DNA from: Sedimenticola sp.
Lineage (GTDB): Bacteria; Pseudomonadota; Gammaproteobacteria; Chromatiales; Chromatiaceae
DNA length: 43,711 nucleotides
Assembly (NCBI GenBank): GCA_026984055.1
Contig: JALSSX010000213.1
Location: forward strand, 1 to 43,711
Direction of reading: 5' to 3'
Part shown: positions 1-43,711 of the stretch, piece after piece
How the letters are laid out: every line of letters starts with the position of its first letter
How positions within the stretch are numbered: the first letter of the stretch is position 1
Program-made: the position numbers and the translations under genes
The notes under the pieces: model-generated
Databases searched by the model: none
The model's input: the letters and a program-made list of their open reading frames with translations, nothing else
Told to the model about the DNA's origin: nothing

Positions 1-2
1 AG

Positions 3-293
3 AAAGGCAAGCGCCAGAATAAACTGCTGCCGGAACACATCGACAAGATCGTCGATACCTACCAGCATCGCAAGGAAGAAAAACGCTACGCCCGGCGGGT
101 GAGCATGGAGGAAATCGAAAAGAACGATTTCAATCTGAATATTTCCCGCTATGTGAGCACCGCAAAACCTGAGAAACCGGTTGATCTGGCCAAAGTGCAT
201 GCAGATTTGCAGGCGATCGAGAAAAGCATTGCCGAAGCGGCCAAACAGCATAATGCTTTCCTTGACGAACTGGGATTGGAGCGATTGCCTTGA
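3..293 (+). CDS. hsdM: Type I restriction-modification DNA methyltransferase (HsdM), C-terminal fragment cut by the window edge
   Basis: Frame 3 is open from base 3: KGKRQNKLLPEHIDKIVDTYQHRKEEKRYARRVSMEEIEKNDFNLNISRYVSTA..., a recognisable HsdM C-terminus. Confidence 0.88.
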   Translation, partial: KGKRQNKLLPEHIDKIVDTYQHRKEEKRYARRVSMEEIEKNDFNLNISRYVSTAKPEKPVDLAKVHADLQAIEKSIAEAAKQHNAFLDELGLERLP

Positions 294-540
294 AGCCAGA
301 CGCATTTTCCCTACGCATCTTTGTCGCCGATGGTGATCCCGATGGCTTGCGGATTGTCGAGCGCAGCGATTGGGTCGGCAAAGCCGGTGTGTTTCCACGT
401 GTGTTGCCGTCCCATGTGAGGCACGCAATGTGTTCGCCCAAACCCGTGTTTATCCGCTTCTGGGCCGCGCGAGGATGGCGAGGGGCATTGTTCTCCCGCC
501 TGAAAATAGCGGAAGCGGATTGGTTTTGTGTTAACAGGCC
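290..540 (+). pseudogene. Truncated or frameshifted GIY-YIG nuclease-family protein N-terminus
   Basis: SLRIFVADGDPDGLRIVERSDWVGKAGVFPR resembles the N-terminus of GIY-YIG proteins that often accompany hsdM. After that, continuity is lost and the similarity moves between frames. TTG start overlaps the hsdM TGA. Confidence 0.55.
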
Positions 541-1440
541 CTCACCCATTGATTCTTTCTGGACTCTACGACCTGACTAACACCTTCTTCGAAGGCGAGG
601 CGGGCAGCAACCCAGCGCTCAACACGGGCGTTCCAAGGAAAAGCGCTCGGATTGCCAACTGGTCACCCTTGGACTGGTGCTCAATGGCAGTGGCTTTCCC
701 CGCGAAGACAATATCCAGCACCTGATTGAACAGGGTTACCGTTACCTGGTGGTCTCACGCAAGAGAAAGCGGTCTTTCGATGAAGAGCAGGCCGTTGCTG
801 TCAAAACGGCCCAGGGGCAGCCGGTCAAAGTCCAGCGGGTGGTCAATCCACAGACCGGTGAAGCAGAACTGCAAAAGCTGGCCGATGGGCTACACAAAAA
901 AACACCACCAAACGCTATGACAAGGTACTGGAACGGCTGGGCCGAATGAAAGAGAAATACGCCCGGGCAGCACAACACTATGACATCACCGTCACCCCAG
1001 ATGACACATCAGGCAACGCCAGCGCCATCACCTGGCATCGACGGGAAAAGCCCCATTCCCAAGCCACCCATCCGGGTGTCTACTGCCTGCGCACCAACCT
1101 CGATGATTGGGATGAAAAAACCTTGTCGCGCACCTACACCATGCTCACCGATCTTGAAGCTGTGTTCCACAGCCTGAAAAGCGAGCTGGGGCTACGCTCC
1201 ATCTACCATCAGAAAGAAAAGCGGGTGAACGGATATATTTTCATCACACTGATCGCCTATCACCTGGTGCATACCCTGCGCACCCAGCTCAAGGCACGGG
1301 ATATCCACGACAGCTGGCAAAGCTTGCGCCGGCAGATGGCAAGATCTTGCACCTGCGCAAGGCCACGCGCGCCGAGCCTCATCAGAAGGTGATCCATGAT
1401 GTGCTGGGTATCGATGCACAGCCTGGATCAACGCACAGAA
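528..1440 (+). pseudogene. Degenerate IS1634-family (IS4-like) transposase remnant
   Basis: Pieces in several frames: ILSGLYDLTNTFFEGEA, MLNGSGFPREDNIQ, TDLEAVFHSLKSELGLRSIYHQKEKRVNGYIFITLIAYHLVHTLRTQLKARDIHDSWQSLRRQM. Multiple frameshifts. Confidence 0.8.
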
Positions 1441-1653
1441 CCGTTATTTAGTCTTTCCTCCTTCCCAGCTTGAAGAAAACCCAAATCTGTAGTGCCATAC
1501 AGGCGGCATAATGCGACTATCCAATTGTTTTTATTCGGATTGTTGTCGCGGAAATCTGAAGATGGGTTAAGTCCGACAGACTCCCAGGAATTAAATGGTG
1601 CGCGCCAACCCCCGTTGTTGGGCTGGCGGTGACAGGTTTCGCGGGGCCGGGCG

Positions 1654-1980
1654 TCAGCCTATGAATGTCAGCCAGCCGCTCAGTGCGCGGCGGAAATCGG
1701 CCAGCGGGATGCGTTGTTCGGTGTCGTCCTTGTCGTCCAGGCTGTTGCGGATGATGGCCTCGTCGTCGCTCAGTATCAGTTCGTGAACGTTGCCATTGAA
1801 TTCGTAGCGCCCCAGCGCGCCGCGCGCGACTTCGTCAGCCATGTCCAGCAGTTCCTTGCCGATGATGTCGTCGTCCTGCACATCGCCTTGCAGGAAGTTG
1901 GCTAGCGCCTGTTCCTCTTCTTTGCCTTCGGCGACCGCCAGGGGCGCGCCGTCTTTATCCCGGGAGAACTGCATGGTCAC
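1654..1980 (-). CDS. Small acidic protein, putative immunity protein for the adjacent EndoU nuclease (some YacL/UPF0231-like flavour)
   Basis: 108 aa, rich in D/E. GTG start overlaps the EndoU TGA (GTGA); an alternative ATG is at 1974. Confidence 0.6.
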   Translation of the reverse strand: MTMQFSRDKDGAPLAVAEGKEEEQALANFLQGDVQDDDIIGKELLDMADEVARGALGRYEFNGNVHELILSDDEAIIRNSLDDKDDTEQRIPLADFRRALSGWLTFIG

Positions 1981-2504
1981 CTCTTTCTGTTCCGTATGTA
2001 GATCGGATAAGCCGTGTTGATGCCGCCACGGCGGCTGGTGTAGCCCTCGATCGGGAAGCCCAGGCCGGATGGGCCGCGCCAGGGCTTGCTGCGTTTTCTG
2101 TCACGCTTCTTCCAGGCATGGAGTATCGCCGCGATGACTTGTTTGTGACTCAGGCGATCTGGAAACAGGGTCGAGAATTTGTTTTTCCAGCGTTTCTCGC
2201 GACGGTCGTAGACCTCGACCTGGGCAGTATAGACACCGGCTTTGTTGGGGCGGCTCTTGATGCGTTTGACATGGGCGTTGCGCGGATCCTTGCCGCCGGG
2301 ACGGGCATGGAAGCCGGTGGGCTTGCCGCGCCGGTTGATCTCGCCCTGAAAGATATGCGTTAGGTTGATCTCCGGCTTGGTCTTTGACCAGCCTCGCCAT
2401 GGGTCGGGGTTGTTGCGTGCCCGCGCCAGCCCGGCGCTGAGCAGAATGGCGAGCGCGGTCAGTATGCCGATCGCCCTGGCTGCTGGGTTGCCGTTTCGCT
2501 TCAT
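1977..2504 (-). CDS. Secreted EndoU-domain nuclease (bacterial EndoU_2-like)
   Basis: Signal peptide MKRNGNPAARAIGILTALAILLSAGLARA, then INLTHIFQGEINRRGKPTGFHARPGG...KFSTLFPDRLSHKQVIAAILHAWKK...GFPIEGYT...GGINTAYPIYIR, matching the bacterial EndoU pattern (HI.xG, GfH, FPd.ws..qvi.aI, InTAyPi). Confidence 0.75.
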   Translation of the reverse strand: MKRNGNPAARAIGILTALAILLSAGLARARNNPDPWRGWSKTKPEINLTHIFQGEINRRGKPTGFHARPGGKDPRNAHVKRIKSRPNKAGVYTAQVEVYDRREKRWKNKFSTLFPDRLSHKQVIAAILHAWKKRDRKRSKPWRGPSGLGFPIEGYTSRRGGINTAYPIYIRNRKR

Positions 2505-2587
2505 TGTGAAGGATCTCGTTGTTTTCGAGGGCGGTATTCTAACCCGAAAGCCTCGCGGAATGGCATTCATCCTTGCGAGGCGGTGGG

Positions 2588-3730
2588 TCACAGCATGGGT
2601 GGCAGGACCCTTGCCAGCGCCATGCGTTGTTTGCTGGCGGCGCCGCACAGGGCGAAGCCCAGCAGCCGGCCATCCGCGGCGAGGTAGCGCGCGGCGATGC
2701 CGTCCGCGTCGCTGTCGATACACCATTCGCCGCTGGCGTCGCGGGGAGGCGGCGCGACCGCGATCGGGCAGGCGGGGGTCTTGACGACTACTGGCATCGC
2801 TGGGTAGTGGACCTCGGTCGGTTGTCCGGCGAGGGTTTTCGCCAGTGCGCGGGCGGCGTGCATGATCGGCATCACGAAGGGAAGGTAGTGGCCTGCGACC
2901 TGGGCGCAGTCGCCGAGCGCGTATATCATGGGGTCGTTGCTCCGCAGCAGCCGGTCGACGGCGATGCCACGCTCGATCTTCAGTCCGGCTTTCTCTGCCA
3001 GGCGGGTGTCGGCGCGCAGGCCGATGGCGGACAGTACCAGGTCAGCATGGAACGGTTTGCCTTGTTGTAGTTGGAGCCGGTAGCCGTTGCCGTCACGGTC
3101 GATATGCGTGACGCCGTTGCGAAGATGCCATTCGACGCCGCACGCGGCGAGCGCTTCACGCAGGCGTTCGCCGACGATTTCTGGCAGTAAGGTGCTGATC
3201 GGCCAGGCGTCCGGTCCGATCACTTGGCAACGATGGCCGGCTTCCAGGAGGTCGTTGGCGAATTCGCAGCCGATCAGGCCGGGACCGATGATGGCGACAT
3301 CGTCGCCTTCGCGCAGTTGGTCGCGGAATGTGCGGTAGTCTTGCAGGTTGTTGATCGACATCACTTGGTTGGCGGCATTGCCTTTTAGTGGCAGGCGGAT
3401 CGGCCGCGCGCCGCTTGCGATCACCAATTGGCTGTAGGGTTGCGCGCAGCCGGCGTGATGTACCAGGCGGTGCTGGGTATCGATGTCGTCGACCGGCGCT
3501 TGGACGTGGATGGTGGCGTTCAGGTCGGTGGCCATCTTTTCCGCGCTGGCGCTGGCCAGGGCGTCGGGTGTGCGTCCCTGGGCCAGGGCGTTGGACAGCA
3601 TCGGCTTGGAATAGAAGGTGCCATCGTCGGCGCTGAACATCACCAGCGGCGTATCCTTGTCCAATTTACGCAATTCCTTTGCCAGGGTGTAGCCGGCCAG
3701 TCCTGTGCCTATGATTATGATTGGTTTCAT
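2588..3730 (-). CDS. FAD/NAD(P)-dependent oxidoreductase, rubredoxin-NAD+ reductase type
   Basis: 380 aa. N-terminal IIIIGTGLAGYTLAKELRKLD, second dinucleotide motif VAIIGPGLIGCEFANDL, IYALGDCAQV; next to rubredoxin. Confidence 0.85.
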   Translation of the reverse strand: MKPIIIIGTGLAGYTLAKELRKLDKDTPLVMFSADDGTFYSKPMLSNALAQGRTPDALASASAEKMATDLNATIHVQAPVDDIDTQHRLVHHAGCAQPYSQLVIASGARPIRLPLKGNAANQVMSINNLQDYRTFRDQLREGDDVAIIGPGLIGCEFANDLLEAGHRCQVIGPDAWPISTLLPEIVGERLREALAACGVEWHLRNGVTHIDRDGNGYRLQLQQGKPFHADLVLSAIGLRADTRLAEKAGLKIERGIAVDRLLRSNDPMIYALGDCAQVAGHYLPFVMPIMHAARALAKTLAGQPTEVHYPAMPVVVKTPACPIAVAPPPRDASGEWCIDSDADGIAARYLAADGRLLGFALCGAASKQRMALARVLPPML

Positions 3731-3806
3731 CGCGGGTTTCCCGTTGTGTGGTGGCGGCGACGGGGCGGTCGCCGCTTGCGTTTCGTCGCTGCGTAAATGG
3801 TCTTTT

Positions 3807-3894
3807 CGGTTGCCTGTGATGCATCTGCGGGAACGCCGTGTAAACGCCCCTGTCGGCTTGGTCTCGGATATCCCACCATCAGGTAACCTTCATG
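3807..3894 (+). repeat. Interspersed composite repeat family 1, copy A (truncated by MITE copy 1)
   Basis: GGTTGCCTGTGATGCATCTGCGGGAACGCCGTGTAAACGCCCCTGTCGGCTTGGTCTCGG...AGGTAACCTTCATG shared with copies at 4.3, 5.1, 25.7 and 34.7 kb. Confidence 0.75.
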
Positions 3895-4070
3895 CTAGCC
3901 CGGATTTCTCACCCGTTCACTACTGCGACCGCCCAATGCGGCGCGCTGACTGGCGTTCGCTCGGTCGGGATGCTCGGCGTAGTGTCGGCTACGCCTGCGC
4001 GTCCCTCGGTCGTAAACACCAGCCATGCCGCACCCTTTCGCGACGAACGCCGGTGAGAAATCCGGGCTAG
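3895..4070. mobile_element. MITE-like element copy 1 with 19-bp perfect terminal inverted repeats
   Basis: CTAGCCCGGATTTCTCACC ... GGTGAGAAATCCGGGCTAG; internal hairpin GGCGTAG-TGTCGG-CTACGCC; second copy at 9029-9186; non-coding. Confidence 0.8.
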
Positions 4071-4083
4071 TCCATTCGGCTTG

Positions 4084-4254
4084 TCAGGCATGGATTTCGA
4101 CCATCTCGAAGTCCGATTTGGCTACCCCGCAGTCTGGGCATTCCCAGTCTTCCGGGATGTCTTCCCAGCGCGTGCCGGGGGCGATGCCTTCCTCGGGCAG
4201 ACCTTTGTCCTCATCATAGATGAAGCCGCAGATGATGCATTCATACTGTTTCAT
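4084..4254 (-). CDS. Rubredoxin
   Basis: [56 protein letters not shown], with both CxxCG motifs. 56 aa; absent from the supplied ORF track because of its length. Confidence 0.96.
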
Positions 4255-4290
4255 GGTGTTTTCTCCTACTTGTCGGTAACGTAAAGTAAG

Positions 4291-4414
4291 CGGTGGTTTG
4301 CCTGTGATTCATCCGTGGGAACGTCGTGGATACCTCCTTGTGGATTCGGCCCTGGCCCAACTTCGGGCAACCTTCCATGATTCGGAGAGTTTCAGTCCCC
4401 TATCATGGAAGTTG
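4291..4414 (+). repeat. Interspersed composite repeat family 1, copy B (left module plus right hairpin module)
   Basis: GCCTGTGATTCATCCGTGGGAACGTCGTGGATACC...GCAACCTTCCATGATTCGGAGAGTTTCAGTCCCCTATCATGGAAGTTGC. Confidence 0.7.
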
Positions 4415-4421
4415 CTCGGGG

Positions 4422-4898
4422 TTATTTCGCATTGACGGTGGCCAATGCTTCGCGATAGTGGTTGGCATGGCGCGCTTCGACGCGGGCCAGCGCGGCGAAG
4501 CGTTTCTCTGCATTTTTCAGCGTGGTCTTGAAGCGTTCGGCGTGTTCTTCTGATTCGGCGATCTGCTCGTCGAATTCGCGCGCGGCGTCGTCACGGCCTT
4601 CCTGTTCGGCCATGTGGCGGAACGACGGGTACATCTCGGTGTACTCGTGGGTTTCGCCCTCTATCGCCAGTTCGAGGCATTTCGCCGGGTCGAGCTGGGT
4701 TTTCGGGAAGAGCAGGTCCATGTGGCCGAAGGCGTGCTGAACTTCTTGCTTTGCGGTGTTCTCGAAGACATCGGCGCTGCCTTCGTCGCCCATCGCGCGG
4801 CAGATCCGGGCGAAGTACATGTATTTGATATGCGCCATGGATTCACCAGCCAGCGCGGCTTCGAGATTCTTGATGGTGATGGAGTCTTGCTTGGACAT
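4422..4898 (-). CDS. Rubrerythrin-family protein (ferritin-like diiron domain only)
   Basis: ITIKNLEAALAGESMAHIKYMYFARICRAMGDEGSADVFENTAKQEVQHAFGHMDLL, typical of the rubrerythrin four-helix domain. No C-terminal rubredoxin CxxC motifs. Confidence 0.92.
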   Translation of the reverse strand: MSKQDSITIKNLEAALAGESMAHIKYMYFARICRAMGDEGSADVFENTAKQEVQHAFGHMDLLFPKTQLDPAKCLELAIEGETHEYTEMYPSFRHMAEQEGRDDAAREFDEQIAESEEHAERFKTTLKNAEKRFAALARVEARHANHYREALATVNAK

Positions 4899-5084
4899 TG
4901 TGTTTACCTCTCGGTTCGTTGTGGAAGCGCGGACGCTCAGCGTGAACGTCCCTTGTGTTCATAGCGACAATTTGTTGGCTTGAGAGGGAGAATAGGTGCT
5001 GATTAATAATTGTTGAAGTTGATTGTTTTTATTTTATTAATAGTTTTTAGCTATTTCTGCTGCGATTAGTGTGACAGTACGCGG

Positions 5085-5140
5085 TCGCTTGCTTGTGATC
5101 TGTCCGCGGGAACGCTGTGGGACCATTCTTCATGACGATG
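5085..5140 (+). repeat. Interspersed composite repeat family 1, copy D (left module only)
   Basis: GCTTGCTTGTGATCTGTCCGCGGGAACGCTGTGGGACC. Confidence 0.55.
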
Positions 5141-5157
5141 AGCGGCGTGCCTAGCAG

Positions 5158-5266
5158 GCCACCGAGAAATGGCATCTTTCAATGGCCTGTGTGCGGTACA
5201 GGGAAATCGCATTTTCCGGTTCCGTCGTTGAAAAAGTCCATGGAAGGACTTTTTCAACATCCGGGC
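5158..5266 (+). repeat. Interspersed hairpin repeat family 2, copy 1; includes a 13-bp perfect stem usable as a terminator
   Basis: GGCCTGTGTGCGGTACAGGGAAATCGCATTTTCCGGTTCCGTCGTTGAAAAAGTCCATGGAAGGACTTTTTCAACATCC matches 11570-11712. Stem GTTGAAAAAGTCC/GGACTTTTTCAAC at 5227-5239/5246-5258. Confidence 0.8.
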
Positions 5267-5364
5267 TAGGGGTGAAAGAGAATGTATGGAGATGCCGATG
5301 TTCGACTGGCCGTGGCGATAGATTGTTTGGCGGACGCGCCGTGGAATGCCTTGCGGGCAGGTTG

Positions 5365-7281
5365 TCAGTCGGCGGTATCTTGCTGAAGTGTTTCCAGTTC
5401 GTCACTGGCTTCCAGCCAGGCTTCTTCCGTCTCGCCGAGTGATCGGTCGATGTTGGCCTTGTCGGTCAGTAGGGCTTTGAGTTCGTCCTTATGTGCCTCA
5501 CCATACAGGTCGGTGTCGGCGAGGCGGGTCTCCAGGGCCTTTTGTCGCGCATGCAGTTCGTCGAGCGCCTTCTCCAGTTGTTGCACGCGGTTTTTTAGTG
5601 GGCGAAGCTTGGCGCGTTGCTCGGCGCGCTTGCGTTTCTGTGTCTTGCGCTGGTTGGCGGAAAGCGTGCCGCCATCCGCGTGGCTTGCATTGCGGCTTTG
5701 TTGGCTGGCGAGCCAGCGGGGGTATTCATCCAGCGATAGCGGGAATTCGTCGGCGTTGCCGTCATGTACCAGCAACAGTTGATCGGTGGTGATGCGCAGC
5801 AGATGGCGATCATGTGATACGACGACCAGCGCGCCCTCGAAATCCTGCAAGGCGTTGCCCAGCGCCAAGCGCATCTCGATGTCCAGATGGTTGGTTGGTT
5901 CATCGAGCAACAGTAGGTTCGGCCGCTGCCAGACGAGCAGGGCGAGCACCAGGCGGGCTTTCTCGCCGCCGGAGAAGGGCTCGGTTGGGCTCAGTGCCTG
6001 ATCGCCGACGAAGCCGAAACCGCCGAGGAAGTCGCGCAGTTGCTGTTCTAGCGCTTCGTTGTCTAGGTGTTTTGCGGTCTGTTGCAGATGTTCCAACGCG
6101 GAATGTTCTGGGTGCAGTTGTTCGAGTTGATGCTGGGCGAAGTAGCCGATGTTCAGGTCACGCGCCTCGCGGCGTTCGCCCCGTAATGGTGGCAGTTCGC
6201 CAGCGAGCAGCTTGATTAGCGTTGATTTGCCTGCGCCGTTGCGACCGAGCAGGCCGATGCGCTCGCCCGGTGAGATGGCCAGGTTCAGGTCTTGCAGGAT
6301 CGGGCTGTTGGTCTGGTAGCCGGCGTCGGCGTGATCCAGGCGCAGCAGCGGGTTGGGGCTGCGCCGGGGCGGGAAGAAGGTGAAGTGGAAGGGCGAATCG
6401 ATATGTGCCGGGGCGATCAGCTTCATGCGTTCCAGTGTTTTCAGGCGGCTCTGCGCCTGTTTTGCCTTGGTTGCTTTGGCGCGAAAGCGCGCGACGAATG
6501 CCGCCATGTGCTGGATCTCGCGCTGTTGTTTCTCGTGCGCGGCCTGCTGGTTCGCGAGCTTCTCGGCGCGTTGGTGTTCGAAATCGGAGTAACCGCCGGT
6601 GTACAGCGTCAGCGTCTTGTGTTCTATGTGCAGGATGCGGCTTGCTACCGCGTCGATGAAATCGCGGTCGTGCGAGATCAGGATCAATGTGCCGGTGTAG
6701 GCGCGCAGCCAGCTCTCCAGCCAGATCACGGCGTCCAGGTCCAGGTGGTTGGTCGGCTCGTCGAGCAATAGCAGGTCCGAGCGGCACATCAGCGCCTGGG
6801 CCAGATTCAGGCGCATGCGCCAGCCGCCGGAGAAGGTGTGTATCTGTTGATCGAACTGTCCAGTGGAAAATCCCAGGCCGGTGAGTAGGTGCGCTGCGCG
6901 GGTGCGCGCCTGATAACCACCGATGGTGTCGATCTGGCCGTGCAATGTGCCGATCAGATGACCGTCATCGGCCTCGGTTGCCGCCGTCAGCTTTGTTTCC
7001 AGTTCGCGCAACTGCTGGTCGCCGTCGATGACATATTCCAGCGCGCCTTGCGTGCCGGCCTCGCTCTCCTGGGCGACGTGCGAGATGACCCAATCGTCAG
7101 GCATCGACACGTTGCCGCCATCCGCCTCCAGCCCGCCGAGCAACAACGCGAACAGGCTGGACTTTCCGCAGCCGTTCGCGCCGGTCAGCGCCGCCCGCTG
7201 GCCGGGATGGAGCTGGAAGCTGGCCCGTTCGAAAAGGATCTTGCCGCCACGTCGCAGCGCTACATCGGTGAATTGCAACAT
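5365..7281 (-). CDS. yheS: ABC-F family ATPase, YheS-like
   Basis: 638 aa with two ABC cassettes (GANGCGKSS, GRNGAGKSTLIKLLAGEL), FSGGWRMRLNLAQALMCRSDLLLLDEPTNHLDLDAVIWLE and FSGGEKARLVLALLVWQRPNLLLLDEPTNHLD. Confidence 0.92.
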   Translation of the reverse strand: MLQFTDVALRRGGKILFERASFQLHPGQRAALTGANGCGKSSLFALLLGGLEADGGNVSMPDDWVISHVAQESEAGTQGALEYVIDGDQQLRELETKLTAATEADDGHLIGTLHGQIDTIGGYQARTRAAHLLTGLGFSTGQFDQQIHTFSGGWRMRLNLAQALMCRSDLLLLDEPTNHLDLDAVIWLESWLRAYTGTLILISHDRDFIDAVASRILHIEHKTLTLYTGGYSDFEHQRAEKLANQQAAHEKQQREIQHMAAFVARFRAKATKAKQAQSRLKTLERMKLIAPAHIDSPFHFTFFPPRRSPNPLLRLDHADAGYQTNSPILQDLNLAISPGERIGLLGRNGAGKSTLIKLLAGELPPLRGERREARDLNIGYFAQHQLEQLHPEHSALEHLQQTAKHLDNEALEQQLRDFLGGFGFVGDQALSPTEPFSGGEKARLVLALLVWQRPNLLLLDEPTNHLDIEMRLALGNALQDFEGALVVVSHDRHLLRITTDQLLLVHDGNADEFPLSLDEYPRWLASQQSRNASHADGGTLSANQRKTQKRKRAEQRAKLRPLKNRVQQLEKALDELHARQKALETRLADTDLYGEAHKDELKALLTDKANIDRSLGETEEAWLEASDELETLQQDTAD

Positions 7282-7444
7282 CGCGCGAGTCTACCATGTC
7301 GTCCGATCGGGGGATGGCCCTGAAACGCGCGTGCCGATTGGTGATAGGCACGGTCGGCCGCATGCCGAGTCGATAATTCTGACGTTTGCCCGGCCTTTGG
7401 CTATAGAATGGCGGCGATGCTCGAACCGATGAGGAGGGACTGTC

Positions 7445-7876
7445 ATGCATCCGCTGCTGAAATGTATTGTGATATTGGTTATCGCCCTGATGACCGCTGC
7501 TTGTGCCGAAGAGCGGCAACAAACGGCCTATGCCAGCGTTTCCAACGATCAGTTGAAGGCGCTACTCGCCAAGGGCGTGCCGCTGGTGGATATCCGGCGC
7601 CCGGAAGAATGGCGTCAAACGGGCATCATCGAAGGCGCCCACACGATCACGTTGTTCGGCCCGGGCGGCCAAGTTTATCCGGACTTTTTCGATAAGTTGG
7701 CCCGTATCGCACCGAAGGATAAGCCAGTCGCGCTGATCTGCCGTACCGGCAATCGTACCCGCGTGGCCAGTGATTATCTGACGAAGAAGCTGGGTTATAC
7801 TCGGTTGTATAACGTCAAGCACGGCATCACCGGGTGGATTCGCCAGGGCAACCCGGTGGTGAAATACCAGCCGTGA
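7445..7876 (+). CDS. Rhodanese-like domain protein with N-terminal signal sequence (possible lipoprotein)
   Basis: Hydrophobic N-terminus ending MTAACAEE; VPLVDIRRPEEWRQTGIIEGAHTI; active-site loop ICRTGNRTRVASDYL. Confidence 0.88.
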   Translation: MHPLLKCIVILVIALMTAACAEERQQTAYASVSNDQLKALLAKGVPLVDIRRPEEWRQTGIIEGAHTITLFGPGGQVYPDFFDKLARIAPKDKPVALICRTGNRTRVASDYLTKKLGYTRLYNVKHGITGWIRQGNPVVKYQP

Positions 7877-7980
7877 TCGATCCCGCGATTTCGGTAGCCA
7901 CGCCCAGTCCCTTTCTCCCCATGGTGATCGGTGTTGCTCGTCGTTGTCGGGCATGGCCTCGGCCAGCTCTTGGCCGAACC

Positions 7981-8030
7981 ACGGCAACCTTTCATCATCC
8001 GGGGTGTTTCGTCCCCCATCATGAAAGCGG
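7981..8030 (+). repeat. Interspersed composite repeat family 1, copy C (right hairpin module)
   Basis: GGCAACCTTTCATCATCCGGGGTGTTTCGTCCCCCATCATGAAAG aligns with 4367-4412 and 25811-25863. Confidence 0.6.
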
Positions 8031-8061
8031 AAGAATCAATACAAGGGATCTTAAAAAAATG

Positions 8062-8102
8062 CCTTCCATGGGGTTTTTCTCGCCGCAAAGAGAAAATGCG
8101 AT
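8062..8102 (-). repeat. Interspersed hairpin repeat family 2, degenerate copy in reverse orientation
   Basis: CCTTCCATGGGGTTTTTCTCGCCGCAAAGAGAAAATGCGAT aligns to the reverse complement of copy 1 (CCTTCCATGGACTTTTTCAACGACGGAACCGGAAAATGCGAT). Confidence 0.5.
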
Positions 8103-8169
8103 TGCCTATTTGCTCATATTTTCCATCACTTATCGTGATCGAAAAGGGTGGGATATCCCTGTCCCACTC

Positions 8170-8195
8170 GGGCATCTCGATTTTTCGAGATGCCC
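8170..8195. other. Strong stem-loop directly at the pflA 3' end (possible transcript-end structure)
   Basis: GGGCATCTCG-ATTTTT-CGAGATGCCC, 10-bp perfect stem abutting the pflA stop codon. Confidence 0.55.
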
Positions 8196-8947
8196 TACAT
8201 TGTCGCATGATCGTAGGCGTGGATGATGCTGGCGATGCGTTCGATGGTTTCTCTCGGTGGCGGCTTGACGCCTTCCAGTGGGTAGCCGTGACCGAGTGAT
8301 TCCCATTTGTGTCGACCCAGTTCGTGATACGGGATCAGCTCCACGGTTTCGATGTTGTCCATGCCAGCGATGAATTGGCCGAGGCGGTGAGCGGAGGGTT
8401 CGTCGTCGGTGAAGCCGGGGACGATGACGTAGCGGATGCGAGTCTTCTGGCCGCGTTCGTGCAGATGGCGGGCGAAGTCGAGGATATGCCGGTTCGGCGC
8501 GCCGACGAGGATCTTGTGGATCGGTTCGTCGATCTGTTTCAGATCCAGCATCACCAGGTCGGTGACATCCAGGACTTCGTCGATCAATGGCATGCGTTTA
8601 CGCATCACGCCATTGGTGTCCAGGCAGGTGTGGATGCCCTCGGCCTTGGCGGCGATGAACAGGTTGCGCACGAACTCGGGTTGTAGCATCGGCTCGCCGC
8701 CGGAGACGGTGATGCCGCCACCGGAGGCGTTCATGAAATGGCGGTAGCACAGTGCTTCCTTCAGGATTTCGTCGACGCTGATTTCGCGCCCCTTGTGGAG
8801 GTCCCAGGTGTCGCGGTTGTGGCAGTACTGGCAGCGCAGCAGGCAACCCTGGGTGAAGACGATGAAGCGGATGCCGGGTCCGTCGACCGCGCCACAGGAT
8901 TCGAAGGAGTGGATGCGGCCGCGGGTCGTCGAGCTGGATGATGTCAT
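8195..8947 (-). CDS. pflA: Pyruvate formate-lyase activating enzyme (radical SAM)
   Basis: [16 protein letters not shown] (CxxxCxxC), [24 protein letters not shown]; downstream of pflB. Confidence 0.95.
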
Positions 8948-9028
8948 CGGCTGTGGTGGTGTTTGTGGTGGTAGGCATGAGTTGTCGGCTCCTGTCGGCC
9001 CGGTCCTCTCCCGACGGGAGAGGACGCG

Positions 9029-9186
9029 CTAGCCCGGCCTTCTACTGCGGTGGCCCAATGGCACGCCCTGACTGGCGTTCGCTCGACGTAGTGTTGGCTA
9101 CGCCTGCGCGTCCCTCGGTCGCGAACGTCAGCCATGCCGCACCATTGACCACCTCGCGACGAACGCTGGTGAGAAATCCGGGCTAG
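9029..9186. mobile_element. MITE-like element copy 2, left TIR degenerate
   Basis: CTAGCCCGGCCTTCT...GACTGGCGTTCGCTCG...GTAGTGTTGGCTACGCCTGCGCGTCCCTCGGTCG...GGTGAGAAATCCGGGCTAG, collinear with 3895-4070. Confidence 0.78.
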
Positions 9187-9192
9187 GGCGCC

Positions 9193-11469
9193 TTACAACG
9201 ACTGTGTGAAGGTTCGGGCGATGACATCCCGGTGCTGATCGCGGGTCAGCGAGTTGAAGCGTACCGCGTAGCCAGATACGCGGATGGTCAACTGCGGATA
9301 GTTTTCTGGATGCTCCATCGCGTCGATCAGCATGTCGCGATTCATCACATTGACGTTCAGGTGCTGGCCGCCCTCGATGCCTGGTTCGTTGTGGAAGTAG
9401 CCGTCGATCAGCCCGGCGAGGTTCGCCTGGCGGGTCTTGTCCTGCTTGCCGAGGGTATTCGGCACGATCGAGAAGGTATAGGAGATGCCATCCTTCGCGT
9501 GCGCGTAGGGCAGTTTGCCGACCGAGGTGAGTGACGCGACCGCGCCCTTGTCGTCACGCCCATGCATCGGATTTGCGCCGGGGGCGAAAGGTTCGCCGGC
9601 GCGTCGGCCGTCTGGGGTGTTACCGGTTTTCTTGCCATAGACCACGTTCGATGTGATCGTCAGCACCGACTGCGTGGGGGCGGCGTTGCGATAGAACTTC
9701 AGCTTGCGCAGTTTGTCCATGAAACGCTCGACCAGATCGCAGGCGATGTCGTCGACGCGCGGGTCGTTGTTGCCGTATTTCGGGTAGTCGCCCTCGATCT
9801 CGAAGTCGACCGCGATACCGTTCTCGTTGCGTATCGGCCGGACCTTGGCGTATTTGATCGCGGACAGCGAGTCGGCGACCACCGACAGCCCGGCGATGCC
9901 GCAGGCCATGGTGCGTTTCACATCACGGTCGTGCAGTGCCATCTGCGCGGCCTCGTAGCTGTATTTGTCGTGCATGTAATGGATCATGTTCAGCGCGGTG
10001 ACATACTGCTTGGAGACCCAGTCCATCATTTCATCGAAACGCGTGAACACGGTGTCGTGGTCAAGTATCTCGTCGGCGAGTGGCGCTTGCTCGGGCGCGA
10101 CCTGCATCTGCAGTTTCTCGTCGACGCCGCCGTTTATCGCATACAGCAGGGTCTTGGCCAGATTCACCCGCGCGCCGAAGAACTGCATCTGCTTGCCGAC
10201 CACCATCGGCGAGACGCAACAGGCGATGGCGTAGTCGTCGGAATCCAGGTCCGGACGCATCAGGTCGTCGTTCTCGTACTGGATGGACGAGGTGTCGATG
10301 GACACCTTCGAGCAGAAACGCTTGAAGCCGGTCGGCAGTTGTTCCGACCACAAGACCGTGATGTTGGGTTCTGGCGATGGCCCCATGGTGTACATGGTAT
10401 TCAGCACGCGGAAGCTGGTGCGTGTCACCAAGGTACGACCGTCCTTGCCCATGCCGCCGATGGATTCGGTCGCCCAGATTGGGTCGCCGGAGAACAGTTC
10501 GTCGTATTCCGGCGTGCGTAGAAAGCGCACCATGCGCAGCTTCATGACGAAGTGATCTATCATCTCCTGCGCCTGTCGCTCGGTGATGGCGCCGGCCTTC
10601 AGATCGCGTTCGATGTAGATATCGAGGAAGGTGGCGGTGCGCCCCAGCGACATGGCCGCGCCGTTCTGCGACTTGACCGCCGCGAGATAGGCGAAGTAGG
10701 TCCACTGGATGGCTTCCCGCGCGGTGGTCGCCGGGGCGGAGATGTCGTGGCCGTATTTCGCGGCCATTTCCTTCAGCTGGCTCAGTGCGCGATGCTGCTC
10801 GGTGATCTCCTCGCGCAACTGGATGGTCGTGCGCAGGTCGTCGCCGTTCTCTACCTCGTCTTGCAACGAATGAAACTGGGCGACCTTGTCTTGCATCAGA
10901 TAGTCAACGCCATACAGCGCGACGCGGCGAAAATCGGCGATGATGCGCCCGCGTCCGTAGGCATCTGGCAGGCCGGTCAGGATGCCAGCTTTGCGGCACT
11001 TCAGGATGTCCGGCGTGTACACGTCGAAGACACCCTGGTTGTGTGTTTTGCGATACTCGGTGAAGGTCTTCTTGACCTCTGGGTCAAGCTCGCGCCCATA
11101 AGCCTTGCAGGATGCCTCGATCATGCGCACGCCGCCATTCGGCATGATCGCGCGCTTCAGTGGCGCGTCGGTTTGCAGGCCGACGATGGTCTCCAGATCC
11201 TTGTCGATGTAGCCGGCGTTATGCGAGGTGATGGTCGATGGCGTGTCGGTGTCGAAATCCAGTGGCGCGTGCGTCGCGTTCTCTTGCTTGATGCCCTCCA
11301 TCACCCGGTTCCACAGGGTTTGCGTGGCCTCGGTGGCCTCGGCTTCCAGAAAGGCGTCGTCGCCTTCGTAAGGGGTGTAGTTCTTCTGGATGAAGTCACG
11401 TACATCGACCTCATGCTTCCAGTTACCGGGGGTGAAACCTTTCCAGGCCTTGGCGAATTGCTCTTCCAT
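9193..11469 (-). CDS. pflB: Formate C-acetyltransferase (pyruvate formate-lyase)
   Basis: About 758 aa; glycyl-radical motif [37 protein letters not shown] at 11469 preferred (AGGTG upstream); GTG at 11481 is the alternative. Confidence 0.97.
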
Positions 11470-11543
11470 CGTTCGTTGCACCTAAATGTGAATTAAAGAT
11501 AACGGCTGGATCCGCGTGGCGCGACGGGCGCCAGAAAGCCATG

Positions 11544-11712
11544 CGCACACAGGCCGTTGAAAAATGGTATTTTTCAACGGCCTGTGTGCGGTACAGGGAT
11601 GTACCGCCATTTTCGATGACTGCAAGTCATTAAAAATGAAGGAACCGGGACATCGCATTTTCCGGTTCCGTCGTTGAACAAAGTCCATGGAAGGGCTTTT
11701 TCAACATCCTGG
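11544..11712 (+). repeat. Interspersed hairpin repeat family 2, copy 2 (with a roughly 50-bp insertion and a 21-bp perfect stem-loop)
   Basis: CGCACACAGGCCGTTGAAAAA-TGGTA-TTTTTCAACGGCCTGTGTGCG (11544-11564/11570-11590), then a match to 5171-5263 interrupted by an extra segment around 11602-11653. Confidence 0.8.
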
Positions 11713-12023
11713 TAAGGTACGACCGCCCGCGTGGCGCCGGGTTTCCTTCCATGGAATGTTGTGTATGACGGGATGGTTTTCCGAACCCAGGTTCAGGACC
11801 GTTGCGGATAATACCGGATATTTCAGCGGGTTTTTTTTAACTTCTGTGAATTTATGTAAAAGATCCCGTTGGGTTTGGCTGGTGGTGAGTCTCTGGAATG
11901 AACATTTCCCAAAGCTTCCGTATCCTGCCCTCGCTCCCGTCCGAGTGTTACAGTGCAATTGGTTCTGGCGGCTTGCAGTTTTTCTCTGCTGCGGGGATCA
12001 TTGCGTTTTTGCATGGAATCTCG

Positions 12024-12425
12024 ATGTCGCACATCAATCCCGATCCTATTCGCGCAGAGTGGCTTGCGTTGCACCAGGATCACGAGCGCTATGATCGCTG
12101 GGCGTTGCTGATCAAGCTGCTGGCGCTACTGGTCTGGCTGCTTGGCTGGCATTGGTGGGTGACTTGGCCGGTGACTCTGGTGGTCGCCTTGCTGTGGGGT
12201 CAGGAGGCGATCTGGCGAACTTGGCAGGCGCGTCTCGGCGATCGTTTGCTGGCCATCGAGCAGGATGGCGCGAGGCCGTTCCGGTTTTATCGCGAGTGGC
12301 AGGGCCCGCGGCCCGGAATGGCCGGCTTGGTGCTGGATTATGTCAAGAGCGCGTTGCGTCCGACGGTGGTCTACCCTTATGCCGTGTTGCTGATGCTGGA
12401 TGCGGCGCGCAAGTGGTGGTTTTGA
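12024..12425 (+). CDS. Uncharacterised small membrane protein
   Basis: MSHINPDPIRAEWLALHQDHERYDRWALLIKLLALLVWLLGWHWWVTWPVTLVVALLWGQEAIW; two or three hydrophobic segments. Directly upstream of the PgsA-like gene. Confidence 0.65.
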   Translation: MSHINPDPIRAEWLALHQDHERYDRWALLIKLLALLVWLLGWHWWVTWPVTLVVALLWGQEAIWRTWQARLGDRLLAIEQDGARPFRFYREWQGPRPGMAGLVLDYVKSALRPTVVYPYAVLLMLDAARKWWF

Positions 12426-12428
12426 TTC

Positions 12429-12969
12429 GTGATCCAGGCGCGTGATATCCCCAATCTGATCAGTTTTGCGCGCATCGCGCTGGTGCCGCCCATCGTCTAT
12501 GTGTTGTTGGCTGGAGATTTCGGCTTGGCGCTGTGGCTGTTTTTGATTGCGGGCGTCTCCGATGGTCTGGATGGTTTTCTCGCCAAGCATTTCGCTTGGC
12601 AATCCGAGTTTGGCGGTAAGCTGGATCCTGCGGCCGACAAGCTGTTGCTGCTGTCTTGCTATTTCGTGCTCGGTTGGATCGGTTTGCTGCCGTGGTGGCT
12701 GGTTGGACTGGTATTTTTGCGCGATATCGTCATTGTTGTCGGCTGGATCGCATACAACCAACACGTCCAGCGTATCAGCGCGCAGCCGATGCTGATCAGC
12801 AAGGTCAATACCTTCATGCAGATCGTGCTGGCGCTGGCGGTGGTGGCCAACCAGGTCAGGCCGATCCTCGATGCTGGCTCGATGTTGGCGCTGCTGATCG
12901 TCGTGGCGGTGACGACGGTGTGGAGCGGTGTGGCCTATGTCGGCTACTGGGGCGCGCGGGTGGTGCGGC

Positions 12970-12977
<8 letters not shown>
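12429..12977 (+). CDS. CDP-alcohol phosphatidyltransferase family protein (PgsA-like)
   Basis: NLISFARIALVPPIVYVLL...DGLDGFLAKHF...FGGKLDPAADKLLLL, the CDP-OH-P motif D(x)2DG(x)2AR(x)8G(x)3D(x)3D in variant form. GTG start. Confidence 0.85.
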
Positions 12978-14979
<2,002 letters not shown>

Positions 14980-14980
<1 letters not shown>

Positions 14981-15609
14981 TGGCGAAACGCGATCCGAAC
15001 CGCAAGCAGGCGATCCTGGAAGGGCTGGCGCGTGAGTTGGAGCACAACCCCGGCGCGCGTGTCACCACGGCGAGGCTGGCGAAGGCGGTGGGCGTCTCCG
15101 AGGCGGCGTTGTACCGGCATTTTCCAAGCAAGGCGCGCATGTTCGAGGGTTTGATCGAGTTTGCCGAGCAGGCCATCTTCGCGCGTGTCAATCAGTTGCT
15201 GGAAGACGAGAAACAGGCCGAGGCGCGCACTCAGGCGATGTTGTTCCTGCTGCTGGGCTTCGCCGAGCGCAACCCGGGCATTACCCGTGTGTTGCTTGGC
15301 GACGCATTGGTCGGCGAGCATGAACGCCTGGCCGCGCGGGTCGGACAGTTCTTTAATCGTGTCGAGACCCAGTTTCGTCAGATCCTGCGGGAAACCGCGT
15401 TGCGCGGGGAACGCCTCTCCGGGGTGACGCCAGAGAGCGGCGCTTCGCTGTTATCGCGCTATGTCGAGGGGAGCATGCATCAATTCCTGCGCAGCCGTTT
15501 CCAGCGCTCGCCGCTGGATGACCTGGAAGCGCAATGGACGGCGCTGGCCGGCATGCTGTTCGGCTTTCCGCGCGGTGTGGTGGCCGGCGCCAATCTGGGC
15601 CCGGTGTGA
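14980..15609 (+). CDS. slmA: Nucleoid occlusion factor SlmA (TetR family)
   Basis: TTARLAKAVGVSEAALYRHFPSKARMFEGLIEFAEQAIFARVNQL; 209 aa; TGATG overlap with argB. Confidence 0.93.
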
Positions 15610-15634
15610 GGCCGGTTCGAATAGGGGTGTGGTC

Positions 15635-17734
15635 ATGGGGTTGTTTCGTTGTCCAACGCGGTGGGGGCTGTTGCTGACGGTTGTGTCGTCTCCCGCGTGG
15701 GCGGGGCTGTTCCCGATTACCGGTGGCTTCAGCGTCGATACCACCGATCGCTTCCAGACGCGGGCGTTCTATCTCAGTCTGTCCAGCGCATCGGAAGATA
15801 CCCCGATGGCGTGGAACGGCAACGTGGCTTCCTGCGCGCCGGGTACCACCAGCGAGGACTACAAGGATGCGGTGATGTTGCGCGTCAATATGTTTCGCGC
15901 GCTGGCCGGCGTTCCGGCAGTGATCGATCATCGCGCCGATTATGATGGCAAGGCGCAGCGGGCGGCGTTGATTATGAGCGCGAATAATACGCTGTCGCAT
16001 ACGCCGCCGAATACCTGGGATTGCTGGTCGGTGGACGGCAATGAGGCGGCGGGCAACTCGAATCTTTCGTTGGGAAACGATGGCTGGCGCGCGGTGTTCA
16101 GTCAGATGCGCGACGATGGCGACAACAATGCCATCGTCGGGCATCGGCGCTGGATCCTTTATCCGCAGACGCGGCGGATGGGCACGGGCGACATCCCGAT
16201 CGATGGCGATTTTCGCGAAACCAACTCCCTATGGGTCATCGACAGCAATTTCGGTGCCGCGCGCCCACCCGTCAGGGATGATTTCGTCGCCTGGCCACCG
16301 CGCGGCTATGTTCCCTATCGCTTGGTGTTCGCGCGTTGGTCGTTCAGCCTCGCGGGCGCGGATTTTTCCGCCGCGAACGTCACGATGTCGCATAATGGCG
16401 TGAATGTGCCATTGAGCGTTGAGGCGCGATCGAATACGCGGGTTGGCGAGCCGACCATCGTCTGGAAGCCCGATGATGGCAATGTGTTACTTGCCGCCGG
16501 CGCAGTCCGACCGGCGGTCGATACGACCTACGATGTGACGATCTCCAATGTATCGATCGACGGTGTCGCTCAGTCGTTCAGCTACCCGGTTACCGTGATC
16601 GATCCGCGGGTTGGAGTCCCGGGCGCGCCACTTCCAGATATCAGCGGGCCGGCCACGGTCAGCGTGGGACGGCCGCAGGCTTATCAGTATGCGCTGGACA
16701 CCGGTCTTGCCGGCTATCAGTTGCGGGTGCTCCAGACCAGCCCCTACGGCGAGGTGGAGGGTGGCGAGGGTGGTGGCGGCAATGTCGTGGACGGCACCTC
16801 CGCTGGCTATGATCTGATTGCCACCGGCAATCCCGGGACGGGTGCGCATGCCTTTCATCTGGCACATCCGGGCGCGGGCGTCGAGTATTTCGAACTCGCG
16901 CCGGATTTCGTCTTGCATGGTGGCAGCCGTCTGCAATTCATCAGTCGGCTCGGTTGGGCGACCCGTGATCAGTTTGCGAAGGTCCAGATCTCGCCGAACG
17001 GTGGCAGCAGTTGGGTGGATGTGTATTCCCTGGCGGGCAATGGCGGTGTCACCGAGGCGGCTTATGGCGCGCATGATCTGGATCTGGGCGCCTGGGCCGA
17101 TCAGGCTGTCCGTATTCGCTTTGCCTATGCGTTCGAGAGTGGCAGCTTTTTTCCGCAGACCGATGCCGATGTCGGTTGGTCGGTGGACGATATCGCCTTG
17201 TTGAATGCCGACAGGGTGACGCAGTCCAGCGTCACGGACCTGGATGACGGCGGCAGCTTCGATTTCGCTCCGGTGACGGTTGGCGATTACGGCTTGCAGG
17301 TCGGGACATCCAGCGTGGATGGCTTTTCGGCTTCGGTATGGGGCGATGTCTTGCCCGTGATGGCGCGGGAAGGGGCGTCGCCCATGCCTTCCGGTTTTGA
17401 TGTCGATGGTAGTGGCGGCCCGCCAGATGCCCTTACCGACGGGATCATCATCATTCGCGCGATGTTCGGTTTCACCGGCGCGGCGCTGGTTCAGGGCGCG
17501 GTGGCTCCGGGTGGGGCGGATGCCGCAGCCATTGCCGAGCATGCGCGGACCTTTGTCGTCGGCTTGGATATCGACGGTGATGGCCGTCAGGATGCGTTGA
17601 CGGATGGCATTTTGCTGATCCGCTACCTGTTTGGCTTTCGCGGTGATGCGCTGGCCGCCGGTGCCGTCAGTCCGGGCGCGTCACGTCGTTCCGGCGCTGA
17701 TGTCGCCGCGTGGATCGCCGGCCTGGGTCTTTGA
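15635..17734 (+). CDS. Secreted CAP-domain (SCP-like) protein with MAM/immune-inhibitor-like module and C-terminal duplicated dockerin-like module
   Basis: Signal peptide MGLFRCPTRWGLLLTVVSSPAWA; CAP-like LRVNMFRALAGVP...LSHTPPNTWDCWSVDGNEAAGNSNL...NAIVGHRRWILYP. C-terminus (17396-17731) FDVDGSGGPPDALTDGIIIIRAMFGFTG...LDIDGDGRQDALTDGILLIRYLFGFRG. Confidence 0.8.
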   Translation: MGLFRCPTRWGLLLTVVSSPAWAGLFPITGGFSVDTTDRFQTRAFYLSLSSASEDTPMAWNGNVASCAPGTTSEDYKDAVMLRVNMFRALAGVPAVIDHRADYDGKAQRAALIMSANNTLSHTPPNTWDCWSVDGNEAAGNSNLSLGNDGWRAVFSQMRDDGDNNAIVGHRRWILYPQTRRMGTGDIPIDGDFRETNSLWVIDSNFGAARPPVRDDFVAWPPRGYVPYRLVFARWSFSLAGADFSAANVTMSHNGVNVPLSVEARSNTRVGEPTIVWKPDDGNVLLAAGAVRPAVDTTYDVTISNVSIDGVAQSFSYPVTVIDPRVGVPGAPLPDISGPATVSVGRPQAYQYALDTGLAGYQLRVLQTSPYGEVEGGEGGGGNVVDGTSAGYDLIATGNPGTGAHAFHLAHPGAGVEYFELAPDFVLHGGSRLQFISRLGWATRDQFAKVQISPNGGSSWVDVYSLAGNGGVTEAAYGAHDLDLGAWADQAVRIRFAYAFESGSFFPQTDADVGWSVDDIALLNADRVTQSSVTDLDDGGSFDFAPVTVGDYGLQVGTSSVDGFSASVWGDVLPVMAREGASPMPSGFDVDGSGGPPDALTDGIIIIRAMFGFTGAALVQGAVAPGGADAAAIAEHARTFVVGLDIDGDGRQDALTDGILLIRYLFGFRGDALAAGAVSPGASRRSGADVAAWIAGLGL

Positions 17735-17865
17735 TCCAAAGCGCTTACTGTTTCTCATTTTCGGCCTGGGCTGTGGTTGGCGCGCCAGATCCGATATAAT
17801 CCGCTCGATAACTTTACGATAGCGACAACGGCGTCGGATGCTTCAGGACGCCTCGGGATTTTGGC

Positions 17866-20418
17866 ATGATCAAGAGAATTTTTATTTCACTCGCGGCCCT
17901 GGCTCTGCTCGGCGTGGCCAATGCGGAGGTTTTCTACAACCAAGTGTGGCGGCAAACGGCCGATGCCGATTATGTCGGACGTACCAACGATGTCGGCGTG
18001 GCGGATCTCAATGGAGATGGTCGGGACGATGTCTGGCTGGTCGACCCCAACGGACCGAGCCGAGTCTGGTTGCAAAACGCCAGCGGCGTGCTCGAGGATT
18101 CTGGCCAGGCGATCGGTGCGGCGGGTACCAACGCCGTGGTGCTTGGCGACCTCGACGGCGATGGCGATATCGATGCGGTCGAGGCCGTTTCGGGATCGGA
18201 CAACAAAGTTTGGCTGAACAACGGTAGTGGCGTTTTTAGCGATGCGGGTCAGTCGACCGGAGATTCAAGCTTTTCCTTTGGTCTGGCGATGGGTGATCTC
18301 GATGGCGACGGCGATCTCGATCTTTTTGTCGCGAATACCGGCGCGCCGAATACCGTGTGGTCCAACGATGGCTCGGGTGTCTTTACGGATACGGGGCAGA
18401 CGCTGGGCGGCAATGCGCTCAGCTCGGGCGTTGCCCTGGGCGATCTCAATGGCGATGGGCGTCTCGATGCGGTAGTCGCGAATGCGGGCGCGAATAGCGT
18501 TTGGATCAACGATGGCCATGGTGTGTTCAGCGCCGGCACCACGCCGGCCACCGGTAACGCTTCGACGACCAAGACCGTTGTGCTCGCGGATTTCGATGGT
18601 GATAGCAAGCTCGACGCCTTCTTCGGCGAGGTCAATGGCAATCACGTTTGGAAGGGCGATGGCGCGGGCGGATTCAGTGATACGGGATTGGTGCTCGGCA
18701 CGGCTTCCAGCCAGGATCTGGTCGTCCAGGACATGAACGGAGACGGTAAGCCGGATGTCTATGTGGCTAATGATTTCACCAATGGCGCGGATAAGGCGTG
18801 GCTGAATACGAGTACGTCGAGCGCGATCAGTTTCACCGTTGCGGGCCTGAACTTCGGCGTTTCGTACAGCTCGTCTGCGGCCTTGGGCGATTTCGACAAT
18901 GATGGCCGGAAAGACGATATCTTTGTCGGCGCGGGCGCGACGCGCACCCAGCCTGACCATATTTGGTTGAATCAAAACGACATCGGTAACTTTGTCGCCG
19001 GGCAGACGCTGGTTACGGCGGTTCTGAGTAACGCGGTGGCCCTCGGTGATCTCGATGGTGATGGCGATTTCGACGCCTTCGTCGCGAACAGCGGCGCGAA
19101 TGCCGTGTTGCTGAATAATTCCGGCATGCAATTCCAGCTTGTCCAGTCGCTCGCCAATGAGGATTCTCAAGGCGTGGCTCTGGACGATTTCGATCAGGAT
19201 GGCGATCTGGATGCCGTCGTCGCGAATGGTAGCGGCGGGCCCAATCGGATCTGGTTGAACGACGGCGCCGGACATTTCACGGATAGCGGCATCGTGCTCG
19301 GTAGTGGTGGAACAAGCCAGAGTTTGGACGTTGTCGCCGCCAATTTGGATGGCGATGTCTGTCCAGATGTGGTTATCGCAAATTTTGGTTTTCCCGATCA
19401 GGTTTGGTTGAATGTTTTCGACAACAATAGAGTTGATTTTATCGATCGACCGATACCATGCCAGTTCAATGCCGCGCCACAAACGCTTTCGTTCGGCAAC
19501 AATCAGAGTGCCGCGGTCGTCTTTGCCGATATCAATAGCGATGGTCTATTGGATGTCTTGTTCACCGGGATACGCGGAGCCAGCACGCCCAGTGGGGAGA
19601 TTCGCGCCTGGACCAACGATCCGTTGAATCATGGCCATTTCCTCCAAGGTAGTTTTTTGAGCAATCCCAGCGGCAATGTACGCAAGGTAGTGCTGGGCGA
19701 GCTGACCGGAGATGGCAATCTCGACGCCTTTGGTGTGACCTCCGGTAGCAATCTGCTTTGGCAGGGGGATGGTCATGGTGGTTTCTCGTCATCCACTGGT
19801 GTTGGCATCGTATCGGATGGCTGGGATGCCGCCATCGGTGATATCGATACGGCCGGTGGCGACGATATCTTCGTGGTCAGCGATAGCGGCACGAACAAGG
19901 TGTTGTATAACGACGGAACAGGGAATTTCACCGACAGCAATATCGCGCTGCCCGCAGTCAAGGGTAGGGCGGTCGGCTTCGCCGATCTGGACGGTGATCA
20001 AGATCTGGATGCCTTTATTGCCGCGAATGGTTTGAATGTCGCGTTGCGACACGATCCCTTTGCGGGCGGCGCCCAGGGCTTCGATGTCGATGGCAACGGT
20101 GCTGTCGATGCGTTGACCGATGGCATCATCATCATCCGTTATATGTTTGGTATTCGTGGTGCGGCATTGATTCAAAGCGCGATTGCGCCGGATGCGACAG
20201 CCGATGGTCCGGAAATCGAGACGCATATGGTGGGGCTGAACCCGACGTTGGACGCCGATGGCAACGGTGCGGTAGACGCTTTGACCGATGGCATCATCAT
20301 TATTCGTTATATATTTGGTTTTCGCGGTTCGGCGCTGATCCAGGGCGCGCTTGCGCCCAATGCAACGAATACCACCTCCGCGCTGGTCGAAGCCTGGGCG
20401 GCAGGGGTTGGTCTCTGA
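17866..20418 (+). CDS. Secreted FG-GAP/VCBS-repeat beta-propeller protein with C-terminal duplicated dockerin-like module
   Basis: Signal peptide MIKRIFISLAALALLGVANA; many repeats of GDLDGDGDxDAxVAN...VWLNDGSGVFxDxGQ. C-terminus (20080-20415) FDVDGNGAVDALTDGIIIIRYMFGIRG...LDADGNGAVDALTDGIIIIRYIFGFRG. Confidence 0.88.
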   Translation: MIKRIFISLAALALLGVANAEVFYNQVWRQTADADYVGRTNDVGVADLNGDGRDDVWLVDPNGPSRVWLQNASGVLEDSGQAIGAAGTNAVVLGDLDGDGDIDAVEAVSGSDNKVWLNNGSGVFSDAGQSTGDSSFSFGLAMGDLDGDGDLDLFVANTGAPNTVWSNDGSGVFTDTGQTLGGNALSSGVALGDLNGDGRLDAVVANAGANSVWINDGHGVFSAGTTPATGNASTTKTVVLADFDGDSKLDAFFGEVNGNHVWKGDGAGGFSDTGLVLGTASSQDLVVQDMNGDGKPDVYVANDFTNGADKAWLNTSTSSAISFTVAGLNFGVSYSSSAALGDFDNDGRKDDIFVGAGATRTQPDHIWLNQNDIGNFVAGQTLVTAVLSNAVALGDLDGDGDFDAFVANSGANAVLLNNSGMQFQLVQSLANEDSQGVALDDFDQDGDLDAVVANGSGGPNRIWLNDGAGHFTDSGIVLGSGGTSQSLDVVAANLDGDVCPDVVIANFGFPDQVWLNVFDNNRVDFIDRPIPCQFNAAPQTLSFGNNQSAAVVFADINSDGLLDVLFTGIRGASTPSGEIRAWTNDPLNHGHFLQGSFLSNPSGNVRKVVLGELTGDGNLDAFGVTSGSNLLWQGDGHGGFSSSTGVGIVSDGWDAAIGDIDTAGGDDIFVVSDSGTNKVLYNDGTGNFTDSNIALPAVKGRAVGFADLDGDQDLDAFIAANGLNVALRHDPFAGGAQGFDVDGNGAVDALTDGIIIIRYMFGIRGAALIQSAIAPDATADGPEIETHMVGLNPTLDADGNGAVDALTDGIIIIRYIFGFRGSALIQGALAPNATNTTSALVEAWAAGVGL

Positions 20419-20689
20419 CAGAACATGCGTGTTGCATATCTGCAACTCATATGTGTGAAAGGAGACACTTTTTTTGCATCTTGGGCGGATGACTGTTGTA
20501 TTATTGCGATCCATGGTTCATAATTCTGACGTTGGTATCATAAATCCCGTCATGATGGATGGGTAAGTTACCGCGAAAATTGCACTTTTTTGATCATGTC
20601 GGGTAATGAACCGATTTGTTGGTTTGTTGCCATTCTGGCATGCTCTCTTGGGTTTTCGTACTTGGTTTGGGAATATAGGAAGGGTAGAT

Positions 20690-21688
20690 ATGAAATTTTT
20701 ACGTGTAATTGGGGCTGCGCTATTGCTGGCCTCCTCGGGCGCCTACGCGGCGGAGCAGGTAGTGACCTCCACGCCCGCGTCGCAGGTTGCCGCGCCTTCG
20801 ACGGCAGTGTCTTTCAACGCTGTATACACGTCGCAAAACCCCCAGGATGAAACGACCAGCGGTCTGGGGCTGCGCATCCACTATGATTCATCACAGTTGA
20901 CTTTCGTCAGTGTGACCAACATTTTTGCGAGCGGCGCTCAGCCTGTTTCCGAACAGGCCGATGCGGGTAATGAAGATGGGGACGCGGCGACCGACCGCGT
21001 GGTCCTGATTTCGTGGATCGATGTTGGCGCCAACTGGCCGGGCGATGGTAACGAGCCGGTAAGTCCGTTGTTTACCGCCAACTTTACTACTACCGCGGCT
21101 TTTGCGGGTACCACGTTGAACTATTCCGCGAGTTCTACCGCCGCGGGTTACACGCTGCAAGCCGCTCCGGTCCAGATTGGTCTGGCGACCACGGTACCCG
21201 ATGTCGTTGGTCAGACCCAGGCTAATGCCACTGCGGCCATCACTGGCGCGGGCTTGGCTGTTGGCGCGGTGACCACTCAAGGCAGTGCCGTGGTTGCGGC
21301 GGGTAGCGTGATTAGCCAGTCTCCGGCGGCCGGTGCTTCCGTCGCGGGTGGCAGCAACGTCGATCTGGTGGTTTCCAGCGGTCCGATCGTGGTTCCGGAT
21401 GTCGTGGGTAATTCCCAAGCGGCCGCTACTGCTACCTTGACTGCGGCGGGCTTGAATGTGACGACGACATCGGTACCCAGTGAGGCGCCGGTTGGTACCG
21501 TGGTAAGTCAGAATCCCGCTGCTGGCTCCAACGCCAGTGCTGGCGATACCGTGGCCTTGGCCATCGCGGCGCCGGCCGGCGCTGGTGGCAGCGCCACTGG
21601 CGTTCCGACTCTGTCCGAATGGGCACTTGTCCTGCTGGCCATGCTGGTTGGCCTGGTTGCCTGGGTGAGGCACAATAAGGAAGCCTGA
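20690..21688 (+). CDS. Exported protein: cohesin-like N-domain, two PASTA repeats, IPTL-CTERM-like sorting tail
   Basis: Signal peptide MKFLRVIGAALLLASSGAYA; TSGLGLRIHYDSSQLTFVSVT...DRVVLISWIDVGANWPG...LFTANFTTTAAFAGTTLNYSASS. PASTA VPDVVGQTQANATAAITGAGL and VPDVVGNSQAAATATLTAAGL. Tail GVPTLSEWALVLLAMLVGLVAWVRHNKEA. Confidence 0.8.
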   Translation: MKFLRVIGAALLLASSGAYAAEQVVTSTPASQVAAPSTAVSFNAVYTSQNPQDETTSGLGLRIHYDSSQLTFVSVTNIFASGAQPVSEQADAGNEDGDAATDRVVLISWIDVGANWPGDGNEPVSPLFTANFTTTAAFAGTTLNYSASSTAAGYTLQAAPVQIGLATTVPDVVGQTQANATAAITGAGLAVGAVTTQGSAVVAAGSVISQSPAAGASVAGGSNVDLVVSSGPIVVPDVVGNSQAAATATLTAAGLNVTTTSVPSEAPVGTVVSQNPAAGSNASAGDTVALAIAAPAGAGGSATGVPTLSEWALVLLAMLVGLVAWVRHNKEA

Positions 21689-21715
21689 TCCGAGTGATCT
21701 GGCCGAGTCCTGAAG

Positions 21716-21747
21716 GCCCCGCTTCCTGATGGAGGCGGGGCTTTTTT
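21716..21747 (+). terminator. Rho-independent terminator after the cohesin-like gene
   Basis: GGCCCCGCTTCC-TGAT-GGAGGCGGGGC followed by TTTTTT. Confidence 0.88.
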
Positions 21748-21808
21748 GCATGTGGAGATTGCCGCTGTTTGCGGCGATTTGAATCGACTGAATAGGGGGG
21801 GTGAATCC

Positions 21809-22606
21809 ATGCGGAATATCGATATCGCTGGTTTAATCCAACTCGCTCGCGAGGCGGGTGGAGAAATCATGAGGATCTATGATGCCGATGAGATTTCGGT
21901 CGAGACGAAAGCGGATGATTCTCCATTGACCAACGCGGACGTGGCTTCGCATCGCGCCATCGTTGCCGGTTTGGCGGCGATGACGCCGGATATCCCGGTA
22001 CTGTCGGAGGAGTCGGCGACGTTGCCATGGAATGTGCGGCGTGCGTGGTCACGCTATTGGTTGATCGATCCATTGGATGGTACCAAGGAATTCGTCAAGC
22101 GTACTCATGAGTTCACCGTGAATATCGCCTTGATCGAGGATGGTTACCCGACGATTGGCGTCGTGTATGCGCCGGCCATTTCGACGCTGTATCATGGCGT
22201 TGCTGGCGGTGGTGCGTTCAAGCAACGGCTGGATGGCGCGCCGGAGCCGATTCGGGTTTCCGACTCCCTGCACAGGCCGGTTCGCGTCGTTGGCAGCAAG
22301 TCGCATGCCACTGAATCGCTGCGCTACTTCGTCGACTGTGTCGCGGATGGCGAACTGGTGTCGATGGGCAGTTCGTTGAAGTTCTGCCTGGTGGCCGAAG
22401 GCGAAGCCGATATCTACCCGCGGCTGGGTCCTACCTCTGAATGGGACACCGCTGCCGCGCAGTGCGTCGTGGAACAAGCCGGTGGGCAAGTGACCACGCT
22501 GGATCTGAAGCGATTCCGGTATAATACGAAGGATTCACTGTTGAACCCCGAGTTTCTGGTGTTTTCCGCTGTCTATCCAGATTGGCGGCGCTGTCTGTCA
22601 ATTTAG
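21809..22606 (+). CDS. cysQ: 3'(2'),5'-bisphosphate nucleotidase CysQ
   Basis: KADDSPLTNADVASHRAI, VLSEES, YWLIDPLDGTKEFVKRTHEFTVNIALI, SEWDTAAAQCVVEQAGG. Confidence 0.92.
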   Translation: MRNIDIAGLIQLAREAGGEIMRIYDADEISVETKADDSPLTNADVASHRAIVAGLAAMTPDIPVLSEESATLPWNVRRAWSRYWLIDPLDGTKEFVKRTHEFTVNIALIEDGYPTIGVVYAPAISTLYHGVAGGGAFKQRLDGAPEPIRVSDSLHRPVRVVGSKSHATESLRYFVDCVADGELVSMGSSLKFCLVAEGEADIYPRLGPTSEWDTAAAQCVVEQAGGQVTTLDLKRFRYNTKDSLLNPEFLVFSAVYPDWRRCLSI

Positions 22607-22619
22607 GAGTATCGTCTGA

Positions 22620-23228
22620 ATGGAAAGCAAGGCCACTGATATCACTTGGTACAAAAGTCTGGTGTCGCGTGCCGATCGAGAGCGTATGAACGGCCACAAG
22701 AGCGTGGTGTTATGGTTCACCGGCCTGTCGGCTTCGGGGAAATCGACTTTGGCGCACGCCACCGAGGAGCGTCTGTTCAAGATGGACTGTCGGACCTATG
22801 TCATGGATGGCGACAACGTGCGCCATGGACTGTGCTCGGACCTGGGTTTCACGTTGGAGGATCGGCATGAGAATCTGCGCCGGGTCGGTGAAACGGCGAA
22901 ACTGCTCGTTGAGGCTGGCGTGCTGGTGCTGACCGCGTTCATCTCGCCGTTGCGCTCGGATCGGGAAAGCGTGCGCAGCCTGTTTCCCCATGGGCAGTTC
23001 ATCGAGATATTTTGTGACGCGGGTCTGGAAGTTTGTGAGCAGCGCGACCCAAAAGATTTGTACAAGCGTGCGCGTCGGGGCGAGATCGCGAATTTCACTG
23101 GCATCAGTTCGCCTTACGAGGATCCGTTGAATCCCGAGTTGCGCGTGGATAGCGGCAAGTCCCCGGTCGAAGACAATGTCGACGAAATTATCGCGATACT
23201 GCGTATGCGCGGCATCTTGCCGGCTTGA
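22620..23228 (+). CDS. cysC: Adenylyl-sulfate kinase
   Basis: VLWFTGLSASGKSTLAHATEERLF...YVMDGDNVRHGLCSDLGFTLEDRHENLRRVGETAKLL. Confidence 0.95.
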   Translation: MESKATDITWYKSLVSRADRERMNGHKSVVLWFTGLSASGKSTLAHATEERLFKMDCRTYVMDGDNVRHGLCSDLGFTLEDRHENLRRVGETAKLLVEAGVLVLTAFISPLRSDRESVRSLFPHGQFIEIFCDAGLEVCEQRDPKDLYKRARRGEIANFTGISSPYEDPLNPELRVDSGKSPVEDNVDEIIAILRMRGILPA

Positions 23229-23287
23229 GCCTATTGCGCCGGAGATTCCGGATTCGCATGTCATTTATTCAGTAACAGGAATTTTCT

Positions 23288-23764
23288 ATGTCCAGAGGCA
23301 GTGTAAACAAGGTCATCCTGATCGGAAATCTTGGTAAAGACCCCGAGGTTCGTTATATGCCGAATGGTGGCGCGGTGGCGAATATCACCGTCGCCACCTC
23401 GGAAACCTGGAAGGATAAGAATACCGGTCAGAATCAGGAGCGCACCGAATGGCACCGCGTGGTGTTGTTTCGCCGCCTTGGCGAGATTGCCGGAGAATAT
23501 CTGAAGAAAGGCATGAAGGTCTATATCGAGGGTAAGCTGCAAACACGTAAATGGCAGGATCAGAGCGGCCAGGATCGCTATACTACCGAGATCGTCGCCG
23601 ATAACATGCAGATGCTCAGCGGTCGCGGCAGTGGTGGCGAGGCCGAGTTTGGTGGTCCGTCCATGCCTTCGTCTTCCGGCGGCGGTGCTGGTGGTGGCAT
23701 GCCGCCATCTACCCCACAGTCGTCGGGTGGCGGCGATAGCTTTGACGACGATATTCCGTTCTGA
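23288..23764 (+). CDS. ssb: Single-stranded DNA-binding protein
   Basis: [44 protein letters not shown]...; acidic tip FDDDIPF. Confidence 0.97.
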
Positions 23765-23778
23765 CGGTGCCCTCCGGG

Positions 23779-24828
23779 ATGAAAACGGTGCTGGTAACCG
23801 GTGGCGCCGGCTTTATCGGGGGCAACTTCGTTCGTTTCCTGCTGGCGATGGACGACATCCGGGTCGTCAACCTGGATGCGCTGACCTATGCCGGCAATCT
23901 GGATACCTTGAGCGGGCTGGATGGGGAACGTCATCGTTTCATCGAGGGTGATATCTGCGACAGCGACCTGGTGAAGCGTCTGCTGGTAGCGTATCGGCCG
24001 GATGTGATCGTCAACTTTGCCGCGGAGAGTCATGTCGATCGTTCGATTGAGGGTCCGGAGACCTTCATCCGTACCAACGTGCTCGGCACCTATGTCTTGC
24101 TCGACACGGCGCGGCGCTATTTCGATGAAAGCGGCAAACTGGGCTTTCGTTTTCTACATGTGTCGACCGACGAGGTGTATGGCAGCTTGGGCGACCAGGG
24201 GTTGTTCACGGAAGATCACGCCTATGCGCCGAACTCGCCGTATTCCGCTTCCAAGGCTGCCTCGGACCATTTGGCGCGCGCCTGGTTCCATACCTACGGC
24301 CTTCCGGTGCTGACGACAAACTGCTCGAACAACTACGGTCCCTATCAGTTTCCGGAGAAGCTGATCCCGTTGATGACGTTGAACGCGTTGGCTGGCAGAT
24401 CGTTGCCGATCTATGGTGACGGCGGCAATATTCGCGACTGGTTGTATGTGCGGGATCATTGTCGCGCGATCTGGCGTGTCATCGAGGCCGGTCGGCCGGG
24501 CGAGGTGTATAACGTCGGCGGTAACAGCGAGCGCAGCAACCTGCAAGTCGTGGATGCCGTGTGCGCGCTGCTCGATGAGCTGGCGCCGGGATCGGCATTT
24601 CGTCCACATGCCCAGCTTAAGTCCTTCGTGGACGACAGGCCTGGCCACGATTGGCGCTATGCGATCAATGCCAGTAAGCTGAAGCGTGAGTTGGGCTGGG
24701 AGCCGGAGGAGACCTTCGAAAGCGGCATGCGCAAGACCATTCAATGGTATTTGGACAACCCGGAGTGGAGCGAACGGGTCATGGATGGCAGCTACCGGGG
24801 TCAGCGCCTGGGTTTGGCGCCAGCGTGA
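23779..24828 (+). CDS. rfbB: dTDP-glucose 4,6-dehydratase
   Basis: [21 protein letters not shown]...[44 protein letters not shown]. Confidence 0.96.
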
Positions 24829-25703
24829 AGGGCATTGTGTTGGCCGGCGGTTCCGGCTCTCGTCTACATCCACTGACGATTGCGCTGAGTAAGCAACTGT
24901 TGCCGGTGTACGACAAGCCGATGATCTATTATCCGCTGTCGGTGCTGATGATGGCCGGTATTCGTGACATCTTGATCATCACCACGCCGCGTGACATTGC
25001 CGCCTTCCAGGCCCTGCTCGGTGATGGCGGCCGTTGGGGCATCGCTTTGCGCTATGCCGAGCAGCCGAACCCGGATGGATTGGCGCAGGCCTTTCTGATC
25101 GGTCGCGATTTCATTGCCGGTGATCGCAGTTGTCTGATACTCGGTGATAATATCTTCCATGGGCAGGATCTGCGTGCGCGCCTGAAACGTGCCATGGCGC
25201 GCGAGCGTGGCGCCACGGTGTTCGGCTATTGGGTGAAGGATCCGCAACGTTATGGCGTCGCCGAGTTCGATGCCGATGACCGGGTTGTTTCGCTGGCGGA
25301 GAAACCTCTTCACCCCAAATCCCACTATGCGGTGACCGGACTGTATTTCTACGATGAAAAGGTCTGTGACCTGGCCGCCGAGCTGAAGCCGTCGAAGCGG
25401 GGGGAGTTGGAGATCACCGACCTCAACCGGCGTTATCTGGAGCTGGGAGAACTGGAGCTGATCCGTTTCAGTCGGGGTTTCGCCTGGTTGGATACCGGCA
25501 CCCATGAGTCGTTGATGCAGGCGGGTAGTTTCATTCAGACGATCGAGGCGCGGCAGGGTTTGAAGATCTGCTGTCCCGAGGAGATCGCCTATCATCAGGG
25601 CTGGATCACGAGTGATGCTTTGCAGGCCATGGCCGATGCGATGAACAAGAATGATTATGGTGCTTATCTGCGTTCGGTGTTGCAACAGGACGGGGAACCA
25701 TGA
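24825..25703 (+). CDS. rfbA: Glucose-1-phosphate thymidylyltransferase
   Basis: GTG start overlapping the rfbB stop: [57 protein letters not shown]. Confidence 0.96.
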
Positions 25704-25726
25704 GGATTGGTGTGAAAGTCGCCTGT

Positions 25727-25865
25727 CGGTTGCCTGTGATGCGTTTGTGGAAATGCCGTGAATACGTCCCTGTAGGCTTGGCTTCGGCATTTCTCTCCCG
25801 CGTCCTGACCGCAGGTAACTTTCATGACGGCGGGGTGCTTTGTTTCCATCATGAGAAGTAACTGC
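25727..25865 (+). repeat. Interspersed composite repeat family 1, copy E (both modules)
   Basis: GGTTGCCTGTGATGCGTTTGTGGAAATGCCGTGAATACGTCCCTGTAGGCTTGG...GGTAACTTTCATGACGGCGGGGTGCTTTGTTTCCATCATGAGAAGTAAC. Confidence 0.72.
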
Positions 25866-25978
25866 TCAGTTCACCACTGAAATGCGCCATCTCTGCGTTG
25901 GAAAATGGTCATTTACACCTGGAAACTCACATTTCCCGCCTTGATCTGACACATTTCAACGGCAATCTGAGCAGTTAC
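25858..25978. mobile_element. 121-bp non-coding element with 12-bp perfect terminal inverted repeats (possible IS-derived MITE)
   Basis: GTAACTGCTCAG (25858-25869) ... CTGAGCAGTTAC (25967-25978). Confidence 0.55.
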
Positions 25979-26010
25979 AGCATGATTTTCCTACTTGCTG
26001 AGTAGTTACC

Positions 26011-26562
26011 ATGAGAATTAGTCCGTTGTCGATTCCCGATGTGCTTTTGATTGAACCGCGTGTGTTCGGCGATGCGCGCGGCTGGTTCATGGAGACCTGG
26101 CAGCAGCCGCGCTACGCGGAGCGGGTCACCTCCATGCCGTTTGTGCAGGATAATCTGGCGCAATCGGAGTATGGCGTGCTGCGAGGTCTGCATGCCCAGC
26201 ACCCGCGTGATCAGGGTAAGCTGGTGCAGGTGTTCGTCGGCGAGGTCTATGATGTCGCGGTGGATATTCGACGCGGCTCGCCGACTTTTGGCCGCCATGT
26301 CGGTGTCTACCTGTCTGGCGAGAATAAGCATCAACTGTGGGTGCCGCCGGGATTCGCGCACGGTTACTGCGTGGTGTCGAAAGAGGCGGTCTTTGGCTAT
26401 AAATGCACCGACAGCTATCACCCAGAGACCCAGTTCGGTATCCGTTGGGATGATCCCGCGATTGGCATAGAGTGGCCGTTGGCCGGCCAGCCTATACTCT
26501 CCGCGAAGGATGCTGACGCGCCACTGCTCGCGGATATGCCGCCGGACTGTTTGCCGGGCTAG
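26011..26562 (+). CDS. rfbC: dTDP-4-dehydrorhamnose 3,5-epimerase
   Basis: PDVLLIEPRVFGDARGWFMETWQQPRY...FVQDNLAQSEYGVLRGLHAQHPRDQGKLVQVFVGEVYDVAVDIRRGSPTFG. Confidence 0.96.
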   Translation: MRISPLSIPDVLLIEPRVFGDARGWFMETWQQPRYAERVTSMPFVQDNLAQSEYGVLRGLHAQHPRDQGKLVQVFVGEVYDVAVDIRRGSPTFGRHVGVYLSGENKHQLWVPPGFAHGYCVVSKEAVFGYKCTDSYHPETQFGIRWDDPAIGIEWPLAGQPILSAKDADAPLLADMPPDCLPG

Positions 26563-27350
26563 TCGCCACCACTCTGGCGGGCCAGGTTCGCTAGTCGGAC
26601 GAAGCCCTCTATGTCGATCTGTTCGGCGCGGATCGACGGGTCGATGCCGGCGGCGCGGATCTGGTCGGCATTCAGCAGGTCCTTCATGTTGTTCGACAGC
26701 GTTTTGCGCTTGTGCGCGAATGCCTGGGTCACCAGGTTGGTGAATTCCTCGCGATCGTCCAGCGCGTATCTGGGCGTTTTGCGAGGCGTCAGCCGGACAA
26801 AGCTGGAGTCTACCCTGGGTGGCGGATGGAATGCCGTCGGCGCGATGTCGAACAATGCCTGGATGTCGCAGTCTAGTTGCAGCATCACCGACAGTCGCCC
26901 CCAGCGCTTGCTGCCGGGCACGGCGGCGATGCGCTGCACGACCTCCTTTTGCAGCATGAAATGCATGTCTTCGATGCATTGTTTCTGTGTCAGCAGGTGG
27001 AACAGCAATGGAGTCGAGATGTTGTAAGGCAGGTTGCCGACGACGCGCAGCTTGCGCCTTTCGTCCATCAGTGCGCAATAATCGAAGCTGAGCGCATCGG
27101 CATTGAACAACCTGAACTCGCCGAGCGGTTCGCACTGTGCTTTCAGGGTTTGCAGTAGATCTCGATCCAGCTCCACCGCGTCCAGCGCGCCGCCTTGTCT
27201 GAGCAACTCGCGGGTGATCGCACCCTGGCCGGGGCCTATCTCCAGCAGATGCTGGCCCGGTCGGGGCTTTATCGTGGCGATGATGGATGCGATGATCGCT
27301 GGGTCACGCAGGAAGTTCTGCCCAAAACGCTTTCTCGGGCGATGGCTCAT
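26559..27350 (-). CDS. ksgA: 16S rRNA (adenine(1518)-N6/adenine(1519)-N6)-dimethyltransferase
   Basis: RPRKRFGQNFLRDPAIIASII...LEIGPGQGAITRELL...VVGNLPYNISTPLLFHLL. Confidence 0.97.
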   Translation of the reverse strand: MSHRPRKRFGQNFLRDPAIIASIIATIKPRPGQHLLEIGPGQGAITRELLRQGGALDAVELDRDLLQTLKAQCEPLGEFRLFNADALSFDYCALMDERRKLRVVGNLPYNISTPLLFHLLTQKQCIEDMHFMLQKEVVQRIAAVPGSKRWGRLSVMLQLDCDIQALFDIAPTAFHPPPRVDSSFVRLTPRKTPRYALDDREEFTNLVTQAFAHKRKTLSNNMKDLLNADQIRAAGIDPSIRAEQIDIEGFVRLANLARQSGGD

Positions 27351-27376
27351 GACGCTGCCTTGGGATTCGCGCGGAT

Positions 27377-27404
27377 ATAAAAAACCGGGCGTTCACCCGG
27401 TTTC
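27377..27404 (-). terminator. Rho-independent terminator downstream of rpoD
   Basis: On the minus strand: AAACCGGG-TGAACG-CCCGGTTTTTTATA. Confidence 0.82.
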
Positions 27405-27429
27405 CCATCGTTGCTGGCCGCTGAGAGCA

Positions 27430-29232
<1,803 letters not shown>

Positions 29233-29326
29233 AATTTCTGCTGGATTACCGAGTGTGTTGAGGCTGCTAAGGTCGATCGGCCATTATAGCAGTTAATTGG
29301 GATTTTTGCCACGCTTTGTGGCGGAT

Positions 29327-31003
29327 TTATTCCCTGCGGATGGCTTGCCCGCCACGAATCCGCATGCGCAGGCGTGCCTTGCGAGCCTTGTCACTGAGAC
29401 GTTGCAGGGCGCCTCGGAGTTCCGCCGCGATGTCCGCGTTTTCCGGCAAGCCAAGCGGAATCGCGACCAGCTTGCGCACGGTTTTTTCGCTAGCGGTATC
29501 GCGGTAGCGTTCCAGCAGTTGAGCGACGCTGATATCGGGCTGTTCGCGTGTCTGCTCTAGTAGTTCGAGCAGAAGATTGGCGCCCGGGATGTCGCTGTCC
29601 GCCCAGTCGGTGGCCAGTTCAGGGTCGGCGCCGAGCCGTGGGTTCTGCAGCAGCAAGGCGACCGCGAAGCGGGTTGCATTGAGTCCTTGTGGTTGGTTCT
29701 GGCGCGAGCCGGGTCGGCGCGCTGTTCCCTGGGCTCTTGGTCCCGCTGGATGCGGCGTCTGGATGCCGAGCAGGTCGTCGAGTCGTTTATAGAGCATTTG
29801 ACGCAGCAGGCCTGCCGGGAGCTTGTCCAGTAGTGGGCGCAATTGCTCGGCGTAGCGTACCTGACCGTCGGCGCTATGCAGGTCCATGCCGATCGCGCAG
29901 TGCTCGAACAGGTAATCCGACAGCGGTTGCGCTGAGATCACGCGGGCTTCGAAGGCGTCCCGGCCTTCCTGGCGGATCAGTGTATCCGGGTCTTCGCCTT
30001 CGGGTAGAAACAGGAAGCGCGCTTCCTTGCCATCCTTCAATAGGGGCAGCAGGTTGTTCAGCGCCTTCCAGGCGGCGTCGCGTCCCGCGCTGTCGCCATC
30101 GAAACAGAAGCAGATCGCTGGCGCGTGGCGGAACAGCAGCTCGATATGCTGGGGCGTCGCGGCGGTGCCCAGGGTGGCGACCGCATAGTCGATGCCGAAC
30201 TGTGCGAGGGAGACGACATCCATGTAGCCTTCGACCACCAGCAGGCGGTCGAAATGGCGTAGCGCCTGGTGTGCCTCGTACAGGCCGTACAACGCCCGGC
30301 CCTTATGGAACAGCGGGGTTTCCGGCGAGTTCAGGTACTTCGGCTTGCCGTCCCCCAGCAGGCGACCGCCAAATCCGATGAGGCGCCCACGTGGATCACG
30401 GATCGGAAACATGATGCGCTCGCGGAAGCGGTCGTAGCGCTTGCCTTCCGCCTCGACGATCATGCCTGTATCGCGCAACGCCTGGAGTTTTCGCTCGTCG
30501 CCGCTGAATCGTCGGAGCAGATTGTCCCAGCCCGGTGGGGCGTGGCCAAGACCGAAGCGCGCGCTGATCTCACCGGACAAGCCACGTTGCTTCAGGTAGG
30601 CGATTGCTGTCGGGCTTTGGCGCAGCTGCGCCCGGTACCAGTCGCCGATCGTCTTCAGAAGCTGGTGGAGTGGGCGGTGGTCCGGACCTCCATGGTTGAA
30701 CTGTTCATGGGGTATCTCCAGGCCGGCCAGGCTGGAGAGGATTTCGATCGCATCGATGAAGCCGACGCGGTCGTACTCCATCAGGAAGTCGACGGCGTTG
30801 CCATGCGCGCCGCAGCCGAAGCAGTGATAGAATTGCTTCGCTTGGGAAATCGTGAACGATGGGGTTTTCTCGTCGTGGAACGGGCAGCAGGCGGTGTATT
30901 CCTTGCCGGCCTTCTTGAGTGGCACTCGGGTGCCGACGATCTCGACGATATCGCTGCGTTCGATCAGCGTATCGATGAACTGGCGGGGAATTCTGCCGGC
31001 CAT
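29327..31003 (-). CDS. dnaG: DNA primase
   Basis: CHC2 zinc motif ACCPFHDEKTPSFTISQAKQFYHCFGCGAHGNAVDFLM; Toprim VVEGYMDVVSLAQFG, FCFDGDSAGRDAAWKAL. Confidence 0.97.
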   Translation of the reverse strand: MAGRIPRQFIDTLIERSDIVEIVGTRVPLKKAGKEYTACCPFHDEKTPSFTISQAKQFYHCFGCGAHGNAVDFLMEYDRVGFIDAIEILSSLAGLEIPHEQFNHGGPDHRPLHQLLKTIGDWYRAQLRQSPTAIAYLKQRGLSGEISARFGLGHAPPGWDNLLRRFSGDERKLQALRDTGMIVEAEGKRYDRFRERIMFPIRDPRGRLIGFGGRLLGDGKPKYLNSPETPLFHKGRALYGLYEAHQALRHFDRLLVVEGYMDVVSLAQFGIDYAVATLGTAATPQHIELLFRHAPAICFCFDGDSAGRDAAWKALNNLLPLLKDGKEARFLFLPEGEDPDTLIRQEGRDAFEARVISAQPLSDYLFEHCAIGMDLHSADGQVRYAEQLRPLLDKLPAGLLRQMLYKRLDDLLGIQTPHPAGPRAQGTARRPGSRQNQPQGLNATRFAVALLLQNPRLGADPELATDWADSDIPGANLLLELLEQTREQPDISVAQLLERYRDTASEKTVRKLVAIPLGLPENADIAAELRGALQRLSDKARKARLRMRIRGGQAIRRE

Positions 31004-31024
31004 GCGGGCGTCCGCCCGATACGC

Positions 31025-31468
31025 TCAGCCGGCCAGCTTCTGTCTGATTTGGGCGCTGACCTTGCCCATATCGGCACGGCCTTCCAGCTTGGGCTTCAAT
31101 ATGCCCATGACCTTGCCCATCGCCTTCATCGAATTGGCGTCGCTGGCCGCGATGGCCTCGTCGATTAACACGGTGATCTCGTCATCGCCGAGTGGTTCGG
31201 GCAGGTAGGTGGCGAGGATATCCAGCTCGAAGGCTTCCTGATCGGCGAGTTCGTCGCGCCCCGCCTGCTGGTATTGTTGCAACGAATCGCGCCGCTGCTT
31301 GACCATGCGATTGAGCACGGCCAGCACATCGGCGTCGCTCAGCTCGCGGCGCTCGTCGACCTCGACTTGCTTGATCGCCGCCAAAATCAGGCGGATGACG
31401 CCGAGGCGAGGCTTGTCGCCGCCCTTCATGGCGGCCTTCATGTCGTTGGTGATTTGTTGCTTGAGCAT
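31025..31468 (-). CDS. yqeY: GatB/YqeY domain-containing protein
   Basis: MKAAMKGGDKPRLGVIRLILAAIKQVEVDERRELSDADVLAVLNRMVKQRRDSLQQYQQAGR. Confidence 0.92.
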   Translation of the reverse strand: MLKQQITNDMKAAMKGGDKPRLGVIRLILAAIKQVEVDERRELSDADVLAVLNRMVKQRRDSLQQYQQAGRDELADQEAFELDILATYLPEPLGDDEITVLIDEAIAASDANSMKAMGKVMGILKPKLEGRADMGKVSAQIRQKLAG

Positions 31469-31478
31469 GCCGATAAGC

Positions 31479-31694
31479 TCAGTATTGACGTTCCCAGCGC
31501 CGGTTTTCGCGCGAGACCTTCTTCATGTGACGTTTTACCGCAGCGGCGGCCTTGCGCTTTCGTTCGGCCGTTGGCTTTTCGTAGAATTCACGACGGCGGA
31601 CTTCGGCGAGAACGCCGGCTTTTTCGCAAGAACGCTTAAAACGACGCATTGCGACTTCGAAGGGTTCGTTTTCTTTGACCTTTACATGGGGCAT
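31479..31694 (-). CDS. rpsU: 30S ribosomal protein S21
   Basis: [59 protein letters not shown]. Confidence 0.98.
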
Positions 31695-31897
31695 ATCGAC
31701 TCTCTGAAAAACACATGGAACGAAAGGCGCGTAATTCTATAGATGTTGCGGTTGAAATGCAAAGCATGTTTCCTGGCCCGGACCGCTTCCGTCAAGGATG
31801 TTTTGCCGGCCAAAAGGCATCATCGGTGCTTGTCGGGTGAAATCGTCCGGCGTTTATTGTTTAATACGGAGCCGTTCAAACAGGCCCGGTAGCTCAG

Positions 31898-33118
31898 ATG
31901 GCGCTTATCGTTCAGAAATATGGTGGAACCTCGGTCGGTTCGGTGGAGCGCATTCAGGCCGTGGCGGAGAAGGTCAAGGCCAGCGCCGAGGCCGGCAACC
32001 AGATCGTCGTGGTGGTCTCCGCGATGTCCGGAGAGACTAATCGCCTGGTCGAACTCGCGCAAGCGGTTCAGCAACCACCTAACGAGCGCGAGCTCGATGT
32101 GTTGCTGTCAACCGGCGAGCAGGTGACGATCGCCCTGCTGAGCATGACCTTGGATGCGCTTGGCCAGCAGGCTTGCTCGTTTACTGGAGCCCAAGTGCAT
32201 ATCCGCACCGACAGCGCGCATAACAAGGCGCGTATCCAGGATATCGATGGCGCTCGGGTGAAGGCCGCGCTGGACGCCGGCAAGGTTGTTGTCGTCGCGG
32301 GTTTTCAGGGTGTCGACGAGCAAGGCAACATCACTACCCTCGGGCGTGGCGGTTCCGATACCACGGCGGTCGCCATGGCGGCCGCGTTGAAGGCCGATGA
32401 ATGCCAGATCTTTACCGATGTCGACGGTGTCTATACGACCGACCCACGGGTCGAACCGAAAGCGCGTCGCCTGCGCACCATCACCTTCGAGGAGATGCTC
32501 GAAATGGCCAGCCTGGGCTCAAAGGTGTTGCAGATACGCGCCGTCGAGTTTGCTGGCAAATACGATGTCCCCCTGCGTGTGCTCTCCAGCTTCGAGGACG
32601 GTGAGGGGACTCTGATTACCTTTGAGGATGATCCGACAATGGAAAAGGCCAAGATATCCGGTATCGCGTTTAATCGCGACGAAGCCAAACTGACCATCAT
32701 GGGTGTGCCCGACCAGCCAGGCGTGGCGCACAAGATCCTCGGACCCGTGGCCGAGCGGAACATCGAGGTCGACATGATCGTGCAGAACATCTCTCAAGAT
32801 GGCACCACCGATTTCACCTTTACCGTGAATCGCGGTGATTTTCCGAAGGCGATGGATATCCTGCGTCGCACCGCCAAGGAACTGGGCGCGCGCGAGGTCG
32901 TCGGAGACGACAATATCGTCAAGATCTCGCTGGTCGGCGTCGGCATGCGTTCGCATGCCGGCATCGCCAGCACGATGTTCCAGTCGCTTGCTGATGAAGG
33001 CATCAATATCTGCTTGATCTCCACATCGGAAATAAAGGTGTCCGTCGTCGTGCAGGAAAAATACCTGGAACTCGGCGTGCGCGCCCTACACGAAGCGTTT
33101 GGTTTGACTGAGGCCTGA
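31898..33118 (+). CDS. lysC: Aspartate kinase
   Basis: ALIVQKYGGTSVGSVERIQAVAEKV...FTDVDGVYTTDPRVEPKARRL; tandem ACT regions in the C-terminus. Confidence 0.97.
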   Translation: MALIVQKYGGTSVGSVERIQAVAEKVKASAEAGNQIVVVVSAMSGETNRLVELAQAVQQPPNERELDVLLSTGEQVTIALLSMTLDALGQQACSFTGAQVHIRTDSAHNKARIQDIDGARVKAALDAGKVVVVAGFQGVDEQGNITTLGRGGSDTTAVAMAAALKADECQIFTDVDGVYTTDPRVEPKARRLRTITFEEMLEMASLGSKVLQIRAVEFAGKYDVPLRVLSSFEDGEGTLITFEDDPTMEKAKISGIAFNRDEAKLTIMGVPDQPGVAHKILGPVAERNIEVDMIVQNISQDGTTDFTFTVNRGDFPKAMDILRRTAKELGAREVVGDDNIVKISLVGVGMRSHAGIASTMFQSLADEGINICLISTSEIKVSVVVQEKYLELGVRALHEAFGLTEA

Positions 33119-33260
33119 GACTTAGCCATTTTTGCCTGTCTACTTGATCGAGGCTGAAACAGGGGTGGCGGAACACGAAAAATTCCATGGGAATGCGACG
33201 TGGGTTTTGTGGAAAATCTATTTTGTTAAATTCTGTAATGCTGCTAGAATCCTGCCTTTC

Positions 33261-33355
33261 TTCGATGCATGGGCATCGAAACGGCTTGGTTGAATCACGC
33301 GCCTGTTGATGGATGTCTGCAGGACGTGGATAATAGAAATGAGGAACTAAAGGAA
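33261..33355 (+). promoter_or_regulatory. csrA 5' leader with five GGA motifs and an 8-bp stem-loop (candidate CsrA autoregulatory site)
   Basis: TTCGATGC-ATGG-GCATCGAA at 33261-33280. GGA at 33311, 33322, 33328, 33343 and 33352, the last overlapping the Shine-Dalgarno. Confidence 0.6.
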
Positions 33356-33580
33356 ATGTTGATTCTAACGCGTAGGGTGGGTGAAACCCTGATGATCGGT
33401 GATGAAGTAAGCGTTACCGTACTGGGGGTCAAGGGCAATCAGGTGCGTATTGGTGTGAATGCGCCGCGAGAGGTTGCGGTACACCGTGAAGAAATATTCG
33501 AACGTATCAAGCAAGAGCAAGCGCAGCAGGAACAGGCGCAAGCTGGCGGTGACGCCGCCGAAGGCGAAGACAAGGCTTGA
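33356..33580 (+). CDS. csrA: Carbon storage regulator CsrA
   Basis: [55 protein letters not shown]. Confidence 0.98.
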
Positions 33581-33602
33581 TACGCTTGGGTCCGCAGTAT
33601 CC

Positions 33603-33695
33603 GGAGGGATGGCCGAGCGGCTGAAGGCGCTCCCCTGCTAAGGGAGTATGGGGTTAATAGCTCCATCGAGGGTTCGAATCCCTCTCTCTCCGCCA
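33603..33695 (+). tRNA. tRNA-Ser (anticodon GCT), CCA encoded
   Basis: GGAGGGA...CTCCC-CTGCTAA-GGGAG...long variable arm...GGGTTCGAATCCC...TCTCTCCGCCA. Confidence 0.95.
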
Positions 33696-33737
33696 TACAC
33701 GAAAAAACCGCCAAATAGGCGGTTTTTTCGTGTATGG
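33693..33737. terminator. Bidirectional terminator with 20-bp perfect stem overlapping the tRNA 3' end
   Basis: CCATACACGAAAAAACCGCC-AAATA-GGCGGTTTTTTCGTGTATGG; T-run on both strands. Confidence 0.9.
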
Positions 33738-33756
33738 CCGATTCGACGGGATAGCG

Positions 33757-34632
33757 TCAGGTTCGCCCGCCACCAGAAATCTTCAAAGCCAACCAATCCA
33801 ATTGTCGGCTCGACAACACCCTGCGTAGATAGCCGAACAGATAACTCGGAAAAGTGACGTAGTAACGCGGTCGCGGACGGCGTGATTCCAGCGCATGGAT
33901 CAGTTTTCCGGTTACCGCCGAGGGTGGCAGGGTGAATGGCATCGCGGCTCCCGCTTTGTTCAGCCGGCCGAGCACTGCTTCATATTGCTTGCGATGCACG
34001 CTGTTATCTACGTTGATGTCGCGTTGGAATGCGCGCAACGCGTTGGCGCGAAAACGGGTGGAGATAGGGCCTGGCTCGATCAGCGAGACATGTACGCCGC
34101 TGCCGTGCAACTCCAGGCGCAGGGCGTCGCACAGACCTTCCAATGCATACTTGCTGGCGCAATAGGCGCCGCGATAGGGTAGGGCCGCCAGACCGAGTAT
34201 TGAGCTGTTTTGCACGATGCGCCCGAAGCACTGACGCCGCATCACCGGGATGGCCAGATTGGTCAGTTCCAGCCAGCCGAACAGGTTGGTCTCGAACTGC
34301 GCGCGCATTGCCTCCCGACTCAAATCCTCCACCGCGCCCGGGAGGCCGTAGGCGCCATTGTTGAACAATGCGAAGATCCCGCCGCCGGTGTACTCCAGTG
34401 TGTTTTGCCAGGCGTTCTGGATGCTCGCGCTGTCGTCCAGATCCAGGGAAAGCGCGAACAAGCCCTCTTCGCGCAATGTAGCGACATCTTGTTCATGGCG
34501 CGCTGTCGCGATGACGTTGTAGCCGCGCGCGTGCAAGGTCAGCGCGGCATCCCGACCGATGCCGCTGGAACAACCGGTGATCAGAATGCTTTTTTTGTTC
34601 AAGTTGCCATCCAGTGAAAGACTGGTATTCAT
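33757..34632 (-). CDS. SDR-family oxidoreductase
   Basis: SILITGCSSGIGRDAALTLHARGYNVIATAR...YRGAYCASKYALEGLCDALRLEL. Start at MNTSLSLDGN preferred over the 34710 start. Confidence 0.9.
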   Translation of the reverse strand: MNTSLSLDGNLNKKSILITGCSSGIGRDAALTLHARGYNVIATARHEQDVATLREEGLFALSLDLDDSASIQNAWQNTLEYTGGGIFALFNNGAYGLPGAVEDLSREAMRAQFETNLFGWLELTNLAIPVMRRQCFGRIVQNSSILGLAALPYRGAYCASKYALEGLCDALRLELHGSGVHVSLIEPGPISTRFRANALRAFQRDINVDNSVHRKQYEAVLGRLNKAGAAMPFTLPPSAVTGKLIHALESRRPRPRYYVTFPSYLFGYLRRVLSSRQLDWLALKISGGGRT

Positions 34633-34719
34633 TGTGAATAGCGCGAGGCAGCTTTTCAAGCGTGGTGGCCGATCGCGGGTCTGGCCAGTATGATTAGGGG
34701 TGGTTAACACGAAACCAAT

Positions 34720-34790
34720 GGGTTCTGTTGCCCGTGATTCGTCTGCGGGAACGCCGTGAATACATCGGCGCAGGCTTGGGTCTCGGACAT
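34720..34790 (+). repeat. Interspersed composite repeat family 1, copy F (left module)
   Basis: GTTGCCCGTGATTCGTCTGCGGGAACGCCGTGAATACATCGGCGCAGGCTTGGGTCTCGGACATCC. Confidence 0.68.
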
Positions 34791-34826
34791 CCTGTTAGGG
34801 TATAGGTTTTGGTTGTAATTGGGATT

Positions 34827-36578
34827 ATGCGTATCTTTGTGACATTACTGGTTTTCGGGCTGTTATCGATGCCCGCCGTGGTGCTGGCCGGCCCGCATCT
34901 CGATGTGCGCATCAGCGGTGTCGACGGCGACATGCAGACCAATATCGAGGCGATGCTGGATATGGTCAAGCATGAGAATGACAAGGAACTTAGTGATCGC
35001 TGGATCAAGCGCATGCAGGCGAAGGCCAAGGAGCAGATCCGAACCGCCTTGCAGCCGTTCGGCTATTACACGCCCAAGATAGAGGCCAAGCTGGAGAAGA
35101 CCACCGACGGGAAATGGCTGGCGGAATATCATGTCGACCCTGGCGAGCCGACGCGTCTCAAGCATATCAACATCCGTTGGCAGGGATCGGGCGCGGAGAA
35201 CCTCGCATTACGCCAAGCGGTCGCGGATTTTCCGCTGAAACCGGGTGATGTGCTCGATCATGCGAAATGGGAGAAGGGAAAGGAAGCCTTGCTGGATGCT
35301 GCCTATCTGGCCGGTTATGCGAAGGCGCGCATGCTGAAGAGTCAGGCGCTGGTCGATCCCGATACCCATCTTGCCGACGCGATATTGCTGCTGGACAGCG
35401 GGCCGCTCTATTATTTCGGCAAGGTCAGCGTGCATCAGAATTTTCTCGACGACAAGCTGGTTGCCGCCTATGACACGCTGAAGGAAGGCGAGATCTATTC
35501 GCACGACGAGTTGCTACGCTATCAGCAAGGGTTGATCGCCGCTGGCTACAGTCAGAGCGTGACGCTGGAACCGAAATTCGATCTGGCCAAGAAGAACCGC
35601 GTGCCGATCGATGTCCGCATGACGCCGGCGAAGCGCCACAGATTCTCCTTCGGCTTGGGTTTCGAGACCTCGATTGGTCCACGCTTCACCGCGCAATGGG
35701 ATGATCGTCGCATCAACCGCCACGGTCACCAATCCACCGTCTATATGAAGATCGCGCAGAAGGAGCGCGAGCTGCGCGGCGTGTACCGTATTCCGGTTGT
35801 CGACCCACGCACCGACCGCCTTGAGATCGGCGCCTCCTACCATTACGAGGAAACCCCGACCACCAAGAGCACGACGCTGTCTCCAGAGATCGCCTTTGTG
35901 CGGCGCAACCTGGAAGATACCTTGTTCATGAAGGGTTTCGTCAACTATAACTATGAGCTGTTCACCGTCGATGGCGATCCAGAGAGGACCAGCAAGCTGT
36001 TGCAGCTCGGTTTCATCAGTCGTTACAGCGAAGTGGAGAATGCGGTTTTTCCGCGTGTCGGGCGCTACGTCCATGGCGAGATACGTGGCGCGGCGGATGC
36101 CCTGTTGTCGGATACCAGCTTCGTCCGCGTGCTGCTGAAGGGGCGCTATTTGTTGCCGTTCGGGGACAATGGCCGCTTGGACGCCAATCTCGCCATCGGC
36201 GCGGCCTGGGTGGACAACTTCGACCTGTACCCGAATTCCTTGCGATACTTCGCCGGTGGCGATGGCAGCGTGCGCGGCTACACATACAAGGAACTCGGGC
36301 CGAAGGATGCCAAGGGTGTCGTCATCGGCGGTCGGCAGATGTTCGCCGCCAGTCTGGAATACGATCACCGTATCGCCAAGGACTGGGCCTTGGCGGCTTT
36401 CGTCGACGCCGGTAATGCATACAACGATACGCTGGACAAGCTGTTCATCGGTGCTGGTTTCGGCGTGCGCTGGTTGGCGCCGTTTGGTGCGTTGAAGCTG
36501 GATTTCGGCTGGCCGGTCAGCGAGGACGCGGGCCTCGGCGACTTCCAGTTCTATATCGGTTTTGGAGCGACACTCTGA
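34827..36578 (+). CDS. tamA: Translocation and assembly module outer-membrane protein TamA (Omp85/BamA superfamily)
   Basis: Signal peptide, POTRA-like repeats, C-terminal barrel with NSLRYFAGGDGSVRGYTYKELGPKDAKG; directly upstream of tamB. Confidence 0.94.
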   Translation: MRIFVTLLVFGLLSMPAVVLAGPHLDVRISGVDGDMQTNIEAMLDMVKHENDKELSDRWIKRMQAKAKEQIRTALQPFGYYTPKIEAKLEKTTDGKWLAEYHVDPGEPTRLKHINIRWQGSGAENLALRQAVADFPLKPGDVLDHAKWEKGKEALLDAAYLAGYAKARMLKSQALVDPDTHLADAILLLDSGPLYYFGKVSVHQNFLDDKLVAAYDTLKEGEIYSHDELLRYQQGLIAAGYSQSVTLEPKFDLAKKNRVPIDVRMTPAKRHRFSFGLGFETSIGPRFTAQWDDRRINRHGHQSTVYMKIAQKERELRGVYRIPVVDPRTDRLEIGASYHYEETPTTKSTTLSPEIAFVRRNLEDTLFMKGFVNYNYELFTVDGDPERTSKLLQLGFISRYSEVENAVFPRVGRYVHGEIRGAADALLSDTSFVRVLLKGRYLLPFGDNGRLDANLAIGAAWVDNFDLYPNSLRYFAGGDGSVRGYTYKELGPKDAKGVVIGGRQMFAASLEYDHRIAKDWALAAFVDAGNAYNDTLDKLFIGAGFGVRWLAPFGALKLDFGWPVSEDAGLGDFQFYIGFGATL

Positions 36579-39500
36579 TGGCTTGGTTGAAGACGCTGTT
36601 GCTGCTACTGGTCGGTATCTTGCTGCTGGTGCTCAGCGTGCTCTGGTGGGCCGCCGGTACCGAATCCGGCGCGCGCTCACTCTTGGGTTGGGCGGGAGAT
36701 CTGAGCGACGACCGCCTGCAGGTCGAAGCGGTGCAAGGCACCTTGCTGGGAGAGTTGCAACTGCAAGGCGTTGCCTACCGGCAACCCGGCATGCGGCTGA
36801 CCATCGGTCAGGCGCGTTTCCACTGGCATCCGCTCGAATTGCTCGGTCGCAGCCTGCATATCGAAACACTGAGTGTCGAAAAATTGCGTTACACCGCGAA
36901 CGCCGATGCGCCGCCGGAACCGCCATCGGATGGGAAGCCCCGCTTGCCAGCACTGCAATTGCCGATACGCATCCTGCTGGATGCCGTCACCGTCGACGAC
37001 GTGGTCGCTGTCACCGCGTCCGATGCCGCGCCGATCGTCGTGCATGGGGCGCGTCTCGCGGCCGTTTGGGATGCCGATGGCATCGCCCTGAAATCACTTG
37101 AGGTCGCCACGCCGGAGGCCGATCTAAATGCCAGCGGCAAGCTGAACCCGCTCAACGACTATGCGTTGAGCCTGAATAACCAAGTCGCCCTGCATCTCGA
37201 CGATGCGCCCAAACTGCGACTCAATGGCAAGATCGCCGGCAACCTGAATACGCTGACGATCACGCAACGGGTTGATGGCGACATTCAGGCTGGTATCGAC
37301 GCGACGCTCACCGATCCGCTGGACAAGCTTGCTTGGCGGGCGAAGGTTCGACTGGATGCCTTGCGCCCGGGGCAGTTCAGCAAGGCGGTTTCCGGTGTGC
37401 TCAGTGGAATCGTCGAGGGTAACGGCGGTCTGGATGGAGGCACCGTCGAAAGCCAACTGAAATTGCGCGACAAGGACAAGCCCGAGTTCAACTGGGATGC
37501 CAGGCTCGACGCCAAGGCCGATCTGGCGACATTGGCGGTCGACCTGCAGCAATTGTTGCTGACCCACCCGGATTCGCCGATGCATTTGTCAGCCAGTGGT
37601 CGCTACGATGAGCGACACATGGCGCTGACGGCGGACTGGCAGGCGCTGCAATGGCCATTGACCGGGGAAGCCGATGTTCACAGCGAGCGGGGTACGCTGG
37701 TCGTCAGCGGCAAGCCGGATGATTACCGACTGGAGCTTTCGGCCAAGGTTGGCGGCAAGCAGGTTCCAGCAGGTCAGTGGCAAGGCAATGGTCATGGCGA
37801 CATGCGGCGCCTACATCTGGACGAGTTGATCGGTGACACGCTCAATGGGCAATTGAATCTGAGTGGCGATATCCTCTGGGATCCAAAGGTCGGTTGGCGT
37901 TTGCATACGCGTATCGATGACATCGATCCAGGGGTGCAGTTCGCCGAATGGCCCGGACAGTTGTCCTTGCGGGTCGAGACCGACGGTGAAGTGCTTGCCG
38001 ACGGCGTGCGCGCCAATGTGAAGCTGGATTCATTCGATGGGAGATTGCGCGGTCTGCCAGTCGCCGGCCAAGGCGTGATCGACATCGCTCCGGGGCATTA
38101 TCGCTTCGATGGCTTGAAACTGCGCTCTGGCGATGCCCGGCTAGAGGCCGATGGCAGCTTGGGTGGCGCATCGGCGTTGAAATGGTCGCTCGATATCCCG
38201 GATTTTGCCGATCTGCTGCCGGACAGTGGCGGCAGCCTGCGTGGCAACGGCAGGCTGGAAGGTGATTACATGCAGCCGCGCATCGTTGCCGAACTCGATG
38301 CGAAAAAGCTGAAACTGCCGGACCTGTTGGTCGGCCATCTACAATCTCGCTTCGATGTGGATCTGTCATGGAAGACGCCTTCCCGGTTGACGCTCGATGG
38401 AGGCGATATCAGCGCCGCCGGCGAGAAAGTGGCCGCGTTGAAACTGAAGGCCGGTGGCACGCTGGAGAAGCATCGCGCGACACTGGTCGCCGATCACGCG
38501 CTGGGAAAGCTGAATCTGGCCGCCGCCGGCGGTTACCGCCAGGAACGCTGGCGGGGCAAGGTCAGCCGCCTCGATCTTGCGTCGCAAGATTTTGGCGACT
38601 GGGCGTTGAGCCAGCCGGTGGCCATCGACGCTGGCGCGAAACAGGCGCGTGTCGAAAATCTCTGCCTAGCGCGCGAGCAGGGCCGGCTCTGCGCCGATGG
38701 TGAATGGGCCGCCGCCAGCAAGGGCGGCAAGGCGAGCTTGCATGCCAGCGATCTGCAACTCGCCTGGCTGCAACCTTGGCTGCCGGTCGCCATCGAGAGC
38801 CTGTCCGGCGCGCTGAACGCCGATGGCAAGGCGCGCTTCGGCGAAACTCCGCTTTCGCTGATTGCCGATCTGCGCGCCGACATCACCCCCGGCAAGCTCG
38901 CCTACGCGCTGGACGATGGCGCTGGCGAAGTCGGTCATGAAGGCGGTCGGGTGACGCTGAAAGTGGACCGGGGAGGCGTGGACAGTGACCTGTCGCTGAG
39001 CGTGGCGAGGAATGTCGTCAAGCTGAAACTGGACGCGCCGAAACTGCTCGCGGGTGGCGACATCATGAAAACGCCCGTCAGTGGAAGGGTACGACTGAAT
39101 GCCAGCCATTTCGAGATCTTGCCCGCCTTGGTTCCCGATATCGAAACCCTGAACGCGGCCATCGATACCGATCTGAGCATTCATGGCAGCCTCGGCAAGC
39201 CGCTGTTGAAGGGCGGTGGCAAGATCGATCTGCGGCGTCTGTCGGTGCCGCTGGTCGGCGTGGAACTGGAGAACAGTAAGATAGGCATCCGCGCCCGGGG
39301 ACAGAAGCTGGTGTTCGATGGCAAGCTGCGTTCCAGCAATGGCGAACTGAAGCTGAGCGGCGATGCCCTGTTGGATGCCGCCAGGCACTGGCCGCTGAAA
39401 CTGGCGCTGAAGGGCGAGCGCTTCCGCGCCGTCGACCTACCGGATGCGCGCGTCGACATCAGTCCCGATCTACATGTGGACAGAACCGCCGAGAAGACCC

Positions 39501-40222
39501 GGGTCGAAGGCGAGATCAAGGTGGACAAGGCGGATATCCTGTTGTCGGAGGTACCCGAGGGATCCCGTAGTCCATCGGACGACATCGTCATCGTGCGCCG
39601 GGGCGAGTCCAAGCCGCCACCCGAGCCGCCGGCGTTGCCATTGTATGCCGATGTCGACGTGATTCTGGGCAAGGAGGTGCATTTCATCGGTTTCGGCCTG
39701 AACGCCTTCATCGATGGTCGCTTGCGCATCACCGCCAAGCCGGAAGAGCCATTGAAAGGTAGCGGCGAGATCCGCATCGAACAGGGTACCTTTCGCGCCT
39801 ATGGCCAGAATCTGGATATCGAGACCGGCATCGTCTCTTTTCCGGGCGGTCCGTTGAACAAGCCGGGGGTCAACCTGCGTGCGACCCGTTCCATCGATAA
39901 TGTCGTGGTTGGCGTCAGCGCCATTGGTTCGGCATTGAAGCCGCGCATCACCACCTTCTCGAAGCCGGCGATGGCTGAACGCGATGTCATCTCCTATCTG
40001 CTGACCGGCTCGCCGGCCAGCAAGATCGGCAAGGGCACCGGCATGCTGTCGGTTGGCAAGCAGATCAACGCCAAGCTTTCGGTCAGCGTCGGCACCAATC
40101 CGAGTACCGGCGATGCCGAGTTCAAGACCAACTACCGGATCAACCGCAAGCTGCATCTACAGGCCACCAATGGCAGCAAGTCCAACGCTTTCGATATCTT
40201 CTATACCTTCGAGAAGGAATGA
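36578..40222 (+). CDS. tamB: Translocation and assembly module inner-membrane protein TamB
   Basis: 1214 aa; N-terminal TM anchor, AsmA-like beta-helical repeats, C-terminal FRAYGQNLDIETGIVSFPGGPLNKPGVNLRATRSIDNVVVGVSAIGSALKPRITTFSKPAMAERDVISYLLTG. Confidence 0.95.
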   Translation: MAWLKTLLLLLVGILLLVLSVLWWAAGTESGARSLLGWAGDLSDDRLQVEAVQGTLLGELQLQGVAYRQPGMRLTIGQARFHWHPLELLGRSLHIETLSVEKLRYTANADAPPEPPSDGKPRLPALQLPIRILLDAVTVDDVVAVTASDAAPIVVHGARLAAVWDADGIALKSLEVATPEADLNASGKLNPLNDYALSLNNQVALHLDDAPKLRLNGKIAGNLNTLTITQRVDGDIQAGIDATLTDPLDKLAWRAKVRLDALRPGQFSKAVSGVLSGIVEGNGGLDGGTVESQLKLRDKDKPEFNWDARLDAKADLATLAVDLQQLLLTHPDSPMHLSASGRYDERHMALTADWQALQWPLTGEADVHSERGTLVVSGKPDDYRLELSAKVGGKQVPAGQWQGNGHGDMRRLHLDELIGDTLNGQLNLSGDILWDPKVGWRLHTRIDDIDPGVQFAEWPGQLSLRVETDGEVLADGVRANVKLDSFDGRLRGLPVAGQGVIDIAPGHYRFDGLKLRSGDARLEADGSLGGASALKWSLDIPDFADLLPDSGGSLRGNGRLEGDYMQPRIVAELDAKKLKLPDLLVGHLQSRFDVDLSWKTPSRLTLDGGDISAAGEKVAALKLKAGGTLEKHRATLVADHALGKLNLAAAGGYRQERWRGKVSRLDLASQDFGDWALSQPVAIDAGAKQARVENLCLAREQGRLCADGEWAAASKGGKASLHASDLQLAWLQPWLPVAIESLSGALNADGKARFGETPLSLIADLRADITPGKLAYALDDGAGEVGHEGGRVTLKVDRGGVDSDLSLSVARNVVKLKLDAPKLLAGGDIMKTPVSGRVRLNASHFEILPALVPDIETLNAAIDTDLSIHGSLGKPLLKGGGKIDLRRLSVPLVGVELENSKIGIRARGQKLVFDGKLRSSNGELKLSGDALLDAARHWPLKLALKGERFRAVDLPDARVDISPDLHVDRTAEKTRVEGEIKVDKADILLSEVPEGSRSPSDDIVIVRRGESKPPPEPPALPLYADVDVILGKEVHFIGFGLNAFIDGRLRITAKPEEPLKGSGEIRIEQGTFRAYGQNLDIETGIVSFPGGPLNKPGVNLRATRSIDNVVVGVSAIGSALKPRITTFSKPAMAERDVISYLLTGSPASKIGKGTGMLSVGKQINAKLSVSVGTNPSTGDAEFKTNYRINRKLHLQATNGSKSNAFDIFYTFEKE

Positions 40223-40278
40223 CGGAGGGCGAGGCGGCCAGGGTGTGTGCGCATATCGCCCACTTGTGGCGTCAAACC

Positions 40279-42123
40279 TCAGATGGCCGCCTGGGTCAGC
40301 CGCGCATAGAGTAGTGGCAGGCGTTGCGGCAGTTCGGTGGGGTTGCGGATGACGACGTAGCCGCCATTGCCGAACAACCAGGGTAGGTAGTCGTTGCCTT
40401 TTGCGTCTATGGTCACGCAGAAGGGTTGCAGGCCGAGTTGGCGGGCTTCGATGATGGCCTGACGGGTATCCTCGATGCCATGGCGGCCTTCGTATTGGTC
40501 CAGGTCGTTCGGTTTGCCGTCGGTAAGTATCAACAGTAGGCGGCGGCCGGCGGCTTGACGCTTCAGTTGTTCGCCGAGGTAGCGGATGCCGGCGCCGAGG
40601 CGGGTGTAGTAGCCGGGCTTGACCGCATGGATGCGGCCACGCACCTCGCCGTTGTAGCTTTCGTCGAAGTCCTTCAGTCGATGGATGCGGATCGGGTCGC
40701 GCTTGCGCGATGAGAAGCCATACAGACCGAAGCGGTCACCGGTGGCATGCAGGCTTTCGGCGAAAAGGTAGAGCGAATCACGGATCACGTCGATGACCTG
40801 GTGATGGTCGTCGACATAGGCGTCGGTGGACAATGACAGGTCGGCGATCAGGCCGCAGGCGAGATCGCGCGCGCCGCTGCGCAGTTCACGGTACAGGCCG
40901 TCGGTGCCGACGCCATGGCCGGCGGCGCGATCGCAGGCATGGCGCAGGTAGGCGTCGATGTCGATCTCCTGGCCATCGGGCTGGGCGCGATGCCAAGTGC
41001 GCGCCGGCGTCAGCGCCTGGAACTGATTACGCAGGCGTTTCGCGGTGCGCGTCAGGCGTTTCGGTAGTTCGCGAGGGCTGGTGTTGGCGGCTTGCATCTC
41101 CAGTACGCGGCAGCGATTCGGCAGCAGCTGTTGGCGCTTCCAGTCCCATTCGGGTAACAGGATGCCGTCGCTGAGGATCAGATCGTCGTCGCTCTCAGCG
41201 GGCAGGTCCAGGTCGAACTTCAGTCGGATCGCGCTGGCCTTGCGCTCGCGCGCCACCGATAGCTTGTCCAGATCGCGCGCGACCTGTTCGGCGCGGTCGG
41301 CGTCTTCCTCGTCCTCGGTGCCGCGATCGACATTGACGAACTCCCCCATCGAGAAGATATTCTCCATGCGCACCGTGATCAGGCCCTGTTCCTCTTCCGG
41401 CATCTTGACGCGCTCGGCCTGGCGTTTTGCAATGTTCTCGACCTGGCGAGATTCGCGGCCTTCCTTACGTTCTTCTCCGTCGTCGTTGGATGTCGGCGCT
41501 AGCAATGCTTGCGGGGGATCGGGGTGCAGCCACAGTGCTACCGGCCAGGGCGCGCGCCGCGTGGCGGGCAAGGTTTCGAGCGCGGCATCCGGGTCTTGCA
41601 GCGCTGCTCGGATGCGGATTTCGGCAAGGTGATCATCGCCATTCAGGCGTTGTGCTTCAGGGCGTTGCGCCAGATGCGCGACGACCAGGCGCTGGTAGCG
41701 CGTCTTCAGACCGGGCCAGCGCGTCAATACCTGGCGGGTGAGTTGCTGGTGGTGGATCAGCCAGTCATCGGCGCGGTGAGTATCCAGCGCGGCCAGCGCG
41801 GCCAGCCAAAAATACAGGTCGCGGTTCAGGCCGGTATCGTTGAAGCAGGCGATCTCGACTGGCAGGCGCAAGGCGTTTTCGTCGCGCCAAGCCATTTCGG
41901 TGCGCTCCCAGGCGCCGGCGATGCGTTGCAACCAGTTGCGTCGGGTGTCGAAGGCGGTTGCGTCGGCGCGTTCGATTTGCAGGCCGGCGTCGCCGCCCAC
42001 CGCGCGGAAGAAGATGCTCAGGCTGTGTTGCACCTCGGCGAGCTCGACGCGCTTGTCGCGGTAGCGTGTATCGGCCAGCCGGGTGACCAGACGGTGCCAG
42101 AGCGCGCCAACATGTTCTTCCAT
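40279..42123 (-). CDS. norD: Nitric oxide reductase activation protein NorD (VWA domain)
   Basis: VWA region CGLIADLSLSTDAYVDDHHQVIDVIRDSLYLFAESL...LLLILTDGKPNDLDQYEGRHGIEDTRQAIIEARQLGLQPFCVTID. Confidence 0.88.
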   Translation of the reverse strand: MEEHVGALWHRLVTRLADTRYRDKRVELAEVQHSLSIFFRAVGGDAGLQIERADATAFDTRRNWLQRIAGAWERTEMAWRDENALRLPVEIACFNDTGLNRDLYFWLAALAALDTHRADDWLIHHQQLTRQVLTRWPGLKTRYQRLVVAHLAQRPEAQRLNGDDHLAEIRIRAALQDPDAALETLPATRRAPWPVALWLHPDPPQALLAPTSNDDGEERKEGRESRQVENIAKRQAERVKMPEEEQGLITVRMENIFSMGEFVNVDRGTEDEEDADRAEQVARDLDKLSVARERKASAIRLKFDLDLPAESDDDLILSDGILLPEWDWKRQQLLPNRCRVLEMQAANTSPRELPKRLTRTAKRLRNQFQALTPARTWHRAQPDGQEIDIDAYLRHACDRAAGHGVGTDGLYRELRSGARDLACGLIADLSLSTDAYVDDHHQVIDVIRDSLYLFAESLHATGDRFGLYGFSSRKRDPIRIHRLKDFDESYNGEVRGRIHAVKPGYYTRLGAGIRYLGEQLKRQAAGRRLLLILTDGKPNDLDQYEGRHGIEDTRQAIIEARQLGLQPFCVTIDAKGNDYLPWLFGNGGYVVIRNPTELPQRLPLLYARLTQAAI

Positions 42124-42127
42124 CGGG

Positions 42128-43087
42128 CTAGTCCTGTCCCGCCTTGGCTGCGGGGGCAATCGGACGCATCACCGGTGGCTCGGAGAACTGGCGAGCCTGT
42201 TCGTTGCTGACCCAGCGCAGTAGGGCGAGACGTTCTCGATGCGCCTGGACCTCGGCGCAGGCGCTCAGGCACTGGCCGCATTGGGTGCAGGCGAACATGC
42301 CGCGCTTCATGCCGCGCGGGCGCAGGCGCATCGGGCAGGCGTTGTCACAGGCGTTATTGCAATCTTGGCAGGCGCGTGCCCGTTGGGTATCGAAGCCGAC
42401 AGTCATGGCGTTGCGATTGGCCATCCAGGCGAGGCTCTGAAACAGCCCGACCGCGCAGCCGAAGCGGCAGAACAGGTGGCGGGCAAAGCCGAACTCGATG
42501 CTCAGCAGAACACTGCCAGTGGCCAGGAAGATGAATTGGTTACGTGTCAGTTCGCCATGCAGCAGATTGTGATAGATCTCGCTGGGCGGCAACAGGTAGG
42601 TCAGCAGGGTCAATGCCCACAGGAAGGCGAAGCCGAGCACGGTCAGCCAGGTGAGCGGCCAGAAGCGCTGGCTCGGCTGGCGGCGGCTACCGTCCGGGCG
42701 CGTTTCCGGAAGGGGTCTCGATTCCCAGATCGTCGGTTTGCCGCTGGCGCGCAGCATCAGCCCATTGATGGTTTCGACCACGGAGAAATGTGGACACAGC
42801 CAGCCGCAGTACAGCCGACCCCAGCGCCAGGCGGTATAGAGCAGCCCGCCGGCGATCAACGTCAGCGGGACGAAACCGCGCAGGATCAGGTTCAACGCGG
42901 CCTGTCCGGCGCCGATCTCGCCGGCGATGAAGGCATCGATGTCCAGTGTCCAGTCCTGTCCAAGCAGAATGAAGTGGCCCAGATTCAGGTCGAGACGCAG
43001 GATGTTTAGTGGTGGCGCGAGGAGGAACAATGCGAAGAACGCGCCGCGTACCCAGGTGCGTCGGCGTTGTAGCGTGGCGTAGTTCAT
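42128..43087 (-). CDS. Membrane-bound 4Fe-4S polyferredoxin (NosR/NapH/CcoG-like)
   Basis: TM helices; YCGWLCPHFSVVE, CRFGCAVGLFQSLAW, CQDCNNACDNACPM, CTQCGQCLSAC. Confidence 0.88.
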   Translation of the reverse strand: MNYATLQRRRTWVRGAFFALFLLAPPLNILRLDLNLGHFILLGQDWTLDIDAFIAGEIGAGQAALNLILRGFVPLTLIAGGLLYTAWRWGRLYCGWLCPHFSVVETINGLMLRASGKPTIWESRPLPETRPDGSRRQPSQRFWPLTWLTVLGFAFLWALTLLTYLLPPSEIYHNLLHGELTRNQFIFLATGSVLLSIEFGFARHLFCRFGCAVGLFQSLAWMANRNAMTVGFDTQRARACQDCNNACDNACPMRLRPRGMKRGMFACTQCGQCLSACAEVQAHRERLALLRWVSNEQARQFSEPPVMRPIAPAAKAGQD

Positions 43088-43497
43088 TTCGGGCAGTTTT
43101 CGGGCAGGGGGCGGCCAATCAGCGGGTAGCGCCAGCATTGGCCGGCCAACGCGCGTGCCAAGCCAATCATGCCGAACAGGATCAGCGTGGAATGCGCCAT
43201 GGTGAAGTAGGTGATTGCCACTGCCCAGGTATATGGACCGTCGTAACCACCGAGCAGTATGATCGCGGCGTTCGCGATGATCAGCAGCGCGCCAGCCCAC
43301 AGGCTGGCCGAGAGCGTTTGCTGGATATGGCTGAAGGCCAGTGGTGGTGGCGTATCGCGGTAGCGGCGATACATCACCAGCAGGGCGATGAAGGCGATGC
43401 CAGGAATCAGCAGCAGGTTCGCCAGGTACAGGGACTCGGCGACGATCGCCAGCGTCGTGCCGTGGCGATTGCCCGGTTCATTTGTCGAAGAGGGCAT
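43084..43497 (-). CDS. Uncharacterised four-TM membrane protein in the nor accessory cluster
   Basis: 137 aa; hydrophobic segments SLYLANLLLIPGIAFIALLVMY, LWAGALLIIANAAIILL, YTWAVAITYFTMAHSTLILFGMIGLA. ATGA-type overlap with the polyferredoxin gene. Confidence 0.7.
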   Translation of the reverse strand: MPSSTNEPGNRHGTTLAIVAESLYLANLLLIPGIAFIALLVMYRRYRDTPPPLAFSHIQQTLSASLWAGALLIIANAAIILLGGYDGPYTWAVAITYFTMAHSTLILFGMIGLARALAGQCWRYPLIGRPLPENCPK

Positions 43498-43711
43498 CGA
43501 CGACCTCCATCAGTGCCGAAAGGGTTTCCGTGTCATCGGTCAGTGGTTCGATGATTGCGGCGCGGCAGGCCGCGTGCACCGGATAACCGCTGTTGATCAA
43601 TGTCGCCGCATATACCAGCAGGCGCGTCGAGGCGGCTTCTTCCAGGTCGTGGTTCTTCAGGATGCGTAGCGATTCGGCCAGCCGCACCAGTTGCGCCGCC
43701 AGTTCGGCATC
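43478..43711 (-). CDS. norQ: CbbQ/NirQ/NorQ-family AAA+ ATPase, C-terminal part (continues past the window)
   Basis: Open to the window end: DAELAAQLVRLAESLRILKNHDLEEAASTRLLVYAATLINSGYPVHAACRAAIIEPLTDDTETLSALMEVV, a NorQ/CbbQ C-terminus. Confidence 0.85.
   Translation of the reverse strand, partial: DAELAAQLVRLAESLRILKNHDLEEAASTRLLVYAATLINSGYPVHAACRAAIIEPLTDDTETLSALMEVVDALFDK

Follow-up and report, generated by a model that had tools for sequence, protein, structure and literature searches.

The window, that is the whole stretch of DNA analysed here, is contig C213 (43.7 kb; 43,711 nucleotides) of a gammaproteobacterial Sedimenticola MAG, G000. Three consecutive genes lie on its + strand across positions 15635 to 21688, and each of the products (P0001 to P0003) begins with a signal peptide, as judged by eye. 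The ORF listed for P0003 opens at 20606, while its signal peptide starts downstream, at 20690. A preliminary description of this region had proposed that P0001 and P0002 are dockerin-like clients of P0003, a cohesin-like surface anchor, in a self-contained complex. The features are as follows.

15635 to 17734, + strand: P0001 (699 aa), client 1, with a signal peptide, a CAP domain, a central jelly-roll-like region and a C-terminal dockerin-like module
15881 to 16192, + strand: CAP domain of P0001, residues 83-186 (PF00188, E=1.8e-6)
17387 to 17731, + strand: dockerin-like two-unit module of P0001 (59% identity to the P0002 module; module profile A4, E about 1e-40)
17866 to 20418, + strand: P0002 (850 aa), client 2, with a signal peptide, an FG-GAP beta-propeller and a C-terminal dockerin-like module
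20071 to 20415, + strand: dockerin-like two-unit module of P0002 (PF00404, 23.4 bits against a cut-off of 22.9; AF2 pLDDT 96.7)
20690 to 21688, + strand: P0003 (332 aa), the putative anchor, in which a cohesin-like domain, two PASTA repeats and an IPTL-CTERM tail follow the signal peptide
20753 to 21187, + strand: cohesin-like domain of P0003, about 145 residues (AF2 pLDDT 85.8; first 15 Foldseek matches all cohesins, prob 1.00)
21191 to 21580, + strand: two PASTA repeats of P0003 (PF03793, E=1.8e-28, in two stretches), the boundary of the second being approximate
21596 to 21670, + strand: IPTL-CTERM sorting tail of P0003, a presumed XrtH substrate (PF18203 and TIGR04174 over cut-off)
21716 to 21747, + strand: terminator-like hairpin followed by six T (GCCCCGC-12 nt-GCGGGGC-T6)

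Most of this layout agrees with the preliminary description. Pfam recovered the FG-GAP propeller of P0002 (2e-76) as well as the two PASTA repeats (2e-28) and the IPTL-CTERM tail (6e-9) of P0003, and the two clients have no hydrophobic C-terminal tail that could serve as a membrane anchor. Of the CAP/MAM assignment made for P0001, the CAP domain stands, while a MAM domain in the middle of the protein found no support in Pfam or NCBIfam. The hairpin said to close the block is present; terminator-like sites were not enriched over shuffles, though this one was flagged. Among the viral contigs searched, a PASTA match was the only one returned.

Two simple views of the locus were rejected. It is not a conserved three-gene operon: in the congener G043 the propeller and anchor genes remain neighbours, but the CAP gene is found by itself on a separate contig, upstream of a rhodanese-like gene. 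The term self-contained was thus too strong. A P0001 orthologue with the module occurs in two other Sedimenticola MAGs. Nor is it a cellulosome, as P0003 bears a single cohesin and its clients carry CAP and FG-GAP domains, without a hydrolase or a CBM.

The C-terminal modules shared by P0001 and P0002 are 115 aa each, 59% identical to one another, and finish in matching ends (AAWIAGLGL and EAWAAGVGL). Each contains two units of the consensus DxDGNGxxxALTDGILIIRYLxGFxG followed by a second helix, the first loop of P0001 being one residue longer. In an alignment of 26 relatives, the loop residues D1, D3, N/D5 and D13 are kept in both units, R19 is found in 26/26, again in both units, and T12 in 20/26. 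The module thus has two tandem DxDxDG...D loop-helix segments, predicted from sequence to bind Ca, with one extra loop residue. When its D13 is aligned with D12 of type I dockerins, T12 and R19 fall on positions 11 and 18, which are recognition sites in those dockerins.

Pfam and NCBIfam searches with the whole proteins P0001 to P0003 returned neither cohesin nor dockerin, and the sequence signal for both emerged only from isolated domains and their relatives. Pfam Dockerin_1 (PF00404) recognizes the P0002 module (23.4 bits, cut-off 22.9) and 13/26 relatives, whereas the P0001 module alone falls below detection. The best PDB sequence match of the module profile is weak (E=0.007, with calmodulins close behind), and is to the dockerin (chain B) of 1ohz, a cohesin complex of known structure. 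The fold is a different matter. The AF2 model of the 115-aa P0002 module has six helices (pLDDT 96.7) rather than the three-helix, 60-70 residue fold of dockerins, and its comparison with PDB folds gave no match at E<1 and no dockerin. The module is dockerin-like by its motif and duplication and is not a standard dockerin by fold, so that the earlier assignment holds for the sequence and fails for the structure, which is enlarged.

Between G000 and the Sedimenticola MAG S144, dN/dS was 0.05 and 0.075 for the two modules, 0.106 for the cohesin, and 0.09 and 0.18 for the remaining parts of the two clients. Purifying selection on the modules is strong, and they are more constrained than their payloads. 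Because of this selection, and because the module recurs in unrelated phyla, its pattern is not due to chance. A family-level search showed a sporadic distribution, not a family trait.

The N-terminal domain of P0003 was modelled by AF2 from a natural alignment of 10 rows (pLDDT 85.8, pTM 0.82). The model is a jelly-roll beta-sandwich resembling solved cohesins, and the first 15 Foldseek matches in the PDB were all cohesins with prob 1.00 (4ums, 5e-6; 1aoh_A, TM 0.66). The Pfam Cohesin family (PF00963) did not match P0003, either whole or as an isolated domain. It matched 2/10 relatives of the domain, at 5.6e-5 (23.8 bits, cut-off 24.1) and at 0.0076, the latter being the congener's gene orthologous to P0003. 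No meaningful match came from searching PDB sequences with single sequences or the cohesin profile. We regard the cohesin fold foreseen for this domain as established at the level of structure prediction.

The tail of P0003 scored 28.4 bits with TIGR04174 (cut-off 20.5) and also exceeded the PF18203 cut-off. Since the genome in addition encodes the exosortase XrtH, P0003 has both marks of an IPTL-CTERM/XrtH substrate. XrtH was detected above cut-off in G000, G043, G124 and G430; it was not found in S144. In G000 it lies on contig C113 (193 bits, cut-off 86). This locus (L130, 2485-3732), in which a second membrane protein follows XrtH, sits between recX/alaS and recA and is far from any IPTL-CTERM gene. 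An HMM search of G000 found no IPTL-CTERM tail besides that of P0003, and in S144 it found two, those of its two cohesin proteins. As the Sedimenticola substrates detected are cohesin anchors only, this suggests that XrtH in Sedimenticola mainly serves cohesin anchors, with the reservation that a 27-position model may miss weak substrates. The second cohesin anchor of S144 (L107, 4082-5479) combines three PASTA repeats with an IPTL-CTERM tail, and no counterpart of it was found in G000.

Elsewhere, an IPTL-CTERM tail is carried by the cohesin protein of G124 and a JDVT-CTERM tail by those of Porticoccaceae. The cohesin proteins of G428 and G043 have their tails cut by contig ends, and none of the clients examined has a sorting tail. 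The cohesin protein of G430 (L034, 7287-8573) lacks a sorting tail and ends in another Ca-repeat-like segment (GDANNDSK...DLNMDGK...GNDVNIL); it may be an adaptor.

The preliminary description had also anticipated that module and anchor would occur together in other genomes, which is what was found. When 84,980 species genomes were scanned with the module, and not the cohesin, as query, 21 loci came up, and at several of them a P0003-type cohesin lay in flanking sequence or in one ORF with the module. In whole-genome searches, such a cohesin was present in 12/15 module-bearing genomes, and the two genes are neighbours in unrelated genomes. Among 370 genomes of the class Gammaproteobacteria, the module was found in 3, the cohesin in 4 and both in 3; among 392 Planctomycetota genomes the numbers were 4, 4 and 3. 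Fisher tests without the seed genomes gave p values of 4.4e-5 and 1.2e-4, respectively, which are indicative, as kinship was ignored and the first-look filter scores a portion of the candidates rather than all. Although each domain occurs in only about 1% of the genomes sampled, their overlap is far beyond chance.

The cohesin:module ratio is 1:2 in G000, plus one module fragment, 1:6 in each of two Porticoccaceae, 2:10 in Phycisphaera, and 1:1 in G124, G279 and G430. The G000 fragment (contig C298, L013, 201-679) is a broken third module, frameshifted or stopped, near a contig end.

The arrangement of the two domains varies. The cohesin gene adjoins a module gene in three MAGs of Sedimenticola and, outside it, in G124, G428 and G430, where the neighbouring client is a trypsin-like protein (G124), a beta-helix protein (G428) or, by eye, a protein similar to the G124 protease (G430). 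In Hormoscilla (cyanobacteria), Phycisphaera (Planctomycetota) and a Verrucomicrobia MAG, the cohesin is fused directly before the module. Domains that are separate neighbours in some genomes and parts of one chain in others are a classical sign of physical partnership, so a partnership of this cohesin with the module is suggested. The clients of other genomes carry M64 peptidase, GH16, DUF1800, phosphoesterase, reprolysin and cyclophilin domains, and the payload is therefore exchangeable.

The fusions could also be read in another way. In Hormoscilla, 47/50 cohesin-like domains have a module downstream on the same strand, after a gap of 7-73 nt, so that a beta-sandwich directly precedes the module as in the X-dockerins of type II or III. 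The cohesin-like domain might then be a structural companion of the module, the pair forming one C-terminal unit for another partner, with the genes split in Sedimenticola; the fusions in Phycisphaera and Verrucomicrobia fit this as well. Such near-constant pairing in one chain counts against display by docking, as docking in trans does not need it. However, the sandwich is a cohesin by fold, its best structural matches being cohesins and not X-modules, and in Sedimenticola it is borne by a separate anchor protein. The other Gammaproteobacteria and G428 likewise have separate proteins, the cohesin often with its own sorting tail, and Porticoccaceae have one cohesin per six modules. We consider the companion role unlikely and favour docking of the modules on a separate cohesin anchor.

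That docking would involve P0003 can itself be questioned, as G000 holds another cohesin together with a canonical dockerin. On contig C261 (L133, 5497-8090, - strand) a gene for a protein ending in Dockerin_1 (4.3e-7) is separated by 11 nt from the next gene, which encodes a 229-aa cohesin with a signal peptide (PF00963, 5e-4). By eye this cohesin has a PEP-CTERM-like tail, for which there was no NCBIfam match. The pair shows that the anchor-client architecture is present twice in G000. The modules of P0001 and P0002 could therefore bind a target other than P0003, such as the C261 cohesin, a receptor in the outer membrane or a secretion machine, and P0003 an unrelated partner of its own.

The Burkholderiales genome G431 (L036, L108, L109) points the same way, with 59 modules on diverse secreted proteins and no cohesin detectable with either profile. 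It follows from this genome that the module can exist without a P0003-type partner or with an unseen one; the partner of the G431 modules can be absent, of another kind or unseen, perhaps a different cohesin clade. Against another target in Sedimenticola, the C261 cohesin has a dockerin protein of its own, encoded 11 nt away, and several unrelated genomes contain both the module and the P0003-type cohesin, placed together. Binding of the modules elsewhere is also improbable. It is most improbable that the modules are EF-hand-like stabilising caps and the P0003 domain a carbohydrate- or matrix-binding sandwich in a neighbourhood common to surface proteins, for although cohesins and carbohydrate-binding modules have the same jelly-roll fold and the module matches no dockerin fold, the two domains are rare, overlap far beyond chance and have been fused repeatedly.

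Taken together, the cohesin fold, the motif conservation, the co-occurrence, adjacency and fusion of the two domains, and the sorting tail with XrtH indicate that the locus is probably a small non-cellulosomal cohesin-dockerin display system with Ca-dependent docking at the cell surface. The CAP and propeller proteins would be secreted without an anchor of their own, each with a duplicated, predicted Ca-binding module at its C-terminus. P0003 would also be secreted, its IPTL-CTERM tail being handled by XrtH, and would stand off on its PASTA repeats to offer one cohesin at the N-terminal end. A module would dock on this cohesin in a presumably Ca-dependent manner, holding either client at what is likely the cell surface, where both would compete for a single socket. 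Their role there may be in adhesion or in the biofilm matrix, which is a guess. We conclude that this is a non-cellulosomal cohesin-dockerin pairing used as a surface anchor with interchangeable clients, its binding being presumed.

Like the type I pair of C. thermocellum (1aoh, 1ohz), the Sedimenticola proteins have a cohesin fold, a duplicated DxDxDG segment that leads into a helix, and a conserved Arg aligned with recognition residue 18. They differ from it in the length of the module (115 aa against about 65), in loops of 13 instead of 12 residues, in the extra helices, in the single-cohesin anchor, and in having no glycoside hydrolases or CBM.

PMC5244752 and PMC9012536, which cite Peer 2009, describe cohesin and dockerin modules outside cellulosomes. 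They have been noted in ANME archaea (PMC9012536, PMC5244752) and in Saccharophagus degradans (PMC2386152), and their role is stated to be unknown or untested (PMC5244752, PMC9012536, PMC2386152). The present set resembles these in having cohesin and dockerin without a cellulosome, surface or secreted payloads and an unproven role. Unlike them, it has a defined anchor, which is sorting-tailed, and clients with an enlarged module; the cohesin belongs to a clade matching that module, and their co-occurrence holds statistically across phyla. A literature search in a limited collection returned no paper on PEP-CTERM with cohesin, exosortase XrtH, or Hormoscilla with dockerin.

Although non-cellulosomal cohesins and dockerins have been catalogued since 2009, no role has been established for them. 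The locus provides a minimal set (a single socket, two plugs, a sorting tail and an exosortase that is likely dedicated) in which a role is directly testable. If docking is real, unrelated secreted proteins of Gram-negative bacteria can share a single sorted anchor, and a dockerin type of new size and loop length would be at hand, possibly as an orthogonal protein-coupling pair. A wider proposal is conceivable, although we stop just short of favouring it: a previously unrecognised cohesin-dockerin class of several phyla, unrelated to cellulose use, might form a general surface-display platform of a one-cohesin sorting-tailed protein with interchangeable enlarged-dockerin clients. Under this proposal Hormoscilla would be self-complementary at about 47 same-chain places and could build a polymeric sheath. 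One Hormoscilla protein (G426; L113, 3933-6902, the other loci being L111 and L112) bears two cohesins but lacks the module, and may act as a scaffold.
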